Part shown: positions 1-64,000 of the stretch, piece after piece
How the letters are laid out: every line of letters begins with the position of its first letter
How positions within the stretch are numbered: the stretch's first letter is position 1
Origin: Pseudonocardia hierapolitana
GTDB taxonomy: Bacteria; Actinomycetota; Actinomycetes; Mycobacteriales; Pseudonocardiaceae
Direction of reading: 5' to 3'
Length of the DNA stretch: 64,000 nucleotides
Assembly (NCBI RefSeq): GCF_007994075.1
Contig: NZ_VIWU01000001.1
Span: forward strand, 1,364,001-1,428,000
Notes under the pieces: model-generated
What the model was told of the DNA's origin: nothing
Seen by the model: only the letters and a program-made list of their open reading frames with translations
Database searches by the model: none
Program-made: the position numbers and the translations under genes

Positions 1-2627
1 TCGTCGAGATCGACGGGGCCCGTGGCACTCCGGCCTCCTGCACCACGCCCGTCGCGCCGGGAATGGTGGTGCGCACCCAGACCGAGAAGCTGGGCAAGCT
101 GCGCCGCGGCGTGATGGAGCTCTACATCTCCGACCACCCGCTCGACTGCCTCACCTGCTCCGCCAACGGCGACTGCGAGCTGCAGGACATGGCGGGCGTC
201 ACCGGGCTGCGCGAGGTGCGCTACGGCTCGGGCGTGGACGCGGGCGCCAACCACATGGACGCCCCGACGGACACGTCCAACCCCTACTTCGACTTCGACG
301 CCTCCAAGTGCATCGCCTGCTCGCGCTGCGTGCGGGCCTGCGACGAGGTGCAGGGCACCCTCGCCCTGACGATCGAGGGCCGCGGCTTCGACTCGAAGGT
401 CGCGGCGGGCGCCGGTGTGTCCTTCATGGAGTCCGACTGCGTGTCCTGCGGCGCGTGCGTGCAGGCCTGCCCCACCGCCACTCTGCAGGAGAAGTCGGTC
501 ATCGAGCTCGGGATGCCCACCCGCAGCGTCGTCACCACCTGCGCGTACTGCGGCGTCGGGTGCTCGTTCAAGGCCGAGCTGCGCGGTGACGAGCTCGTCC
601 GGATGGTCCCGTACAAGGACGGCGGCGCCAACGAGGGCCACTCGTGCGTGAAGGGCCGCTTCGCGTTCGGATACGCCAGCCACCCGGACCGCGTTCTCAC
701 GCCGAGGATGCGCGAGTCGATCGCGGACCCGTGGCGCGAGGTGTCCTGGGAGGAGGCCATCTCGTTCACGGCGAGACGGCTCCGGGAGATCCAGGCCGCC
801 CACGGCACGGGCTCGATCGGGGCGATCACCTCGTCGCGCACGACGAACGAGGAGGTCTACGCGGTCCAGAAGATGGTGCGCGCGGTGTTCGGCAACAACA
901 ACGTCGACACCTGCGCCCGCGTCTGCCACTCCCCCACCGGTTACGGGCTCAAGCAGACCTTCGGCACGTCGGCGGGCACCCAGGACTTCAAGTCCGTCGC
1001 CAAGTCCGACGTGATCCTGCTCATCGGGGCCAACCCGACCGACGGGCACCCGGTCTTCGCCTCGCGCATGAAGCGCCGGCTGCGGCAGGGCGCGGAGTTG
1101 ATCGTCCTCGACCCGCGGCGCATCGACCTCGTCCGGTCCCCGCACGTCGAAGCCGCTCACCACCTGCAGCTCGCCCCCGGCACCAACGTGGCGGTCGTCA
1201 ACGCGATGGCGCACGTCGTGGTCACCGAGGGTTTGGTCGACCGTGAGTTCGTCGAGGCCCGCTGCGAGGGCTTCGAGGAGTGGGAGGCGTTCATCGCCGG
1301 CCCCGAGCACAGCCCGGAAGCCGTGGAGGAGATCACCGGGGTGCCCGCCGCCGAGCTGCGGGCCGCAGCGAGGCTCTACGCGACCGGCGGGAACGCCGCC
1401 ATCTACTACGGCCTCGGCGTCACCGAGCACAGCCAGGGCTCCACGATGGTCATGGGCATGGCCAACCTGGCGATGGCCACCGGCAACATCGGCCGCGACG
1501 GCGTCGGCGTCAACCCGCTGCGCGGCCAGAACAACGTGCAGGGCTCCTGCGACATGGGGTCGTTCCCGCACGAGCTGCCCGGCTACCGGCACGTCTCGGA
1601 GGACGGCGCCCGGGAGATCTACGAGCAGCTGTGGGGCACACCGATCCTCGACGAGCCGGGGCTGCGCATCCCCAACATGTTCGACTCCGCGCTCGACGGG
1701 TCGTTCCGCGCGCTCTTCGTGCAGGGCGAGGACATCGCGCAGTCCGACCCGAACACCCAGCACGTGCACGCCGCGCTCGCCGCGCTCGAACTCCTCGTCG
1801 TGCAGGACCTGTTCGAGAACGAGACCGCGAAGTTCGCGCACGTGCTGCTGCCCGGCACGTCGTTCCTGGAGAAGGACGGCACGTTCACCAACGCCGAACG
1901 CCGCATCAACCGCGTCCGCCCGGTGATGGCGCCGAAGACCGGCAAGCACGAGTGGCAGATCGTCTGCGAGATCGCGCAGGCGATGGGCTACCCGATGCAG
2001 TACGACTCGGCCGACCAGATCATGGACGAGATCGCGCTCACCACCCCGACGTTCGCCGGGGTCTCGTTCGACCACCTCGACAAGGTCGGCAGCGTGCAGT
2101 GGCCGTGCAACGAGAAGGCGCCCGAAGGCACGCCGATCATGCACGTGGACGGCTTCGTGCGCGGCAAGGGCCGCTTCGTCGAGACCACCTACGTGCCCAC
2201 CCGCGAGCGCAGCACCCGGAAGTTCCCGCTGATCCTCACCACCGGCCGGATCCTCTCCCAGTACAACGTGGGCGCGCAGACCCGGCGCACGGCCAACGTG
2301 GCCTGGCACCCGGAGGACCTCCTCGAACTGCACCCGCACGACGCCGAGGTGCGCGGCATCGCCGACGGCGACATGGTCGTGCTCTCCAGCCGGGTCGGCC
2401 GCACCACGCTGCGGGCGGTGATCGCGGAACGCATGCCCGTGGGCGTCTGCTACACGACCTTCCACCACCCGGTCACCGGAGCGAACGTCGTCACCACCGA
2501 GAACTCCGACTGGGCCACCAACTGCCCCGAGTACAAGGTCACGGCCGTGCAGGTCGCGCTCGCGCCGGAACAGGCGGCCGTACGCGAAGAGCTCGCCTCC
2601 CGCCCCGTCCCCGCGGCGGGTGAGTGA
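1..2627 (+). CDS. fdhF: NAD-dependent formate dehydrogenase, catalytic alpha subunit (5' end cut by window)
   Basis: Oxidises formate to CO2 at a molybdenum bis-pterin centre and passes electrons to NAD through iron-sulfur clusters. The frame is open from base 3, before the first visible ATG at 63, so the gene enters from the left; the residues before 63 look like the end of the N-terminal 2Fe-2S ferredoxin fold. Then come the His/Cys cluster motif HPLDCLTCSANGDC, two 4Fe-4S motifs (KCIACSRC and DCVSCGAC), the TTCAYCGVGC cluster of the molybdopterin domain, and ARVCHSPT, whose Cys codon at 924-926 is the expected Mo ligand, so this is a Cys enzyme, not a selenoenzyme. The C-terminal part is the molydopterin-dinucleotide binding domain. 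It is followed without a gap by the delta subunit, moeA and fdhD. Upstream beta/gamma subunits probably lie outside the window. Confidence 0.95.
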   Translation, partial: VEIDGARGTPASCTTPVAPGMVVRTQTEKLGKLRRGVMELYISDHPLDCLTCSANGDCELQDMAGVTGLREVRYGSGVDAGANHMDAPTDTSNPYFDFDASKCIACSRCVRACDEVQGTLALTIEGRGFDSKVAAGAGVSFMESDCVSCGACVQACPTATLQEKSVIELGMPTRSVVTTCAYCGVGCSFKAELRGDELVRMVPYKDGGANEGHSCVKGRFAFGYASHPDRVLTPRMRESIADPWREVSWEEAISFTARRLREIQAAHGTGSIGAITSSRTTNEEVYAVQKMVRAVFGNNNVDTCARVCHSPTGYGLKQTFGTSAGTQDFKSVAKSDVILLIGANPTDGHPVFASRMKRRLRQGAELIVLDPRRIDLVRSPHVEAAHHLQLAPGTNVAVVNAMAHVVVTEGLVDREFVEARCEGFEEWEAFIAGPEHSPEAVEEITGVPAAELRAAARLYATGGNAAIYYGLGVTEHSQGSTMVMGMANLAMATGNIGRDGVGVNPLRGQNNVQGSCDMGSFPHELPGYRHVSEDGAREIYEQLWGTPILDEPGLRIPNMFDSALDGSFRALFVQGEDIAQSDPNTQHVHAALAALELLVVQDLFENETAKFAHVLLPGTSFLEKDGTFTNAERRINRVRPVMAPKTGKHEWQIVCEIAQAMGYPMQYDSADQIMDEIALTTPTFAGVSFDHLDKVGSVQWPCNEKAPEGTPIMHVDGFVRGKGRFVETTYVPTRERSTRKFPLILTTGRILSQYNVGAQTRRTANVAWHPEDLLELHPHDAEVRGIADGDMVVLSSRVGRTTLRAVIAERMPVGVCYTTFHHPVTGANVVTTENSDWATNCPEYKVTAVQVALAPEQAAVREELASRPVPAAGE

Positions 2628-2859
2628 AGTGCCGATGGACCACACCCCTCCCCACGTCCGGCTGGCCAACGAGATCGCGGAGCAGTTCACGCACCGGCCG
2701 CTCGACGAGGCGGCGCAGGCCGTCGCCACGCACATGCGGACGTTCTGGGAGCCGCGGATGCGCACCGCGCTCCTCGAGCACATCGCCGCGGGAGGCGCGG
2801 GGCTCGACCCGATCGCCCTTCGGGCGGCGGAGCTGCTCCGCCCGGCCGGTGTCCGATGA
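2620..2859 (+). CDS. fdsD: Formate dehydrogenase delta subunit (FdsD-like)
   Basis: A 79-residue protein that matches the small delta subunit of soluble NAD-dependent formate dehydrogenases. The typical pattern is visible: RLANEIAEQF near the start, then DEAAQAVATHMRTFWEPRMR and a leucine/alanine-rich C-terminus. In the family it helps assemble or stabilise the molybdenum enzyme and has no catalytic motif. The GTG start at 2620 lies inside the end of the alpha-subunit gene (8-base overlap), and an ATG at 2635 is an alternative. Its end overlaps the moeA start, so translation is probably coupled. Confidence 0.85.
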   Translation: MSEVPMDHTPPHVRLANEIAEQFTHRPLDEAAQAVATHMRTFWEPRMRTALLEHIAAGGAGLDPIALRAAELLRPAGVR

Positions 2860-4100
2860 CCAGTGCGGACGTCCGGCACGCGGCCGTCGGGGCCGGCACC
2901 TTCGCGTGGGATGCGGCGCGCGAGGTCGCTCACGCCGCCGCGACGCCGCTGCCGCCCCGCGAGGTGGCCCTCGCCGACGCGGACGGCGCGGTGCTAGCCG
3001 CTCCGCTGGTCGCGGCGACGGACCACCCGCCGGTAGCGCGTTCGGCGATGGACGGCTACGCGGTGAGCGGTGCGCCGCCATGGCGGGTGGTCGACGCCGG
3101 ATTGCAGGATGGCCACCTTCATGCCATCTCGCTGCGTGAAGGTGGCCGTGCTGCAATGGGGCACCTGGCCGGGGGACAGGCGTGCGCCGTCGTCACCGGA
3201 TCCTCGCTGCCGGTGGGCACGACATCCGTCCTCGCCGACGAGGACGCCGTCCGGGATGGGGAGCTGCTGCGCGGAGCGGCTCCGCCCGGGCGTCACATCC
3301 GTCCGGCCGCCGAGGAGTGCGCGGCGGGCGACGAGGTGCTGCCCGCGGGCTCCCGGGTCACGACGGCCGCGCTCGGCCTCGCCGCGGCACTCGGCCACGA
3401 CCGCCTGCTCGTGCACCCGCTGCCGCGCGTCACCGCGCTCGTCACCGGGAACGAGCTGGTCCGCAGCGGGCGCCCCGGGCCGGGCCAGGTCCGGGACGCG
3501 ATCGGACCGATGCTCCCCGGGCTCGTCACGCGCGCCGGTGCCCGCCTCGCGGACCCGGTCGCGGTCCCCGACGGCAGGGACGTCATGCACACCGCGCTGG
3601 CGGCAGCCGTCGGCTCGGCGGACCTGGTGCTCGTGTCGGGATCGTCCGCGGCAGGCCCGGCCGACCACCTCCGGCCCACGCTCACCGAGCTCGGTGCCGA
3701 GATCCTCGTCGACGGCGTGCGCTGCCGCCCCGGGCACCCGCAGGCGCTGGCCCGGATCGGCGACACGCTGGTGGTGGGCCTGCCGGGCAACCCCCTCGCG
3801 GCGCTCGCCGCGTTCCTGACCGTCGCCGTCCCCGCGCTGGCCGGCCTGCGCGGGGAGCCACTTCCCGGACTGATAGCGGTGCCCGTCCCGGGCGGGATCG
3901 CCCGGCATCCCGTGCACACCCGGCTGGTCCCGGTGGTCGTCGAACCGTACGGGGCCGTTCCGGTGGGCCACGCGGGCTCGGCGATGCTGCGTGGGGCCGC
4001 TGCTGCGGACGCCTTCGCGGTGGTCGACCCCGGCCCGGCGGACGCGATCGCGGCCCGCCTCCTCCCCCTCGACCCGGGAGCACGCCCGTGGGCCGTCTGA
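2856..4100 (+). CDS. moeA: Molybdopterin molybdotransferase MoeA
   Basis: Inserts molybdate into adenylylated molybdopterin, the last common step of molybdenum-cofactor synthesis. At 414 residues it has family length. Visible motifs are [10 protein letters not shown] around residues 61-70 and GLPGNPLAA around residue 309. The usual GGVSxGxxD loop is divergent here ([11 protein letters not shown], about residue 263), so activity may be altered. The ATGA overlap with fdsD and the following fdhD make it a dedicated cofactor gene for this formate dehydrogenase. Residues of about 82-101 are encoded by a 57-bp palindromic element (3101-3157) sitting in frame between the WRVVDAG strand and the next conserved stretch, which looks like an insertion tolerated by the protein. 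Confidence 0.88.
3101..3157. repeat. 57-bp palindromic REP-like element inside moeA
   Basis: Two 21-base arms (3101-3121 and 3137-3157) are inverted repeats that pair at 19 of 21 positions by eye; the inner 11 bases, GGCCACCTTCA and TGAAGGTGGCC, pair perfectly around a 15-base loop. The length is a multiple of three, so the moeA frame stays open. No second copy was seen in the window. The arrangement fits a REP-type palindrome of actinobacterial genomes inserted into a gene, but dispersal needs a genome search. Confidence 0.7.
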
Positions 4101-4927
4101 TCGCCCGTCGCCCCGTCCTGCGGCTCACCCCGAACGGCACGAGCCGCCGACCGGACGCCCTCGCCGTGGAGGAGCCCCTCGAACTGCGCGTCGACGGGCG
4201 TCCCCTCGCCGTGACGATGCGAACCCCCGGCCACGACGTCGAGCTGGCGCACGGCTTCCTGCTCACCGAGGGCGTCATCGGCGCGGTCGAGGACGTTCGC
4301 GACGCCCGCTACTGCGGCTCGCGCGACGAGGACGGCCGCAACACCTACAACGTGCTCGACATCGGCCTCGCCGAAGGCGTACCGCCCCCCGACGCGGGCG
4401 TGGAGCGCAACTTCTACACGACGTCCTCCTGCGGCGTGTGCGGCAAGGCCTCGCTCGACGCCGTGCGGCTCCGCACCCGACACTCCCCCAGGGACGACGC
4501 GACACGCGTGGCGGCCGAGGTACTGGCGACCCTCCCCGACGTCCTCCGCGAGCGGCAGCGCGTGTTCGACAGCACCGGCGGTCTGCACGCGGCCGGCCTG
4601 TTCACCGCGGCGGGCGAGCCGCTGGTCGTGCGCGAGGACGTCGGGCGGCACAACGCCGTCGACAAGGTACTGGGCTGGGCGCTCATGCAGGGGCGGGTGC
4701 CGGTCGGCGGAACCGTGCTCGTCGTGTCCGGGCGCGCGTCGTTCGAGCTGGTGCAGAAGGCCGTGATGGCCGGGGTGCCGGTGCTCGCGGCCGTTTCGGC
4801 GCCGTCCTCGCTCGCGGTCGAGCTCGCGGTCGAGTGCGGGCTCACCCTGGCCGGCTTCGTCCGGGACGGGCGGATGAACGTCTACTCTCACGGCGAGCGG
4901 CTGACGCAGGCCGCTCACGCGTCGTGA
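4088..4927 (+). CDS. fdhD: Formate dehydrogenase accessory sulfurtransferase FdhD
   Basis: Transfers sulfur from a cysteine desulfurase to the molybdenum cofactor of formate dehydrogenase, which is required for activity. The GTG start at 4088 gives 279 residues, the normal family size, and overlaps the end of moeA by 13 bases. The key motif [15 protein letters not shown], with the sulfur-carrying CxxC pair, is at about residues 112-126. The [15 protein letters not shown] and [11 protein letters not shown] stretches are also typical. It is the last clearly formate-related gene of the operon. Confidence 0.93.
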
Positions 4928-4939
4928 GAGAGGAACGCC

Positions 4940-5365
4940 GTGGGCGAACGTGACCTCGCCACCGAGGATGCGAACAAGGACCTCATCCGGAAGGCGTTCG
5001 ACGAGTGGGCCGCGGGCACGGGCGGCCCGTTCGGGCTCCTCGCCGAGGACGCCACCTGGACGATCGTCGGCAACAGCCCCGTGTCGCGCACCTACTCCAG
5101 CCGCCAGGAGTTCCTCGACGTCGTCATCGACCCCTTCAACGCCCGCATGCAGGTTCCGCTCCGGCCGAGCGTCCGCGCGCTCTACGCCGACGGCGACTGG
5201 GTCATCGCGCTGTTCGACGCGGCCGCCACCGCCCGCGACGGCAAGCCGTACGAGAACACCTACACCTGGTACATGCGGATCTCCGACGGCGCGATCGTCG
5301 AGGTGATCGCCTTCTTCGACACGATCGAGTTCACCGACTTCTGGACCCGCGTGTCACCGGCCTGA
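4940..5365 (+). CDS. NTF2/SnoaL-like fold protein (ketosteroid-isomerase-related)
   Basis: A 141-residue protein with the cone-shaped NTF2/SnoaL pattern: an N-terminal helix (LIRKAFDEWA), then DATWTIVGNSPVSRTY, a central VRALYADGDWVIALFDAAAT strand pair and the closing IVEVIAFFDTIEFTDFW. Such proteins are small isomerases, hydrolases or binding proteins, and the substrate cannot be read from sequence. The GTG start at 4940 is preceded by GAGAGGAA and lies 12 bases after fdhD. Co-transcription with the formate dehydrogenase operon is possible, but a functional link is not obvious. Confidence 0.8.
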   Translation: MGERDLATEDANKDLIRKAFDEWAAGTGGPFGLLAEDATWTIVGNSPVSRTYSSRQEFLDVVIDPFNARMQVPLRPSVRALYADGDWVIALFDAAATARDGKPYENTYTWYMRISDGAIVEVIAFFDTIEFTDFWTRVSPA

Positions 5366-5369
5366 CCCC

Positions 5370-5780
5370 TTACTGGGTGGTGTCCCTGCGCCACCGCTCC
5401 GCGTAGCGCGACGCACGCTCGGCCCGCCCCTCCGCGTCGGCCTCCTCGCGGACGTGCCTGCTGGTGCCCCGTGGGTAGCCGGCCTTGAGCGTCCGGTGCT
5501 CGGCCGACTCGTACATGTAGGCCATCGAGTAGAAGAGACCGATCAGGGCACCGCCGAGCGCTGCGCAGCCCCGCACCCATGCCGGGCCCGGCAGGACCAG
5601 GTAGATCACCACGAGCAGCGGGACCAGCTGCGCGATCGCACGCCCGAGGTGCCGCAGCTGCCACGTGCGGGCGGTGACGTCGTGCAGCACCCACTCCCGG
5701 TACTCGGGCGGTAGTCCTGCTCCGTAGGCGTAAGCCAGCCAGCGCAGCGGACCAGGACGGCGGAGAGCCACGATTGTCAC
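5370..5780 (-). CDS. DUF5313-family membrane protein
   Basis: A protein of about 136 residues starting at a GTG at 5780 (VTIVALRRPGPLRWLAYAYG). It has the DUF5313 signature: LPPEYREWVLHDVTARTW near residue 30, two hydrophobic spans (AIAQLVPLLVVIYLVL and GCAALGGALIGLFYSMAYM) and a charged C-terminus. The function of the family is unknown. It ends 4 bases from the convergent NTF2-like gene and is divergent from the OhrR-type regulator. A palindrome at 5788-5801 sits between the two starts, so peroxide-responsive control of this gene is a reasonable hypothesis. Confidence 0.75.
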   Translation of the reverse strand: MTIVALRRPGPLRWLAYAYGAGLPPEYREWVLHDVTARTWQLRHLGRAIAQLVPLLVVIYLVLPGPAWVRGCAALGGALIGLFYSMAYMYESAEHRTLKAGYPRGTSRHVREEADAEGRAERASRYAERWRRDTTQ

Positions 5781-5787
5781 CCCAACT

Positions 5788-5801
5788 CTTGGTGTCCCAA
5801 G
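5788..5801. promoter_or_regulatory. Candidate MarR/OhrR operator
   Basis: CTTGG-TGTC-CCAAG, a perfect 5-bp inverted repeat, lies in the 39-bp gap between the divergent DUF5313 gene and the MarR/OhrR-type gene. MarR proteins usually bind a short palindrome overlapping their own promoter. Position and symmetry are seen directly; binding is inferred. Confidence 0.4.
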
Positions 5802-5819
5802 TATCGTACGCTGGGGAAC

Positions 5820-6344
5820 GTGGCCGCCGAACCGCACCGTGACGACCCCCACGCAGCCGACCTGCTGCGCCTGGACCGCCAGGTCTGCTTCGCGCTCGCG
5901 GTGGCTGCGCGCAACGTCATCGCGCTCTACCGGCCGCTGCTCGAGCCGATGGGCCTCACCCATCCGCAGTACCTGGTGATGCTCGCGCTGTGGGAGCGCT
6001 CGCCGCGCTCGCTCACCGAGCTGGCCACCGTGCTCTCCCTCGATCCCGGCACGCTGTCACCGCTGCTCAAACGGCTGGAGGCGGCCGGCCTGGTGTCCCG
6101 GGAGCGGGTGCGCGGCAACGAGCGCACGCTGGCGGTGGGCCTCACCGAGCGGGGACGGGCCCTGCGCGCCGAGGCGGAGCGGATCCCCCCGGCCGTGGTG
6201 GAACGGCTCGGCATGCCGCTCGCCGACCTGGAGCGCCTGCACGCCGAGCTCACCACCGTGATCGCGGCGACCCGCACCTCCGGGGAGCGACCCGGTCACG
6301 GCACCGATCAGCCCGCGGACGACCTCACGAACACGGCGCCGTGA
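5820..6344 (+). CDS. MarR-family organic-peroxide sensor (OhrR-like)
   Basis: A 174-residue winged-helix repressor. The OhrR subfamily pattern is clear: RLDRQVCFALAVAARNVIALYR, with the redox-sensing cysteine at about residue 23, then LGLTHPQYLVMLALW-like text and LTELATVLSLDPGTLSPLLKRLEAAGLVSR as the recognition and wing region. In the family, oxidation of this Cys by organic peroxides releases DNA. The usual partner gene ohr is absent; the divergent neighbour is DUF5313. The GTG start at 5820 directly follows the putative operator. The C-terminal tail overlaps the convergent beta-helix gene by 20 bases. Confidence 0.88.
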   Translation: MAAEPHRDDPHAADLLRLDRQVCFALAVAARNVIALYRPLLEPMGLTHPQYLVMLALWERSPRSLTELATVLSLDPGTLSPLLKRLEAAGLVSRERVRGNERTLAVGLTERGRALRAEAERIPPAVVERLGMPLADLERLHAELTTVIAATRTSGERPGHGTDQPADDLTNTAP

Positions 6345-7557
6345 TGTCGCCGGGGGACGGCCCGTCGACCGGCTCGGCCGCCGTGACCCGGTTGCCGCAG
6401 AACGCCCCCTGCGGGGCGTCCGATCCGATCCGCACGGGTTCGGCGGCGGACCCGGAGAGGGTGTTGTTCTCGACGACGTTGCCGCCGTTGTCGTAGTCGT
6501 CCTCGTCGTCGGCCTGGATCTTGATGTTCCAGCCGGCGCTGTCGGCGATGGTGTTGCCCCGCACGATGTTGCCGTGACCGCGCAGCTCCACGTTGCTGCC
6601 GTTGAACTCGCGAGGCTCGGTGTTGCCCGAGCACTCGTTGTTCTCGAACACGTTGTCGTGCGCGTTCTCCTTGACGTCGAGGCACTCCGAGCCGAACGTC
6701 CGGATGACGTTGCCGGTCACGACGTTGTTCGCGCTGCCGTCGTTGTCGGCCATCGGCTGGTTGTCCGAGTTCGGGCTCGTGCCGATGTAGACGCCCTCGC
6801 CGTTGTGGTACGGGAACCGGTCATCGTCGTCGTCGCTGCTGCTCCCGGCGCGCAGGCCGCAGTACTGGATCACCGAGTCGGCGATGGTGTTGCCGTTGGC
6901 GTTGTTGCGCAGGCGCACGCACTCCGTGCCGGCCTCGGTGAGGAACATGTTGCGGATCGTGATGCCGGTGACGTCGGTGGCCGTGTCGGCCGAGCCGACG
7001 TAGATCAGCTTGCTGTCCTCGATCTGCGTCTGTGCGCCGTTCTTGAACCCGTCGACCGCACGAAGATCCGTGGGCAGCTGCTCGGCGCGCAGCCGTTCCT
7101 GCCCGTCGATCGTGAACCCTTCGAGCGTGTAGTGGCTGTGGTCGATGTTCACGATGCGGCCCGTGCCGTAGAGCACCGCCTGGTTGCGCCCTGACGGGTC
7201 CTTGCCGTTCTCCGGCCCCCTGATCGTGATCGGCGCGCCGGGTTCGCCGTCGCGCTGGGTCGTCAGCTGCTCCCGGTACTCCCCAGGCGCGAGGTTGATC
7301 ACCCCGCCCGCCTCCACCTCGTCCAGCGCGGCCTGGATGCTCCGCAGCGGCGCGGCCTGGGAACCGTCACCGGTGTCGTTGCCGGTGGGGCTCACGTAGA
7401 GCTGCTGAGCTCCCGGCTCCGGCTCGGGGGGCAGGTCCGGGACCGATCGACCGGTGTTCGAGAAGATCACGACGACGAGGAGGATGGCGATCGCCGCGAT
7501 CGCCATCCCCACGATCGCGATCGTCCGGCGGTTGTTCGGCGTCAGAGTTGGGCTCAT
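6325..7557 (-). CDS. Membrane-anchored right-handed parallel beta-helix protein
   Basis: A 410-residue protein with a short cytoplasmic N-terminus, one transmembrane anchor at about residues 14-33 (IAIVGMAIAAIAILLVVVIF), a proline-rich linker and an extracellular region starting QQLYVSPTGNDTGDGS, the usual beginning of DUF1565/pectate-lyase-like domains. Repeated GNTI, NNVVTGNVI and NVFENNECSGN turns are PbH1 coils of a parallel beta-helix. Several Cys residues may form disulfides outside the cell. No catalytic triad of a known pectinase was recognised, so the substrate, if any, is open. The ATG is not preceded by a good ribosome site. Confidence 0.82.
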   Translation of the reverse strand: MSPTLTPNNRRTIAIVGMAIAAIAILLVVVIFSNTGRSVPDLPPEPEPGAQQLYVSPTGNDTGDGSQAAPLRSIQAALDEVEAGGVINLAPGEYREQLTTQRDGEPGAPITIRGPENGKDPSGRNQAVLYGTGRIVNIDHSHYTLEGFTIDGQERLRAEQLPTDLRAVDGFKNGAQTQIEDSKLIYVGSADTATDVTGITIRNMFLTEAGTECVRLRNNANGNTIADSVIQYCGLRAGSSSDDDDDRFPYHNGEGVYIGTSPNSDNQPMADNDGSANNVVTGNVIRTFGSECLDVKENAHDNVFENNECSGNTEPREFNGSNVELRGHGNIVRGNTIADSAGWNIKIQADDEDDYDNGGNVVENNTLSGSAAEPVRIGSDAPQGAFCGNRVTAAEPVDGPSPGDITAPCS

Positions 7558-7600
7558 GTGGTGTGGGGTCCGTTGTGCGAGTCGGGTTGTGGCACGCGCG

Positions 7601-7616
7601 GCCGCAGTCTTGCGGC
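7601..7616 (-). terminator. Candidate hairpin terminator downstream of hemW
   Basis: GCCGCA-GTCT-TGCGGC forms a perfect 6-bp stem with a 4-base loop about 95 bases beyond the hemW stop and before the next minus-strand gene. There is no T-run, which is usual in GC-rich actinobacteria. Weak call. Confidence 0.3.
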
Positions 7617-7711
7617 GGTCCCTTGATATTGCCGTGAAGCGGAGCCCGTGATCGCGCCATAGCGGTGGTCTCGCGACGAGCGAGGCCGGCAGTGGCGGAG
7701 GTGTTTCCGCG

Positions 7712-8881
7712 TCAGACGGAGGCTCCGGCCAGGAGCTGGTGCACGACGCGGTCGGCGAGCAGGCGGCCGCGGCGGGTGAGCACCGCTCGGCCCGCGGCCA
7801 GCGCTGCCGGGTCGAGCAGGCCGTCCTCGGCCGCGCGGGAGGCGGCCGCGAGCCCGGCGTCGTCGAGGAGGGCCAACCGGAGGCCCGTCGCGAGCCGCAG
7901 CTGCAGCATCACGCGCTCGGTGCGCTGCTCGGCGTCGGTGAGGAACTCGCGGCCGGCCTCCGGGGTCTTCCCGTCGGCCAGCAGGGTCGCGTAGCGCGCC
8001 GGGTGCTTGACGTTCCACCACCGCACGCCCGCGAGGTGGGAGTGGGCGCCGGGGCCGAGGCCCCACCAGTCGCCGTCCTGCCAGTAACCGATGTTGTGCC
8101 GGCAGGTCGCCTCTGGCGAGGCCGCCCAGTTCGACACCTCGTACCAGTCGAAGCCGGCGGCGGTCAGCCGGTCGTCGATCATCTCGTAGCGGGCGGCGGC
8201 CACGTCGTCGTCGGGGGTGGGTAGCTCGCCGCGGGCCACCCGGCGGGCGAGCGCGGTGCCGTCCTCGACGATGAGGGAGTACGCGGAGACGTGGTCGACG
8301 CCGGCGTCGAGCACGGCGTCGAGCGAGGCGCGCAGATCGTCGTCGGTCTCGCCGGGCGTCGCGTAGATCAGGTCCAGGTTCACGTGGCCGATGCCGGCCG
8401 CCCGCGCTTCCTCGGCCGCCGCCACGGCCCGGCCCGGCGTGTGGCGGCGCTCCAGCACGCGCAGCACGTGCGGCGCAGCCGACTGCATGCCCAGCGACAC
8501 GCGGGTGAACCCGGCCTCCGCGAGCCCTGCGAAGAACTCGGGGGAGGTCGACTCGGGGTTGGACTCGGTGGTGACCTCCGCGCCCGGCACGAGCCCGAAC
8601 GCGTCCCGGACCGCCCCGAGCACCTCGCCGAGGCGGGCGGCGCCCAGCAGCGACGGCGTGCCGCCCCCCACGAACACGGTGTCGACCGGCCGCTGCCCGA
8701 CCGTCCGGACGGCCAGGTCGAGCTCCTGCCGCACGGCCGCGAGCCACCCGTCCGGCGACGCGCCGGATCCGGCCAGCTCGGAGGCGGTGTAGGTGTTGAA
8801 GTCGCAGTAGCCGCAGCGCGCCGCGCAGAACGGCACGTGGACGTAGATCCCGAAAGGCGGCACGGACGACCAGTCTGCCAC
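7712..8881 (-). CDS. hemW: Radical SAM heme chaperone HemW
   Basis: Family of the oxygen-independent coproporphyrinogen oxidase fold; HemW proteins carry heme to target proteins and lack CPO activity. The GTG start at 8881 gives 389 residues and begins VADWSSVPPFGIYVHVPFC. The 4Fe-4S/SAM motif CAARCGYC has cysteines at about residues 19, 23 and 26, without the fourth Cys typical of true HemN. Later motifs include VFVGGGTPSLL, EVTTESNPES, RVSLGMQS and HNIGYWQDGDWWGLGPGAHSH. The frame is open further upstream, but that region encodes unrelated gene remnants, so the shorter start is preferred. Confidence 0.92.
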   Translation of the reverse strand: MADWSSVPPFGIYVHVPFCAARCGYCDFNTYTASELAGSGASPDGWLAAVRQELDLAVRTVGQRPVDTVFVGGGTPSLLGAARLGEVLGAVRDAFGLVPGAEVTTESNPESTSPEFFAGLAEAGFTRVSLGMQSAAPHVLRVLERRHTPGRAVAAAEEARAAGIGHVNLDLIYATPGETDDDLRASLDAVLDAGVDHVSAYSLIVEDGTALARRVARGELPTPDDDVAAARYEMIDDRLTAAGFDWYEVSNWAASPEATCRHNIGYWQDGDWWGLGPGAHSHLAGVRWWNVKHPARYATLLADGKTPEAGREFLTDAEQRTERVMLQLRLATGLRLALLDDAGLAAASRAAEDGLLDPAALAAGRAVLTRRGRLLADRVVHQLLAGASV

Positions 8882-8882
8882 C

Positions 8883-9014
8883 TCAGCGCACGCGCCCACC
8901 GCGGGCGAACACGGCGAGCGGACGGTGCAGCACGGCGAGGTCGGCGAGCGGGTCGCCCCGGACGGCCACGAGGTCGGCGTCGAAGCCGGGCGCGATCCGC
9001 CGGATCGCTCCTCC
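8883..9014 (-). pseudogene. Amidohydrolase C-terminal remnant
   Basis: About 42 codons ending at a TGA (8883-8885) read GAIRRIAPGFDADLVAVRGD followed by PLADLAVLHRPL and a closing FARGGRVR, the standard last strand of metal-dependent amidohydrolases (imidazolonepropionase/prolidase type). Nothing upstream in this frame belongs to that family, so the rest of the gene is missing. It is joined directly to a different remnant at about 9005-9014 and overlaps the upstream region of hemW. Confidence 0.65.
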
Positions 9015-9094
9015 TTCTGCAGCCGTTCCGCGGTCGCGAGGGCGTTCTGCGCTCCATCCGCCGTGCCGAATCGCCATACCGTCAGCGTCCCCAC
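9005..9094 (-). pseudogene. DUF1269/DUF6325-type N-terminal remnant
   Basis: About 30 codons starting at a GTG (9094) read MGTLTVWRFGTADGAQNALA and then TAERLQKEE, the usual opening of DUF1269-type stress proteins. The family-specific sequence then stops and amidohydrolase C-terminal sequence begins in another frame. This looks like a deletion junction between two former genes. A similar 24-base stretch recurs at 11218-11241. Confidence 0.5.
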
Positions 9095-9148
9095 ACCGTG
9101 GTCTTCATCGCTGCCAATTGTTCCTGCATTCCGGATCGGACCTCGATC

Positions 9149-9745
9149 TCACGAATTCGCGGCGGCCGGGGCCATTGTGCGAGCCCGTCGGGCTGCGATG
9201 CCCTGAACGATGAGCAGGACGCCGATGGCGATGAGCACGGCCCCGAACAGCCACGTCAGGACCACGAGGCTCGCCCCCGGGTAGACGAGGACGACCGCGC
9301 CACCGATCACCGACAGGACACCCGAGGCGATCATCCAGCCGCGACCCGCACCTCGTTCGTTCCCGATCGCCTCGACGATGCCGACGACGCCCTGGATGAC
9401 CCACATCGCACCGATGAGCAGTCCGATCACGAGCGCGGTCTGCAACGGCTCACGCAGGCACAGCAACCCGACGAGGATCGACAGCGCACCCAGCAGCGCG
9501 AACAGCACGCGCCCGCCCGGCCCTCGGCCGGCCGCGAACGCCGAGATCAACTGGAGTACTCCGCCGACGAGCAGCTGGATCGCGAACAGCCATGCGATGA
9601 CTTTGATCGTAGCTCCCGGCCATGCGAGAACGAGCACACCGATCAGAATGCTCACCACGCCCGCGCCGAGTACCAGACCCGGCGACTCACCGACGCGCGC
9701 GATGCGCTCGCCGGCCGATTCTTTCCCTGCCGCGTGGCCGGACAT
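9149..9745 (-). CDS. HdeD-family membrane protein
   Basis: A 198-residue protein with six predicted membrane spans arranged as three repeated hairpins, each with a WPGATIKVIAWLFA- or YPGASLVVLTWLFG-like pattern typical of HdeD. In Escherichia coli HdeD belongs to the acid-resistance regulon; in actinobacteria the family is common in stress clusters and its biochemical role is unknown. The ATG at 9745 is preceded by GAGGAGGAAG, a strong ribosome site; a longer open frame upstream has no family similarity. It lies about 100 bases downstream of the AI-2E family gene on the same strand. Confidence 0.85.
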   Translation of the reverse strand: MSGHAAGKESAGERIARVGESPGLVLGAGVVSILIGVLVLAWPGATIKVIAWLFAIQLLVGGVLQLISAFAAGRGPGGRVLFALLGALSILVGLLCLREPLQTALVIGLLIGAMWVIQGVVGIVEAIGNERGAGRGWMIASGVLSVIGGAVVLVYPGASLVVLTWLFGAVLIAIGVLLIVQGIAARRARTMAPAAANS

Positions 9746-9846
9746 GGCTTCCTCCTCGCCTTCTTCGGGCCACCTTTCCCGCCCGAGGCCAGGTCCACCT
9801 CGCCCGAACCGGGTGATCCGACCCGCCGAGGGAGCGAGCCCGAATC

Positions 9847-11046
9847 TCACGCGGGCGCGGCATTGCTGCCAGTGGCCGCAAGCACCTCGCGCCGCACGCC
9901 GGGCTCCGGCGCCCTCCCCTCCCGCACCGGTGGCGGCGAGACCGCGGGCCGGTTGCGCAGCAGCGCATCGGCCCAGCTCGCCCGGGGGTCGATATCCACG
10001 AGTAGGGCTTTGGCCAGCAGCGTCAGTGGGATGGAAAGCAGGGCCCCCAGCGGGCCGATCAGCCATGCCCAGAACACCAGCGCAAGGAATGTCACGACCA
10101 CCGACAATCCGACCGAGTCGCCCACGAACCGCGGCTGGATCAGCGACTGCACGACGAAGTTCAGCACGCAATAGACGACGATCACGCCGGCCATGAGGGC
10201 GGGGCCGCCCTCGAGCAGGCCGAGCACCGCCGGTGGGATGACCCCGAGGACGAACCCGATGTTGGGGATGTAGTTGGTGATGAACGCCAGAAGTCCCCAG
10301 GTGACGGCCAGCGGGATACTCATCAGCGTCAATGCGATCGTGTCCAGCACGGCCACGATGAGCCCGAACACGGTGGTCACCACCATGTACTTGCGGGTAT
10401 CGACGGCGAAACCGGACAGCGCCTCTGCGACCTCGGGCCTGTCGTAGCCGATCGCCTGCATCCGCGCGCCGACCGAGCTCGCCTCGAGGCTCAGGAACAA
10501 CAGCAAGATCAGCAGGAACACGAGGTTGCCCACCAGCCCGGCGACCCCGGACAGCAGCGTTCCCACCAGCGCGGTGAGCCGCTCCCAGTCGAGCGACTGC
10601 GCCGTCTCCCCCAGCTGTTCCGGTCCGACGCCGAACCGGGCCAGGAAGCCTGTCGCCGCCGCGATCATCTCATCCGCTCGTGCCGCGTAGCGCGGCAGCT
10701 CGGTGGCGAGCCGGGCGACCGACACCATCAGTACGGCAACCATGCCGAGCAGCACCGCGTAGACCACGAGGACGAGGACGAGGGTCCCCACCCACCGCGG
10801 GAACCCATGTCGACGAAGCCAGCCCTGCAACGGGCTGACGCAGATCACGATCATGAGGGCGAGGAACACCGGGCCGACGAGCCACGCCATCACCTGTATG
10901 CCGGCTGCGGCAATGACGACCGCCGCGAGCCCGAGCAGGACGATCAGGCCCCGTGGCAGGGCCCAGAGGGGCGCTGCGCGCATGCCCCCACCGCGGAGGT
11001 TCGTCCTGCGTCCTGCGACCCGCTTGCGATGTGTGAGCCCCGTCAC
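9847..11046 (-). CDS. AI-2E family transporter
   Basis: A 399-residue polytopic membrane protein of the AI-2E/PerM family (PF01594). Two N-terminal spans (GLIVLLGLAAVVIAAAGIQV and the PVFLALMIVICVSPL region) precede a soluble segment at about residues 115-170, then more spans. The conserved FITNYIPNIGFVLGVIPPAV and the IGPLGALLSIPLTLLAKALL end block are clear. Members are exporters of small organic molecules or act as Na+/H+ antiporters; the autoinducer role applies to only some. The start may be ATG 11046 or ATG 10983, and the latter has the better ribosome site (GGTGGGGGC). Confidence 0.88.
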   Translation of the reverse strand: MTGLTHRKRVAGRRTNLRGGGMRAAPLWALPRGLIVLLGLAAVVIAAAGIQVMAWLVGPVFLALMIVICVSPLQGWLRRHGFPRWVGTLVLVLVVYAVLLGMVAVLMVSVARLATELPRYAARADEMIAAATGFLARFGVGPEQLGETAQSLDWERLTALVGTLLSGVAGLVGNLVFLLILLLFLSLEASSVGARMQAIGYDRPEVAEALSGFAVDTRKYMVVTTVFGLIVAVLDTIALTLMSIPLAVTWGLLAFITNYIPNIGFVLGVIPPAVLGLLEGGPALMAGVIVVYCVLNFVVQSLIQPRFVGDSVGLSVVVTFLALVFWAWLIGPLGALLSIPLTLLAKALLVDIDPRASWADALLRNRPAVSPPPVREGRAPEPGVRREVLAATGSNAAPA

Positions 11047-11344
11047 ATCAGTGACCGTAATTGCGCAAACATCCGTTGGGAGTCACCCGCAGAGGGTGAG
11101 ATCGTCAGCACTGCCGGCGGGAGCCGTGGGACGGTCGACCGGCGGATACGGCGAGCATGCGCGACGCGTCCTCGCGGACGCCCCCGGCCCGAGGACCGCT
11201 TCGACGTCTTGGCGACGCAATCCGCCATGCCGGATCACCATGATCGGGTGAAGCGCTGCTGACGCCCGCCTCGCACGGTGGTCCGGTGACAGATGGGAGG
11301 GCGACTGCCCGACTAATTGTCCTGCCGCTGGTGAAGGGGCGTCG
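11047..11344. other. Intergenic region with a possible gene relic
   Basis: No intact gene was recognised in these 298 bases between the divergent AI-2E exporter and the DUF1028 gene. On the minus strand at 11218-11241 a 24-base stretch matches 9054-9077 (the start of the DUF1269-type remnant) at about 20 positions by eye, so it may be a second decayed copy. Promoters for both flanking genes should lie here; none could be assigned with confidence. Confidence 0.4.
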
Positions 11345-12226
11345 ATGACGTACTCGATTCTCGGCCGCGATGCCTCCAATGGTGACCTGGGCGTCGCCGT
11401 TCAATCGAAGTTTCCCGGGGTCGGGAGTCTCGTCCCCTACGGCGAGGCCGACGTCGGAGTCGTCGCGACACAAGGGTTCGGAAACCCACGACATGGATCC
11501 GTCGGCTTGAAACTGCTGAAATCCGGCGCCACCCCGCAGCAAGCGCTCGAAGTGCTGCTCAATGACGACAGCCGGCGTCACGAGCGGCAGTTCGCCATGG
11601 TCGATGGGCGCGGCCGCGTCGCCGCGTACACCGGAACCGATCTGCACAGCTGGAACGGATGGTCGGGTAGCGCTGCGAGTCATGACTGCGTCGCGCTGGG
11701 AAACGGCCTCGCAGGCAGCGCTGTGGTCGATCGTATGATCACAGCGTTCGAGGGCTCTCGCGCCTCGCTCGCGGAGCGACTCATGTCGGCCCTCCAGGCG
11801 GGCGAACGGGCCGGCGGTGACATACGAGGTCAGCAATCCGCCGCACTGCTGGTGGTGCGACGCGACGGCGGCTATGGATCACTCGACGACCGGCACGTGG
11901 TGATCTCCATATACGATCATGAACAGCCGATCCAGGAACTGCTGCGATGCTACCGGTTGCACCGACTCTCCTACTTTCCGAGCGACCCGACGAACCTGGT
12001 TCCGATCGACCCCGAGCTCGCTCTCGAGCTGAAGAGCCTGATGGCAACCCGTGGTTACCACCGAGGGGAGCTGGATGACAGCTGGGACGCGTCCACCCAA
12101 AGGCAGCTGGAGCTGTTTCTGGGCAGCGAGAACTACGACAACCGCATCGACAACGGTGGTCTGTTCGATGTCGAGGTCCTCGCCGACCTGCGCCTCAGGT
12201 ATGGCCATCGGAGCACGCCCCAGTAG
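11345..12226 (+). CDS. DUF1028 protein with C-terminal peptidoglycan-binding-like domain
   Basis: A 293-residue protein whose first ~200 residues have the DUF1028 pattern: MTYSILGRDASNGDLGVAVQ, then SLVPYGEADVGVVATQGFGN and CVALGNGLAGSAVVDRM. The family has an Ntn-hydrolase-like fold and unknown substrate. The last ~80 residues (FPSDPTNLVPIDPELALELK onward, with LDDSWDASTQRQLELFLGSE) match the putative peptidoglycan-binding domain often fused to DUF1028. It heads an operon with a class II amidotransferase-like protein and an M20 peptidase, suggesting breakdown or remodelling of a peptide or amide compound. Confidence 0.85.
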   Translation: MTYSILGRDASNGDLGVAVQSKFPGVGSLVPYGEADVGVVATQGFGNPRHGSVGLKLLKSGATPQQALEVLLNDDSRRHERQFAMVDGRGRVAAYTGTDLHSWNGWSGSAASHDCVALGNGLAGSAVVDRMITAFEGSRASLAERLMSALQAGERAGGDIRGQQSAALLVVRRDGGYGSLDDRHVVISIYDHEQPIQELLRCYRLHRLSYFPSDPTNLVPIDPELALELKSLMATRGYHRGELDDSWDASTQRQLELFLGSENYDNRIDNGGLFDVEVLADLRLRYGHRSTPQ

Positions 12227-12328
12227 TCGGCAAGCACGGCTCACCCTCCGCGGGTGAAGGTCCGGCAGGCCGGGCGTGGTTCATTGGCGGCCCGGGATTG
12301 AGTCGGTTCAGAGCCAGGCGAGGTTGCG

Positions 12329-13162
12329 ATGTGCAGGTGGATGGCCTACTTCGGCGACCCGGTCCCCGTCGAGGATCTGCTGTTCCGGCCGGAACACTCG
12401 ATCATCGACCAGAGCCTGCATGCCAAGCTCGGGAGCTTTACGACGAACGGTGACGGCTTCGGCATCGGGTGGTACGGCACCGGCTCGGTGCCTGCCGTGT
12501 TCAAGAGCACCCATCCCGCCTGGAGCGACGAGAATCTGCACGAGGTCGCCACCCAGATCAACACCCCTCTGCTGTTCGCACACGTCCGCGCCTCGAGCGG
12601 AACGCCCGTACAGCGCAGCAACTGCCACCCCTTCCGGTATGGCCGCTGGCTGTGGATGCACAACGGGTCACTCGCGAGATTTCCTGAGCTCAAGCACGAC
12701 ATGATGATGGCGGTCGACCCGGCGCTGTATCCGAAGATCGAAGGATCGACCGACACCGAAGCCCTGTTCTTCCTGGCCCTCACCTTCGGTCTGACCGAGG
12801 ACCCGCCCAACGCGGTCGCCCGCGCCGTCGGCCTCACCGAACAGATCGGCCGGCGCCGCGGAGTGGAGTACCCGGTCCACATGACCGTTGCCACCACCGA
12901 CGGCGAGACGATCTGGGCGTTCCGCTACTCGAGCGAGGGGAACACGAGCTCGCTGTACTACTCGACCGATGTCGCCCAGCTCCGGCAGCTGCATCCGGAG
13001 CTGGACGTCCTCGACCGCCTGGGACCCGATGCCCGCTTGATCGTCTCCGAACCGCTGCGTGACCTCCCGGGAGCATGGAACGAGGTCCCGGACGGCTCGT
13101 GGGGATTCGTGCGCCGGGGCAAGCAGGAGATCCACCCCTTCGAGCCGGTCCGCGGCGGCTGA
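12329..13162 (+). CDS. Class II glutamine amidotransferase-like hydrolase
   Basis: A 277-residue protein starting MCRWMAYFGDPV: removal of Met exposes Cys2, the N-terminal nucleophile of class II amidotransferases (YafJ/EgtC group). The family motifs NGDGFGIGWYG (about residues 40-50), FAHVRASSGTPV and NCHPFRYGRWLWMHNG follow. Stand-alone members hydrolyse gamma-glutamyl amide bonds, as EgtC does in ergothioneine synthesis, but no ergothioneine genes are here. The gap to the upstream DUF1028 gene is 102 bases and the downstream M20 gene follows after 20 bases, so the three are probably one unit. Confidence 0.88.
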   Translation: MCRWMAYFGDPVPVEDLLFRPEHSIIDQSLHAKLGSFTTNGDGFGIGWYGTGSVPAVFKSTHPAWSDENLHEVATQINTPLLFAHVRASSGTPVQRSNCHPFRYGRWLWMHNGSLARFPELKHDMMMAVDPALYPKIEGSTDTEALFFLALTFGLTEDPPNAVARAVGLTEQIGRRRGVEYPVHMTVATTDGETIWAFRYSSEGNTSSLYYSTDVAQLRQLHPELDVLDRLGPDARLIVSEPLRDLPGAWNEVPDGSWGFVRRGKQEIHPFEPVRGG

Positions 13163-13182
13163 CCGGGGGTGGGTGAACACCG

Positions 13183-14538
13183 GTGAGCGACGTCGACCTG
13201 CGCGAACGCATCGCCGCCCTGATGCCGCAGGCCCGTGAGGAGCTGTCCGAGCTCGTCACCATCCGGTCGGTCGCCGACCCGCGCCAGTTCCCACCGGAGG
13301 AGTGCCTCCGTGCCGCGAAGTGGGTGGCCGACCGGTTTGCCGGCCTCGGCTTCGGCGACGTACGACTCGCCGAGACAGCGGACGGGAGCAACGCGGTCAT
13401 CGGGTCGCGAGCATGTGCGAACGCGGACGCCCCGACCGTGCTGCTGTACGCGCACTACGACGTGCAGCCCCCGCTGGACGAACAGGCCTGGCACACGCCG
13501 CCGTTCCGACTGACCGAGGTGAACGACCGCTGGTATGGACGCGGGGCGGCCGACTGCAAGGGCAACATCCTGGTGCACCTGACGGCGCTGCGGGCCCTCG
13601 GGGACGGCGTTCCTGTCAACCTGAAGGTGGTCGTCGAAGGATCCGAGGAGCAGGGCACCGGCGGGCTCGAGTCGTTCGTCCCCGCGCACCCCGACCTCCT
13701 CCGCGCCGACACGATCCTCATCTGCGACACCGGCAACGCGGCGGTTGGCCGGCCCGCGGTCACGGTGAGCCTGCGCGGCACGGTCAACGTCGTCGTGGCA
13801 GTGGCGGCGCTCACCTCGGAACTGCACTCGGGCGTCTTCGGTGGCGCCGCACCCGACGCCCTTGCCGCGCTCGTCGCGATGCTGGCGACGCTGCGCGACG
13901 AACAGGGCAACACGACCGTGCAGGGCCTGCCGAACACCCAGGTCTGGCCGGGCGCTGCCTACCCCCCGGAGCAGTTCAGGCACGATGCCGGCCTGCCGAA
14001 CGAAGCGGCGCTGCTGGGCGACGGCACCGTCGCCGACATGCTCTGGGCGCGTACGGCACTCACCATCCTCGGGATCGACTGTCCACGCGTCGTCGGGTCC
14101 GCTGCCGCCATCGCGCCGCGGGCCCGGGCACGCCTGAACCTGCGCATCCCGCCGGGCGTCACACCCGAGCAGGCAACTGCGGCGCTCGTCCGCCACCTGA
14201 AGGAGGTGGCGCCATGGCAGGTCCGGGTGACGGTGGACGTCGAGACGGCCGGACATCCCTTCCGTGCGGCCACGACCGGGCCCGCCTACCGGGCGATGAG
14301 CGACGCGATGGAGGCCGCGTACGGCACACCGATGACCGAGCTCGGACAGGGAGGGTCCATCCCGCTCTGCACCGTGTTCGCGAACACCTACCCCGAAGCG
14401 GAGATCATCCTGATCGGGGTGGAGGAGCCGTTGACGCTGATCCACGCGCCCAACGAGAGCGTCGACCCCGAGGAGATCGCGGATATGGCTCTCACAGAGG
14501 CACTGTTCCTACAGATCTACTCGGCGGCCCGCGGCTGA
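13183..14538 (+). CDS. M20 family metallopeptidase (dipeptidase)
   Basis: A 451-residue zinc-dependent hydrolase of the M20/M25/M40 family, cutting dipeptides or N-acyl amino acids in the cytoplasm. Metal and catalytic motifs are visible in order: LLYAHYDVQPP (first His and Asp), YGRGAADCKGN (bridging Asp), VEGSEEQGTGG (catalytic Glu and metal Glu), ICDTGN and, near the end, LTLIHAPNESV (last His). An insert of the dimerisation domain lies at about residues 190-330. The GTG start at 13183 is 20 bases after the amidotransferase gene. The exact substrate is unknown. Confidence 0.9.
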   Translation: MSDVDLRERIAALMPQAREELSELVTIRSVADPRQFPPEECLRAAKWVADRFAGLGFGDVRLAETADGSNAVIGSRACANADAPTVLLYAHYDVQPPLDEQAWHTPPFRLTEVNDRWYGRGAADCKGNILVHLTALRALGDGVPVNLKVVVEGSEEQGTGGLESFVPAHPDLLRADTILICDTGNAAVGRPAVTVSLRGTVNVVVAVAALTSELHSGVFGGAAPDALAALVAMLATLRDEQGNTTVQGLPNTQVWPGAAYPPEQFRHDAGLPNEAALLGDGTVADMLWARTALTILGIDCPRVVGSAAAIAPRARARLNLRIPPGVTPEQATAALVRHLKEVAPWQVRVTVDVETAGHPFRAATTGPAYRAMSDAMEAAYGTPMTELGQGGSIPLCTVFANTYPEAEIILIGVEEPLTLIHAPNESVDPEEIADMALTEALFLQIYSAARG

Positions 14539-14597
14539 GCCTTCGACCACCTGATCGAGGCGAGGCGAGAGCCTGGAGGACGTGCCACATTCGGCGC

Positions 14598-14804
14598 ATG
14601 CAACGTTTCGAGTACCAGGTCCTGCAGATGCGCGAGAGCATGATCGGCGGCAAGTTCTCGCCGGACAAGCTGGAGGACGTCCTCAACGACGAAGCCCGTA
14701 AGGGTTGGCAGCTCAAGGCGATCACGAGCACCGAGGTCAAGGGCCGGGTCGGTCCGGGCGGCGTCGAGGGCCTGCTCATCACCTTCGAACGCCTGGTCGC
14801 CTGA
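14598..14804 (+). CDS. DUF4177-like small protein
   Basis: A 68-residue protein with the DUF4177 pattern: MQRFEYQVLQM at the start, KLEDVLNDEARKGWQLKAIT in the middle (the GWQL block is diagnostic) and a final LLITFER strand. It is a compact alpha/beta domain of unknown function, frequent in actinobacteria. It stands alone on the plus strand between the M20 gene and the convergent DUF7144 gene, whose end is 13 bases away. Confidence 0.75.
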   Translation: MQRFEYQVLQMRESMIGGKFSPDKLEDVLNDEARKGWQLKAITSTEVKGRVGPGGVEGLLITFERLVA

Positions 14805-14817
14805 ACGATCGAATCGA

Positions 14818-15225
14818 TCAAGCCTGCTCAGGTCGGTACGCCGCGAGCGCCCAGATGATCACTACGTCGAAGGCGATGATCAGCGCCGCCCAGAGCGGGT
14901 AGTAGAGCAGGAACAGGAAGTTGGCGAACAGGCTGAGCCCTGCCAGCAGTATGCCCACGAGCCGGCCCCACAACCGGTCCCGTAGCACCGCGGCCCCCGC
15001 GAGCGCGACGAGGACGCCGAGCCCGATGTGCACCCACCCCCACGTCGTCACGTCCAGGGCGTAGGTGTAGCTCGGGGTCTCGATGAAGATCTCATCCTCC
15101 ATCAGAGCGGCGATACCGGCCATCGCGTGGTATCCGCCGATGAGGAGCATCAGCACGCCGGCGAACGTCCTGATGCCTGCGACCTGCCTCGTGCGCGCCG
15201 ACTCGGTTTCCTCTCCTGCGGTCAT
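14818..15225 (-). CDS. DUF7144-family four-span membrane protein (paralogue 1)
   Basis: A 135-residue protein with four transmembrane helices: FAGVLMLLIGGYHAMAGIAA, a WGWVHIGLGVLVALAGAAVL span, a GILLAGLSLFANFLFLL span and LIIAFDVVIIWALAAYR at the end. The TTWGWVH and FDVVIIWALAAYR blocks are DUF7144 hallmarks; the function is unknown. The ATG at 15225 overlaps the stop of a small upstream reading frame (ATGA), which favours it over ATG 15252. Two paralogues lie at 15478-15897 and 22108-22542. Confidence 0.82.
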   Translation of the reverse strand: MTAGEETESARTRQVAGIRTFAGVLMLLIGGYHAMAGIAALMEDEIFIETPSYTYALDVTTWGWVHIGLGVLVALAGAAVLRDRLWGRLVGILLAGLSLFANFLFLLYYPLWAALIIAFDVVIIWALAAYRPEQA

Positions 15226-15341
15226 CCTTCGGGCTCCGTCGCCGTGTCCCACGGGTCAGCGTGCCTGCTCGGCCGCCGGCAGCCCGAGCGCCTTTCGCCG
15301 AGGGTCTCCGGGTAGCCGCTGGTAGTCGCCGCCAGCACCAT
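15222..15341 (-). CDS. Small ORF translationally coupled to the DUF7144 gene
   Basis: A 39-codon frame starting at ATG 15341 behind AAGGAGA and ending in a TGA that overlaps the ATG of the following membrane-protein gene. The product begins MVLAATTSGYPETLGERRSG and is hydrophilic and Arg-rich. No family was recognised. The strong ribosome site and the ATGA junction support real translation; a leader or coupling role is inferred. Confidence 0.45.
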   Translation of the reverse strand: MVLAATTSGYPETLGERRSGCRRPSRHADPWDTATEPEG

Positions 15342-15477
15342 TTCGATCTCTCCTTCGGGTGAGCCGCCTCAGGCGACCCTTCAGCCGCCCGCTCCCATCC
15401 CGGTGCCCGGCCTCCTCCATCCGCGTCGGACGAACGAGGGGACAACCAGGGGGACCGAAGGCGCGTCGCGCGTGCGG

Positions 15478-15897
15478 TCACGCCTCGCGTCGGTAGGTGA
15501 CGAGCGCCCAGATGATGACGACGTCCAGGGCGATGATCAGAATCGACCAGACCGGGTAGTAAGGGATGAACGCGAAGTTCGCGAGGGCGCTGAGCGAGGC
15601 CAACGCGATGCCGAACACGACTCCCCACGTCGCGCCCTGGACGACGCCGACGCCAGCGACCGCCACGAGCACACCGAGGATCAGGTGGATCCAACCCCAG
15701 CCGGTGATGTCGAAGGCGTACACGTACTCCGGCGTTGTGACGTACACCTGGTCGCCCAGGATCGCCGCGATTCCGGTGAGGACGCTCCACAGACCTGCGA
15801 TGATCATCAGGACGCCGGCGAACATGGCGAAGCCGGTCGCAAACGTTGCGGACGGACCTCCCGGCACGCTCGGGCGGGAAGCGGCGGGTGTGCTCAT
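15478..15897 (-). CDS. DUF7144-family four-span membrane protein (paralogue 2)
   Basis: A 139-residue paralogue of the neighbouring DUF7144 protein: FAMFAGVLMIIAGLWSVLTG, a DITGWGWIHLILGVLVAVAG span, a third span around IALASLSALANFAFIPYY and a final LIIALDVVIIWALVTYRR. An extra Ala/Pro-rich tail of about 20 residues precedes the first helix. The ATG at 15897 is preceded by GGAAGGA. It lies about 140 bases upstream of the small ORF leading paralogue 1 on the same strand, so the pair is a tandem duplication and may share a transcript. Confidence 0.85.
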   Translation of the reverse strand: MSTPAASRPSVPGGPSATFATGFAMFAGVLMIIAGLWSVLTGIAAILGDQVYVTTPEYVYAFDITGWGWIHLILGVLVAVAGVGVVQGATWGVVFGIALASLSALANFAFIPYYPVWSILIIALDVVIIWALVTYRREA

Positions 15898-16290
15898 CGC
15901 GGATTCCTTCCGTTGTCTGCCACTTGTCGGCTACACGCGAACGCTGGCCCCTCGCGAGCTCGCGTCCCCCATCCGTGACGGGTGATTCCGCGGGTCCCGG
16001 CACCTCCTGCGAGCCGGCGTCATCGCGCAGTCGTAGACGGCGACCGACACGAGCATCGCGTCCTGCACCGACGGCGGTTGCGGGCTGGCGACCACCCGCA
16101 GCAGGCCCGCCGGTGGAACGACACCGGCGACAGGAAAGAGCGCACGTCGGCGACGGTCAGGAGCACGCCGCCGCGCCGGGAGGGACGCTCACCCCGCGCG
16201 GATGAGGTGTCCCGCCGGCTGACGGTCGAGACTGCACCCACCTGCGATGGCAGCGCAGGAGCACATGTGCGGACCGCGAAAGGAACGATC
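15898..16290. other. Gap without a recognisable gene
   Basis: About 390 bases between the divergent DUF7144 gene and the small gene at 16291. Both strands carry open frames typical of GC-rich DNA, but none has a plausible start, ribosome site or recognisable family. It should contain the divergent promoters; no clear -10/-35 pair was identified. Confidence 0.4.
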
Positions 16291-16545
16291 ATGGCGGACG
16301 ATCTGGCCGACGGATTCCGTCACCTGCGAGTGGTCCCGCCGAGGCCGACCGCCGGGATTCCCGGCGGCCGCGTCGCGTTCGCACCGGTCCCATCCGAGCA
16401 GGCCCTGTGGGTGGAGGAGCTGATGGCTTTCCTCCGGGCGGAGGTCCGCGCCGCCGCTCGAGGTGGTGTGATCAGCGCCGCGGACTCCGAACAGCTGCTG
16501 GCGCGGTTGGGTCTGGTCATCGACCAGGCCCTCACACCCCGCTGA
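16291..16545 (+). CDS. Small hypothetical protein
   Basis: An 84-residue product starting at ATG 16291 behind AAAGGAAC. It is soluble, with a proline-rich N-terminal third (HLRVVPPRPTAGIPGGR) and an amphipathic helical second half containing EQALWVEELMAFLRAEVRAA and DSEQLLARLGLVIDQAL. No family was recognised. It precedes the amphi-Trp/DUF2252 pair by 48 bases in the same direction and may belong to that unit. Confidence 0.6.
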   Translation: MADDLADGFRHLRVVPPRPTAGIPGGRVAFAPVPSEQALWVEELMAFLRAEVRAAARGGVISAADSEQLLARLGLVIDQALTPR

Positions 16546-16593
16546 GACCCGACGCCGATCCCGGCGCCCGGACGAACCCATCGGAGCCACGCT

Positions 16594-16932
16594 ATGTCGG
16601 ACGTCGAAGTCACCTACAAGGAGCCGTTGACCAGGGACGAGACCGCCCGGTACCTGTCCGCGCTCGCCGCGGCGCTCGCCGACGAGGGCGAGGTCGAGCT
16701 CGAACTCGGTGCCACGAAGATGAAGGTGCGCGTCCCGGGGAAGGTGCGCTGCAAGGTCGAAGTGGAGATCGACCGGGACGAGGTCGAGTTCGAGGTGGAG
16801 CTGACGTGGAAGACGGCGACGCGCGACCAGTCGGCGCCGCCTGTGGAGCAGACCGAGCCCGACACCGCGGACGAGCAGGCCAAGGATGCTCACGCTCATC
16901 ACTCCGCTCGACGCAAGGCGAGTGCGCGATGA
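16594..16932 (+). CDS. Amphi-Trp domain protein
   Basis: A 112-residue protein whose first ~75 residues match the amphi-Trp domain: YKEPLTRDETARYLSALAAA, then EVELELG, KVRVPGKVRCKVEVEID and ending ELTWKT with the conserved Trp. The domain forms a small beta-rich unit of unknown function found in actinobacteria and archaea. An Asp/Gln/His-rich tail of about 35 residues follows. The end overlaps the DUF2252 start (ATGA), indicating coupled translation. Confidence 0.85.
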   Translation: MSDVEVTYKEPLTRDETARYLSALAAALADEGEVELELGATKMKVRVPGKVRCKVEVEIDRDEVEFEVELTWKTATRDQSAPPVEQTEPDTADEQAKDAHAHHSARRKASAR

Positions 16933-18386
16933 CACGGACCACTGCACGGACGAGGGCGGCCGCAGGAACCCCGGGCGCCGCCGAGGTGCGGCACCCGACG
17001 CGCGCGGAGCGGGTGGCAACGGGACGAGCATTGCGGAGCGAGGTTCCCCGTTCCAGTCACGCCGAGCTGCCTCCCGCGCGCCGCGATCGGGATCCACTGG
17101 AGCTGCTGAGCTCGCAGGACGCGACCCGGGTACAGGAGCTGCTGCCCATCCGGTACGCCCGGATGGCGGTCTCGCCGTTCACGTTCTACCGGGGCGCGGC
17201 GCAGGTCATGGCCGACGACCTCGCCTCCACCCCCCGCACCGGGCTCACCGTCCAGGCGTGCGGTGACGCGCACCTGTCCAACTTCGGGCTCTTCGCCTCC
17301 CCGGAGCGTCGCCTGGTCTTCGACATCAACGACTTCGACGAGACGCTGCCCGGGCCGTGGGAGTGGGACGTCAAGCGTCTCGCGACCAGCGTCGAGGTCG
17401 CCGGCCGGGAGAACGGCTACCCGGCCAAGGAGCGGCGCGCGATCGTCGAGGCGTCGGTCGCCGCCTACCGGAACTGCATGCGTGATCTCGCCGGGAAGAC
17501 CTCGCTCGAGGTCTGGTACACCCACATCACCTCCGACGAGCTGGCCGAGCGGTTCGGCTCGCAGGTGTCCCGGTCCGGGCGGAAGCTGCTCTCCAAGACC
17601 TTCGCGAAGGCACGCACTCGCGGCAACCTCGGGGCGCTGCGGCGCTTCGTCGGGGAGCAGGACGGGCAGCAGCGCCTGCTGGCCGACGCCCCGCTCGTCG
17701 TCCCGGTCCGGGACCTCGTGGAGCCCGGAACCGACCCGGACGAGCTGGCTGCCCAGTTGCGGGACATGCTCGCCCGGTACCGCGAGACGCTCGAGCCGGA
17801 ACGGCGGGCCCTCTTCGACCGGTTCCAGCTGGTCGACATGGCGCGCAAGGTCGTCGGGGTCGGCAGTGTAGGCACTCGGTGCTGGATGCTCCTGCTGCTC
17901 GGCACCGACGAGCGGGACCCGTTGTTCCTGCAGGCCAAGGAGGCTGAGCCGTCGGCGCTGGAGGCCTACGTCGGGCGCAGCGAGTACGACAACGCCGGCC
18001 AACGGGTGGTGGTCGGGCAGCGGCTCATGCAGACGGTCAGCGACATCTTCCTCGGCTGGATCCGGGTCTCCGGCTTCGACGGCCGTCGCCGCGACTTCTA
18101 CCTCCGTCAGCTGCGGGACTGGAAGGGCTCGGCCGAGGTGGAGACGATGCTCCCTGCGGGGATGAAGGCGTACGGGGAGCTGTGCGGGTGGACGCTCGCC
18201 CGCGCTCACGCCCGATCCGGGGACCGGATCGCGATCGCCGCCTACCTCGGCTCCGGGGCCTCCTTCGACGTCGCTGTCGCCGAGTTCGCCCGCCGGTACG
18301 CCGACCGCAACACCGACGACCACGGCGCGCTCGTCTCGGCAATCGGCTCGGGGCAGGTCGTGGCCGCGGAGCCGTTGATCGACTGA
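16929..18386 (+). CDS. DUF2252 family protein (kinase-like fold)
   Basis: A 485-residue protein of the DUF2252 family. Characteristic blocks are RVQELLPIRYARMAVSPFTF and FYRGAA (about residues 75-100), VQACGDAHLSNFGLFASPER and LVFDINDFDETLPGPWEWDV (about residues 108-145), and later RKVVGVGSVGTRCWMLLL. The GDAHLSNFG and DINDFDE motifs resemble the catalytic and metal-binding loops of aminoglycoside-phosphotransferase-like kinases, so a small-molecule kinase activity is plausible but unproven. The ATG at 16929 overlaps the amphi-Trp stop. Confidence 0.88.
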   Translation: MTRTTARTRAAAGTPGAAEVRHPTRAERVATGRALRSEVPRSSHAELPPARRDRDPLELLSSQDATRVQELLPIRYARMAVSPFTFYRGAAQVMADDLASTPRTGLTVQACGDAHLSNFGLFASPERRLVFDINDFDETLPGPWEWDVKRLATSVEVAGRENGYPAKERRAIVEASVAAYRNCMRDLAGKTSLEVWYTHITSDELAERFGSQVSRSGRKLLSKTFAKARTRGNLGALRRFVGEQDGQQRLLADAPLVVPVRDLVEPGTDPDELAAQLRDMLARYRETLEPERRALFDRFQLVDMARKVVGVGSVGTRCWMLLLLGTDERDPLFLQAKEAEPSALEAYVGRSEYDNAGQRVVVGQRLMQTVSDIFLGWIRVSGFDGRRRDFYLRQLRDWKGSAEVETMLPAGMKAYGELCGWTLARAHARSGDRIAIAAYLGSGASFDVAVAEFARRYADRNTDDHGALVSAIGSGQVVAAEPLID

Positions 18387-18492
18387 GGCAGAAGACGCGT
18401 CCGGTCGCCCAGACTCATCCGCCTCGGGCGGTGCTGACGTCGTGCGCGGAGTAGAGCCTTCGGTGGTCGGCGAAGACGAAGGAGGAGCTGCG

Positions 18493-19020
18493 ATGACGAT
18501 CGGTCCGGTGCAGTTGTTGGTGCTCGGGTTCGACCGTCCGGAATTCCACGGGGAGATCCGGGCGGAGCTGGAGCGCCTGCGCGACAACGACACGGTTCGG
18601 GTGATCGACTTCCTCGGCGTGCACAAGACGGCGGGAGGCGAGGTGACGGCGCTGAAGGAGAGCCAGCTCGCCGCCGAGGAGATGGTGGAGTTCGGGGCGC
18701 TGGTCGGCGCGCTGGTGGGGCTGGGCGAAGGCGTGGGAGTCGAGGCGGGCGCAGCCGCCGGGGCCGAGCGGGTCGCCGACCAGGGCGGTGTGTTCGGAGA
18801 GGAAGCGTGGGATGCGCTCGCCGAGATCCCGGAGGACTCCGCGGCCGCGCTCATCCTGCTCGAACACCGCTGGGCGATCCCGCTGCGGGACGCGATCATG
18901 CGGGCTCGCGGGGTGCGGTTGGCATCGGAGTTCATCAGCCCGCTGGACCTGGTCGCGGTGGGGCTCGTCGAGGCGGAAGAAGCCGAAGCGCTCGCTGCGA
19001 TGTCGGCGGACACGGTCTGA
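18493..19020 (+). CDS. DUF6325 family protein
   Basis: A 175-residue protein. The opening MTIGPVQLLVLGFDRPEFHG and the first domain with VRVIDFLGVHKTAGGEVTAL are typical for DUF6325, which grew out of the DUF1269 family. A Gly/Ala-rich segment (LVGALVGLGEGVGVEAGAAA) may enter or touch the membrane, followed by AALILLEHRWAIPLRDAIMR and a final helix. The function is unknown; members are often stress-induced. The ATG at 18493 follows a strong GAAGGAGGAG site. A 28-codon Arg-rich gene follows 17 bases later. Confidence 0.82.
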   Translation: MTIGPVQLLVLGFDRPEFHGEIRAELERLRDNDTVRVIDFLGVHKTAGGEVTALKESQLAAEEMVEFGALVGALVGLGEGVGVEAGAAAGAERVADQGGVFGEEAWDALAEIPEDSAAALILLEHRWAIPLRDAIMRARGVRLASEFISPLDLVAVGLVEAEEAEALAAMSADTV

Positions 19021-19037
19021 ACAGGGGTGGTGTAGCG

Positions 19038-19124
19038 ATGTTGGGACCTCACCGGCGGATCGCGCGCCGAACTGGTCGCCGCACGGGGCGGCGCGTCGCC
19101 CGGCGGCTGGTGCGGCGCCGATGA
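19038..19124 (+). CDS. Arginine-rich micro-protein
   Basis: A 28-residue product, MLGPHRRIARRTGRRTGRR followed by VARRLVRRR, with about half of its residues Arg. The ATG at 19038 follows AGGGGTGG, 17 bases after the DUF6325 stop, and a perfect hairpin terminator comes 12 bases after its stop, so it looks like the last gene of a two-gene transcript. Such a peptide would bind nucleic acid or acidic membranes; the role is unknown. Confidence 0.5.
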   Translation: MLGPHRRIARRTGRRTGRRVARRLVRRR

Positions 19125-19136
19125 GCTAGGGCACTC

Positions 19137-19166
19137 GGGCCGGCCGGGGTCTCCCCCGGCCGGCCC
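19137..19166 (+). terminator. Strong GC hairpin terminator
   Basis: A perfect 13-bp stem, GGGCCGGCCGGGG and its complement CCCCGGCCGGCCC, closes a TCTC tetraloop immediately after the DUF6325/micro-protein unit and before the convergent DHA2 transporter. No T-run follows. It could act in both directions. Confidence 0.75.
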
Positions 19167-19293
19167 GACCTCGATCAACCACCGCTGGAAGGCCATCCGG
19201 CCGCAGCACCGGACGCGGGAAGTACGAGGCGGAGGCGGTGTTGGATCGCAGGCGTGCTCGACGAACGGGGCTCCGGCAATGGGCCGCGCTTCG

Positions 19294-20892
19294 TCAGCCG
19301 AGGACCAGGTCGCCCGAACCGGAGGGTTTGGGATCCGGGAGCCGCCCCATGCGGAACGAGTTGATCAATCCGGCGAGGGCGGCGACGAGCGGCACCAGCA
19401 GCGCGATCTGGAGGGCGAGCGGCCGGGCTTCGGTGTTGATGCGCATGATCTCGTCACGGATCTCCGCCGGCTCCTCGGCCAGCAGGCGGGAGAGCTCGGT
19501 GTTGCTCATGACCTGGGCGTCGCGCTCGAGCGCGGTCGCGACCCGCTGTTGATCGGCGGGCGGGAGCACCGTGCTCTCCTCCGTCCGGCTGGTGAAGGTG
19601 GCCGAGAGTGCGGCGAGCATGACGGCGCCTGCGAGGGCCAGGCCGAGCGACAGTCCGAACGATCCCGCCGCCGAGTTCACGCTGGCCGCCTCGCTGGCCC
19701 GCGCCTCCGGGATCGGGGAGAGCGTGTAGTTGTTCAGCTGCGAGACCAGCAGCCCCAGCCCTGTCCCCGCGACCGCCAGCGGGACGAGGAGGGCCCAGCC
19801 GAACTCCGCCCGCGGCACGATCGGGATCAGCAGGGAAGTCCCGATCGCGAAGAGCAGGAACCCCCATCGGACGACGGTGCTCGGGCGCCGTCGGCCTGCC
19901 CGCTTCCCCGCGATCAACGCCACCGCGAACATGCTGAGCGACAGCGGGGCGAGCGACAGCCCCGCCTGCAACGCGTTGTACTCGAGCACCATCTGCAGGT
20001 AGATCGGGAGCGCGATCATCATTCCGCCGAGCGCGATCTGCTGAAGACACTGCTGCGAGACGCCGACCTGGAACAGCGCCGACCGGAACAGGTCCGGATC
20101 GAGCAGGGCGGGCCGCTCGCGGCGCTTGCGCCGCACCAGCCAGAAGCCGAGCCCGACGATCGCGGCCACGCCCATGACCATGAGCGCCCCGACGAACTCG
20201 CCGCCCTCCTGCCAGACCAGGACGCCGAGCACGACGCCGCCCATGCCCAGCACCGAGAGCATCGCACCCACCAGGTCCACACCCCGTGCCCCTGTGTAGG
20301 GCACGTCGCGCACGAGCCGGATCCCGGAGAGGACGACGGCGATGACGACGACCTCGAGCGCGAAGCCCAGCCGCCAGGTCACGAAGGTGGTGATGAATCC
20401 GCCGAGCAGCGGCCCGACCGCCGCGGCGATCGCGGCCGCCGCCCCGACCAGGGCATACACCTTCTTCCGTGCCCCGCCCTCGAAATTTCCGTGAATGAGC
20501 GACTGCATTGCCGGCAGCAACAGCGAGGCGCCGATACCACCCACGATGGCCCAGAAGACGATGATGGCGGTCAGGCCTTGCGCGACGGTCATCGCCGTGG
20601 CGCCGACGGCGTAGCCCAGCAGTCCTGTCACGTAAGCGGCCTTGCGCCCGACGAGATCGCCGACCTTGCCGCCGATCAGGATGAACGCGGCGGACACCAG
20701 CGCCTCCAGCGCGATCGCCGATTGCACGCCGCTGACGGTCGTATCCAGGTCGCGCACCACCGCCGAGATCGAGACGTTCATCAGCGACGTGTCGACGACG
20801 AGAACGAACATCGCCATCGCCAGCAGGACGGCGAGCAGCTTCTGCCGGCCCGCCACGCGCTCGGGACCGGCGATTCCAGACCGATCGGCCAT
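19294..20892 (-). CDS. MFS transporter, DHA2 (14-span) drug exporter type
   Basis: A 532-residue inner-membrane carrier. The first helix KLLAVLLAMAMFVLVVDTSL with LMNVSI is the DHA2 motif, and GGKVGDLVGRKAAYVTG is the loop 2-3 MFS signature; about 14 spans follow. Such proteins export drugs, dyes or metabolites using the proton gradient. A non-membrane segment with SRTEESTVLPPADQQRVATA lies before the last span and is unusually long. The ATG at 20892 is chosen because sequence upstream in the frame is not family-like. No adjacent TetR regulator was seen. Confidence 0.88.
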   Translation of the reverse strand: MADRSGIAGPERVAGRQKLLAVLLAMAMFVLVVDTSLMNVSISAVVRDLDTTVSGVQSAIALEALVSAAFILIGGKVGDLVGRKAAYVTGLLGYAVGATAMTVAQGLTAIIVFWAIVGGIGASLLLPAMQSLIHGNFEGGARKKVYALVGAAAAIAAAVGPLLGGFITTFVTWRLGFALEVVVIAVVLSGIRLVRDVPYTGARGVDLVGAMLSVLGMGGVVLGVLVWQEGGEFVGALMVMGVAAIVGLGFWLVRRKRRERPALLDPDLFRSALFQVGVSQQCLQQIALGGMMIALPIYLQMVLEYNALQAGLSLAPLSLSMFAVALIAGKRAGRRRPSTVVRWGFLLFAIGTSLLIPIVPRAEFGWALLVPLAVAGTGLGLLVSQLNNYTLSPIPEARASEAASVNSAAGSFGLSLGLALAGAVMLAALSATFTSRTEESTVLPPADQQRVATALERDAQVMSNTELSRLLAEEPAEIRDEIMRINTEARPLALQIALLVPLVAALAGLINSFRMGRLPDPKPSGSGDLVLG

Positions 20893-21101
20893 GGGAACCT
20901 CGCATCCGGTCTCCGCGCACGAGCGCGCTCCCAGTCGATGCAGGTCACCGTGACAGCCGCCGGGAAGAGCGGCATCACCCCCAGCGGGTGACGCGCGAGA
21001 GGCCGATGCCCGCGACGGTGTAACACCGGACACGGCCGGGACTGCCGCGGTCGCCCCCGGCGGCTCCACCGAGCATGGACCGTTCCGCCGAGGAGGCCAT
21101 C

Positions 21102-21182
21102 GTGAAGATCGCGCTCATCATCGCAGCGGTACTCGTACTCGTGCTCGGAGCGGTTGTCGTCGCCCGCCGGTCCGCGTGCTGA
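21102..21182 (+). CDS. Single-span membrane micro-protein
   Basis: A 26-residue product, MKIALIIAAVLVLVLGAVVV then ARRSAC, starting at GTG 21102 directly behind GAGGAGGCCATC, an ideal ribosome site. It is one hydrophobic helix with a basic C-terminus ending in Cys. An in-frame ATG at 21075 would add nine residues. It sits 31 bases before the SpoIIAA-like gene, so the two are probably co-transcribed. Confidence 0.5.
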   Translation: MKIALIIAAVLVLVLGAVVVARRSAC

Positions 21183-21213
21183 CACCATCGTCCGGGTCCC
21201 TGGGAGGGTGGAC

Positions 21214-21630
21214 ATGTTCGAGCGGATCAGCGGAATGCCGACAGGGACCTTCGGGTTCGAAGCCGTCGGAAAGGTCGACGACGACGACGTCGAGGACACG
21301 GTCGGCCCCGTCCTGCGCAACCACATAGCGCAGGGCGGGAAGGTGCGTGTCCTGTACCTGCTCGGTCCCCGGATGCGGAAGTACGAGGCGGACGCATTCG
21401 GCGAGGAGGTCCGCTCCGTGGCGCGTCATCCCTCGGCGTACGAGAAGGTGGCGGTCGTGACCGACGAGGAGTGGCTACGGCCGGCGCTGCGGCTTCTTTC
21501 GGTGCTTGCACCCGGGCAGATCCGCGGCTTCCCCGTGAGCGCGCTGGAAGCGGCGAAGTCCTGGCTCGCCGAAGGGTTCGAGGAACGGGGAAGGCCGCTC
21601 ACGACCCCCTCGGGCTCGCCCCACGGATAG
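21214..21630 (+). CDS. SpoIIAA-like/STAS domain protein
   Basis: A 138-residue protein of the SpoIIAA-like group (PF11964): it begins MFERISGMPTGTFGFEAVGK, has VRVLYLLG and a KVAVVTDEEWLRPALRLLSV block, and ends PGQIRGFPVSALEAAKSWLA, the usual closing helix. Members adopt a STAS fold and may bind nucleotides or lipids; their role in sporulation is not implied. The ATG at 21214 gives a family-like N-terminus. The end overlaps the convergent DUF1622 gene by 32 bases. Confidence 0.85.
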   Translation: MFERISGMPTGTFGFEAVGKVDDDDVEDTVGPVLRNHIAQGGKVRVLYLLGPRMRKYEADAFGEEVRSVARHPSAYEKVAVVTDEEWLRPALRLLSVLAPGQIRGFPVSALEAAKSWLAEGFEERGRPLTTPSGSPHG

Positions 21631-21985
21631 AGCCGGCTTCACGACGGCCGCGCCTCCACGGCAATGCCCCGTCGATCTCGATCTGCAGCGAGAAGCTGAG
21701 GAAAGTCCGGATCAGGACGATCAGACCGAGCACGAGCACGTTGTCCACGGTGGGCGCAACGGCGACGGTCTTGATGAGATCCGCTGCGACCAGGATCTCC
21801 AAGCCGAGCAGCAGACTCCCGCCGATGCTCTCACGCAGCTCGGCGTAGGTGCGACGACCATCCGACGTGTGGACCCACCCGATCGCAGCGCGCACGCCCG
21901 ACCACGCGATTCCCACGACGAGCACCCCGACACCCAGTAACTCCACGCCGGTCGCGACGTGCTCCATCGTCTCAGTGAAGGTCAC
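21599..21985 (-). CDS. DUF1622 membrane protein
   Basis: A protein of about 128 residues with three membrane spans: TGVELLGVGVLVVGIAWSGV, a span around GSLLLGLEILVAADLIKTVA and VDNVLVLGLIVLIRTFLSFS. The ESIGGSLLLGLEILVAADLI block and the closing TFLSFSLQIEIDG are diagnostic for DUF1622 (PF07784), of unknown function. The start is uncertain: GTG 21985, ATG 21967 or ATG 22045 are all in frame, and the family usually begins shortly before the first helix. It is co-directional with DUF7144 paralogue 3 upstream. Confidence 0.8.
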   Translation of the reverse strand: MTFTETMEHVATGVELLGVGVLVVGIAWSGVRAAIGWVHTSDGRRTYAELRESIGGSLLLGLEILVAADLIKTVAVAPTVDNVLVLGLIVLIRTFLSFSLQIEIDGALPWRRGRREAGSIRGASPRGS

Positions 21986-22077
21986 GGAATCCGCCCAAAG
22001 CTCTAGTGCAGTGTCCCCGCACGGTGCCGACGCCGGAACGGGCACGCATCGTCCGGGGCGGGTGGGTGGGGCGGGCA

Positions 22078-22098
22078 GCCGATGTCATTCGCATCGGC
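22078..22098 (-). terminator. Candidate hairpin terminator after DUF7144 paralogue 3
   Basis: GCCGATG-TCATTCG-CATCGGC, a 7-bp perfect stem with a 7-base loop, lies just beyond the stop of the minus-strand gene at 22108. No T-run. Confidence 0.4.
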
Positions 22099-22107
22099 CA
22101 GGGTGGA

Positions 22108-22542
22108 TCACGACGTGTCGTCACGAGCGTCGCGGTAGGTGGCGAGTGCCCAGATGATGGCGACTTCGAGGGCGATGATCAGTACGGACCACAGCGGGTG
22201 GTAGGGGATGAAGAGGAAGTTGGCGACGAGGCCGAGCGCACCGAGCCCGATCCCGACGACCCGGCCCCAGGCCCGTCCCCGGAGAACCGCGATTCCAACG
22301 ACCGCGACGAGGATTCCCAGTAGCAGGTGCAGCCAGCCCCACATCGCGATGTCAGCCGAGTAGATGTAGTTCGGCGTCGTCACATAGATTTTGTCGTCCA
22401 CGAGCGCGGCGATCCCGACGAGCGCGTGGAACACCCCGACGACGACCATCAACGTCCCGGCGAACACGACGAGGCCGGTGACCAGACCGGGCTCTGTCTG
22501 CGTCGGGGGCGTCACCGGCGCGGGCGTGGACTCGGCACACAT
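22108..22542 (-). CDS. DUF7144-family four-span membrane protein (paralogue 3)
   Basis: A 144-residue third copy of the family: VFAGTLMVVVGVFHALVGIA, the DIAMWGWLHLLLGILVAVVG span, a third span in VVGIGLGALGLVANFLFIPY and LIIALEVAIIWALATYRDAR at the end. The ATG at 22542 follows GAGGAG at good spacing; ATG 22563 is a weaker alternative. It is separated by about 6.2 kb from the other two copies, so the stretch between may have expanded by duplication and insertion. The function is unknown. Confidence 0.85.
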   Translation of the reverse strand: MCAESTPAPVTPPTQTEPGLVTGLVVFAGTLMVVVGVFHALVGIAALVDDKIYVTTPNYIYSADIAMWGWLHLLLGILVAVVGIAVLRGRAWGRVVGIGLGALGLVANFLFIPYHPLWSVLIIALEVAIIWALATYRDARDDTS

Positions 22543-22702
22543 CTGCGGCTCCTCATCCGGCATTCGGCCCGCTGACCGTTGCCGAAACGGTGGGCACCCG
22601 GCCACGCCCGGCACGGGTGAAAGCCCACCGCGATCTGCGCCCACGTCAGCCGCCGGAGCGCGGCGGAGGCAGATCAAGCACAGATCAAGCACAGCACAGC
22701 GC

Positions 22703-23390
22703 TCACCGCAGGCGAACACTGCGAGCCCGGGGCGCTCCCCGAGGAACGCGCGAGGCCCCCTCCCCACCCAGCAGGAACGAGCCGGACCGGTGACCCCGCC
22801 ACAGCCGCGGCCGCCGGCGCTGCACGGCCTCGCCGACCGGGAACTCCTGCCCCTGCCCGTCGCCGAGGCTCACCAGCCACCTGCGCTCCTCGCCGGGAGC
22901 CGTGACCCCGCCGAGCGTCCAGGCCCGCTCCAACTCCGGATGCCGCGCGACGGCCTGGGCGTCCGCCGGGTACAGCTCCAGCCAGATCGGGACCCGGACC
23001 ATGCGGCGGCTCACCCAGGGCACCAGGTCGCCGGCCGCGTCACGCTGCTGCCGGCAGCGACCCACCGTTCGTCATGACACCCACCCCGGACAGCTCGGTC
23101 CAGGCCAGGCGCACGACGACCTTCCCGCGCCCGTCCCGCACCCGGATCCCCTCGTGGTCCACCACGAGCCGGGTGGGTAGCCGACGGCGCGTGACCAGCA
23201 CCCAGGCGTAGAGGAGAACGGTCAGCAGACCGGCGCCGCCGGCGATCAGCCGCACGGCCGTCTCCTCCGGCCCTGCGACGAAGGAGGCCAGGCAGCCCGC
23301 GGCGACCAGCAGGACGAGCACGTGGCCGATCCACCGCACGACACGGGCGGATCGGTCGCGAGCTGTGAGGTCGATCTCGTCCGCCGCCAC
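22703..23390 (-). pseudogene. Frameshifted membrane protein with PH-like domain
   Basis: Two adjacent minus-strand frames together read as one protein. The first half starts at GTG 23390 (VAADEIDLTARDRSARVVRW), carries two membrane spans (VLVLLVAAGCLASFVAG and a GGAGLLTVLLYAWVLVTRRR span) and a beta-rich part (TRLVVDHEGIRVRDGRGKVV). It stops at a TGA near 23040 after MTNGGSLPAAA. The natural continuation, DLVPWVSRRMVRVPIWLELY through EERRWLVSLGDGQG, is in another frame ending at 22703. A one-base shift at about 23040-23065 would rejoin them. Sequencing error, a recent mutation or real loss of function cannot be told apart here. Confidence 0.6.
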
Positions 23391-23512
23391 GACGGATGAG
23401 CGTAGGACGAGCGGTCCTCGTCGCGGGCCGGTTCGGCGAACACCGTGTGAGCCCGCTCCCAGCATGCGGACGCCGATGGATCGTGGACCGGACAAGTGGC
23501 ACCCTTGCAGGT

Positions 23513-23596
23513 ATGCATGCGCTGACCCTGCGACTCGTGGCCCGCCGCCACGTGGATCTGCGCCGGGTGAGCAGCGCGCTCTGTCGGTCCCGCTGA
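23513..23596 (+). CDS. Sulfur-operon leader peptide (RRHVDL type)
   Basis: A 27-residue peptide, MHALTLRLVARRHVDLRRVS then SALCRSR. It matches the short leader peptides found upstream of sulfite-reductase and cysteine operons in actinobacteria, with the RRHVDLxRVSSALC core and a late Cys codon. By analogy with these leaders, ribosome stalling at the Cys codon when cysteine is scarce would change downstream expression. It lies 87 bases before the sulfite reductase start. The match is to the remembered family consensus; no search was possible. Confidence 0.8.
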   Translation: MHALTLRLVARRHVDLRRVSSALCRSR

Positions 23597-23683
23597 TCTC
23601 GCGCCCCGACCCCACCACCTCAGCTCCGAGCCCCGCCGCCAGTCCCGCGCGGTGCGGCCGTGCTGCGATCCGGAGGCACCGCC

Positions 23684-25344
<1,661 letters not shown>

Positions 25345-25348
<4 letters not shown>

Positions 25349-25500
25349 GCGAGAGAGCCGTTCCGTTCTACTGCCCGTACTGCGGCGACGAGGACCTGCG
25401 CCCGTCGGAGGCGTCGCACGGCGCCTGGTACTGCGCGGCCTGCTTGCGCACCTTCTCGCTGAAGATGATCGGTATCGGAGTCCCGGAGGTTACCCGGTGA
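25345..25500 (+). CDS. Small zinc-ribbon protein of the sulfite reductase operon
   Basis: A 51-residue protein with two CxxC knuckles, FYCPYCGDEDLRPSE and WYCAACLRTFSLK, forming a rubredoxin-like zinc ribbon. The ATG overlaps the reductase stop (ATGA), so translation is coupled. Similar small proteins sit between sulfite reductase and cysH in many actinobacteria. It may bind a metal or help assemble or feed electrons to the reductase; this is inference from position. Confidence 0.75.
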
Positions 25501-25573
25501 GCGGAGCTTGCGGAGCGAACAGTCGACACAGCGTCCCCGCGAAGCGGACGACCGAGCGCAGCGAGGGAGAACG

Positions 25574-26278
25574 ATGAGTGTTGCCACCGAAGTCGATCTA
25601 CGTGCGCTGGCCGAGCGCGGCGCGACCGAGCTCGGCCCGGACGCGACGGCGCAGCAGGTGCTCGCCTGGGCCGCCGAGACGTTCGACAAGCGCATGATCG
25701 TGGCGTCGAACATGCAGGACGCGGTGCTCGTCGAGCTGGCCGCGAAGGCCCGCCCGGGTGTCGACGTGCTGTTCCTCGACACCGGCTACCACTTCGCCGA
25801 GACGATCGGCACCCGCGACGCCGTCGAGACCGTCTACGACGTGCGGATCGTCAACGCGCGGCCGGAGCACACGGTCGCCGAGCAGGACTCGCTGCTCGGC
25901 AAGGACCTGTTCGCCCGTGATCCCAACCAGTGCTGCGCGCTGCGCAAGGTCGCGCCGCTGCAGAACACCCTCGCCGGGTACGACGCGTGGGTCACCGGCG
26001 TGCGCCGGGTGGAGGCGCCGACCAGGGCGAACACCCCGCTCGTCACGTACGACGAGAAGTTCGGGCTCGTGAAGATCAACCCGATCGCCGCGTGGACCGA
26101 CGAGGAGATGGATGCCTACATCGCCGAGCACAACGTGCTGGTGAACCCGCTGGTCGCCGAGGGCTACCCGTCGATCGGCTGCGCGCCGTGCACGGCGAAG
26201 CCGGCCCCTGGCGCCGACAAGCGCTCCGGGCGCTGGGCGGGCACCGGCAAGATCGAGTGCGGGCTGCACGTCTCATGA
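25574..26278 (+). CDS. cysH: Phosphoadenylyl/adenylyl-sulfate reductase (APS reductase type)
   Basis: Reduces activated sulfate to sulfite with thioredoxin. The 234-residue protein has the PP-loop-like fold with MIVASNMQDAVLVELA and VLFLDTGYHFAET. Two cluster-binding pairs, NQCCALRKV (about residues 119-121) and GCAPCTAKP (about residue 204), show a 4Fe-4S cluster, the mark of APS rather than PAPS reductases. The catalytic Cys lies in KIECGLH at the C-terminus. The absence of an APS kinase in the operon fits. The ATG at 25574 follows GGGAGAACG; the stop overlaps cysD. Confidence 0.94.
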   Translation: MSVATEVDLRALAERGATELGPDATAQQVLAWAAETFDKRMIVASNMQDAVLVELAAKARPGVDVLFLDTGYHFAETIGTRDAVETVYDVRIVNARPEHTVAEQDSLLGKDLFARDPNQCCALRKVAPLQNTLAGYDAWVTGVRRVEAPTRANTPLVTYDEKFGLVKINPIAAWTDEEMDAYIAEHNVLVNPLVAEGYPSIGCAPCTAKPAPGADKRSGRWAGTGKIECGLHVS

Positions 26279-27198
26279 CCGCGACGCTGCCCATCGCCCC
26301 GGCGTCGGCGCTCGATGCGCTCGACGCCCTCGAGTCCGAGGCCATCCACATCTTCCGCGAGGTCGCGGGCGAGTTCGACCGCCCGGTGATCCTGTTCTCC
26401 GGCGGCAAGGACTCCACGCTGCTGGTGCACCTGGCCGTCAAGGCGTTCGCGCCTGCACCGGTGCCGTTCCCGCTGCTGCACGTCGACACCGGCCACAACT
26501 ACCCGGAGGTCATCGACTTCCGGGACCGGCTCGTCGAGCGGCTGGGGCTCCGCCTCGAGGTCGCGCACGTCCAGGACTGGATCGACGACGGCCGGCTCGT
26601 CGAGCGCCCGGACGGCACCCGCAACCCGCTGCAGACCGTGCCGCTGCTCGACACGATCAACGAGCACCGCTTCGACGCCGTCTTCGGCGGTGGGCGCCGC
26701 GACGAGGAGCGCGCCCGCGCCAAGGAACGGATCATCAGCCTGCGCGACGCGTTCGGCCGCTGGGACCCCCGCAAGCAGCGGCCCGAGCTGTGGAACCTCT
26801 ACAACGGCCGGCACGCCCCCGGCGAGCACGTCCGCGTGTTCCCGATCTCCAACTGGACCGAGCTGGACGTCTGGCGCTACATCCAGCGCGAGGGCATCGA
26901 GCTGCCGCCGATCTACTTCGCGCACGAGCGCGAGGTGTTCCGCCGCGACGGGATGTGGCTCGCCGAAGGCCCGTGGGGTGGGCCGCGCGGCAACGAGACA
27001 CTCAAGAAGAGGTCGGTGCGCTACCGCACCGTCGGCGACGGCTCGTGCACCGGCGCCGTCGAGTCCACCGCGACCACGCTCGACGAGGTGATCGCCGAGG
27101 TCACGGCGTCGCGGCTCACCGAGCGCGGGGCCACGCGAGCCGACGACCGACTGTCCGAGGCCGCCATGGAGGACCGGAAGCGCGAGGGCTACTTCTGA
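26275..27198 (+). CDS. cysD: Sulfate adenylyltransferase subunit 2
   Basis: Catalytic subunit of ATP sulfurylase: with CysN it makes adenylyl sulfate from sulfate and ATP. At 307 residues it has normal length. The PP-loop SGGKDSTLLVHL is at about residues 42-53, followed by FPLLHVDTGHNYPEV, a FGGGRRDEERARAKER block and the family end DRKREGYF. The ATG at 26275 overlaps the cysH stop, and cysN starts 1 base after its stop. Coupled translation should keep the subunits in proportion. Confidence 0.95.
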   Translation: MTATLPIAPASALDALDALESEAIHIFREVAGEFDRPVILFSGGKDSTLLVHLAVKAFAPAPVPFPLLHVDTGHNYPEVIDFRDRLVERLGLRLEVAHVQDWIDDGRLVERPDGTRNPLQTVPLLDTINEHRFDAVFGGGRRDEERARAKERIISLRDAFGRWDPRKQRPELWNLYNGRHAPGEHVRVFPISNWTELDVWRYIQREGIELPPIYFAHEREVFRRDGMWLAEGPWGGPRGNETLKKRSVRYRTVGDGSCTGAVESTATTLDEVIAEVTASRLTERGATRADDRLSEAAMEDRKREGYF

Positions 27199-27199
27199 C

Positions 27200-28510
27200 A
27201 TGACCGAGCATTCGAGGGCCTCGAACGGCACGGCGCGAGATCTCCTGCGCTTCGCCACCGCCGGCAGCGTGGACGACGGCAAGTCCACGCTCGTCGGGCG
27301 GCTGCTGTACGACACCAAGTCGGTGCTCGCCGACCAGATCGAGGCGGTGCAGCGCGCGTCGGTCGACAAGGGACTGTCCACACCGGACCTGTCGCTGCTG
27401 GTCGACGGTCTGCGCGCCGAGCGCGAGCAGGGCATCACGATCGACGTCGCGTACCGCTACTTCGGCACCCCGAAGCGCGAGTTCGTGCTCGCCGACACCC
27501 CGGGCCACGTGCAGTACACGCGCAACACGGTCACGGGTGCGTCCACCGCCGAACTGGCCGTTCTGCTCGTCGACGCCCGCAACGGCGTGGTGGAGCAGAC
27601 CCGCCGGCACGCCGCGGTGCTCGCGCTGCTGCGCGTCCCACGGCTCGTGCTGGCCATCAACAAGATCGACCTCGTCGACTACGACGAGGCGGTGCTCGCC
27701 GCGATCGCGAAGGACTTCGCCGGGCTCGCGCGCTCGCTCGGGTTCGCCGACGACGCCGTCGTCACGATCCCGGTCTCGGCACTCGTCGGGGACAACGTCG
27801 TGGAGCGCTCCGAGCGCACCCCCTGGTACGAGGGCCCGACGCTGCTGGGGCACCTGGAGTCGGTGCCGGTCACCGGCCCCGAGGTGGCCGCGCCGTTCCG
27901 CATGCCGGTGCAGTACGTGATCCGTCCCCGGACAGATGAGCTCCACGACTACCGCGGCTACGCAGGCCAGATCGCGGCCGGCACCGTCGCTCCCGGCGAC
28001 GAGGTCGTAGTGCTCCCCGGCGGCGCGCGCACCACGGTCGCCGCTGTCGAGACCGCCGACGGGCCCCTGGCCGCCGCCGCCGCAGGCCGCAGCGTCACCG
28101 TGCTGCTCGACGACGACATCGACATCTCCCGCGGCGACGTGCTCGCCTCGGCCGCCGAGCCCCCACGCGTCACCGACGAGCTGGACGCCACGCTGTGCTG
28201 GCTCGCCGAGAAGCCACTGCGGCCCGGTGCCCGGCTGCTGCTCAAGCACGGCACCCGCGTCACCCCGGTGGTCGTGGGCGCTGTGGGCGAGCGGCTGTCG
28301 CTCGACTCCGAGGTCCCGACCTGGGAGCCCGCGCCCGAGCAGCTGGGGATCAACGACATCGCGCACGCGGCGCTGCGCACAGCCGACCCGCTGCCCGTCG
28401 ACGAGTACGCCGACATCCGCGCCACCGGCAGCTTCCTGCTCATCGACCCGCCCACCGGCAACACCCTCGCCGCCGGGCTGGTGGGCACGCCGCTCGCGGT
28501 GGCCCCGTAA
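27200..28510 (+). CDS. cysN: Sulfate adenylyltransferase subunit 1 (GTPase)
   Basis: GTPase subunit that powers the sulfurylase reaction; EF-Tu-like. The 436-residue protein has the P-loop GSVDDGKST (about residues 23-31), the switch II DTPGHVQY block, and NKIDLVDY for guanine recognition, followed by two beta-barrel domains. There is no fused APS kinase (CysC) domain, consistent with the APS-type reductase of this operon. It is followed after 4 bases by the chelatase gene. Confidence 0.95.
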   Translation: MTEHSRASNGTARDLLRFATAGSVDDGKSTLVGRLLYDTKSVLADQIEAVQRASVDKGLSTPDLSLLVDGLRAEREQGITIDVAYRYFGTPKREFVLADTPGHVQYTRNTVTGASTAELAVLLVDARNGVVEQTRRHAAVLALLRVPRLVLAINKIDLVDYDEAVLAAIAKDFAGLARSLGFADDAVVTIPVSALVGDNVVERSERTPWYEGPTLLGHLESVPVTGPEVAAPFRMPVQYVIRPRTDELHDYRGYAGQIAAGTVAPGDEVVVLPGGARTTVAAVETADGPLAAAAAGRSVTVLLDDDIDISRGDVLASAAEPPRVTDELDATLCWLAEKPLRPGARLLLKHGTRVTPVVVGAVGERLSLDSEVPTWEPAPEQLGINDIAHAALRTADPLPVDEYADIRATGSFLLIDPPTGNTLAAGLVGTPLAVAP

Positions 28511-28514
28511 GCGC

Positions 28515-29327
28515 ATGTCTGCGGCACTCGTCGCCGTCGCGCACGGCAGTCGCGACCCACGCTCGGCCGCCACGGTGGCCGAGCTGGTCGAGGAGGTGCG
28601 CCGGCAGCGCCCCGGGCTGGACGTGCGCCTGTCCTTCCTCGACCTGTCCGCGCCGCGGCTGCCGGACGTCCTCGACGCGGTGGCCGCCGACGGGCACCGG
28701 CGGGCCGTCGTCGTACCGCTGCTGCTCGGGCACGCCTTCCACGCGAGCGTCGACGTACCCGGCGCGGTCACCCAGGCCGCGGCCCGCCTGCCCGGCCTGG
28801 ACATCACGACCAGTGAGGTGCTGGGCGGGCACCGGGGCCTCTCGACGGCCGCGCTGCGCCGCCTCTCCACGGCGCTCGTGGCCGACCCCGCAAGCAGGTC
28901 TGCGGTGCTGATGGCCGACCCTGCAAGCAGGTCCGCGGTCGCCGGCCTGCACGACCCCGGCCTCGGGGTCGTGCTCGCCGCGATCGGCTCGTCGCACGCC
29001 CCCGCAAACGCCGCCGTGGCGGAGCTCGTGGCGAGCTGGACCCGCCGGTTCGGCTGGCACGGCGGCAGCGCGGCCTTCGCGACGACGACCACCCCCACCG
29101 TGTCCCAGGCGGTCGCTGATCTCCGCGCCCGTGGGGCGCGCAGGGTCGCCGTCGCCCAATGGATCCTCGCACCAGGGCTGCTGCCCGATCGGATCGTCCG
29201 GGACGGCACCGCAGTCGGCGCGCTCGTCGCCGACGCGCTCGCGGCCGATCCGGGCGTGGTCCTCGCGGTTCTCGACCGCTACGACGATACCGTCGCCGGT
29301 TCCGCACATCGGCGTGCGGCCAGCTGA
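28515..29327 (+). CDS. Sirohydrochlorin chelatase (CbiX/SirB type)
   Basis: Inserts iron into sirohydrochlorin to make siroheme, the cofactor of the upstream sulfite reductase. The 270-residue protein is the long form with two CbiX-like halves: the first has AVAHGSRDPRSAATVAELVE and VVVPLLLGHAFHASVDVPGA with the metal-binding His residues; the second has AAIGSSHAPANAAVAELVAS and VAVAQWILAPGLLPDRI. A 33-base tandem duplication at 28878-28943 adds a repeated ADPASRSAV segment between the halves. The ATG at 28515 follows cysN by 4 bases. Confidence 0.87.
   Translation: MSAALVAVAHGSRDPRSAATVAELVEEVRRQRPGLDVRLSFLDLSAPRLPDVLDAVAADGHRRAVVVPLLLGHAFHASVDVPGAVTQAAARLPGLDITTSEVLGGHRGLSTAALRRLSTALVADPASRSAVLMADPASRSAVAGLHDPGLGVVLAAIGSSHAPANAAVAELVASWTRRFGWHGGSAAFATTTTPTVSQAVADLRARGARRVAVAQWILAPGLLPDRIVRDGTAVGALVADALAADPGVVLAVLDRYDDTVAGSAHRRAAS
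28878..28943 (+). repeat. 33-bp tandem duplication inside the chelatase gene
   Basis: Two adjacent 33-base units encode VADPASRSAVL and MADPASRSAVA. They differ at six bases by eye, so the duplication is fairly recent; it is in frame and lies in the linker between the two CbiX-like halves. Confidence 0.8.
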
Positions 29328-29804
29328 GCAGCACGCAGCTGCGTCCAGTCTGTGGCCCACCCGTGGTCCTGCTCACGCCGGCAACCCGTTTCGTCCCGCG
29401 AGGCGGGCCCGCACCCGCTGACCACCGTGCGCCGATCCGGTTCGCGCCGACAAAACCGCTGGTCAGAGTTCCATCCAGAAGGTACGGACAAAGATCGGCC
29501 GGCGCCCCGGGCGCCCACCGGCAGAAGTCCGGACATTTCAGCGCCATCCCGCAGCGCGGACACCCGGTTGTCGTGGCAATTTCGGGGACGCACGATGGTG
29601 TGGTGTCCCCGTCCGCGCTGCTGCCCGCCGGTTCTCGGCGGCCTGAGTCGTCGATGAGGGCGTTCCTGCACTCGGATCTCGAGCGGTTCTGGCCGTCGCG
29701 CCGGTGCCACGCGTTCGACGAGTTCTGTCGCTGAGTCTCCGCACCGCCCGCTGACGCCACCGCGCGCCCGCGCCGCCTGCCCCCGGACTCCAGACAGGAC
29801 ACCC
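29328..29804. other. Long leader region before the sulfonate transporter genes
   Basis: About 475 bases between the chelatase stop and the ssuA-like start. No protein family was recognised on either strand. A 26-codon frame at 29654-29734 is listed separately as a possible second leader peptide. The region should hold the promoter of the transporter operon; no clear riboswitch was recognised. Confidence 0.4.
29654..29734 (+). CDS. Possible second leader peptide upstream of ssuA
   Basis: A 26-codon frame starting at ATG 29654, beginning MRAFLHSDLERFWPSRRCHA and closing FDEFCR. It carries two Cys codons, one just before the stop, and an SRRCHAFDEFCR end loosely reminiscent of the SRRHVDL leaders. 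It lies 70 bases before the ssuA-like gene. There is no good ribosome site, so this is a weak candidate. Confidence 0.25.
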   Translation: MRAFLHSDLERFWPSRRCHAFDEFCR

Positions 29805-30890
29805 ATGCCCCGGCTCCGCCCCCTAGCCGTGATCGCCGCTGTCGTCGCGCTGCTCGCCGCAGCGGCGTGTTCGCGCGCCGAACCCGACCGTTCCGAGCCT
29901 GCCGCCCCCGTCGACGGAGGCGTCGCCCAGGAGGTGCGTCTCGGCTACTTCCCGAACGTCACGCACGCCCCGGCGATCATCGCGGTCGAACAGGGACTCT
30001 TCACCGCCGAGCTCGGCAGCACGACACTGACCCCGCAGACCTTCAACGCCGGTGGCGACGCGGTCAACGCGCTGCTCGGCGGCTCGCTGGACATCACCTA
30101 CATCGGGTCCGGCCCAGCGATCAATGCCTTCGCGAAGTCGGAGGGGGCCGTCCGACTCGTCGCCGGCGCCACCGAGGGCGGCGCGCAGCTCGTGGTGAAG
30201 CCCGAGATCACCAGCCCGGATCAGCTCCGCGGCCGGACGATCGCCACCCCGCAGCTGGGCAATACCCAGGACATCGCGCTCAAGAAGTGGCTGCAGGCCA
30301 ACGGGCTCACCGCAGGCGACGGACCGCAGGACGTCAAGATCGCCAACCTCGACAACCCGCGCACCCTCGACGCGTTCCGCGAGGGCAGCGTCGACGGTGG
30401 CTGGCTCCCCGAGCCGTGGAGCTCGCGGCTGGTGCTCGACGCCGGCGCCAGCGTGCTGCTGGACGAGCGCACCCTCTGGCCGAACGGGCAGTTCCCGACC
30501 ACCGTGGTCCTGGTCCGTGCCGAGTTCCTGCAGCAGTACCCCGAGACCGTCCGCGCGGTGCTGCGGGCGCACCTGAAGGCGATCGACCTGGCCGGGCGCG
30601 ACCCCGCCCAGGCGCAGACGATCGTCAACCAGGGTCTGGAGAAGCTCACCGGGAACACGCTCGCCGCCCCGGTGATCGAGCGTGCCTTCCGGAACATCAC
30701 CCTCGCCCCTGACCCCCTCGCGTCGACGTTCCCGCAGCTCGCCCAGGACAGCGTCACGGCGGGCATCACCGAGTCGCCCACCGACCTCGCCGGCTTCGTC
30801 GACGTCGGCCCGCTCAACACCGAACTGCAGGCGACCGGTGCCCCCGCCGTGGACGCCGCCGGACTCGACAAGCCTGGAGGCAACTCATGA
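29805..30890 (+). CDS. ssuA: Sulfonate-type ABC transporter substrate-binding lipoprotein
   Basis: Captures an oxidised sulfur compound outside the cell and hands it to the permease. The 361-residue precursor has a lipoprotein signal (VIAAVVALLAAAACSRAEPD) with the lipidated Cys at about residue 22. The mature part is NMT1/SsuA-like: VRLGYFPNVTHAPAIIAVEQ, DITYIGSGPAINAFAKSEGA and WLPEPWSSRLVLDAGASVLL. Sulfonate or taurine is inferred from the adjacent sulfur genes; nitrate cannot be excluded from sequence alone. Its stop overlaps the ATPase start. Confidence 0.85.
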   Translation: MPRLRPLAVIAAVVALLAAAACSRAEPDRSEPAAPVDGGVAQEVRLGYFPNVTHAPAIIAVEQGLFTAELGSTTLTPQTFNAGGDAVNALLGGSLDITYIGSGPAINAFAKSEGAVRLVAGATEGGAQLVVKPEITSPDQLRGRTIATPQLGNTQDIALKKWLQANGLTAGDGPQDVKIANLDNPRTLDAFREGSVDGGWLPEPWSSRLVLDAGASVLLDERTLWPNGQFPTTVVLVRAEFLQQYPETVRAVLRAHLKAIDLAGRDPAQAQTIVNQGLEKLTGNTLAAPVIERAFRNITLAPDPLASTFPQLAQDSVTAGITESPTDLAGFVDVGPLNTELQATGAPAVDAAGLDKPGGNS

Positions 30891-31666
30891 CCGCCATCCT
30901 CGACCGGCCCGTCGCCACCGACCAGCGCGTCGCGGTCGACCTGCAGGGCGTCGGCAAGGTCTTCGGCCGCGGCAACGACACCGTGACGGCCCTGGAGGGG
31001 GTCGACCTGCGCGTGCAGCCCGGCGAGTTCGTCGTGCTGCTCGGCGCGTCCGGCTGCGGCAAGACCACGCTGCTCAACCTCGTCGCAGGGCTGGACAAGG
31101 CAAGTAGAGGCACTGTCGCGGTGGCAAGCAAGCGCCCCGCCGTCATGTTCCAGGAGCCCGCCCTGCTCCCCTGGCTCGACGCCGGGCGCAACGTGGAGCT
31201 CCCTCTACGACTCGCGGGCGCAGGCCGCAAGGCGCGCCGGGCGCGCGCCGACGAGCTGCTCGATCTCGTGCGGCTGGACGGGCTGGCCCGCAAGCGCCCG
31301 CACGAGCTCTCCGGTGGGATGCGCCAGCGCGTCGCGCTCGCCAGGGCCCTCGCCGCCACGGAGGACGGCGACGGCGGGCTCCTGCTGATGGACGAGCCGT
31401 TCGCCGCGCTCGACGCGATCACGCGCGACTTCCTGCAGGGCGAGCTCCAGCGGATCTGGCGCGCCACCCGGACCGCGGTGCTGTTCGTCACCCATGACGT
31501 CCGTGAGGCCGTGCGCCTCGGCCAGCGGGTGGTGCTGCTCTCGTCGCGGCCCGGCACGGTGGTGCGGGAGTGGAACGTCGCGGAGGCGGGCCCCGACCGC
31601 GAGCAGCTCACCGAGGAGATCACGGCGCGGCTGCGGGAGGTGATCTCGACCCATGGCCGGACCTGA
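30887..31666 (+). CDS. ssuB: Sulfonate-type ABC transporter ATP-binding protein
   Basis: Energises the transporter. The 259-residue ATPase has Walker A GASGCGKTT (about residues 53-61), Q-loop FQEPALLPWLDA, signature LSGGMRQRVALARAL, Walker B LLLMDEPFAALD and the switch His in VTHDVREA. The stretch between Walker A and the Q-loop (GTVAVASKRPAVMFQ) is several residues shorter than usual, and its codons (AGT, AGA) are less GC-rich than the surroundings, hinting at a small deletion. ATGA overlap with ssuA; its end overlaps the permease start by 14 bases. Confidence 0.9.
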   Translation: MTAILDRPVATDQRVAVDLQGVGKVFGRGNDTVTALEGVDLRVQPGEFVVLLGASGCGKTTLLNLVAGLDKASRGTVAVASKRPAVMFQEPALLPWLDAGRNVELPLRLAGAGRKARRARADELLDLVRLDGLARKRPHELSGGMRQRVALARALAATEDGDGGLLLMDEPFAALDAITRDFLQGELQRIWRATRTAVLFVTHDVREAVRLGQRVVLLSSRPGTVVREWNVAEAGPDREQLTEEITARLREVISTHGRT

Positions 31667-32540
31667 GGTTCTCCCCGAGGCGCGCACCGTCGACACGGCG
31701 GCCGTCGGCGCCGGTCTCGACGCGCTCGACACCCCCGCGACCGCTCGGGAGCCGGTGCTGCGCCGGCTGCTGGGCACCGTGCTGCCGCCCCTGATCGCGC
31801 TGGCGCTCTTCTTCGGCGTGTGGCAGGCGGTCTGGGCGTCGGCGATCTACCCGGAGTACCAGCTGCCCGCGCCCCTCGCGGTCTGGCAGGAATTTGTCGG
31901 CACCGTCGTCGACGGCCGGATATGGGAGATCGTCTGGACCTCGGTGCACCGCGCCGTCCTCGGGTTCCTGGCCTCGGTGGTGATCGCCACGCCGCTCGGA
32001 CTCCTCGTCGCGAAGGTCCCGGTCGTGCGGGCCGCGATCGGCCCGCTGCTCGCCGGGATGCAGAGCCTCCCGTCCGTCGCGTGGGTGCCGGCCGCCGTCC
32101 TGTGGTTCGGGCTCACCGACGCCACGATCTACTTCGTGGTGCTGCTCGGCGCGATCCCGTCGATCGCGAACGGGCTCGTGGCCGGCATCGACCAGGTCCC
32201 GCCGATCCTCCCGCGCGTCGGGAAGGTCATGGGCGCCGGTCGGCTCGACTCCGCGCGCCTGATCCTGCTGCCCGCCGCGCTGCCCGGCTACCTCTCCGGA
32301 TGCAAGCAGGGCTGGGCGTTCTCCTGGCGCTCGCTGATGGCGGCCGAGATCATCGCTACCTCCCCGCAACTCGGCATCGGCCTGGGCGCCTACCTCAAGG
32401 AGGGCAGCGACTTCAACAGCATGCCCGGCGTCATCGCGGCGATCTTCCTGATCCTGCTCGTCGGGGTCGGCATCGAACTGCTGGCGTTCCGACCGATCGA
32501 GCGGCGGGTCCTGCGGGCTCGCGGGCTGGCCCTCGGATGA
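31653..32540 (+). CDS. ssuC: Sulfonate-type ABC transporter permease
   Basis: Membrane channel of the importer, 295 residues with about six spans: LLGTVLPPLIALALFFGVWQ as the first, then VHRAVLGFLASVVIATPLGL and the EAA-type coupling loop around GAGRLDSARLILLPAALPGY. The long N-terminal tail (about 35 residues) is hydrophilic. The start at ATG 31653 lies inside ssuB, so the three transporter genes are translationally linked. Followed after 121 bases by the small membrane protein/YeiH pair. Confidence 0.9.
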   Translation: MAGPEVLPEARTVDTAAVGAGLDALDTPATAREPVLRRLLGTVLPPLIALALFFGVWQAVWASAIYPEYQLPAPLAVWQEFVGTVVDGRIWEIVWTSVHRAVLGFLASVVIATPLGLLVAKVPVVRAAIGPLLAGMQSLPSVAWVPAAVLWFGLTDATIYFVVLLGAIPSIANGLVAGIDQVPPILPRVGKVMGAGRLDSARLILLPAALPGYLSGCKQGWAFSWRSLMAAEIIATSPQLGIGLGAYLKEGSDFNSMPGVIAAIFLILLVGVGIELLAFRPIERRVLRARGLALG

Positions 32541-32661
32541 TCACCGCGGTCCGGCGCAGGCACGTCGACCACGGTCACGTGCACAGCTCCACCTGTCGTC
32601 CCTGACGGACCGTCCTCCGGTGCCGCGTGGCGAGCCGGACCCTCCGTCGACAGGACGAGCC

Positions 32662-32805
32662 ATGACCGACACATCTCCCGACGACCCCGCGGTGCGAGGC
32701 GCCCGCCGCACCGCGCTCAACGAGGACTGGACCGCCACCATCGTGGGCCTGCTGCTGCTCGCGCTGGTACTCAGCGAACTGCTGCCCGGCTGGCTGGTGC
32801 CCTGA
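32662..32805 (+). CDS. Small single-span membrane protein paired with YeiH
   Basis: A 47-residue protein: a charged N-terminal half (DDPAVRGARRTALNEDW) followed by one helix, TATIVGLLLLALVLSELLPG. The ATG at 32662 follows AGGACGA. Its stop shares one base with the start of the YeiH-type gene (TGATG), so the two are translated together. Position suggests a small accessory subunit of the transporter; no family was recognised. Confidence 0.6.
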   Translation: MTDTSPDDPAVRGARRTALNEDWTATIVGLLLLALVLSELLPGWLVP

Positions 32806-33935
32806 TGGGCGCCGCAGCGGAGCGCACCCGAGCGCCCGTCGACGCCTCCGTGGCCACGACCGGATGGGCGCTCGTCGGCGTCGCTGTCGTACTGGTGCTG
32901 GGCGCGGCCACCCGATACCTCGAGCAGACGATCCCCGCGGCCACAGAGGGCTCGGCATTCGGCGAGGTTGCGGCCGTCATCGAGTACCCGGTGTACGCGA
33001 TCGTGCTGGGCCTGCTGGGCAACGTGGCGCTCGCCCAGCTCGGGCTGCGCGATCGGCTCGCCGCCGGGTTCCGCACCGAGTTCTTCATCAAAACCGGGCT
33101 CGTGCTGCTCGGCGCCTCGATCAACATCGCGGTGATCGTGCGGGTCACCGGACCGGCGATCGCGCAGGCCCTCGTGCTGATCAGCGTCGTCTTCGGGTTC
33201 ACGTGGTGGCTCGGCGGCCGACTCGGGCTGGACGACAAGCTGCGCGCCCTGCTGGCGTCGGCGGTCTCGATCTGCGGGGTGAGCGCGGCGATCGCCGCGG
33301 CGGGAGCGGTCCAGGCGAAGCGCGAGCAGCTCGCCTACACCGCGAGCCTGGTCGTGCTCTTCGCGCTCCCATCGATCTTCCTGCTTCCCGCCCTCGTCGA
33401 CGCCTTCGACCTCGGCCCGGCGGTGGGCGGGGCGTGGGTCGGCGGCAACATCGACACGACGGCGGCCGTCAGCGCGGCGGGTGCGGTCGTCGGCGAGGAG
33501 GCGCTGCAGATCGCCACGATCGTGAAGACCACCCAGAACGCCCTGCTGGGTGTGGTCGCCGTGGCACTCACCGCCTACTTCGCGTTCCGCGTCGAACACA
33601 GCGCTGGCTCCGCCCGGCCCCGCGCCAGGGAGCTGTGGGAGCGGTTTCCGAAGTTCGTGCTCGGGTTCCTCACGGCGTCGATCATCGCGACGGTGTTCAC
33701 CGATGCGGTGGGCTCGGCCGCCGCACGGCCGCTCATCTCCACCGTCAACGACCTGCGGACGATCTTCCTGATCCTCGCCTTCGTCGCGATCGGGCTGGAG
33801 TTCCGCGTCGCGCCGTTGCGTGAGGCCGGCTGGCGCCCGATCGGCGTGTTCGCGAGCGCCACCGTGGTGAACCTGGCCGTCGGCCTCGGCCTCGCGGTCC
33901 TGCTCTTCTCCGGCTTCTCGGCCGCTCGGCCATGA
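32805..33935 (+). CDS. YeiH-family putative sulfate exporter
   Basis: A 376-residue membrane protein of PF03601 with about ten spans. Typical blocks are EYPVYAIVLGLLGNVALAQL, FIKTGLVLLGASINIAVIV, SAVSICGVSAAIAAAGAVQA and VGGAWVGGNIDTTAAVSAAG with IVKTTQNALLGVVAVAL. The family is annotated as putative sulfate or sulfite/sulfonate-derived anion exporter; direct evidence is scarce. Its place at the end of the sulfur module fits release of excess sulfite or sulfate. Coupled to the small protein before it. Confidence 0.85.
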   Translation: MGAAAERTRAPVDASVATTGWALVGVAVVLVLGAATRYLEQTIPAATEGSAFGEVAAVIEYPVYAIVLGLLGNVALAQLGLRDRLAAGFRTEFFIKTGLVLLGASINIAVIVRVTGPAIAQALVLISVVFGFTWWLGGRLGLDDKLRALLASAVSICGVSAAIAAAGAVQAKREQLAYTASLVVLFALPSIFLLPALVDAFDLGPAVGGAWVGGNIDTTAAVSAAGAVVGEEALQIATIVKTTQNALLGVVAVALTAYFAFRVEHSAGSARPRARELWERFPKFVLGFLTASIIATVFTDAVGSAAARPLISTVNDLRTIFLILAFVAIGLEFRVAPLREAGWRPIGVFASATVVNLAVGLGLAVLLFSGFSAARP

Positions 33936-34045
33936 CCGTGCCGGTGCTCGTTTCCCGGCGCGATCGGGACCTGCGCCGCGACGCGAGCGCGCGGTGTCGG
34001 ACGAACGGCATTCCCGTCCGTCCGACACCTCACGAGGAGATCCCA

Positions 34046-34252
34046 GTGCCTACCCACAGCCGCGAGTCCATCCACCAGTCCATCGCCGACCGCTTGCTGA
34101 CCTCGCTCGAGGACCTGGTGCATCGCCACCGCGCCCTCGCCGGGGCCGATGCCCGGCAGGCCGCGCTGCACGCCGAGCTGATCGCCGCCGAGGTGGCGCA
34201 CGAGCTGGCTGTGGCGCGCAGTGCGCTGCAGCGGCACCCGCGTCTGCACTGA
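34046..34252 (+). CDS. Small hypothetical helical protein
   Basis: A 68-residue product starting at GTG 34046 behind GAGGAGA. It is mostly helical: SIHQSIADRLLTSLEDLVHR, then DARQAALHAELIAAEVAHEL, and a basic end. A longer in-frame start at 33932 overlaps the YeiH stop but lacks similarity. No family was recognised. It ends 18 bases before the MerR-type regulator and may be co-transcribed with it. Confidence 0.55.
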   Translation: MPTHSRESIHQSIADRLLTSLEDLVHRHRALAGADARQAALHAELIAAEVAHELAVARSALQRHPRLH

Positions 34253-34270
34253 CCCCCGTAGCCTGGTCCC

Positions 34271-34630
34271 ATGCTCATCGGGGAACTCGCGCGGCTGACG
34301 TCGGTGAGCCCGAGGTTGCTGCGGTACTACGAGCAGCAGGGCCTGCTCACCTCCACCCGGCTGCCCAACGGCTACCGCGACTACGCCGAGAGCGCCCCGA
34401 TGATCGTCGGGCAGATCCGCGCCCTGCTCGACGCCGGCCTGCCCACCGAGGTGATCCGCGAGGTGCTCCCCTGCGCCGAAGGCAAGCCTCCCCGGTTCGA
34501 CGCGTGCCCGGGCCTCTCCGCCCTCCTGCAGGAGGTGCTGGAGAACATCGAGGCGCGCATGGACAAGCTCGCCCACCACCGCGAAGCCCTCACCCGGTAC
34601 CTCGACGCGGCTGCCTCGGCCTCGCGCTGA
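34271..34630 (+). CDS. MerR-family transcriptional regulator
   Basis: A 119-residue MerR protein. The winged helix-turn-helix is LIGELARLTSVSPRLLRYYE with RLPNGYRDYAE (about residues 2-45), followed by the dimerisation helix KLAHHREALTRYL near the end. Two cysteines, in VLPCAEG and DACPGLSALL, lie in the effector region (about residues 68-80) and could sense metal or redox; the classic metal-site spacing is not met. No obvious target gene adjoins it. It overlaps the convergent LysR gene by 41 bases. Confidence 0.88.
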   Translation: MLIGELARLTSVSPRLLRYYEQQGLLTSTRLPNGYRDYAESAPMIVGQIRALLDAGLPTEVIREVLPCAEGKPPRFDACPGLSALLQEVLENIEARMDKLAHHREALTRYLDAAASASR

Positions 34631-35528
34631 CGCTCCGGGCGGCGGCGTCCAGCTCCGCGGCGACCTCGCGCAGGAGTTCCAGCAGGCGCACGGCCGTGGC
34701 GGACGGTGCGGGCCGTGGGAGCACCGCCGCCACCCGGCGCGCCGAACCGGCGCCCGTGAGTGGGCGCAGCACGACGTCCGGCCGCACGCCGTCGGCCGCG
34801 AGCGACGCGACCACCGTGAGGCCGAGTCCAGCGGCGACGAATCCCTGCTTCGCGGTCCACTCCCTCACCCGGAACACGTGCTCGGGAGCCGGCTCGGCGG
34901 CGGCGAACAGCTCGTCGGCCATGTCGGGTGTGCCCTGCACCCAGCGCTCACCCGCCAGGTCGGCGAGCCGGACCTCGCGAGCCCCGGCCAGCCGGTGGTC
35001 GCGCGGCATCGCGACCAGCAGCGGGTCGCGCACCAGATCGACCAGCTCGACGCCGGCCGGCGCGGGTTCGACCGGAACGGCGAACACCACCGCGATGTCG
35101 AGGTCGCCCGTCGCGACCGCGCCGGCGAGGTCGACGCTGCCGCCCTCCCGCAGCCGCGGTTCCACCTCCGGGTGGTCCGCCTCCAGCCGTGCGAGGGCCC
35201 GTGGCACGAGCGTCGCGTTGGCCGTGGGTACGGCACCGAGGCGCAGCGGTCCGGCCGTGCCGTCCCGCACCGCGGCGAGCGCCGCGACCGCGTCGTCCAT
35301 CGCCCGCAGCACGATCTGGGCATGCCGGTGCAGCACCGCACCGGCGGCCGTGAGCCGGACACCGCGGGCGTCGCGCTGGAAGAGAGCGACGCCCGCCGCC
35401 CGTTCCAACGCGGCGACCCGCCGCGACACGGCCGACTGCGTGTACCCGAGCCGTACGGCCGCAGCGGTGAACGACCCGTGCCGCGCGACGGCGACGTGCA
35501 GCCGCAGGTCGGCCGGATCCATGTCCAT
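34590..35528 (-). CDS. LysR-family transcriptional regulator
   Basis: A 312-residue LysR protein: N-terminal helix-turn-helix LRLHVAVARHGSFTAAAVRL and GYTQSAVSRRVAALERAAGV (about residues 7-50), then an effector-binding domain with the usual two lobes from about residue 92. It is divergent from an LLM-class oxidoreductase gene that carries an in-frame stop. A perfect 6-bp inverted repeat with a 10-base spacer (35548-35569) between the two genes is the likely binding site. The inducer is unknown. Confidence 0.9.
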   Translation of the reverse strand: MDMDPADLRLHVAVARHGSFTAAAVRLGYTQSAVSRRVAALERAAGVALFQRDARGVRLTAAGAVLHRHAQIVLRAMDDAVAALAAVRDGTAGPLRLGAVPTANATLVPRALARLEADHPEVEPRLREGGSVDLAGAVATGDLDIAVVFAVPVEPAPAGVELVDLVRDPLLVAMPRDHRLAGAREVRLADLAGERWVQGTPDMADELFAAAEPAPEHVFRVREWTAKQGFVAAGLGLTVVASLAADGVRPDVVLRPLTGAGSARRVAAVLPRPAPSATAVRLLELLREVAAELDAAARSVSARPRQPRRGTG

Positions 35529-35547
35529 CGGGAATGCCAGCCCTTCC

Positions 35548-35569
35548 GAGATGTCGCTACTCGCATCTC
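35548..35569. promoter_or_regulatory. Candidate LysR operator
   Basis: GAGATG-N10-CATCTC lies in the 65-bp gap between the divergent lysR-type and LLM oxidoreductase genes. Length and symmetry fit LysR sites (interrupted dyads of about 15-22 bp). Binding is inferred. Confidence 0.45.
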
Positions 35570-35593
35570 TCGCCCCTGCCTACGGTAGGCCGC

Positions 35594-36442
35594 GTGACTG
35601 CCCCGACCATCGGCCTGTTCCTGCACAACGCCGCCGTCCAGTCGGACCCGGCGGTCGCCGCACGAGTGGCCCGGCACGCCGAGGACCTCGGCTACGACTC
35701 GCTCTGGGCGGGCGAGCACGTGGTGGTGCCGAGCCCGCGCGTGGCGCCGTCACCGATGGAGCCCGACGAGTCGATCCTCGATCCGCTCGTCCTGCTCGCA
35801 CACCTCGCGGCGCACACGTCACGCGTGCGGCTCGGCACCGGGGTGATCGTGCTGCCACAGCGCAACCCGCTGGTCCTGGCCAAGCAGCTGGCCAGCCTCG
35901 ACGTGGTGTCCGGTGGGCGGCTCGTGGTCGGGATCGGCGCGGGCTACCTCGAGCCGGAGCTGACGGCGATCGGGGTGCCGATGGCCGAGCGCGGCGCCCG
36001 CACCGACGAGTACCTCGCCGCGATGCGCGCGCTGTGGACGTCCGACACGCCCGCGTACACCGGCACGCACGTCCGGTTCGCGGGCGTCGACGCCCACCCG
36101 CGCCCGGTGCAACGCCCGCTCCCGGTGGTGATCGGCGGCCGGGCCGCGGCGGCCCACCGGCGCGCCGTTCGCGACGCCGACGGCTGGTACGGCTACATGC
36201 ACTAACCGGAGTCGACTGCGGACCACGTCGCCGCGCTGCGCAAGGCCGCCGCGGCCGCCGGGCGGGACCGGGCCTTGCACATCTCGGTGACCCCGGAACG
36301 CCGGCTCGATCCGGCCACCGTGCAAGCCTACGCGGACGCCGGGGTGGATCGCCTCGTCGTCGCCCCACGCCCCGATGCGGGCGCGGACGCCCTGCTCCGC
36401 TTCCTCGACCGCAACGCGCCGGGCGCGGTGATCAGCCGGTGA
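35594..36442 (+). pseudogene. LLM-class (F420-type) oxidoreductase interrupted by an in-frame TAA
   Basis: Flavin/F420-dependent luciferase-like fold. From GTG 35594 the protein reads TAPTIGLFLHNAAVQSDPAV, then YDSLWAGEHVVVPSPR, RLGTGVIVLPQRNPLVLAKQ, LASLDVVSGGRLVVGIGAGY and a VIGGRAAAAHRRAVRDADGW block. After YGYMH a TAA (36203-36205) ends it at 203 residues. The same frame continues with normal family sequence (PESTADHVAALRKAAAAAGR, GVDRLVVAPRPDAG) to a TGA at 36440-36442, giving the expected 280-odd residues. So this is a single nonsense change, not a frameshift. Confidence 0.8.
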
Positions 36443-36478
36443 GAGCGGGCGGCGGACGAGCAGGCCGGACACGGAGCG

Positions 36479-37003
36479 CTACAGCATCCCCGCCAGCTTG
36501 TACGCCACCAGCGAGCCGGCGACCGCGACGTTCAGGCTGAGCCCCGTGCCGATCATCGGGATCTCCACGACGTCGTCGGCCAGTGCGAGCGCCTCCGGCG
36601 GGACCCCGTCGCTCTCGTGACCGAGCAGCACCACCGTCCGCTGCCGTGCGGCCGGCAGGTCACCCAGGCGGATCGCCTCGTCGGCGAGCTCGACGGCGAG
36701 CAGCCTGCTGCCGGCGCGCCGCTGCGCCTCCAGCCAGCGCAACGGGTCCGGGACACGGTGCACGCAGCTGCGACGCCGGAGGGTGTTGCCCTTCTCCACC
36801 GCCCGCCGGACCCACGCCTCCCGAGGCACCACGAGGCAGGCGCCGACCGCATCGCAGGTGCGCAGCAGCGTTCCCAGGTTGGCGTCGTGCTTGGGCCAGA
36901 GCGGGGCGAGCAGGAGGTGGTCCCAGCAACGGTGGCTGCGGGGCCTGCGCTGCCGGCGCAGGTCGGAGCGGCTGCGCGCACGTGGCGCGCCGGGCTCGGT
37001 CAT
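36479..37003 (-). CDS. TrmH/SpoU-family RNA 2'-O-methyltransferase
   Basis: A 174-residue SPOUT methylase using S-adenosylmethionine. The three knot motifs are visible: HDANLGTLLRTCDAVGACLV, VVLLGHESDGVPPEALALAD and EIPMIGTGLSLNVAVAGSLV. It lacks the N-terminal RNA-binding extension of rRNA enzymes, so a tRNA ribose methylase role (TrmH/TrmL-like) is likely but the target base cannot be told. The ATG at 37003 begins a short basic leader; the upstream open frame is not family-like. Confidence 0.88.
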   Translation of the reverse strand: MTEPGAPRARSRSDLRRQRRPRSHRCWDHLLLAPLWPKHDANLGTLLRTCDAVGACLVVPREAWVRRAVEKGNTLRRRSCVHRVPDPLRWLEAQRRAGSRLLAVELADEAIRLGDLPAARQRTVVLLGHESDGVPPEALALADDVVEIPMIGTGLSLNVAVAGSLVAYKLAGML

Positions 37004-37253
37004 CGACCGCGCGGGCGGTTCCCGGCGAGGAGGAGTTTCATCGGCGGAGCGCTTCGCGGTGCGCCCGGACCATCGACGGAGATCGCCGGCAAGACTACCG
37101 GGAACCGGCCCCGGCGCGGCCCCGGCGCGCGACGCGCCCGGAGAAGAAGATCTCTTTCGGGTGAATCGTGACTCCTTCCGTCCCTGCTCGTTGCACCCCG
37201 TGCGGGCGCCGGTGGCTCGGCCAACCGGGCGAGGGAACGTCGATCGGGTGGAG

Positions 37254-38927
37254 ATGACGGTGCGCAGTGCCACGCTGGTCCGTAGTGCGCTGGCCGGTGC
37301 GGTGGTTTGCCTGATCGTCGTCGGCGTCACGGCGCCGGCACTGGCCGGTGACGGCGAGGACGTCTGCCCGGACGCGGGCCCGGTCGAGGCCCTGCTGCAC
37401 GGCGGGGCCTGCAGCGAGGAGCAGCCCGACCACGCGCCGGCGCCGGGCCGTCTGCTCAACCCGCAGTTCCCCGACTTCCCCGACTTCCCCGGCCTCGACG
37501 ACGAGGACGGCGATCAGGACGACGACGAGTCCGACGACGCCTCCGAGGACGACGAGGACGCGCAGTCCGAGGAGGCCGACGCCGACGAGTCCACGGACGA
37601 GGACACCGAGGACACCGCGGCGGCCGCCGACGAGGGATCCGACGACGCCGAGGGTGCCGCCACGGACGAGGAGGCCGCCGTTCCCGCGGCCGCAGAGTCG
37701 GATGACCGGCCGGCCAGGAAGGCCCCCGCCGCGGACTCCGGGGCCGGCGCCGCCGTCGGGTCCGCCGTGCTCCCCGGCGTCGGCGACGCCGTCGACCGCG
37801 AGAGAGCGCCCGGCCTCGACTGGACCGGTGCGCTCACACCGGGCCGGGCCGAGAAGCCGGACCCGCGGCCCACACCCGCGCCGGCCCCGATCGAGGACGA
37901 GCCCGTCGCCCCGCCGGCGCCCGGGCCGGAGCACACCCCCGACCTCGCCGCCGTCGCGTTCGCGACCTCGTTCCCCTCACCGATCGAGGCCCGCTGGAAC
38001 CTCGGCGCGGTCCTGCCGAGCCTGGTCCTCACGCTGCTGCTGCTCGCCGCGCTCGCCCTCCCCGTCGGCCTGCTCAACCGCGCCGCCGCCGACCAGCCCC
38101 ACCGGGTCGAGGCCATGCTGGCGCGGCTGCGCATCCCGCCGGGCGCCGGGCGGCCCGCACCGGCGGTGTTCCTCACCGCCGTCGCGATCACGGCGGTGGC
38201 CGGCGCGGTGATGCTCGGGTTCCTCACGCCCGAGTTCCCGTTCGACACGTCCGCACCGGCGCTGCTGGTCGGACTCGCCGTCGCGTTCGTCCTGGTGACC
38301 GCGGCGCAGCAGGGAACGCAGCTGCTGTACGTGGCGCACTGGTGGGGCGTCCGCTGCCACGTCGGCCCGGTTCCCGGGTTCCTGCTGCTCGGCGCGGTCG
38401 GGGTGGTGCTCTCCCGCGCGCTGGGTCTCGAGCCGGGGCTCGTACTGGGCACGCTGATCGCGTTCCGCACCGCGCGCCCGCTGCGCTCCGACGAGGAGGG
38501 GCCCGCCGTCGCGCTCGCCGCCACCGCGCTGACCGCCCTCGGCGGCGCGGCGTGGATCCTGCGCGAGCCGCTCGTCACCGCGGCCGGAGCGCCCGGGACG
38601 TTCCTCGCCGACACGGTCGCAACGGCGCTCACGGCCACCTCGGTCAGCGCCGCGGCCAACCTGCTGTTCGCGCTCGTGCCGCTGTCGTTCCTGCCCGGTG
38701 CGGCGCTGCTGCGCTGGTCGCCGGGGCTGTGGGCGCTCTTCGCCTGCACGGGCGGCTTCGCGTTCGTGCACCTCTCGGTGCGGCCTGCGACCGACGTCCT
38801 CACCGGCGGGACGGGCGCGCTCGGCGTGCTGCTCGGGGTCTACCTCCTCGGCGCGGCCGCGCTGTGGACGTGGCTGCGCTTCGGCGCAGGCCGGACCGGT
38901 CGCGCCGCCCAGCCGGGCACCGCCTGA
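37254..38927 (+). CDS. Membrane protein with signal peptide and long Asp/Glu-rich linker
   Basis: A 557-residue protein of no recognised family. An N-terminal signal or first span (SALAGAVVCLIVVGVTAPAL) is followed by a secreted segment with Cys pairs, then a low-complexity acidic stretch at about residues 80-150 (runs such as DDEDGDQDDDESDDASEDDE) and a Pro/Ala-rich linker to about residue 240. The rest has eight or more spans, among them LPSLVLTLLLLAALALPVGL and LLLGAVGVVLSRALG-like text. The acidic region could bind Ca2+ or cell-wall cations. ATG 37254 follows GAGGGAACG; GTG 37248 is possible. Confidence 0.7.
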   Translation: MTVRSATLVRSALAGAVVCLIVVGVTAPALAGDGEDVCPDAGPVEALLHGGACSEEQPDHAPAPGRLLNPQFPDFPDFPGLDDEDGDQDDDESDDASEDDEDAQSEEADADESTDEDTEDTAAAADEGSDDAEGAATDEEAAVPAAAESDDRPARKAPAADSGAGAAVGSAVLPGVGDAVDRERAPGLDWTGALTPGRAEKPDPRPTPAPAPIEDEPVAPPAPGPEHTPDLAAVAFATSFPSPIEARWNLGAVLPSLVLTLLLLAALALPVGLLNRAAADQPHRVEAMLARLRIPPGAGRPAPAVFLTAVAITAVAGAVMLGFLTPEFPFDTSAPALLVGLAVAFVLVTAAQQGTQLLYVAHWWGVRCHVGPVPGFLLLGAVGVVLSRALGLEPGLVLGTLIAFRTARPLRSDEEGPAVALAATALTALGGAAWILREPLVTAAGAPGTFLADTVATALTATSVSAAANLLFALVPLSFLPGAALLRWSPGLWALFACTGGFAFVHLSVRPATDVLTGGTGALGVLLGVYLLGAAALWTWLRFGAGRTGRAAQPGTA

Positions 38928-38950
38928 CTAGGGGAGCACTTAGGCCGTGT

Positions 38951-39340
38951 CTAGGCGAAGGCGCGGCGAGGGGTGGCGGCCGACACGCCTCCGACGGCCC
39001 AGTTGTCGGGCTGCACCGGGATGACCTCTCCGTGCACCAGCCTGCGGTCGACGCCGAGCACGTCGACCAGGAGGTCGGTGAGCGCGCCCAGCAGCCTGCG
39101 CCGCAGCTCGGCGGGGCGGTCGGTGAACACGACCGCCGTGAAGTAGGGGGCCGACCGCCCGTCGGCCGGGATGCCGCCGTTGGCCCACAGCTCGGGCCGG
39201 TGGAGCGTGACGTGGGCCCGCACCCTGTCCCGGGGCACCTCCGTGAGCTCGGCGTAACGGGTGCTCATCGCGACGAGCAGCTCCGCGTGCTGGGCGGGGG
39301 TGTGCAGCCCCTCGACGAGGTGGACTTCCAGGACCGGCAT
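38951..39340 (-). CDS. Tautomerase-family protein
   Basis: A 129-residue protein. Starting at ATG 39340 the sequence is MPVLEVHLVEG, so Met removal exposes Pro1, the catalytic base of the tautomerase superfamily; two codons upstream a second ATG (39346) would block this, so the shorter start is preferred. Other blocks are RYAELTEVPRDRVRAHVTLH and AVVFTDRPAELRRRLLGALT. It resembles the double-length 4-oxalocrotonate tautomerase group. The substrate is unknown, and neighbours give no pathway. Confidence 0.8.
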   Translation of the reverse strand: MPVLEVHLVEGLHTPAQHAELLVAMSTRYAELTEVPRDRVRAHVTLHRPELWANGGIPADGRSAPYFTAVVFTDRPAELRRRLLGALTDLLVDVLGVDRRLVHGEVIPVQPDNWAVGGVSAATPRRAFA

Positions 39341-39393
39341 GCGCACACCGTAGGGAGCGGCCAGTGGCCGAACAAGATCCGTGATGTTGCGAT

Positions 39394-39759
39394 TCAGCCC
39401 GGCGGCGCGTTCACGACGGCGGGCTGCTCACGCTCCCACGCGAGGAAACGCTCGGTCTCGGCGAGGAAGGCCCCGCCCAGCCACAGCGCGATCACCCCGT
39501 CGTCGGCGAAGCCGAGCAGCGGGATCAACGCCTCGGGCACCACGTCGAGGGGTGAGACCAGGTAGGCCAACGCGAGCAGGATCAGCCCGATCCGGCCGCG
39601 CGACAGCGCCGGGTACCGGCCCGTGACGGCGGCTCCCAGCAGGCGCGGGAGGGCACGGAGCCGCTCCCCCATGGCCGGTGTGCCAGGGCGCCGCGACCGT
39701 GTCACTGCGCGCCACAGTGCCGTGAACGCCGCGATCCGCCGCGGCCCGATGCTCGCCAC
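39394..39759 (-). CDS. DUF1232 (YkvA-like) membrane protein
   Basis: A protein of about 121 residues. The DUF1232 core is IGLILLALAYLVSPLDVVPE followed by LIPLLGFADDGVIALWLGGA: two membrane helices around the SPLDVVPE-type loop, diagnostic for the family. The N-terminal 45 residues are basic and cytoplasmic. The function is unknown. GTG 39759 or GTG 39765 are both plausible starts; neither has a clear ribosome site. Divergent from the lipoprotein gene at 39910. Confidence 0.8.
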   Translation of the reverse strand: MASIGPRRIAAFTALWRAVTRSRRPGTPAMGERLRALPRLLGAAVTGRYPALSRGRIGLILLALAYLVSPLDVVPEALIPLLGFADDGVIALWLGGAFLAETERFLAWEREQPAVVNAPPG

Positions 39760-39909
39760 GATCACATCAACGCAGGCGCGCCCCGCGAAGTTCCGTTCCG
39801 TCCCGGATGCCCTGATCGGGTACGGGCGACCCGCCTCACAGGCACCTACACCGGCACGGGCTACTGTCGAGCCGGAGCACCACAACCGCATTCCCGGGGG
39901 ATACATCCG

Positions 39910-40404
39910 ATGGGCCTCATTCCGCGCGCGGGCGCGTCGGCCGCCCTCGTCGTCACGATCGGTGCAGTGCTGCTCGGGTGCGGCAGTTCGGTGGCCGACG
40001 CCGACGCGCCCGACCCCGCACGCAACGCCCCCGCGCCGCCCAACCCGTTCTGCGCCGCCGCCCAGGCCAACCTGGAGGCGATCCGCCCGCTCAACGGGCT
40101 CGTGGCGCAGGGCCAGGTTCCCCGCGACCAGCTGGCGAACACCGTCGCCGCCGTCCGCAGGGCCGGGCAGGACATGGTGTTCGCCGCTCCCGACGACATC
40201 CGCGTCGACGTGGAGCGCACGGTGCAGGCGCTCGACATGCAGCTGGACGTGCTGGTGGCGAACGGTGGCGACCAGACGGCGCTCTCGCGCGACACCGAGC
40301 TCGTGAACCGGCTCAACTCCCCCGAGTTCACCGGGGCGGGTGAGCGGGTGCGCGCCTACGTCGAGCGCAACTGCAGGGCGGGCGCGGCCGGCACCCGCCG
40401 CTGA
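39910..40404 (+). CDS. Small secreted lipoprotein
   Basis: A 164-residue precursor with a lipoprotein signal (SAALVVTIGAVLLGCGSS; lipid-modified Cys at about residue 24). The mature part is helical with two Cys (NPFCAAAQANLEAIRPLNGL and the closing VERNCRAG) that may form a disulfide. No family was recognised with certainty; the fold looks like small helical exported proteins of actinobacteria. ATG 39910 follows CGGGGGATAC. A 15-bp-stem inverted repeat lies 36 bases beyond its stop. Confidence 0.65.
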   Translation: MGLIPRAGASAALVVTIGAVLLGCGSSVADADAPDPARNAPAPPNPFCAAAQANLEAIRPLNGLVAQGQVPRDQLANTVAAVRRAGQDMVFAAPDDIRVDVERTVQALDMQLDVLVANGGDQTALSRDTELVNRLNSPEFTGAGERVRAYVERNCRAGAAGTRR

Positions 40405-40414
40405 CCGCCCAGTG

Positions 40415-40430
40415 CTCCAGCTGTAGATCG
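40415..40430. repeat. Short shared intergenic motif (copy 1)
   Basis: CTCCAGCTGTAGATCG, just after the lipoprotein stop. It matches 49196-49211 at 15 of 16 bases, and both copies follow a stop codon directly. The centre CAGCTG is palindromic. It may mark the edge of a second repeat family. Confidence 0.4.
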
Positions 40431-40440
40431 TTGTGTCCAT

Positions 40441-40502
40441 GATCGCCGCGAGCAGTACCGCATTGCTGCCGCGTCCGCACTGACGTGCTGCCCGCGGCGA
40501 TC
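40441..40502. repeat. Large intergenic inverted repeat
   Basis: Arms 40441-40455 (GATCGCCGCGAGCAG) and 40488-40502 (CTGCCCGCGGCGATC) pair at 14 of 15 bases around a 32-base loop. It follows the lipoprotein gene and could be a terminator-like hairpin or the remains of a mobile element. No transposase was seen. Confidence 0.6.
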
Positions 40503-40634
40503 AACCCGCCGCCAAGGCAACCCGGGAGGAGAAGCCCGGAGAGCGGGCGATCGCCGGTCCTCCGAGCCGGGAACGGCGCGCCCTCCGCAGCCCCACCCGA
40601 CCAGATCGACTCGGTGCCAGCGGCATGATCCGAA

Positions 40635-40802
40635 CTAGTGCTTCCCGCCGGAGGTTCGTCGGGGGTATCGGTGGATCCAGCTTCTCGCTGGGCGTGGCGG
40701 CGGACGGCCCTCGTACCGGGCGTACTCGGGCTGTTCGCCGCTGCGTCCAGCGTGGAGCTGGGCCGCCGAGACCCTTGGCGAACCTCCGGCGGGGAGCACT
40801 AG
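40635..40802. repeat. 168-bp multi-hairpin repeat element, copy A (MITE-like)
   Basis: The ends CTAGTGCTTCCCGCCGGAGG... and their inverted complement at the other side pair over 24 bases with one mismatch. Inside, CCAGC-TTCTC-GCTGG forms a small stem and other arms pair around GTACCGGGCGTAC. A second copy lies at 56792-56959; the two agree at 160 of 168 positions counted by eye. TA flanks both ends, compatible with TA target duplication as made by IS630/mariner-type transposases. It codes for no obvious protein and lies between genes. Confidence 0.85.
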
Positions 40803-40858
40803 CGGTTCATGCGCCGCGGTGCCACCGCCGGGCCGACCTGACGGCGCCGCACAAGCGA

Positions 40859-41029
40859 CTAACGCCCGAGCGCGCGGCGGTTGCGGCGCTTCACCGCCGT
40901 GTAAGCGGCGGCGCCCACGAACGCGACGGCGCCGATCACCAGCGCCCATGTGAGGAACTGGAAGAGCGCTCCGAGCACGGTGAACGCGAGCCACACGAGC
41001 AACACGCCCCCGAGAACCTTCAGCACCAT
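40859..41029 (-). CDS. Small membrane protein
   Basis: A 56-residue product starting at ATG 41029 behind GGAGGCCGGGG: MVLKVLGGVLLVWLAFTVLG with a second hydrophobic part LTWALVIGAVAFVGAAAYTA and a basic tail KRRNRRALGR. It is probably two short helices or one long hairpin with the positive end inside. This kind of short protein is frequent in actinobacteria and its function is unknown. It is divergent from the PadR regulator and may be controlled by the same palindrome at 41114-41131. Confidence 0.65.
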   Translation of the reverse strand: MVLKVLGGVLLVWLAFTVLGALFQFLTWALVIGAVAFVGAAAYTAVKRRNRRALGR

Positions 41030-41113
41030 CGCCCCGGCCTCCTCGCCTCACCCATCCGACGCGTGGCGCGCCTGCGAAGTTCCCCGCGGGCACCGAGACT
41101 TGCCACAACAACT

Positions 41114-41131
41114 ATCGCGATATATCGTGAT
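41114..41131. promoter_or_regulatory. Palindromic PadR-type operator
   Basis: ATCGCGATATATCGTGAT, an 18-base palindrome with one mismatched pair, stands out as an AT-containing island in GC-rich DNA, 44 bases before the padR-type start and in the gap to the divergent small membrane protein. PadR proteins typically bind such ATC/GAT dyads at their own promoter. Confidence 0.6.
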
Positions 41132-41174
41132 GGCACACGAGCCAGTCAGGTTCGTCAATGAACAGGAGAACGAC

Positions 41175-41858
41175 ATGAACGAGCAGAACACTCCCTGGCC
41201 CGGCGCCCCGTTCGGGTTCCGCGGCCGCCGCGGACCGCGTCGAGGGCCGTTCCGACCCGACGGTCCAACCGTGCCGCCGTTCGCCGGCCCCGGCGAGGGC
41301 GAGGAGGCCCTGCGCGGGCACCGGCACCGCAGGCACCCCTTCGGCCCCGGCTTCGGGCCGCCCTTCGGCCCCGGGATGCGCGGCTTCCCCGGCCCACGCG
41401 GCAGGCGCGGCCGCCGGACGTCGCGCGGCGACATCCGCACGGCGGTGCTCGCGCTGGTCGCGGAGCAGCCGCGGCACGGGTACGAGATCATCCAGGAGAT
41501 CGCCGACCGCACCGGCGGCGTGTGGCGGCCGAGCCCGGGCTCGGTCTACCCCACGCTCTCCCAGCTGGAGGACGAGGGCCTGGTGCGCGTCGAGCAGGCC
41601 GATGGCAGGCGCGTCGTCCACCTCACCGAGGAGGGCACGCGCTACGTCGAGGAGCACCGTGCGGAGCTGGACGCCGTCTGGGCGTCGGTCGGCCGGGATC
41701 CCGACGACGAGGACGTCGCGGAGCTGTGGGAGCAGCTGGGTCAGCTGCACGCGGCCGCGGCGCAGGTGATGTCGGCGGGCGCGCCGGAGCAGATCGCGAC
41801 GGCCACCACCACGATCACCGAGGCCCGCAAGGCGATCTACCGCCTGCTGGCCGAGTAG
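41175..41858 (+). CDS. PadR-family transcriptional regulator with Gly/Pro/Arg-rich N-terminus
   Basis: A 227-residue regulator. The winged helix is at about residues 80-160: RGDIRTAVLALVAEQPRHGY, EIIQEIADRTGGVWRPSPGS and VYPTLSQLEDEGLVRVEQAD are the PadR hallmarks. A C-terminal helical dimerisation part follows. The first ~75 residues are a disordered Gly/Pro/Arg/His-rich tail (FGPGFGPPFGPGMRGFPGPR), common in actinobacterial PadR proteins. ATG 41175 follows ACAGGAGAA. The palindrome at 41114-41131 suggests autoregulation. Confidence 0.9.
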   Translation: MNEQNTPWPGAPFGFRGRRGPRRGPFRPDGPTVPPFAGPGEGEEALRGHRHRRHPFGPGFGPPFGPGMRGFPGPRGRRGRRTSRGDIRTAVLALVAEQPRHGYEIIQEIADRTGGVWRPSPGSVYPTLSQLEDEGLVRVEQADGRRVVHLTEEGTRYVEEHRAELDAVWASVGRDPDDEDVAELWEQLGQLHAAAAQVMSAGAPEQIATATTTITEARKAIYRLLAE

Positions 41859-41908
41859 AGGGGGCCGTGAGGGGATACGGGTGCCAGAGCGCTCGTATCC
41901 CTCATGGG

Positions 41909-42859
41909 TCAGGCGCGGACCGTGGGCATCCCCGGGACGAAGTCGGGGTCGATCTGGGCAGCCAGGTCGGCCCCGACGGCTCGGTTGCCCCAGGCCGCCG
42001 CGTTGCGCAGGTGGAACTCCACGGTGTCGCGGTGGTAGGCCGCCCAGTCGCGCTCCCGCGCGTCGAGCGCGGTGAGCACGGCGTCGAGCACGGCGAGGTT
42101 CTCGGGCTCGAGGGCACCCACCGGCGCCACGGACCCGCGCTCTGCGGCCCGCACCCACGCCGACTGGCCGAACCACCCCAGCAGCGCGTCGCCCACCTGC
42201 TCCCGCAGGTAGGCGGCGTCCTCTGCGTCGGTCACCTTGTTGCCGAGCACCCGCAGCTCCACGCCGTGGCCGCGGGCGTGCTCGGCGTACTGCTGGTACA
42301 CGCCGATCCCGCGCCGCGTGGGCTCGCTGACGAGAACGGTGAGGTCGAACCGGGTGAATAGGCCCGATGCGAACGCGTCTGCACCTGCGGTCATGTCCAC
42401 AACCACGTACTCACCGGGACCGTCGACGAGGTGGTTGAGGTAGAGCTCCACCGCGCCGGTCTTCGAGTGGTAGCAGGAGACGCCGATGTCGGCCTCGTCG
42501 AACTCGCCGGTCACGAGGTGGCGCACCCCGCCCGCCACCGCCGAGTACCGGGTCAGCAGCTCGCCGTCGGGGTCGAGGTCGAGCAGGCGCGAGCCGCGAC
42601 CGGGGGGCGTCGTCTTGATCATCGCGTCCGGGCCTGCGATGCGCGGATTGGTGCCCCGCAGGTGCTCCTTGAGCCACGGCAGGTCGGAGCCGAGCGCGCG
42701 GGGCGGCGGGCCGTCGTACCCCAGCGCCTGACCGAGGTGCTGGTTGATGTCGGCGTCGATGGCGAGAACCGGCTTGCCGAGCTCCGCGAGGTAGCGGCTG
42801 AACACGGCCGCCGATGTCGTCTTCCCACTGCCGCCCTTGCCGACGAACGCGATGCGCAC
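41909..42859 (-). CDS. CooC/ParA-like P-loop ATPase
   Basis: A 316-residue deviant-Walker ATPase of the MinD/ParA superfamily. It begins MRIAFVGKGGSGKTTSAAVF with the KGGxGKTT motif and continues VLAIDADINQHLGQALG, as in CooC-type metal-insertion ATPases. VVVDMTAGADAFASGLF holds the switch II Asp, and VLGNKVTDAEDAAYL follows. CooC helps load nickel into CO dehydrogenase; no such enzyme is in the window, so the client is unknown. A Fur/Zur-like box lies 40-54 bases before the start, hinting at metal control. It is preceded on the same strand by a TetR gene. Confidence 0.82.
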   Translation of the reverse strand: MRIAFVGKGGSGKTTSAAVFSRYLAELGKPVLAIDADINQHLGQALGYDGPPPRALGSDLPWLKEHLRGTNPRIAGPDAMIKTTPPGRGSRLLDLDPDGELLTRYSAVAGGVRHLVTGEFDEADIGVSCYHSKTGAVELYLNHLVDGPGEYVVVDMTAGADAFASGLFTRFDLTVLVSEPTRRGIGVYQQYAEHARGHGVELRVLGNKVTDAEDAAYLREQVGDALLGWFGQSAWVRAAERGSVAPVGALEPENLAVLDAVLTALDARERDWAAYHRDTVEFHLRNAAAWGNRAVGADLAAQIDPDFVPGMPTVRA

Positions 42860-42898
42860 GCCGCCTCCTCTCGCCTTCGCCGGAACCCTGTGCGCAGA

Positions 42899-42913
42899 TG
42901 ATAATCATTGCCA
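42899..42913 (-). promoter_or_regulatory. Fur/Zur-like box upstream of the CooC-like ATPase
   Basis: On the minus strand the site reads TGGCAATGATTATCA. It agrees with the actinobacterial Zur consensus (TGAAAATGATTTTCA) at 12 of 15 bases and contains the ATGATxATCAT dyad common to Fur-family sites. It lies between the TetR stop (42914) and the ATPase start (42859). It is the only such AT-rich dyad noticed here. Confidence 0.5.
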
Positions 42914-43546
42914 CTATCGGGTGAGGGGAGCGGGTCGCGATCTCGCCAACGCCCGACGCCAGTGCTCCGTGACCGACCGCCGCAACCGTTCCGTGTCGAC
43001 GGCCCGCGGATCGAGGAGCCGTTGCAGCCCGACGCCGCGGAGTTGCCCGACGACGGCGATCGCGACCTCGTCGGGTGCGACGTCGGGCCGGATGGTGCCG
43101 TCGGCGATCCCCGCGGCGACGTCCTCGCGCAGATCGGCACGGAACGCCTCGTCCCGCTGGCGGAAGATCGGGGCCAGCTCCGGTGCCGTGGTCGCCTCGG
43201 CCCACAGCAGCAGGAACGCGCGGTTCAGCACGCCCACCTCACCCAATGCTCCGAGGTATCCCTCGATGAGCCGCAGGAGACGGTCCAGGCCGGGCGGAAG
43301 TCCGTCGAGCCCGGGCACGAACCCGGTCTGCGTCGCGAGCGCCAGGCGTTCGAGGAGCGCCTGCTTGGACCCGAAGTGGTGGGTGACGAGGCCACGGCTG
43401 TAGCCCGCCCGCTCGCCGACGCGCGCCAGCGTCAACGAGCGGACCCCCTGTTCGACGACCAGTTCGGCGGCGGCGCCGAGCAACGCGGTTTCGGCCTGCT
43501 CGCGGCGCTCCTTCTGGGTCCGGCGGGCGGTGGTCACGAGGAGCAC
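42914..43546 (-). CDS. TetR-family transcriptional regulator
   Basis: A 210-residue repressor. The N-terminal helix-turn-helix is at about residues 15-60: RREQAETALLGAAAELVVEQ, GVRSLTLARVGERAGYSRGL and VTHHFGSKQALLERL, the standard TetR pattern. The C-terminal ligand domain is variable. It is divergent from the DUF1330/hydrolase pair, with an inverted repeat at 43557-43578 between them, so it probably represses that pair and itself. The ligand is unknown. Confidence 0.9.
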   Translation of the reverse strand: MLLVTTARRTQKERREQAETALLGAAAELVVEQGVRSLTLARVGERAGYSRGLVTHHFGSKQALLERLALATQTGFVPGLDGLPPGLDRLLRLIEGYLGALGEVGVLNRAFLLLWAEATTAPELAPIFRQRDEAFRADLREDVAAGIADGTIRPDVAPDEVAIAVVGQLRGVGLQRLLDPRAVDTERLRRSVTEHWRRALARSRPAPLTR

Positions 43547-43556
43547 CTTAGCAAAA

Positions 43557-43578
43557 ACTTGTCATGCGACCAACAAGT
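43557..43578. promoter_or_regulatory. Candidate TetR operator
   Basis: ACTTGT-N10-ACAAGT lies in the 70-bp gap between the divergent tetR-type and DUF1330 genes. It is a perfect 6-bp dyad in a locally AT-richer stretch (GCAAAAACTTGT), typical for a repressor site overlapping divergent promoters. Confidence 0.55.
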
Positions 43579-43616
43579 GTGCAGGGTTGACGCCGTTGCC
43601 CCGAGTGGAGGTTTCG

Positions 43617-43991
43617 ATGATCGAGATTGACGAGCGCGCCCTGGATGCCCTGCTGACCGAGGACCCGGGCGGTCCCGTCGTGATGCTGAACCTGTTGAGG
43701 TTCCGTCCGGACGGCGGCCGGGAGAGCTACCGGCGTTACGCCGAGGCGCTCGGGCCGGCGATCAACCCGCGGTACGGGCTGCAGGTGGAGTACCTCGGGG
43801 ACGGCGGACGGGCGCTGGTCGCCGAGGACGGCCAGGCCTGGGACATGGTGGTGCTGGTGCGCTACCCGAGCCGGCAGGCGTTCGCGGCGATGATCCGCGA
43901 CCCCGAGTACCAGGCGGTGTCCCACCTCCGCAGCGAGGCGCTGGTGGAATCGGTCCTGCAGCCGACCGTGCCGCTCACGGGCGTGGCCTGA
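43617..43991 (+). CDS. DUF1330 family protein
   Basis: A 124-residue protein with the dimeric alpha/beta-barrel pattern of DUF1330: GGPVVMLNLLRFRPDGGRES, YRRYAEALGPAINPRYGLQV and a MVVLVRYPSRQAFAAMIRDP block near the end. Members act on or bind small molecules; the function is unknown. ATG 43617 follows GTGGAGG. Its stop shares a base with the hydrolase start (TGATG), so both are expected to be made together under TetR control. Confidence 0.82.
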   Translation: MIEIDERALDALLTEDPGGPVVMLNLLRFRPDGGRESYRRYAEALGPAINPRYGLQVEYLGDGGRALVAEDGQAWDMVVLVRYPSRQAFAAMIRDPEYQAVSHLRSEALVESVLQPTVPLTGVA

Positions 43992-44758
43992 TGCCCACGG
44001 TCTTCGTGCACGGCAATCCGGAGACGGCGGCGGTCTGGGATCCGCTGCTCGCCGAGCTGGAGGCCACCGGTGCGGCTCGTCCCGGCCTGATCCGCCTGTC
44101 CCCGCCCGGGTTCGGTGCGCCGGTGCCTGCCGGGTTCGGGGCAACCGTCGGCGAGTACCGCGACTGGCTGATCGGCGAGCTGATGCGCTTCGCCGAGCCC
44201 GCCGACCTCGTGGGCCACGACTGGGGCGGCGGGCACGTCCTCAATGCGGTGATGAGCCGTCCGGACCTCGTACGAAGCTGGGTCAGCGACGCGATCGGGA
44301 TCTTCGACACCGACTACGTCTGGCACGAGCTCGCCCAGCGGTGGCAGACGCCCGGAGTCGGAGAAGCCGATGTGGCCGCGCGGTTCGGCGCGCCCGTCGA
44401 CGAGCGGGTCGCCACGCTCGTGGAGCGTGGGATGAGCGCGACGGTGGCAGAGCAGGTGGCCCCTGGCCAGGACGCGGTGATGGGTCGGGCCGTGCTCGCG
44501 CTCTACCGCTCCGCCGTGCAGCCGGTGATGGCCGAGCTCGGCCGCGACCTGGAACGCGCGGCGCAACGGCCGGGACTCGTCGTGCTCGCCACCGCGGACC
44601 ACGTGGGCGGGACGGCCGAGCAGCGGCGCCGCGCCGCTCGCCGAGCCGGTGCCCGGGTCGAGACCCTCGACGGGCTCGGCCACTGGTGGATGACGCGCGA
44701 TCCCGCCCGGGGCGCCCTCGCCCTCGCCGGCTTCTGGACGTCCCTGGACAACGGGTGA
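43991..44758 (+). CDS. Alpha/beta hydrolase (epoxide-hydrolase/dehalogenase-like nucleophile)
   Basis: A 255-residue hydrolase. TVFVHGNPETAAVWDPLLAE holds the HGNP oxyanion motif, and GHDWGGGHVLNAVM has Asp (about residue 77) at the nucleophile position, as in epoxide hydrolases and haloalkane dehalogenases rather than Ser esterases. The catalytic His is in LDGLGHWWMTRDPA near residue 234. The DUF1330 partner and TetR control suggest a small inducible detoxification or catabolic unit; the substrate is unknown. Confidence 0.85.
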   Translation: MPTVFVHGNPETAAVWDPLLAELEATGAARPGLIRLSPPGFGAPVPAGFGATVGEYRDWLIGELMRFAEPADLVGHDWGGGHVLNAVMSRPDLVRSWVSDAIGIFDTDYVWHELAQRWQTPGVGEADVAARFGAPVDERVATLVERGMSATVAEQVAPGQDAVMGRAVLALYRSAVQPVMAELGRDLERAAQRPGLVVLATADHVGGTAEQRRRAARRAGARVETLDGLGHWWMTRDPARGALALAGFWTSLDNG

Positions 44759-44792
44759 CGGCGGACCGCCGCGGCGAGGCGGAGGCCCCGGA

Positions 44793-46109
44793 TCAGCGGG
44801 ACGCGCCCTTCCGCACCGGAGTGGCGCGCCGCGTGGCCAGCACGGTCCGCAGGGACGGCACGACGATGCCCTCGGCCGCCATCTTGCGCCGCGCCCGCCT
44901 GCGCGCCACCAGGACGCCGACGAACGCGACCACCCAGACGACGTACTGCACCGTCCACGCCACGCGGAACGCCTCCGGCGTGTAGCCGCCCGGTCCGGCG
45001 ATCCCGAGCACCACCCCGATGGCGAGCGAGACGGTGAGCGTCGCGGAGAAGCCGGCCATGTTGATGATCCCGACGGCGGCCCCCTGCCGGTGGCCGGGGT
45101 TGAACGTGCGCGCGTAGTCGAAGCCGATCATCGAGGTCGGTCCGCCGAGCGCAAGCACGACCACGAGGAGGCCGAGCAACCACGGCGGCGCGGGCGGCGC
45201 GACGGCCAGCACGGCCGTCCAGACCGCGACCGTCGTGACGATCACGGCGAGGACCAGCCAGGACCGCCGGAAGGGGTGCCGGGCCGTGAACTCGCCGAAG
45301 AGCGGCCCGGCGACGATCCCGGCCACGACGAGCAGCGTCAGCATCGCGCTCGCCGCGCCCGTCGAGAAGCCCTGCCCGGCCACCAGGTAGGGCACGCCCC
45401 ACATCAGCGCGAACACCTGGCCGGAGAACTGGGTGCCCATGTGGGTCCAGAAGCCCAGCCGGGTGCCCGGCTCGCGCCACGAGCAGACCAGCCCCTGCAG
45501 CACCGCACGGGGTGACTGCGCGGGTGGCGGGGCGGGCGCGCCCGGCGGGCGGTCCCGCACGACGGCGAACGCCGCGAGTCCCACCGCGACGCCGAGCGCC
45601 GCGGCGGAGACGAACGCGGGCGTCCAGCCGGAACTGTGCAGCACCGCGGCGAGCGGCACTGCGGACAGCACCTGGCCGAGCTGGCCGATCAGGCCGGTGA
45701 GCTGCGTCATCAGCGGCACGCGGCGGGCCGGGAACCAGCTCGTGACGACCGAGAGGACGCTGATGAAGGTCAGCGCGTCGCCCGCGCCGACCAGCACCCG
45801 AGCGAGGATCGCGAGCGGGAGGTCGGCGGCGACGGCGAGCACCAGCTGGCCCGCCGCCATCGTGAGCGAGCCGACGACGATCAGCTTGCGGGCTCCGAAG
45901 CGGTCGAGCAGCACCCCCACCGGGATCTGCAGGCTCGCGTAGACCAGCAGCTGCAGCACCACGAACCCGGCGAGCATCGCCGGTGCGGCGTGGAACCGCG
46001 CCGCGGCGTCGAGACCCGCGACGCCGAAGGAGGTGCGGTGCATCACCCCCACCAGGTAGGCGGCCAGACCGATCGACCAGACGACCCAGAGGCGATGATG
46101 CAGCTTCAT
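44793..46109 (-). CDS. MFS transporter (12-span)
   Basis: A 438-residue carrier. The first span RLWVVWSIGLAAYLVGVMHR leads into the MFS loop signature VGVLLDRFGARKLIVVGSLT; six helices on each side of a central loop with an Ala/Pro-rich insert (about residues 195-210) follow. A basic C-terminal tail (ARRRARRKMAAEGIVV) is cytoplasmic. The substrate is not evident. The ATG at 46109 is divergent from the PAC2 gene with a 122-bp gap. Confidence 0.85.
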   Translation of the reverse strand: MKLHHRLWVVWSIGLAAYLVGVMHRTSFGVAGLDAAARFHAAPAMLAGFVVLQLLVYASLQIPVGVLLDRFGARKLIVVGSLTMAAGQLVLAVAADLPLAILARVLVGAGDALTFISVLSVVTSWFPARRVPLMTQLTGLIGQLGQVLSAVPLAAVLHSSGWTPAFVSAAALGVAVGLAAFAVVRDRPPGAPAPPPAQSPRAVLQGLVCSWREPGTRLGFWTHMGTQFSGQVFALMWGVPYLVAGQGFSTGAASAMLTLLVVAGIVAGPLFGEFTARHPFRRSWLVLAVIVTTVAVWTAVLAVAPPAPPWLLGLLVVVLALGGPTSMIGFDYARTFNPGHRQGAAVGIINMAGFSATLTVSLAIGVVLGIAGPGGYTPEAFRVAWTVQYVVWVVAFVGVLVARRRARRKMAAEGIVVPSLRTVLATRRATPVRKGASR

Positions 46110-46231
46110 CTCGGGTCCATGGTGCCCCCGCGCGCGCGGAAACGGGATGCTGTGCGGGCAGACTCACGTTGCACTCGGACAGATGTGCGACGGGCGGGGC
46201 CGCGGGCCCCGTCGAGAGGCGGAGGTGTGCC

Positions 46232-47140
46232 GTGCTGGATCCGGCCGGTCTGTACGAGATGGCGCCCGATGCGCCGCAGCTTGACGAACCCGTGCTGCTG
46301 GTGGCGCTCGACGGGTTCGTGGACGCGGGCAACGCGGCCCGGCTGGCGGTGGAGGCCCTCGTGGAGGGCCGGGAGCCGCGCCTGGTGGCCCGCTTCGACG
46401 TCGACCAGCTCGTCGACTACCGCTCGCGCCGCCCGCCGCTGCGCTTCGAGACCGACCGGTGGGCCGCGTACAGCCGCCCCGAGCTGGACGTCGTGGCGCT
46501 CACCGACACGGGCGACACCGGCTACCTGTTGCTCGCAGGACCGGAGCCGGACATGCAGTGGGAGCGGTTCTGCGCGGCCGTCGAGCAGATCGTGCGCACG
46601 CTTGGGGTCCGGCTGGTGATCAACCTCACCGCGATCCCGATGGCGGTGCCCCACACCCGGCCGATCGGCGTCACGGTGCACGGCACCAGCCCGGAGCTGA
46701 CCGAGGGCCACGAGGCCTGGTTCGCCACGGCGCACGTGCCGGGGAGCGCCGTCGGGCTGATGGAGTTCCGGCTCGGTGAGGCGGGGCTGGACGCCATGGG
46801 CTTCGCGGTGCACGTGCCGCACTACCTCGCGCGGGCCGAGTACCCACAGGCGGCGCGCGTGCTGCTGGACCACGTCGGCCTGGCCGCGGGGCTGTACCTG
46901 CCCACCGAGAGCGTCACGAAGGCCGCCGAGCGCACCGAGGCGGAGATCGCCGAGCAGGTGGCGGGCTCCGAGGAGGTGCGGCAGGTCGTGGAGGCGCTCG
47001 AGCAGCAGTACGACATGGTCTCCTCCGGCCGCGCGGAGCGGTCCAGCATGGGGCTGTCGGGCGAGCTCCCCAGCGCAGACGAGCTCGCCGCGGAGGTGGA
47101 GCGCTTCCTCCGGGGAGAGGACGACAACGGCGGCTCCTGA
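46232..47140 (+). CDS. PAC2-family protein
   Basis: A 302-residue member of the PAC2 family (proteasome-assembly-chaperone fold). It has PVLLVALDGFVDAGNAARLA near the start, LVARFDVDQLVDYRSRRPPL and the VINLTAIPMAVPHTRP and FAVHVPHYLARAEYPQAARV blocks. Actinobacteria have proteasomes, but a chaperone role of bacterial PAC2 proteins is not settled. GTG 46232 follows GGCGGAGG, a good ribosome site. An Asp/Glu-rich tail ends the protein. Confidence 0.88.
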   Translation: MLDPAGLYEMAPDAPQLDEPVLLVALDGFVDAGNAARLAVEALVEGREPRLVARFDVDQLVDYRSRRPPLRFETDRWAAYSRPELDVVALTDTGDTGYLLLAGPEPDMQWERFCAAVEQIVRTLGVRLVINLTAIPMAVPHTRPIGVTVHGTSPELTEGHEAWFATAHVPGSAVGLMEFRLGEAGLDAMGFAVHVPHYLARAEYPQAARVLLDHVGLAAGLYLPTESVTKAAERTEAEIAEQVAGSEEVRQVVEALEQQYDMVSSGRAERSSMGLSGELPSADELAAEVERFLRGEDDNGGS

Positions 47141-47442
47141 AAGTTACCGGCGGGTTGTGAACTACTCACCCCCGGCGCGACGCTCGTGTCGGTGCCCCCG
47201 GTGACGGTGTCCCGGTCGGATCCGCGACCGAGGAGACCACGATGTGTGTGTTCTCCCGGGCATGATCAGTTCCACAGTGTGGGTCTGATCTTGATCGCAC
47301 GTATCTCCGCAGATCGCGCGGGTAACGAGGCGGTCCCCATCCGCCCCTTCGAGTTGACGCCGAGGCCCGGTGGATCGATGGTGGCCCCAATCGTGAGTCG
47401 TGGGAAGGGGGCAGGCTCGGGCGCACGCCTGAGCCACACCAC
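47141..47442. other. Long 5' region of the BCCT transporter gene
   Basis: About 300 bases without a recognised gene. At its end, a 9-bp stem with a GCAC loop (47414-47435; one G-U pair) lies between an AAGGGGG ribosome-site-like run (47405-47411) and the ATG at 47443. No known riboswitch was recognised. The promoter was not assigned. Confidence 0.4.
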
Positions 47443-49194
47443 ATGACCGTTCATAAAGAAGACAACACAATCGACACGCCACTGCCGGATCCCGCCGCAC
47501 CGATCACCACCGCCGAGCAGCGCCAGCCGGTCGACTGGGCGATCTTCGGGATCGCCGCGGGCCTCGTCGTCGCGTTCATCATCTGGGGCATCGCCTCGGT
47601 CGACACCCTGAGCGCCGTCTCCTCGGCGGTGCTCGCCGGCATCATGAACGCGGGTGGCTGGGCGTTCGTCCTCGTGGCGAGCGGGTTCGTGGTCTTCGCG
47701 CTGTGGCTCGCGTTCAGCAGCTACGGCAAGATCCCGCTCGGCGGCGACGACGAGGGGCCGGAGTTCCGCACGGTCTCGTGGATCGCGATGATGTTCAGCG
47801 CCGGCATGGGTATCGGTCTGATGTTCTACGGCGTCAGCGAGCCGCTGACGCACTTCACCGATCCGCCGCCGGGCACCGTGGCCGCCGGCACGCCCGAAGC
47901 GCTCGACGTCGCGATGGCCACCACGCTGTTCCACTGGACGCTGCACCCGTGGGCGATCTACGCCGTGGTCGGGCTCGCCATCGCCTACAGCACGTTCCGT
48001 CGCGGCCGCCGGTCGCTGATCAGCTCGGCGTTCGCGCCGCTGCTGGGCGAGCGCCGCACCGAAGGCGCGTTCGGCAAGTTCGTCGACATCCTCGCGATCT
48101 TCGCCACGCTGTTCGGCTCGGCGGCGTCACTCGGTCTCGGCACGCTGCAGATCGGCGCTGGGCTGGAGGCAAACGGCCTGCCGCCGACCCAGCTTCCCCT
48201 GCTGCTCGGCATCATCGCGGTGCTCACGATCGCGTTCGTGGCCTCAGCGGTGTCCGGGGTCGCCAAGGGCATCCAATGGCTGTCGAACATCAACATGGTG
48301 CTCGCGGGGATCCTGGCCCTCTTCGTGTTCGTAGCGGGCCCGACGATCCTCATCCTCAACCTGATCCCCACCGCCATCGGCGACTACTTCGGGGACATGG
48401 CCCAGATGGCCGCGCGCACGGCGGCCACCGGCGGCGACGCCACCGCGGAGTGGCTGTCCGGGTGGACGGTCTTCTACTGGGCCTGGTGGATCTCCTGGAC
48501 GCCGTTCGTCGGGATGTTCATCGCCCGGATCAGCCGCGGCCGCAGCATCAAGCAGTTCGTCGTCGGGGTGCTGCTCATCCCGAGCCTCGTGAGCCTGCTG
48601 TGGTTCGCCATCTTCGGCGGCGCCGCGATCCAGGCGCAGCGCAGTGGCACCGACCTCGCGTCGGCCGACACGGAGGGCCAGCTGTTCGGCCTGCTGCACT
48701 CGATGCCGCTCGGCGGGCTGATGAGCGTCATCGCCATGGTCCTCGTCGCGATCTTCTTCGTCTCCGGCGCCGACGCGGCGTCCGTGGTCACCGGCACGCT
48801 CTCACAGCACGGCACGATCCGGCCCACCCGCTGGGTCGTGGTGTTCTGGGGCGTCGTGATGGGCGCGATCGCGGCGATCATGCTCGCCATCGGGGCCACC
48901 CAGGCCGGCGAGGGCGAGCAGGACGAGGCGCTCACCGGGATCCGCGACATCACGATCATCTCGGCGGCCCCGTTCGCGCTCGTCATGGTCGCGTTGTGCA
49001 TCGCGCTGGCGAAGGACCTGCACGACGACCCGCTGATGCGCCGCGACCGGCGCGCGGTCGCGGCCGTCGAGCAGGCCGTCGACCACGGCACGAAGACCTA
49101 CGGCGACGAGTTCGTGGTGGCCGTCAAGCCGCACCCGGACGTGGCGGCGCGCAACGGGGACTCGTCGCGCAAGGACGTGGTTGAGGAGACCTAG
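47443..49194 (+). CDS. BCCT-family transporter (betaine/choline/carnitine type)
   Basis: A 583-residue membrane carrier that imports quaternary-ammonium solutes, usually with Na+ or H+, for osmoprotection or catabolism. Twelve spans are expected. Family blocks are SAGMGIGLMFYGVSEPLTHF (about residue 120), ATTLFHWTLHPWAIYAVVG and the FYWAWWISWTPFVGMFIARI Trp box (about residues 340-360) that binds the trimethylammonium group. The C-terminus (RRAVAAVEQAVDHGTKTYGD) is cytoplasmic and may sense osmotic strength. The substrate among betaine, choline and carnitine cannot be fixed. Confidence 0.92.
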   Translation: MTVHKEDNTIDTPLPDPAAPITTAEQRQPVDWAIFGIAAGLVVAFIIWGIASVDTLSAVSSAVLAGIMNAGGWAFVLVASGFVVFALWLAFSSYGKIPLGGDDEGPEFRTVSWIAMMFSAGMGIGLMFYGVSEPLTHFTDPPPGTVAAGTPEALDVAMATTLFHWTLHPWAIYAVVGLAIAYSTFRRGRRSLISSAFAPLLGERRTEGAFGKFVDILAIFATLFGSAASLGLGTLQIGAGLEANGLPPTQLPLLLGIIAVLTIAFVASAVSGVAKGIQWLSNINMVLAGILALFVFVAGPTILILNLIPTAIGDYFGDMAQMAARTAATGGDATAEWLSGWTVFYWAWWISWTPFVGMFIARISRGRSIKQFVVGVLLIPSLVSLLWFAIFGGAAIQAQRSGTDLASADTEGQLFGLLHSMPLGGLMSVIAMVLVAIFFVSGADAASVVTGTLSQHGTIRPTRWVVVFWGVVMGAIAAIMLAIGATQAGEGEQDEALTGIRDITIISAAPFALVMVALCIALAKDLHDDPLMRRDRRAVAAVEQAVDHGTKTYGDEFVVAVKPHPDVAARNGDSSRKDVVEET

Positions 49195-49195
49195 C

Positions 49196-49211
49196 CTCCA
49201 GCTGTAGCTCG
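49196..49211. repeat. Short shared intergenic motif (copy 2)
   Basis: CTCCAGCTGTAGCTCG immediately after the transporter stop, 15 of 16 bases equal to 40415-40430. Confidence 0.4.
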
Positions 49212-49235
49212 GCATGCCCGGGTGCGGGCCGCTTC

Positions 49236-49258
49236 CCGCCGGCGACGATGGCCGGCGG
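49236..49258. terminator. Hairpin between convergent genes
   Basis: CCGCCGGC-GACGATG-GCCGGCGG, an 8-bp perfect stem in the 71-bp gap between the BCCT gene and the convergent MDR gene. Likely a bidirectional terminator; no T-run. Confidence 0.5.
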
Positions 49259-49265
49259 CGCAGCA

Positions 49266-50234
49266 CTAGATCGTCTCCAGCACCACCTTCCCGGTCACGC
49301 GCCGCTCGTCGATGAGCGCGAGCGCCTCGGCGGCGCGGTCGAGCGGGAGGGTGGTGCTGATCAGCGGGTCGAGCGCGCCCGAGCGCAGGTGGGGCATCAG
49401 CTCGCCCCACTGCTCCTGCAGGTAGCCGGGGCGCGCGAAGGCGTAGGCGCCCCAGCCGACGCCCACCACGTCGATGTTGTTGAGCAGGAGGCGGTTGACC
49501 TTCACCGTGGGGATCTCGCCTGCGGTGAAGCCGACGACGAGCAGCCGGCCCTCGGGGGCGAGGCAGCGCAGGGAGTCGGTGAAGCGGTCGCCGCCCACCG
49601 GATCCACCACGAGGTCGACGCCCGCGCCGCCGGTCAGAGCCTTCACCGCGTCCTTGAACCCGGCGGCGAGCACCGCCTCGTGCGCGCCTGCGGCGCGGGC
49701 GACCTCGGCCTTCTCCTCGGTCGACGCCACGGCGATCACCCTGGCGCCGAGCGCGACGGCGAGCTGGATCACCGCCGTGCCCACCCCGCCCGCCGCGCCC
49801 TGCACGAGCACCGTCTGACCGTCGCGCAGGTGCCCGCGCACGAGGAGGGCGAAGTGGGCGGTGAGGTAGTTCATCGGCAGGCACGCGCCCGCCGGGAAGC
49901 CGATCCCGTCCGGCAACGGCAGGACGACGTCGGCCGGGACGGCCACCGCATCGGCGAACGCGCCCGTGGTCGTGAACGCGGCCACGCGGTCACCGGCCCG
50001 CAGCGGGGAGCCGTCCGGTGCCTCCCGCACGATGCCTGCCACCTCGGACCCGAGCGTGAAGGGCAGCTCGGGCCGGTACTGGTAGAGCCCCTTGGTCTGC
50101 AGGACGTCGGGGAAGTTGACCCCGATCGCCCGCACGTCGACGAGCACCTGGTCGGGTTTCCGCTGCGGTTCCGGCACGTCACGCACCTCGACCGCCGCCG
50201 GCCCGTCCAACCGCACCACCTGCACCGCGCGCAC
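49266..50234 (-). CDS. Zinc-independent MDR, NADPH:quinone oxidoreductase-like
   Basis: A 322-residue medium-chain dehydrogenase/reductase. It opens VRAVQVVRLDGPAAVEVRDV, has GVNFPDVLQTKGLYQYRPEL and PFTLGSEVAGIV as in QOR enzymes, and the NADPH site VLVQGAAGGVGTAVIQLAVA (about residues 140-160). Zinc ligands of alcohol dehydrogenases are missing. Members reduce quinones or enoyl substrates one or two electrons at a time. GTG 50234 gives a family-like N-terminus; a longer start at 50273 is open. Confidence 0.87.
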   Translation of the reverse strand: MRAVQVVRLDGPAAVEVRDVPEPQRKPDQVLVDVRAIGVNFPDVLQTKGLYQYRPELPFTLGSEVAGIVREAPDGSPLRAGDRVAAFTTTGAFADAVAVPADVVLPLPDGIGFPAGACLPMNYLTAHFALLVRGHLRDGQTVLVQGAAGGVGTAVIQLAVALGARVIAVASTEEKAEVARAAGAHEAVLAAGFKDAVKALTGGAGVDLVVDPVGGDRFTDSLRCLAPEGRLLVVGFTAGEIPTVKVNRLLLNNIDVVGVGWGAYAFARPGYLQEQWGELMPHLRSGALDPLISTTLPLDRAAEALALIDERRVTGKVVLETI

Positions 50235-50280
50235 CCGATGACCCCTTCGTCGACCGTCCGTCCGCCGGGACACTAACCCG

Positions 50281-50598
50281 TCAGAGGCGTCCCTTGACCG
50301 GGTCGCCTGCGGGCAGCGGCGTCATCGTCACGACGTCGGCCGGCCCCTCGAGAAGCCCGTCGATCGCCGCGCGGAGGCGCTTCACCGGCTCGCCCACCGA
50401 GTGGGCGTCGAGCAGCTCCTGCGACTCCCACTTCTCGAGGAGCACCAGCGTGCCGTCCGCGGCGTCGTGCAGCGCGTAGAGCAGGCAGCCGTCCTCGGCG
50501 TGGACGTCGGGGAGCGCGCCCTCGATCGCTGCCCTGGCGTCCTCGCGGCGCCCGGGCAGCGGGCGGAAGACGGCGGTGACGACCACTGGCTGCGACAT
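50281..50598 (-). CDS. Antibiotic-biosynthesis-monooxygenase (ABM) domain protein
   Basis: A 105-residue protein with the dimeric ferredoxin-like ABM fold: VVVTAVFRPLPGRREDARAA, then GCLLYALHDAADGTLVLLEK and WESQELLDAHSVGEPVKRLR. Small members act as monooxygenases without cofactor or only bind quinone-like ligands. The ATG at 50598 follows GAAGGAG at good spacing and lies 25 bases after the LacI stop, so it is in the repressor's transcript rather than in the divergent catabolic operon. Confidence 0.85.
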   Translation of the reverse strand: MSQPVVVTAVFRPLPGRREDARAAIEGALPDVHAEDGCLLYALHDAADGTLVLLEKWESQELLDAHSVGEPVKRLRAAIDGLLEGPADVVTMTPLPAGDPVKGRL

Positions 50599-50623
50599 GA
50601 AGATCTCCTTCGGGGTTCGTGCT

Positions 50624-51637
50624 TCAGATTCGCGCCGTGCTGGACCGCTCCACGAACTCGGCGGCCACACGGACCCGCCGGGGAGCCGGCGGGAGCTTCT
50701 GCCGCATGCGGGCGTGCACCAGCTCCACGGAGTGCAGCGCGAGCATGTCGATCGGCTGACGGACGGCCGTGAGCGGCGGCCGGATGAGCTCGGTCCACGG
50801 GTTGTCGTCGAAGACCACGAGAGACAGGTCGTCCGGGATCGCGATGCGGGCCTGCGCGAGCATCCGCAGGACCACCCGCACCTGCGCGGTGTTGGCGACG
50901 ACGAGGCCGGTGGGCGGGTCGTCGAGCGCGAGCATCTGGGCCACGACCTCGGCGCCCCGGTCACCGCGGAAGGGCGCGGGGCGCACGAGGCGGTCGTCGC
51001 GCTCGACGCCGTGCTCGCGCAGGGCCTGCTCGTAGCCCTGCACCCGCTCGACACCGGTGGTGGTGTCGAGCGGCCCGGAGACGATGCCGATCCGGGTGTG
51101 GCCCCGCTCGAGCAGGTGCCTGGTGGCGGCGGCGGCCGAGTCGACGTTCTCGATGCTCACGACGTCGACCGAATCGAGCTCCCGGACGGCCCGGTCGACG
51201 AAGACGACCGGGATGTCGAGGGCGGCGAGCTTCTCCCAGCGCGCGGTGTTGTGGCCGGTGGGGGTGCCGATCATGCCGCCGACGGAGCGGTCGAGGAGGG
51301 TGTCGAGGGCCTGCCCCTCCAGGTGCGGGTCCTCCTGCGTGGTCATGAGCAGGATCTGCAGGTCGCGGGAGCGCGCCTCGGCGACGACGCGGTCGGCGAG
51401 GCGGGCGAAGAACGGGTTCGTGAGGTCGGCGAGCAGCAGGCCGATCGTCTCGCTGCGGCCCTGGGAGAGCTCCCGGGCGGCGGCACGCGGCCGGTAGGCG
51501 AGCTCCTCGATCGCGTCGAGGACCTGGGCGCGCTTCACGGGCGCGACCGGGCCCGTGCCGTTGAGCACGCGCGACACCACGGAGACGGAGACGCCGGCGT
51601 GGGCGGCGACGTCCCGGATGGTGGCCGCCTTCTTCAT
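50624..51637 (-). CDS. LacI-family transcriptional regulator
   Basis: A 337-residue repressor. The LacI helix-turn-helix ATIRDVAAHAGVSVSVVSRV plus hinge AYRPRAAARELSQGRSETIG occupies residues 4-62, followed by a periplasmic-binding-protein-like sugar domain. It is divergent from the SAF-domain dehydrogenase gene, and the palindrome TGGAACCGGTACCA (51715-51728) directly downstream of that gene's promoter is the expected operator. The effector is probably a sugar acid or its phosphate. Confidence 0.92.
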   Translation of the reverse strand: MKKAATIRDVAAHAGVSVSVVSRVLNGTGPVAPVKRAQVLDAIEELAYRPRAAARELSQGRSETIGLLLADLTNPFFARLADRVVAEARSRDLQILLMTTQEDPHLEGQALDTLLDRSVGGMIGTPTGHNTARWEKLAALDIPVVFVDRAVRELDSVDVVSIENVDSAAAATRHLLERGHTRIGIVSGPLDTTTGVERVQGYEQALREHGVERDDRLVRPAPFRGDRGAEVVAQMLALDDPPTGLVVANTAQVRVVLRMLAQARIAIPDDLSLVVFDDNPWTELIRPPLTAVRQPIDMLALHSVELVHARMRQKLPPAPRRVRVAAEFVERSSTARI

Positions 51638-51682
51638 GCTTCCCCCTCCGCTGCGACGGGTCAGTTAACCCCATCCCGTCCG

Positions 51683-51712
51683 TTGACCTCGCCGAAACGC
51701 CCGTGGTACAAA
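51683..51712 (+). promoter_or_regulatory. Promoter of the LacI-controlled operon
   Basis: TTGACC (51683-51688) and TACAAA (51707-51712) are separated by 18 bases, a good match to a housekeeping actinobacterial promoter. The LacI-type palindrome begins two bases after the -10 box. Confidence 0.6.
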
Positions 51713-51714
51713 AC

Positions 51715-51728
51715 TGGAACCGGTACCA
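51715..51728. promoter_or_regulatory. LacI-type operator
   Basis: TGGAACCGGTACCA is a near-perfect palindrome around a central CG, the LacI-family hallmark, placed where bound repressor would block the promoter at 51683-51712. Confidence 0.65.
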
Positions 51729-51751
51729 CTCTACCAGTCGAGGAGTCCTCG

Positions 51752-53095
51752 GTGAACTTGCACGACCTGTTGCAGGCCCGCGAACGCGACGCCAACCCGA
51801 TCCGCGTCGGACTCATCGGCGCGGGCCGCTTCGGAACGATGTTCCTCGCCCAGGCGCGCAACACCCCGGGGATCCACGTCGCGGCGATCGCCGACATCGA
51901 TCTGGACCGGGCGCACCAGGCGCTCGAGCTCGTCGACTGGCCGAAGGACGCCGTCACCGACGACCTCGGCTCCGCGCTGGCCGGCGGTACCACCGCGGTG
52001 CTCCCCGACGCGACACCCCTGTTCACCGACGCCATCGACGTCGTTGTGGAGGCCACCGGCAACCCGATCGTCGGCACGTCGCACGCGCTCACGGCGTTCG
52101 ACGCGGGCCAGCACGTGATCATGGTGACGGTCGAGGCGGACGCGGTGGTCGGCCCCGCGCTCGCCCGCCGCGCCGCGGAGCGCGGGCTCGTGTACTCGAT
52201 GGCCTACGGCGACCAGCCGGCGCTGATCATGGAGCTGGTCGACTGGGCCCGCACGTCCGGCTTCCAGGTGGTGTGCGCGGGCAAGGGGGCCAAGTACCTC
52301 GAGCACTACCACGAGATGAACCCCGACAACGTGTGGGAGCACTGGGAGTTCTCGAAGGAGCTCACCGACTCCGGCCAGCTCAACCCGCGCATGCACACGG
52401 CGTTCCGCGACGGCACGAAGGCCGCGATCGAGATGGCCGCGGTCGCGAACGCGGCCGGCCTCGTCCCCTCGGACGAGGGACTGACCTTCACCCCGGGCGA
52501 CGTCGAGCAGATCGCCACGGTCTGCCGGCCCCGCGAGGTGGGTGGCGTGCTGGCCCACGAGGGGTCGGTGGACGTCATGTCGAGCCTCACCCGCGACGGG
52601 GAGTGGATCCCGCACAACACGCAGGAAGGCGTGTTCGTGGTCGTGAAGGCGACCAACTCCTACGTCGCCGGCTGCTTCGACGAGTACCCGTGGCACCCGG
52701 ACCCCACCAAGCAGTACGCCGCGCTGTACCGGCCCTACCACTACGTCGGCCTCGAGCTCGGGATGTCGATTGCCAACGCCGTGCTGCGCGGCATCCCCAC
52801 CGGCGCCCCGAAGGGTTTCTCGGCCGACGTCGTGGCCACGGCGAAGAAGGACCTGGCGGCAGGCGACGTGCTCGACGGCGAGGGCGGCTACACGGTGTGG
52901 GGGAAGCTGATCTCCGCGCGGGCGTCGGTCGGGCGCGGCGCGCTGCCGATCGCGCTGGCCCACCACGTCGAGCTGAAGCGCGACGTCCCGAAGGGCGCGA
53001 TCGTCACATGGGACGACGTGCAACTGGACGAGGCCGCCTTCGGTCAGGTGCTCGAGCTCAGGCGCGAGACGGAGCGCCTCCTCGGCACGCCGTGA
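51752..53095 (+). CDS. NAD(P)-binding homoserine-dehydrogenase-like oxidoreductase with SAF domain
   Basis: A 447-residue enzyme. The Rossmann motif is RVGLIGAGRFGTMFLAQARN (about residues 17-36), followed by VVVEATGNPIVGTSHALTAF and a catalytic-type domain. The C-terminal part from about residue 365 (GDVLDGEGGYTVWGKLISAR, LPIALAHHVELKRDVPKGAI) is a SAF domain as in sugar-acid enzymes. Members of this group occur in catabolic operons for sugars or branched acids, but the reaction is not established. The GTG start at 51752 follows GAGGAGTCC. LacI control and the next genes support a catabolic role. Confidence 0.82.
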   Translation: MNLHDLLQARERDANPIRVGLIGAGRFGTMFLAQARNTPGIHVAAIADIDLDRAHQALELVDWPKDAVTDDLGSALAGGTTAVLPDATPLFTDAIDVVVEATGNPIVGTSHALTAFDAGQHVIMVTVEADAVVGPALARRAAERGLVYSMAYGDQPALIMELVDWARTSGFQVVCAGKGAKYLEHYHEMNPDNVWEHWEFSKELTDSGQLNPRMHTAFRDGTKAAIEMAAVANAAGLVPSDEGLTFTPGDVEQIATVCRPREVGGVLAHEGSVDVMSSLTRDGEWIPHNTQEGVFVVVKATNSYVAGCFDEYPWHPDPTKQYAALYRPYHYVGLELGMSIANAVLRGIPTGAPKGFSADVVATAKKDLAAGDVLDGEGGYTVWGKLISARASVGRGALPIALAHHVELKRDVPKGAIVTWDDVQLDEAAFGQVLELRRETERLLGTP

Positions 53096-53967
53096 GGGTC
53101 TCGCTGCTCGGCCTGGGACCGATGGGGGGTCCCATGGCGGCGAACCTCGTCCGCGGGCTCGGCTCCCTGGCCGTCTGGAATCGCACGCCGGGCAGGGCCG
53201 AGCGGGTGGTCGCGCTCGGTGCCCGGCAGGCCGCGTCGCCCGCGGATGCCGCCGCCGACGTCGTGCTCACGGTGCTCCCCGATCTGCCGCAGGTCGAGAC
53301 GGTGCTGCACGGTCCGGAGGGGCTGCTCGCGGGCTGGCGGCGGGCCCGCGTGCCGGAGCCGGTGCTCGTCGTCCACGGGACGGTCTCCCCGGTAGCGATG
53401 CGGAGCTTCGCGGAGGGGCTCCGGCGCGAGCACGGGGTACGAGCCGTCGACGCCCCGATGAGCGGAGGCGTTCCCGGCGCGGAGCGGGGCGCGCTGAGCC
53501 TCATGGTCGGCGGCGACCGGGGCGACGTGGAGGCGCTCGCGCCGGTGTTCGCCCCGATCGCGTCCACCGTCGTGCACTTCGGTCCGAGCGGGTCGGGGCA
53601 GCTCGCCAAGGCGTGCAACCAGGTGGTGGTGGCCGGGACGATCGCGGCCCTGTGCGAGGCGCTCTGCCTGGCCGACCGGTACGGCCTGTCCCGTGCCGAC
53701 CTGCTGGCCGCGCTCGACGGCGGGCTCGCCGGGTCGACGGTGCTCGACCAGAAGCGCGAGCGGTGGCTGCGTGAGGACTTCACCGCCGGTGGCAGCGCGC
53801 GCAACCAGCTCAAGGACCTCCGGTTCGCCCGCGAGGCCGCGACCGCGGCTGGAGCGCCATCGGAGCTGACGGCGCTGCTCCACGACCAGTTCCACCGGAT
53901 GGTCGCCGCCGGCGACGGCGAGCTCGACCACTCCGGTCTCCTGCGCACGATCGCCGCGGGGACCTGA
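53092..53967 (+). CDS. 3-hydroxyisobutyrate-dehydrogenase-like NAD(P) oxidoreductase
   Basis: A 291-residue beta-hydroxyacid dehydrogenase. VSLLGLGPMGGPMAANLVRG is the N-terminal cofactor motif, HGTVSPVAMRSFAEGL is near it, AVDAPMSGGVPGAERGALSL is the substrate-binding block and GQLAKACNQVVVAG carries the catalytic Lys. Relatives oxidise 3-hydroxyisobutyrate, tartronate semialdehyde or L-threonate; the group here cannot be fixed. The GTG overlaps the previous stop (GTGA), so the two dehydrogenases are co-translated. Confidence 0.88.
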   Translation: MRVSLLGLGPMGGPMAANLVRGLGSLAVWNRTPGRAERVVALGARQAASPADAAADVVLTVLPDLPQVETVLHGPEGLLAGWRRARVPEPVLVVHGTVSPVAMRSFAEGLRREHGVRAVDAPMSGGVPGAERGALSLMVGGDRGDVEALAPVFAPIASTVVHFGPSGSGQLAKACNQVVVAGTIAALCEALCLADRYGLSRADLLAALDGGLAGSTVLDQKRERWLREDFTAGGSARNQLKDLRFAREAATAAGAPSELTALLHDQFHRMVAAGDGELDHSGLLRTIAAGT

Positions 53968-53995
53968 GGCACGTCCACGAGAAGAAGGGTCTGCA

Positions 53996-55429
53996 ATGGT
54001 GCGTCCAGAGGAAGCCGGTCCGAGGTCACCGCTCCTGCCCGAGGTGCCGCGGGAGCTGTCCCGGCGGCGGTTGAGCCTCCACACGATCGTGCTGTTCTTC
54101 GGCCCGGGAGCGATCATCGCCTCGCTCACGGTGGGCAGCGGCGAGACCGTCCTCGCCTCGCGGCTCGGCGCGGTGTTCGGCTACGCGATCCTGTGGCTGG
54201 TGGTGGTCGGCACGGTGACTAAAGCGGCGATCATCTACACCTCCAACCGCTACATCGTCCTCACCGGCGAGCACCCCATGAGCGGCCTCGCACGGGCCAT
54301 CCCCGGGCCGCGCGGCTGGTTCCCCGCGTTGATCGGGGCCCTCGCCGTGCTGTCGTTCCCGTTCGTGGCCAGCGCGCTCGCCACCGGGATCGGCAGCTAC
54401 CTCAACATCGTCTTCGGCGGGCCCGCCGTCGCCTGGGGGCTCGTGCTGCTGGTCCTCGCCGCGGCGCTCGCCTGGTTCGGCTGGTACGCGCTGCTGGAAC
54501 GCGCCCAGGTCGCGATCGTCTCGCTCAAGGTCGCCCTCGTGGTCGTCGCCGTGTTCGCCGCGCAGCCGCAGTGGCTGGACGTGATCGCCGGGTTCGTGCC
54601 GCAGGGCTTCGGCTACGCGCCCTTCGTCTTCACCGACTACCCGGAGATCGCCGACCGGTCGGTGTGGATCGAGGCGGTCGTCTTCATGGGCGGGCTCGGC
54701 GGCGGCATGTACGACTACATCGGCTACGCCGGCCTCATGCGCGAGAAGCGCTGGGGCGCGCTCGGCCTGCCCGGCCGCGACCGGGCCGTGGCCGAGCCGC
54801 TCACGCTGACCGACACGCCCCCCGAGCGGGAGCGGGTGCGGGGCTGGTCGCGGGCACCCCTCGGCGACGTGGTGCTCAGCTTCGCGGCGATGGGGCTCAC
54901 CGCGGTGGCCTTCGTGATCACCGGCAAGGAGATCCTCGGCGCCGCGCACAACGTGCCGAGCGGCCAGAACGTGCTGACCTACCAGGGCGACGTGCTCGGC
55001 GTGATCCACCCGGTGTTCCGCTACTTCTACGTTCTCGCGATCATCATGGTCTTCTTCGGCACGATGTACGCGATCTGGGAGGTCTACTCCCGCACGACGT
55101 ACGAGTCGCTGTCCGCGGTTTCGGCGAAGGTCCGCGCCGCCGGGATCGGCACGACGCGCGCGGTCGTCTACGCCTACGTGCTGCTCGGCGGCACGGCGCT
55201 GATCCTCACCGGTGCCGACCTGGTCGCGCTGATCACCCCGGCGAACATCGTGGGCGGCACGGTCGCCTGCGGCATCTACGGCCTGGGCCTGCTGGTGCTG
55301 GAGCGGCGGGTGTTCCCCGCGGGGCTGCGCACCCGCGTGGCCGCGCGCGTGCTCGTCGCCGTGTCGTCGGTGGCGCTGCTCGGCTCGGGGCTCGTGGCAC
55401 TCGGTCAGTACGTCGGGGTGCTGCGGTGA
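53996..55429 (+). CDS. Nramp-like membrane transporter (non-canonical)
   Basis: A 477-residue carrier with about eleven spans. The first spans read IVLFFGPGAIIASLTVGSGE, corresponding to the Nramp helix 1 region, but the metal-binding DPGN of true Mn/Fe transporters is replaced by VGSGET. A second conserved region is FMGGLGGGMYDYIGYAGLMR and GGMYDY replaces the usual MPHN. In a LacI-controlled catabolic operon it more likely carries an organic substrate than a metal. The ATG lies 28 bases after the dehydrogenase stop. Confidence 0.75.
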   Translation: MVRPEEAGPRSPLLPEVPRELSRRRLSLHTIVLFFGPGAIIASLTVGSGETVLASRLGAVFGYAILWLVVVGTVTKAAIIYTSNRYIVLTGEHPMSGLARAIPGPRGWFPALIGALAVLSFPFVASALATGIGSYLNIVFGGPAVAWGLVLLVLAAALAWFGWYALLERAQVAIVSLKVALVVVAVFAAQPQWLDVIAGFVPQGFGYAPFVFTDYPEIADRSVWIEAVVFMGGLGGGMYDYIGYAGLMREKRWGALGLPGRDRAVAEPLTLTDTPPERERVRGWSRAPLGDVVLSFAAMGLTAVAFVITGKEILGAAHNVPSGQNVLTYQGDVLGVIHPVFRYFYVLAIIMVFFGTMYAIWEVYSRTTYESLSAVSAKVRAAGIGTTRAVVYAYVLLGGTALILTGADLVALITPANIVGGTVACGIYGLGLLVLERRVFPAGLRTRVAARVLVAVSSVALLGSGLVALGQYVGVLR

Positions 55430-55743
55430 GCCCGGGGCACCTGGTCGCGGCGGGCTGCTTCCTCGCCCTCGCCGGCATGCGCGCCGCCGAGGGGGCGTGG
55501 CTGTGGGCCGGCGTGTTCGCCGTCGCCGCGCTCGCGCAGGGCTTCCTCGGCTCCCGGTTCAGGGAGGCGCCCGGGCGGCGGGGCGCTGCCCGGCCGCGGC
55601 AGGCCGCGACGTGGCGCCTGCTCACCGTGTCCTCCTGCGCCCTCGGCGCGGTGCTGCTCGTCGTGCAACCGGTGCTCGGGTTGGTCGCCGCGGTCGTCGC
55701 CCTCTACTGCCTGCGGGCCGGCCGGACAGCCGTGCGAGCATGA
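55426..55743 (+). CDS. Small membrane protein of the Nramp-like operon
   Basis: A 105-residue protein starting at a GTG that overlaps the transporter stop (GTGA). It has four short hydrophobic helices: GHLVAAGCFLALAGMRAAEG, AWLWAGVFAVAALAQGFLGS, TVSSCALGAVLLVVQPVLGL and VAAVVALYCLRAG. The coupling suggests a partner of the transporter. No family was recognised. Confidence 0.6.
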   Translation: MSPGHLVAAGCFLALAGMRAAEGAWLWAGVFAVAALAQGFLGSRFREAPGRRGAARPRQAATWRLLTVSSCALGAVLLVVQPVLGLVAAVVALYCLRAGRTAVRA

Positions 55744-56408
55744 CGCCCGCGACGGCGGGATCCGAGGGGGAGGCCACGATGGGGCTCGTCACGATCGACC
55801 TTCCGGAGCCTCGCGAGATGCGGGGCAGATGGGCGGCGTTCGCCGCCGTCCTCGCCGCCCGCGGGTGGGGTCGCGGCTGCCACGCCACCGACGTCGTGTG
55901 GCACTTCGACGACGGCGGCGGCAACTGGGCCGACCTGCACCACGTCGACGGCGGGCGAGCCGTGCTGGTCGGGCACGACCACGAGTACTCCGACACGTAC
56001 TTCGGTGCGGCCGCGGAGTACTTCCAGGAGCCGGAGACCGACCTGCTCGCCGGTGCGCCCGGCTGGTGGGCTCCCCCGGCGCAGGCGGCGATGGACCGCG
56101 GTCTGTGGGTCGGGTTCGTGTACGGCTACGAGGACGGCGTCTGGCACCGCGCCGAGTACGGGTTGTCGGACGGGTTCACCTCCGTCGGCCTCCCCGCGGT
56201 CGACGACGACCGCTGCCGGGAGCTCGTGGCCGAGTTCACGCAGGAGGCCCCCGGCCTGGCCGGTGAGGCGCCGGACCCTCGTGCCGTCGACGCGTTGATC
56301 GCCGCCGACGCCGACGTCACCGAGGCGCACGTGCGTGCCCTGATCGGCCCGACCGGCTGGGATGCCGCGGCAGGCGCCGCCGCCGCCCGGGCGTTCCTCC
56401 GGGTGTGA
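55740..56408 (+). CDS. Hypothetical soluble protein rich in acidic and aromatic residues
   Basis: A 222-residue product (or 209 from ATG 55779, which has the better GGGGGAGG ribosome site). The sequence is WAAFAAVLAARGWGRGCHAT, then VVWHFDDGGGNWADLHHVDG, DHEYSDTYFGAAAEYFQEPE and GLWVGFVYGYEDGVWHRAEY. The WADLHHVDGG and VLVGHDHEYS segments are reminiscent of SUKH/immunity-like proteins, but no family was recognised. The ATG overlaps the previous stop, so it ends the LacI operon unless the internal start is used. Confidence 0.6.
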   Translation: MTPATAGSEGEATMGLVTIDLPEPREMRGRWAAFAAVLAARGWGRGCHATDVVWHFDDGGGNWADLHHVDGGRAVLVGHDHEYSDTYFGAAAEYFQEPETDLLAGAPGWWAPPAQAAMDRGLWVGFVYGYEDGVWHRAEYGLSDGFTSVGLPAVDDDRCRELVAEFTQEAPGLAGEAPDPRAVDALIAADADVTEAHVRALIGPTGWDAAAGAAAARAFLRV

Positions 56409-56717
56409 TCAGGCGGGCACGCCGTCGTCGTAGGCCACGGCACGCGGCGTGCTCGTGAGCTCCTCCACCAGTGCGGTGAGCCTGCGGTCCATGCGCTGCT
56501 GGACCCGTTCCAGGCCGTCGAGCTCGCGGGCGAGGTCCACGGCCCGGTCCGAGCTCCCGACGCCGTCGAGGACCCTGTCCAGCTCCGCCCCCAGCCGCTC
56601 GATCCGCACCCTGCAGCGGTCCGAGGCCTGGACGTGGGCGAGCAGCTTGGCGCGCTGGTCGGCGTCGACGGTGTCCGGCACGGACGCCACGAGCTGCTGC
56701 AGCCGGTGCGGATGCAT
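56409..56717 (-). CDS. Hypothetical helical protein
   Basis: A 102-residue soluble protein, almost entirely helical: RLQQLVASVPDTVDADQRAK, then LLAHVQASDRCRVRIERLGA and ELDGLERVQQRMDRRLTALV, a likely coiled coil. No family was recognised. Its stop abuts the convergent gene (56408/56409). It is divergent from the methyltransferase gene, with repeat copy B between them. Confidence 0.6.
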   Translation of the reverse strand: MHPHRLQQLVASVPDTVDADQRAKLLAHVQASDRCRVRIERLGAELDRVLDGVGSSDRAVDLARELDGLERVQQRMDRRLTALVEELTSTPRAVAYDDGVPA

Positions 56718-56791
56718 GGCGGTCCCCCCTCACGTGACGGGCATCACCGCTGACCGTAAGCGCCGACGCTCGGCTGCGGAAGCCCTCGGCT

Positions 56792-56959
56792 CCAGTGCTT
56801 CCCGCCGGAGGTTCGTCGGGGGTATCGGGGGATCCAGCTTCTCGCTGGGCGTGGCGGCGGGCAGCCCTCGTACCGGGCGTACTCGGGCTGTTCGCCGCTG
56901 CGTCCAGCGGGGAGCTCGGCCGTCGAGACCCTTGGCGAACCTCCGGCGGGAAGCACTAG
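56792..56959. repeat. 168-bp multi-hairpin repeat element, copy B (MITE-like)
   Basis: Same length and structure as 40635-40802, eight differences by eye. The right end is CACTAG and the left is CCAGTG, so the left TA of copy A has become CA. The inverted ends GTGCTTCCCGCCGGAGGTTC pair without mismatch. It ends 9 bases before the GTG of the methyltransferase gene. Confidence 0.85.
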
Positions 56960-56968
56960 CCTTGCGGC

Positions 56969-57574
56969 GTGACGGCGTGGGTGGACACCGGCCGGTTCGT
57001 TCGCGAGTTCGTGCGCGACCCCCTGCACACGGCGTCGGTGACGCCGAGCTCGCGGGCTCTCGCGGCGGCGATGGTGCGGGCGCTCCCGACGGCCGGTGCA
57101 CCGGTCGTCGTCGAGCTCGGGCCGGGTACCGGGGCGTTCACGCGGGCGATCCAGGAACGCACCGGCGGGCGGGTACGGCACGTCGCCGTGGAGCTCAACG
57201 CCCGGTGGGCGCAGCTGCTGGCCGAGCGTCACCCCGAGGTCGACGTGGTGCAGGCCGACGCCCGTGAGCTGCCCCGCCTCCTCGCCGACCGCGCGGTCGC
57301 GGCCGTGGACGCCGTGGTGAGCGGGCTGCCGTGGGTGGCGTACACCCCCGGCCCCGACGGCCGCGGCCTGCACGCCGTGATCACCGAGGTGCTCGCACCG
57401 ACGGGAGTGTTCACGCAGTTCGGCTACACCTGGACGCGCTGGGCGCCGCCGGCGCGGCGCCAGCTCGCCGACCTGCGGACCCACTTCGCCGAGGTGGCGA
57501 CCAGCCGGACCGTGTGGCGCAACGTCCCGCCCGCGATCGTCCACGAGGCCCGCAGGCCCGTTCGCGTGACCTGA
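56969..57574 (+). CDS. Class I SAM methyltransferase (PmtA/KsgA-like)
   Basis: A 201-residue methyltransferase. The SAM site is VVVELGPGTGAFTRAIQERT (about residues 46-65), with an acidic end in HVAVELNARWAQLLAER and a VVQADARELPRLLAD loop. VDAVVSGLPWVAYTP resembles the catalytic loop of phospholipid N-methyltransferases and rRNA dimethylases (NLPY-type variant). A phospholipid methylase is the better guess by size. The GTG at 56969 has no clear ribosome site, because the repeat element ends just upstream. Confidence 0.8.
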   Translation: MTAWVDTGRFVREFVRDPLHTASVTPSSRALAAAMVRALPTAGAPVVVELGPGTGAFTRAIQERTGGRVRHVAVELNARWAQLLAERHPEVDVVQADARELPRLLADRAVAAVDAVVSGLPWVAYTPGPDGRGLHAVITEVLAPTGVFTQFGYTWTRWAPPARRQLADLRTHFAEVATSRTVWRNVPPAIVHEARRPVRVT

Positions 57575-57576
57575 AG

Positions 57577-57726
57577 GTGAACGGCCCGACCCCGCAGCAC
57601 TCGCTCCAAAAGAGGGGGACTCGACTGACCAGCCGAAGAATGTTGGTCCGAAAGGCCGACCCCGCGAGCGAGAAAATGCGCGCGGACGCGGAGGCGATCA
57701 GGAAACGGGAAACCGGGAATACCTGA
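57577..57726 (+). CDS. Possible small basic protein
   Basis: A 49-codon frame from GTG 57577 (VNGPTPQHSLQKRGTRLTSR, then MLVRKADPASEKMRADAEAI and RKRETGNT). An internal ATG at 57640 would give 28 residues. It begins 2 bases after the methyltransferase stop. Basic and helical in its second half; no family recognised. Weak call. Confidence 0.3.
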   Translation: MNGPTPQHSLQKRGTRLTSRRMLVRKADPASEKMRADAEAIRKRETGNT

Positions 57727-57800
57727 TCTTCGCGGGTGGTATGTCGTCCACACAGCGACGCTGTGGCTGCATCCGTACCCCATGGCATGGAGGGCTGGGC

Positions 57801-58664
57801 ATGTCCACCGAACCGAACCGAGAGTCGCGACAGCCCACGGGAACCACGGGCCGCACCGGGCCGGCCCGCGCCGCGCGAACCGCGATGCAGCGCTCCGGAA
57901 ATGCTGTTCCGGGTGGGGCGGGCAAGAAGGCCCGCTCGGGCGTTCGCGGCGTCGCGAAGGGGCTCGACCGGGTCGCGAGCAGCACCACCGCGTCCGGCAG
58001 GAGCGCCGCGGGGGGCCTGGCCACGACCGCAGGCACTGCAGCGGACACCGCGAAGAGCGCCGCCACGACAACCGCGAGCACCGCAACGGACACGGCGAAG
58101 GGCGCCGCGACGTCAACCGCCGGCATCGCGAAGGGCGCCGCGACGACAACCGCCGGCATTGCGAAGAGCGCCGCGACGACAACCGCCGGCATCGCGAAGA
58201 GCGCCGTCGCGACGGTGGCGAAGCCGCTGCTGAGCGGGGTGGCCTTCGCTCTCGTCGTCCGCAAGGTCATGCAGTTCCTCCGCTTCCTGCGTCAACTGGC
58301 CCTCCAGCTGTTGGAGGCGCTCAAGCAGCTCGCACTCCGCCTGCAGGAAGTCGCGGCCAGGCTCCGCGGTGGCGAGCAGCAGGGCGTCGAGGACGAGAAC
58401 GCGGCGCCCATCGCCGAGGAGGCCGAGGAGGCCGAGGAGGCCGAGGAGGAGAGCGACGAGGAACCGGTTGACCGCCGCGAACCCGAGACCCGGCCCGCCT
58501 CTCCCCGCCGGCCGGGGGGCCCGCGACCGCAGCGACCGGTTCGGCCGCGTCCGAACGCGACCCCACCCGACGCGCCCGCCCCTGCCGTCCGGCGCCGCGC
58601 ACCGGCGGCCCGCCGTCCCCAGCCGCCCAGCCGCCGCGCGCCGGGAGCGGGCGGGACGCGGTGA
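57801..58664 (+). CDS. LEA-like repeat protein with Glu-rich and Pro/Arg-rich tail
   Basis: A 287-residue protein. A basic N-terminus precedes 11-residue repeats of the AAxTTAGIAKS type at about residues 70-135 (AKGAATTTAGI, AKSAATTTAGI and variants; 33-base units in the DNA at about 58030-58215), resembling group 3 LEA proteins that protect cells when dry. A hydrophobic-amphipathic helix (VRKVMQFLRFLRQLALQLLE) follows, then an EAEEAEEAEEE run and a Pro/Arg-rich tail. No orthologue was recognised. The frame is supported by the repeat and by ATG 57801. Confidence 0.7.
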   Translation: MSTEPNRESRQPTGTTGRTGPARAARTAMQRSGNAVPGGAGKKARSGVRGVAKGLDRVASSTTASGRSAAGGLATTAGTAADTAKSAATTTASTATDTAKGAATSTAGIAKGAATTTAGIAKSAATTTAGIAKSAVATVAKPLLSGVAFALVVRKVMQFLRFLRQLALQLLEALKQLALRLQEVAARLRGGEQQGVEDENAAPIAEEAEEAEEAEEESDEEPVDRREPETRPASPRRPGGPRPQRPVRPRPNATPPDAPAPAVRRRAPAARRPQPPSRRAPGAGGTR

Positions 58665-58833
58665 GGCCCTCGTCGCTTCCCCGCTAACGAGCAGGGCTGG
58701 TCCGGCCCGCGCCTCGCGCGCGGTCTCGCGCTTGAGGGCGGGCATCACAGTTCTGCGGTGTGGTCCCAAGGCCTGCCGACCGATCCGGGGGGCCTGGCGT
58801 CGACCGCTGTTCGGATATGCGAGGGGAGAACCG

Positions 58834-59184
58834 ATGTTCAACGGCGCGCACGTCATACTCCACAGCCGCGACGCGGAGGCCGACAGGGCGTTCCTCCGCG
58901 ACACGCTCGCCTTCCCCGGTGTCGATGCGGGCGACGGCTGGCTGATCTTCAAGCTCCCGCCGGCCGAGGTCGCCGTGCACCCCACCGACGCCGAACCGAT
59001 GCACGAGCTCTACCTGATGTGCGCCGACATCGAGGAGGTGCTCGCCGGCTGCGCCGCGAAGGGCGTCGAGGTCGTGGACCCGGTGACCGACCAGGGGTGG
59101 GGCCGCCTCGCGTCGATAAGGCTGCCGAGCGGCACTCCCCTGTCGATCTACGAGCCTCGCCACCCCCTCGCCTACGACCTCTGA
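58834..59184 (+). CDS. VOC-family (glyoxalase/bleomycin-resistance fold) protein
   Basis: A 116-residue single VOC domain: GAHVILHSRDAEADRAFLRD, WLIFKLPPAEVAVHPTDAEP and a YLMCADIEEVLAGCAAKGVE block, ending ASIRLPSGTPLSIYEPRHP. Metal-ligand candidates are the early His and the C-terminal Glu. Such proteins are lyases, dioxygenases or antibiotic-binding proteins; no neighbour fixes the role. ATG 58834 follows GAGGGGAGAA. Confidence 0.85.
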   Translation: MFNGAHVILHSRDAEADRAFLRDTLAFPGVDAGDGWLIFKLPPAEVAVHPTDAEPMHELYLMCADIEEVLAGCAAKGVEVVDPVTDQGWGRLASIRLPSGTPLSIYEPRHPLAYDL

Positions 59185-59275
59185 CGCGGCCCGAGCGCCC
59201 GACTCGCCCGGTCGGAACGCCGGACTCATGGTGCCGGACGTCGGACTCACCGTGCTCGGATGTCGGACTCGCGGA

Positions 59276-60169
59276 TCAGAGGTGGGGCTGCACCAGCTCG
59301 ACGTAGCGGCGGGCCATCGTGGCGATCACCTGGTCGCCCGGGGCCGCCCACACGTCGGCGTGGAAGATCTCCACCTCCACGTCCCCGGTGTAGCCGGCTG
59401 CCGCGACGGCGCGGGTGAAGGCCGGGAAGTCGACGTGGCCGTCGCCCATCATCCCGCGTGCGAGGAGGGAGTCGGCGGGCAGCGGAGTGATCCAGTCGCA
59501 CACCTGGTACGACACGATCCGCTCCCCCGCCCGCGCGATCTGGGCGTACACCCCGGGCTCCCACCACAGGTGGAAGGTGTCGACGACGACGCCGACCTCG
59601 TGCGGCGCGAACTGCTCGGCGATGTCGAGCGCCTGCGCGAGCGTGGAGATCACCCCGCGGTCGGCGGCGTAGATCGGGTTCATCGGCTCGATCCCGAGCG
59701 TCACCCCGCGCACGACCGCGGCCGGGACGAGCGCGGCGATCGCCTCGGCGGCGCGGGCGCGGGCGCCCGCGAGGTCCTTGTCGCCGGCCGGCAGGCCGCC
59801 GGGGACGAGCACCAGCGCCTTCGTGCCGAGCCCTGCCGCCTCGTCCAGGGCACGCAGGTTGTCCTCGTGCGCCCGGGTGCGCTCCGCGCGGTCGGAGGCG
59901 GTGAAGAACCCGCCCCGGCACAGCGACGACACGCGCAGGCCAGCGTCGTCCACGATGCGGCGGGCGACGTCGACGCCGACCTCGGCCACGGGCTCGCGCC
60001 ACAGCCCGATCGCCGGGAGCCCGGCGGCGACGGCGCCCTCGACCGCCTCGCGGAGGTCCCAGTTCGCGGTGGTGCGCTGGTTGAGCGAGAGCCGGGCCAG
60101 GCGGGGGTCGCCGGGCGCAGGTGTGTCGACGTGGGCCGGGATACCGCTCGGGATGTCGAGAACGGTCAC
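59276..60169 (-). CDS. Sugar phosphate isomerase/epimerase (xylose-isomerase-like TIM barrel)
   Basis: A 297-residue AP endonuclease 2/xylose-isomerase-like barrel. LSLNQRTTANWDLREAVEGA starts it; SSLCRGGFFTASDRAERTRA, LGIEPMNPIYAADRGVISTL, VVVDTFHLWWEP and DVEVEIFHADVWAAPG carry the metal ligands Glu, Asp, His and Glu. The last gene of the carbohydrate cluster. The GTG at 60169 overlaps the DUF993 stop by four bases (GTGA), so both are co-translated. Confidence 0.87.
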   Translation of the reverse strand: MTVLDIPSGIPAHVDTPAPGDPRLARLSLNQRTTANWDLREAVEGAVAAGLPAIGLWREPVAEVGVDVARRIVDDAGLRVSSLCRGGFFTASDRAERTRAHEDNLRALDEAAGLGTKALVLVPGGLPAGDKDLAGARARAAEAIAALVPAAVVRGVTLGIEPMNPIYAADRGVISTLAQALDIAEQFAPHEVGVVVDTFHLWWEPGVYAQIARAGERIVSYQVCDWITPLPADSLLARGMMGDGHVDFPAFTRAVAAAGYTGDVEVEIFHADVWAAPGDQVIATMARRYVELVQPHL

Positions 60170-61335
60170 CGCACCGCCCCGGCCACGGTGAGCAGGCTGC
60201 GCAGCTTGGCGGCCGCCGCCTCCGGGTCCGGCAACAGCCGGGCGGAGTTGGCCAGCGCGAACACCTCCGAGAGGTGCACGACCGACCGCGCCGACTGCAG
60301 CCCACCGACCATGGTGAACCCGGGCTGGTGCCCGCAGAGCCACGACAGGAACGCGATGCCGGTCTTGTAGTAGAAGGTCGGCACCTCGAACACCGTGCGC
60401 GACAGTTCGAGGGTGGGTGCGAACTCTGCGTCGTAGCGTTCCAGGTCGCCCTCGTCGAGCGCGGCCAGCGCCGCCGACGCCGCCGGGGCGATCGCGGCGA
60501 ACGCGCCGAGCAGTGCGTCGGAGTGGTGGGTGCCGTCGCCGCGGATCAGCTCCGGGTAGTGGAAGTCGTCGCCGGTGTAGAGCCGCACGCCCTCGGGCAG
60601 CTCGGCCCGGAGCCCGATCTCGTGCTCCGCCGAGAGCAGCGAGACCTTCACGCCGTCGACCTTCGCCGCGTGCGCCTCGATGAGCTGCACGAACGTGGCG
60701 GTCGCGTCAGCGACGTCCGCCGAGCCCCAGTAGCCGGCCAGCTGCGGGTCGAACGCCTCGCCGAGCCAGTGCAGGATCACCGGCTCCCGCACCTGGCGCA
60801 GCAGCGCCTCGTACACGCGCACGTAGTCGTCGGGCCCGGCGGCGACGGCGGCGAGCTGCCGCGACGCCATGAGGATCACCTGCGCGCCGGTGCCCTCGAC
60901 GTACTCGACCTGCTCGGTGTATGCGGCCAGCACGTCGTCGACGGTGCGCAGGTCGGTGCGGTGGTCGGTGCCGGCGCCCGCTGCGATGCGGGCACCGTGC
61001 TCGCGGGCCTGCTCGGCGCTGCGGCGCACCAGCTCCTGCACGGCAGGCCAGTCGAGCCCCATGTTGCGCTGGGCGGTGTCCATGGCCTCGGCGACGCCCA
61101 GGCCGTAGGAGAACAGGTGGCGGCGGAACGCCAGCGTCGACTCCCAGTCGACGACGGCGGGTGCGCCGGGCACGTTCTCGCCCCACGGGTCACCGACGAC
61201 GTGCGCGGCCGCGAACGCTACCCGGGTGCGGTAGGGGTGCGGGTGCGGCGTCCACTCCCGGGGCGCGGCCAGCTCGACGGTGCGCCAGCCACCGCCCGCG
61301 GCGGGCACCTCGATGGACGTGTCCACGGCGGTCAT
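60166..61335 (-). CDS. DUF993 dihydrodipicolinate-synthase-like aldolase
   Basis: A 389-residue TIM-barrel protein of DUF993 (PF06187). Blocks include RTRVAFAAAHVVGDPWGENV near the start, FSYGLGVAEAMDTAQRNMGL, VILMASRQLAAVAAGPDDYV and VDGVKVSLLSAEHEIGLRAE; the Lys in VDGVKVS fits the Schiff-base Lys of the DapA superfamily. Probably a retro-aldol step on a keto sugar acid. The ATG at 61335 overlaps the Gfo/Idh stop; the isomerase follows. Confidence 0.85.
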   Translation of the reverse strand: MTAVDTSIEVPAAGGGWRTVELAAPREWTPHPHPYRTRVAFAAAHVVGDPWGENVPGAPAVVDWESTLAFRRHLFSYGLGVAEAMDTAQRNMGLDWPAVQELVRRSAEQAREHGARIAAGAGTDHRTDLRTVDDVLAAYTEQVEYVEGTGAQVILMASRQLAAVAAGPDDYVRVYEALLRQVREPVILHWLGEAFDPQLAGYWGSADVADATATFVQLIEAHAAKVDGVKVSLLSAEHEIGLRAELPEGVRLYTGDDFHYPELIRGDGTHHSDALLGAFAAIAPAASAALAALDEGDLERYDAEFAPTLELSRTVFEVPTFYYKTGIAFLSWLCGHQPGFTMVGGLQSARSVVHLSEVFALANSARLLPDPEAAAAKLRSLLTVAGAVR

Positions 61336-62465
61336 CGCCCGGCTCCGGGGAGCTCCACCCGGATGCCCTCGGCGTTCGAGCGCAGCGCCGCGTCCACCAG
61401 CTGCAGGCCGCGGACGCCGCTGGCGAAGTCGTACGGGTGCGGGCGCCCTGCGTCGACGTCGAGCAGGAACTGCTCCCACTGGGCGCGGAAGCCGTTGACG
61501 AACTCCTGGTTGTCCGGCACCTGCTCCCACTGCGCGCGGAAGTCCTGGTCGGTGGGCACGTCCGGGTTCCAGACCGGCATGGGCGTGCGCACGCGGTGCT
61601 GGATGCGGCAGCCGAAGAGGCCCGCGACGGCCGATCCGTGCGTGCCGTCCACCTGGAACTCGACGAGCTCCTTGCGGTCCACCCGCACCGCCCACGACGA
61701 GTTGATCTGCCCGATCACGCCGCCGGCCAGCTCGAAGATCCCGTACGCGGCGTCGTCGGCGGTGGCCTCGTAGGGCTCCCCCTTCTCGTCCCAGCGCTTC
61801 GGGATGTGGGTGACGGCCTTGGTCATCACGGCCTCGACGCCACCGAACAGGTGCTCGAGCACGTAGTTCCAGTGGCAGTACATGTCGAGGACGATGCCGC
61901 CGCCGTCCTCTGCCCGGTAGTTCCAGCTGGGTCGCTGGGCCGGCGTCAGATCGCCCTCGAAGACCCAGTAGCCGAACTCGCCGCGCACCGAGAGGATCCG
62001 CCCGAAGAACCCGGTGTCGATGAGCCGCTTCAGCTTGATCAGCCCGGGGAGGTAGATCTTGTCGTGCACCACGCCGTTGACGATGTCCGCGATTCGAGCG
62101 GCCTCCACCAGCTCCTCGCCCTCGGCAACGGACTCCGCGATCGGCTTCTCGGTGTAGATGTGCTTGCCCGCCGCGATCGCGCGCAGGATCGTCTTCTTGC
62201 GCTCGCTCGTGACGAGCGAGTCGAAGTAGACCGGAGCGTCGTCCTCCAGCGCGGCGTCGAGGTCGGTGTGCACGGTCTCGATGTCGTGCTTGCGGGCGAT
62301 CTCGGTGAGCTTCTCGCGGTTGCGGCCGACGATCACGGGCTCGACCTGCAGGCGGGTGCCATCGGGGCGCAGCACACCGCCGTCGTCACGGATCGCGAGG
62401 ATGGACCGCACGAGGTGCTGGCGGTAACCCATCCTCCCGGTCACGCCGTTCATGACGATGCGCAT
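61332..62465 (-). CDS. Gfo/Idh/MocA family sugar oxidoreductase
   Basis: A 377-residue NAD(P) dehydrogenase of sugars or inositols. The Rossmann part is MRIVMNGVTGRMGYRQHLVR with a VIVGRNREKLTEIARKH second strand; AAGKHIYTEKPIAESVAEGE holds the EKP motif whose Lys is catalytic, and VVHDKIYLPGLIKLKRLID follows. It couples translationally to DUF993 (ATGA). Expected to oxidise a sugar before the aldolase and isomerase steps. The gap from livF is 16 bases. Confidence 0.9.
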   Translation of the reverse strand: MRIVMNGVTGRMGYRQHLVRSILAIRDDGGVLRPDGTRLQVEPVIVGRNREKLTEIARKHDIETVHTDLDAALEDDAPVYFDSLVTSERKKTILRAIAAGKHIYTEKPIAESVAEGEELVEAARIADIVNGVVHDKIYLPGLIKLKRLIDTGFFGRILSVRGEFGYWVFEGDLTPAQRPSWNYRAEDGGGIVLDMYCHWNYVLEHLFGGVEAVMTKAVTHIPKRWDEKGEPYEATADDAAYGIFELAGGVIGQINSSWAVRVDRKELVEFQVDGTHGSAVAGLFGCRIQHRVRTPMPVWNPDVPTDQDFRAQWEQVPDNQEFVNGFRAQWEQFLLDVDAGRPHPYDFASGVRGLQLVDAALRSNAEGIRVELPGAGR

Positions 62466-62481
62466 GCGTACTACCTGCTTC

Positions 62482-63237
62482 CTAGGAGAGTCGGTTCTCG
62501 GACGTCACGGTGGGACGGCCGCCGAGGTACAGCTCGGCGAGTTGCGGGTCGGCGAGGAGCTTCGGTGCGGGACCGCTGATGTGCACTCGGCCGAGGTCGA
62601 GCACGCAGCCGAGGTCGGCGGTCTCCAGGGCGCGCCGGGCGTTCTGCTCGACGAGCAGGATCGCGAGCCCGGCCTCGCGCATGGCGACGACCTGCTCGAA
62701 CACCACGGCGGTGGCCTTGGGATCGAGGCCCATGGACGGCTCGTCGAGCAGCAGGACCTTGGGGCTCACCATCAGCGAGCGGGCGAACTCCACCTGCTTC
62801 TGCTGGCCACCCGACAGCAGCCCGGCGAGCGAGCGCCAGCGCTCGCGGACCACCGGGAAGAGGTCCTGCACGAACGCGATCCGCTCGGCGACCCGCGCCT
62901 TGTCGGCGACCGTGTACGCCCCCAGCGTGACGTTCTCGGCCACGGTCATCTCGGGGAACACGCTGTGGCCCTGCAGCACGTGGGCCACGCCCGCGGCGAG
63001 CATGCGCTGCGGGGAGAGGCCGGTGACGTCCTGCCCCGCGACGCGGACGGCACCCGAGCGCGGCGCGAGCAGCCCGCTCGCGACCTTGAGCACGGTCGAC
63101 TTGCCGGCACCGTTGGGCCCGACCAGGCAGACCACGGTGCCCGCGGGCACGCTCACCGACAGCCCGCGCAGCACGAGGGCGGCGCGGCCGTAGCCGGCCT
63201 CGATGTCGCGGAGTTCCAGGAGTGGTTGGTCAGACAC
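62482..63237 (-). CDS. ABC transporter ATP-binding protein, LivF type
   Basis: A 251-residue ATPase of the branched-chain-amino-acid-type family. LELRDIEAGYGRAALVLRGL begins it, with Walker A GPNGAGKST (about residues 43-51), signature LLSGGQQKQVEFARSL, Walker B VLLLDEPSMGLD and a VEQNARRAL His-less switch region. Such importers also carry amides, urea or sugar-like compounds; the carbohydrate enzymes downstream suggest a sugar-type substrate. It overlaps the LivG stop by 8 bases. Confidence 0.9.
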   Translation of the reverse strand: MSDQPLLELRDIEAGYGRAALVLRGLSVSVPAGTVVCLVGPNGAGKSTVLKVASGLLAPRSGAVRVAGQDVTGLSPQRMLAAGVAHVLQGHSVFPEMTVAENVTLGAYTVADKARVAERIAFVQDLFPVVRERWRSLAGLLSGGQQKQVEFARSLMVSPKVLLLDEPSMGLDPKATAVVFEQVVAMREAGLAILLVEQNARRALETADLGCVLDLGRVHISGPAPKLLADPQLAELYLGGRPTVTSENRLS

Positions 63238-63970
63238 CGAGGTACGCCTCCAGCACCGCGGGATCGGCCCGGACCGTGTCCGGCGGGCCCTCGGCGATCG
63301 GCCGCCCGCGGTCGAACACGACCACGTGGTCGGACAGGCTCATCACCAGCTCCATGTTGTGCTCGACGACGATGAAGGTTCGGCCTTCGGCGTTGAGCTC
63401 GCGCACGAGCGTGGCGATCCGGTCGATCAGGGCCGGGTTCACGCCACCGGCCGGCTCGTCCAGCATGATCGTCTCCGGCTCCGCCATCAGGACGCCTGCC
63501 AGCTCGAGCAGCTTCTGCTGCCCGTAGGACAGGTCGCGGGCCTCGACGCCTTCCAGGTGGTCGATGCCCACGCGGCGCAACCACCCGCGGGCCCGTTCGA
63601 TCTCCGCCGTGCCCCGCGCCGAGCCGAGCAGCGCAGCGACGCCGCGGGGGCGTGCGGCGGCCAGCACGTTCTCCAGCACCGTCATGCGGGGGAAGATCCG
63701 GCACAGCTGGAAGCTGCGCCCGATGCCCGCTGCGGCGATGCGGTGGGGCGCCTTGCCGGTGACGTCCCGCCCGCGGTAGCTCACCGTGCCGGAGTCGGGA
63801 CGGATCATCCCGGTGACGCAGTTGAAGAACGTGGTCTTGCCCGAGCCGTTGGGCCCGATCACCGCGTTGATCTTCCCGTCCTGGAACTCGACGGTGGCGT
63901 GGTCGACGGCGCGCACGCCGCCGAAGGACTTGGTGAGCCCGGTCGTCGCGATGTTCGTCGTTGAATTCAC
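63230..63970 (-). CDS. ABC transporter ATP-binding protein, LivG type
   Basis: A 246-residue partner ATPase. TGLTKSFGGVRAVDHATVEF, Walker A GPNGSGKTTFFNCVTG, a GIGRSFQLCRIFPRMTVLEN Q-loop, signature LSYGQQKLLELAGVL, Walker B IMLDEPAGGVNP and VVEHNMELVMSLSDHVVVFD are all typical of LivG. The GTG start at 63970 overlaps the stop of the upstream gene, which is cut by the right edge. Confidence 0.92.
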   Translation of the reverse strand: MNSTTNIATTGLTKSFGGVRAVDHATVEFQDGKINAVIGPNGSGKTTFFNCVTGMIRPDSGTVSYRGRDVTGKAPHRIAAAGIGRSFQLCRIFPRMTVLENVLAAARPRGVAALLGSARGTAEIERARGWLRRVGIDHLEGVEARDLSYGQQKLLELAGVLMAEPETIMLDEPAGGVNPALIDRIATLVRELNAEGRTFIVVEHNMELVMSLSDHVVVFDRGRPIAEGPPDTVRADPAVLEAYLGV

Positions 63971-64000
63971 AGCTTCACCTGCTCCCGCAGCTCCGCGGCC
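63967..64000 (-). CDS. 3' end of upstream transporter gene (probable LivM-type permease)
   Basis: Only about ten codons are visible, ending AAELREQVKL and TGA (63967-63969), which overlaps the LivG start. By operon order this is probably the permease of the same ABC importer; the visible residues alone cannot confirm it. Confidence 0.4.
   Translation of the reverse strand, partial: AAELREQVKL

Follow-up and report, generated by a model that had tools for sequence, protein, structure and literature searches.

The window analysed here, a stretch of 64,000 nucleotides from the genome of Pseudonocardia hierapolitana (assembly GCF_007994075.1, contig NZ_VIWU01000001.1, positions 1,364,001 to 1,428,000), contains two non-coding copies of a 168-bp element. 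An initial annotation made from the letters alone had left two possibilities for this element, a non-autonomous element moved by a transposase of the IS630/mariner type or a conserved structured RNA, and the question is which of the two applies. The analysis indicates that it is both at once and not one or the other. We consider it likely that the element is a hairpin MITE which is moved in trans, is kept foldable on one strand and carries a core whose ends have been exchanged.

Recounting of the two copies gave the same agreement of 160 of 168 positions that had been estimated by eye. The outer 24 bases of each copy form the inverted ends that had been described and are complementary at 23 of 24 positions. 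The TA reported at both borders of copy A lies within CTAG on either side (CTAG...CTAG). The 168 bp encode no transposase, and the motif strand of copy A is rich in G and T (G66 C54 A17 T31). The features of both copies are listed in Table 1. The edge of the core in copy A was placed where the alignments with Streptomyces elements end, and two covariance models, R1 and R3, were also used. This core hairpin is common to elements with IS630-type ends and elements with IS5-type ends. The apical loop CTCGTACCGGGCGTACTCGG shows 1 to 5 edits in the 16 of 39 aligned own-genome copies in which it is not exact, and a U.G pair adjoining the bulged A (columns 42/150) is likewise present in 39 of 39. Copy B ends 9 bp upstream of a predicted methyltransferase ORF that begins with GTG (Methyltransf_25; region 56792-56969), and may be part of its 5' region.

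Table 1. Features of the two copies, in positions of the window, and IS630-family elements of the same genome, in positions of contig C1 of that genome (G000).
Feature	Position	Strand	Remark
Copy A	40635..40802	+	168-bp element; + is the best-folding strand (motif strand)
CTAG, left border of copy A	40635..40638	.	sister copies suggest a target duplication of TA or CTAG
CTAG, right border of copy A	40799..40802	.	
Left terminal inverted repeat, copy A	40635..40658	+	23/24 complementary to the right one
Right terminal inverted repeat, copy A	40779..40802	-	
Core hairpin, copy A	40668..40771	+	extends about 52 nt to either side of the loop centre; edge inferred
Apical loop CTCGTACCGGGCGTACTCGG, copy A	40710..40729	+	exact in 23/39 aligned own-genome copies
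Bulged A	40675..40675	+	column 41 of alignment A2; identical in 39/39 copies
Copy B	56792..56959	+	160/168 identical to copy A; between divergent predicted ORFs
Core hairpin, copy B	56825..56928	+	by alignment with copy A
CTAG, right border of copy B	56956..56959	.	left border of copy B is CCAG
IS630-family elements L133, L137, L138	G000:C1 3812501, 5308727, 6411827		1274-1276 bp

A BLAST search of the 8.86-Mb single-contig own genome with copy A (E <= 0.001) returned 58 rows at no fewer than 40 distinct places; the best 40 of 161 first-look candidates were scored. Model R1 was built from 39 of these 40 copies, leaving out one with an internal deletion of 80 bp (L038), and found at least 47 matches in the same genome. 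Counting the 40 BLAST places and 6 further ones, the genome holds at least 46 copies, in line with the prediction that two copies in the window would mean many in the genome. With its short length, its many copies, its terminal inverted repeats and the lack of a transposase the element is a MITE. One copy (L016) resembles an older subfamily in its left part and is near identical to a young subfamily in its right part; it is perhaps a chimera of the two.

Outside the own genome the distribution is patchy. Within the genus, R1 detected the element in 31 of 60 genomes (own genome counted) and not in the other 29; in the family 100 of 297 genomes and 24 of 46 genera matched (own genome again included). 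A core model built jointly from all taxa (R2) yielded only 23 pairs and was set aside, and R3, built from 20 Streptomyces cores alone, was used in its place. R3 recovers the P. hierapolitana copies with up to 84 bits; in the class it matched 61 of 394 genomes, belonging to 13 of 138 genera. In a sample of the whole phylum 8 of 396 genomes matched at E <= 1e-5, namely the own genome and seven others of the same class. A scan with the exact 20-base loop revealed at least 119 stretches, mainly in Pseudonocardia and Streptomyces and, among the matches listed, also in Amycolatopsis, Prauserella and Actinacidiphila. At least those in L172 (Nocardioides) and L214 appear to be chance hits within unrelated stretches. 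The window copy had no match in 50,697 phage records or among 72,556 plasmid records, and viral contigs contained no exact match to the loop. Two Streptomyces versions were found in 22 and 52 of the 72,556 plasmid records, and in the best 15 plasmid rows of each version 13 and 10, respectively, had no feature under the match in a gene table that is incomplete. A plasmid copy of the Streptomyces version that is itself unannotated (L327, NZ_CP108294.1, 52872-53053) shares 5 bases with the 3' end of wrbA. Rfam 15, the collection of named families used for comparison, gave 0 matches in the window at the gathering score, and the 9 and 2 matches at a loose threshold were all below gathering. No description of the element was found in the literature searched, with most subscription papers lying outside that search.

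The insertion target was analysed with recent near-identical copies from three relatives (nine from G202, seven from G066 and four from G001). The left border of these 20 copies is CTAG in all cases and the right border in 19 (CTAA in L121), and the flanks are unrelated. For the comparison of filled and empty sites the joined flanks of two own-genome copies (L018 and L024) were searched in 60 genomes of the genus. Among the matches listed only the own genome was split at these junctions. Of 29 loci fetched, 23 span the L018 junction with length differences of -4 to +6 and 6 span the L024 junction (difference 0, in one case +23); none of them contains the element. The exact single CTAG is found at the junction of one of the 29 loci (L293, CCCA[CTAG]GACT), while CTAC, TCAG or another stop codon stands at the remaining junctions. 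Both tested copies thus have element-free sites in relatives, with a target-site duplication for the two copies and an exact single CTAG in one relative. Insertion took place at TA, preferably within CTAG, as in elements mobilised by IS630. Neither of the outcomes that would have spoken against the initial annotation, a lack of further copies or positions that are always filled, was encountered.

Genes around the 40 own-genome copies were predicted with a simple script based on codon usage. Predicted genes converge on 10 copies and diverge from 11, and 4 copies overlap a predicted gene. At 14 of the 40 copies, L018 and L024 among them, the terminal CTAG forms the exact end of a predicted gene, with TAG as the stop codon. 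Because CTAG is duplicated upon insertion, a gene with such a stop codon would stay intact. Relative to both neighbouring genes, the foldable strand is antisense in 16 of the 40 copies and sense in 3, which does not suit a hairpin acting in read-through RNA from host genes, as it would mostly lie on the wrong strand.

A transposase of the IS630 type with the same ends had been proposed as the mover, and this proposal held in part. The own genome holds four DDE_3 (PF13358) loci, three of which lie within IS630-type elements with CTAGTGC...GCACTAG ends (Table 1; ends CTAGTGCGTTGACCAC...GTGGTCAACGCACTAG); L133 carries the domains HTH_32, HTH_29 and DDE_3. The window subfamily shares only CTAGTGC with these ends, and no autonomous element with its exact ends (GTGCTTCCCGCCGGAGG) was found, the own genome having been searched with PF13358 only. 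Closer agreement was seen elsewhere: the end of an element from P. spinosispora (L242, GTGCGTTGACCACGAACGTTCGCCGG) is identical at 25 of 26 positions to one IS630-type end of the own genome. The end CTAGTGCTCTGGCCGGAAAGGTTCACCGG of the element in Streptomyces SPB162 is similar to that of an IS630-type element (L268, CTAGTGCTCTGACCGCATAGGTTCACCGG), in whose analysed frame only helix-turn-helix domains were found; DDE_3 is present in an element from S. meridianus with one such IS630-type end (L269). A 181-bp element of S. camponoticapitis (L265) has the 20-base end CTAGGGCGTGTCCGCAAAGT on both sides. This end is identical at 20 of 20 positions to the left and at 18 of 20 to the right end of L270 in the same genome, an 896-bp element of the IS5 family encoding a DDE_Tnp_1 (PF01609) protein.

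A preference of IS630 for the TA in CTAG is given in the title of Tenzen and Ohtsubo 1991, as cited in PMC2170065, and ISY100, which is related to IS630, is described in PMC2170065 as moving by cut-and-paste with duplication of TA. Transposases of the IS630 family would excise the element and paste it in trans, duplicating the TA within CTAG. The non-autonomous IS630/mariner-type element of the initial annotation agrees with the CTAG target, the empty sites in relatives and the IS630-family elements in the genome. In Streptomyces and some other lineages the core is probably moved by a different transposase, since it lies there between ends that match the IS5 family. Mobilisation in trans by DDE transposases, as judged from target and ends, appears to be the best-supported part of the function.

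The multi-hairpin shape that had been proposed was ruled out by folding. As RNA, the + strand of copy A with 2 flanking bases forms one long, near-continuous hairpin with bulges and a free energy of -159.7 kcal/mol, compared with -83.4 +/- 4.5 for 200 shuffled sequences (z -17.2) and only -121.8 kcal/mol for the - strand. Copy B gave a z of -14.8, and all 40 own-genome copies fold better in the same orientation. Folding as DNA preferred the same strand (-81.3 versus -64.5), so that energy cannot separate RNA from DNA.

The second possibility of the initial annotation, a conserved structure, was borne out on the level of a single strand. In the alignment of 39 own-genome copies 36 of 65 pairs have changed on both sides with pairing kept, and 96.2% of the cells are paired. 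None of 500 shuffles reached this value, and structures slid along the alignment pair at 40-46%. The covariation of the outer arms alone could be explained by both ends suiting one transposase. The Streptomyces core lies between unlike ends, however, and matching of ends cannot explain its compensatory changes: 19 of 39 pairs have changes on both sides, 94.7% of the cells are paired, and again 0 of 500 shuffles did as well. From the core alignments L035, L029, L169 and L240 were left out, as were L105 and L074, which have no loop match, and from alignment A5 also L176 and L157. The Streptomyces loci were chosen by the exact loop, and the invariance of the loop in alignments A4 and A5 is by construction and no evidence. 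Compensatory changes above controls, as expected of a structured RNA, were thus found in the own-genome copies and in the Streptomyces cores, and they would equally hold for a single DNA strand.

A stronger sign of selection on one strand came from the mispairs, because a decaying palindrome should yield G.T and A.C at similar numbers. Only the loop motif served to orient the copies; of 205 candidate places 128 were retained, and clustering at 80% identity gave 22 clusters; the pairing threshold treats G.T and A.C equally. In the core we counted 138 G.T, 27 A.C and 125 other mispairs, and in the ends 72, 11 and 27. By cluster, the majority was in favour of G.T in 21 to 0 cases for the core, with one tie, and in 18 to 2 for the ends, with two ties. 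No control could be obtained from other quasi-palindromes within the window. Rare substitutions turned Watson-Crick pairs into G.T in 30 cases, into A.C in 2 and into other mispairs in 14; the 15 young own-genome copies contributed 9, 1 and 5 to these numbers and the 13 older ones 21, 1 and 9. The element is thus kept foldable on one strand across core and ends, by compensatory changes and by G.U (G.T) pairs, and this suggests that the selected object is a single strand.

The alignments also revealed that one core occurs between two kinds of ends. All 11 element pairs compared align through the loop. Seven of them are Streptomyces pairs of an element with IS630-type and one with IS5-type ends; five are 84-87% identical over 99-110 nt and the other two 77% over 107 nt and 80% over 145 nt. 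Six of the seven alignments end 44-56 nt from the loop centre. Relatives of 68 bp with IS5-type CTAG ends and no core exist in S. lateritius and S. camponoticapitis (L274, L275, L276, L279), and these, together with the internally deleted L038, indicate that the core is unnecessary for movement. The core of about 105 nt may be viewed as a passenger whose transposase ends would have been swapped. More tentatively, and at somewhat less than even chances, the core could be an independent mobile single-strand gene, likely of RNA, that captured IS630 and IS5 ends repeatedly and spread through the Actinomycetes. If this is true, the passenger outlives its transposon carriers.

The orientation of the element relative to replication was determined with fork directions derived from the located dnaA, keeping for each copy among the matches listed the higher-scoring strand. 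In eight genomes of the Pseudonocardiaceae, 164 of the 217 copies listed have their foldable strand running against the fork (two-sided binomial p 2e-14, with copies that are not independent events). The ratio of against to with is 37:9 in the own genome, 32:12 in G022, 45:16 in G256, 14:1 in G319 and 8:0 in G293, each with p < 0.01; the remaining genomes showed 7:1 (G157), 12:6 (G305) and 9:8 (G128). In the own genome it is 9:1 at convergent and 7:4 at divergent gene pairs, and the bias at convergent pairs cannot be explained by gene direction. The young copies L001-L016 run against the fork in 15 of 16 cases and the rest in 22 of 30. The idea of a polar sequence, in which the bias should grow toward the terminus, was rejected, since no gradient from ori was seen. 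Streptomyces does not clearly follow this bias: in SPB162 the sense is opposite, with 6:1 for seven loop-matched loci and 6:4 for ten end pairs of determinable direction, and in DHE7-1 the four loci show 3:1 in the Pseudonocardia sense. The bias reflects either replication-coupled insertion or rapid loss of wrongly oriented copies.

As the form of the selected strand, RNA appears somewhat favoured, with a little better than even chances, because specific G.U pairs are themselves conserved (the U.G pair in the own-genome copies and, in the Streptomyces core, positions 20/97 in 19 of 20 sequences) and because G.U lets an RNA stay paired although the DNA that encodes it falls short of a perfect palindrome. 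Rather less probable is a hairpin of single-stranded DNA that forms at the replication fork and serves a strand-specific step coupled to replication, either as its substrate or as an intermediate. It would accommodate the orientation against the fork, significant in five of eight genomes, its persistence at convergent gene pairs and among the youngest copies, and the preference of DNA folding for the same strand. It fits poorly with the weak ratios in G128 and G305, the opposite sense in Streptomyces SPB162, the missing gradient with distance from ori, and with ends and a target that match DDE elements. Hairpins of the IS200/IS605 elements are substrates or intermediates in such a step, and REP and IS200/IS605 elements combine a strand-specific hairpin with an orientation bias relative to replication. 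In both, the foldable strand lies on the lagging-strand template and no target is duplicated. The biased genomes studied here place the poorly folding strand on that template, opposite to the IS200/IS605 rule. Membership of the element in either group was rejected on this orientation, for the eight genomes together, and on CTAG being present on both sides of the element compared with one in the empty site; unlike REP and IS200/IS605 the element has DDE-type inverted ends and CTAG borders.

Three further explanations were considered. That the element is tolerated and kept as a transcription terminator or 3'-end insulator is improbable: the gene ends in the terminal CTAG of 14 of 40 copies and the overlap of the plasmid copy with wrbA would agree with it, but the choice of CTAG as target accounts for this position, no T run follows copy A or B, and only 10 of the 40 copies lie between convergent predicted genes, compared with 11 between divergent ones and 4 that overlap a gene. 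Strand-biased mutation, for example from C to T on one strand, could create G.T without selection, and the common orientation to replication in five of eight genomes (p < 0.01) would provide the asymmetry. We regard this as very unlikely, since the motif strand, rich in G and T, mostly lies opposite to the leading strand (flank GC skew +0.019, A-T skew -0.0205) and replication skew would push the opposite way. In addition, G.U pairs are present in the Streptomyces core as well, despite its mixed orientation, and the substitutions T>C, C>T, A>G and G>A were counted 6, 6, 6 and 5 times in the young subfamily; in the older subfamily C>T (21) outnumbers G>A (16). The least credible explanation is a plain decaying MITE whose pairing stems from its palindromic origin and the matching of inverted repeats, without selection on a single strand. 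A palindromic structure is natural for MITEs, and their terminal repeats co-vary to suit one transposase, yet this predicts neither the strand-specific excess of G.T over A.C nor compensatory changes in cores between different ends, and it does not predict that the bulged A and the U.G pair are shared by all 39 aligned own-genome copies. Several observations speak against our preferred explanation, the hairpin MITE moved in trans and kept foldable on one strand: the two of 22 clusters in which A.C exceeds G.T in the ends, the negative PF13358 search for an autonomous element with the exact ends of the window subfamily, the single intact CTAG among 29 junctions, the antisense position of the foldable strand relative to neighbouring genes (16 to 3), the same strand preference in DNA folding, and the core-less relatives.

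Bacterial MITEs are usually viewed as transposon debris. The IS630-family insertion sequences of the host genome with CTAGTGC...GCACTAG ends differ from the element, which has no transposase in its 168 bp, and the IS5-family end of 20 nt common to L270 and L265 concerns other lineages and not the window element. On the best reading the element resembles RUP, Correia or ERIC as a hairpin MITE, with no described family shown for it. For ERIC no swapping of ends is known to us. ERIC (also IRU or RU-1) of enterobacteria, set beside the element by description, likewise has a stable stem-loop and TA termini; it differs in its enterobacterial host and in terminal repeats of 7 bp, and an orientation-dependent effect on transcripts is described for it (PMC2229807 and PMC3049150). 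Correia or NEMIS elements of Neisseria, also compared by description, share inverted ends (24-26 bp in Correia), TA borders and a long stem-loop, and passages in PMC2229807, PMC3049150 and PMC10969869 report that their transcripts are cut by RNase III. A word search in the main text of the last of these, a 2024 review, found no Streptomyces, Actinobacteria or IS630. RUP of Streptococcus pneumoniae (107 bp, ends of IS630-Spn1; features as given in PMC2229807 and PMC3049150) is likewise a MITE with IS630-like ends, a TA target and a tight fold. It differs in taxon and length, in that the core described here is common to elements with IS5-type ends, and in that strand-selected wobble was tested for the present element. 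Compared with these known hairpin MITEs, the unusual feature is, on the best reading, an interchangeable and strand-selected core. This stretch of about 105 nt has been preserved across families of Actinomycetes and is carried by the ends of two unrelated transposase families. It also retains its pairing on one strand, and some property of the single strand therefore appears to be under selection. Whether hairpin MITEs act through their own RNA or single-stranded DNA is an old question, which thus becomes, in laboratory strains of Streptomyces among others, directly testable.
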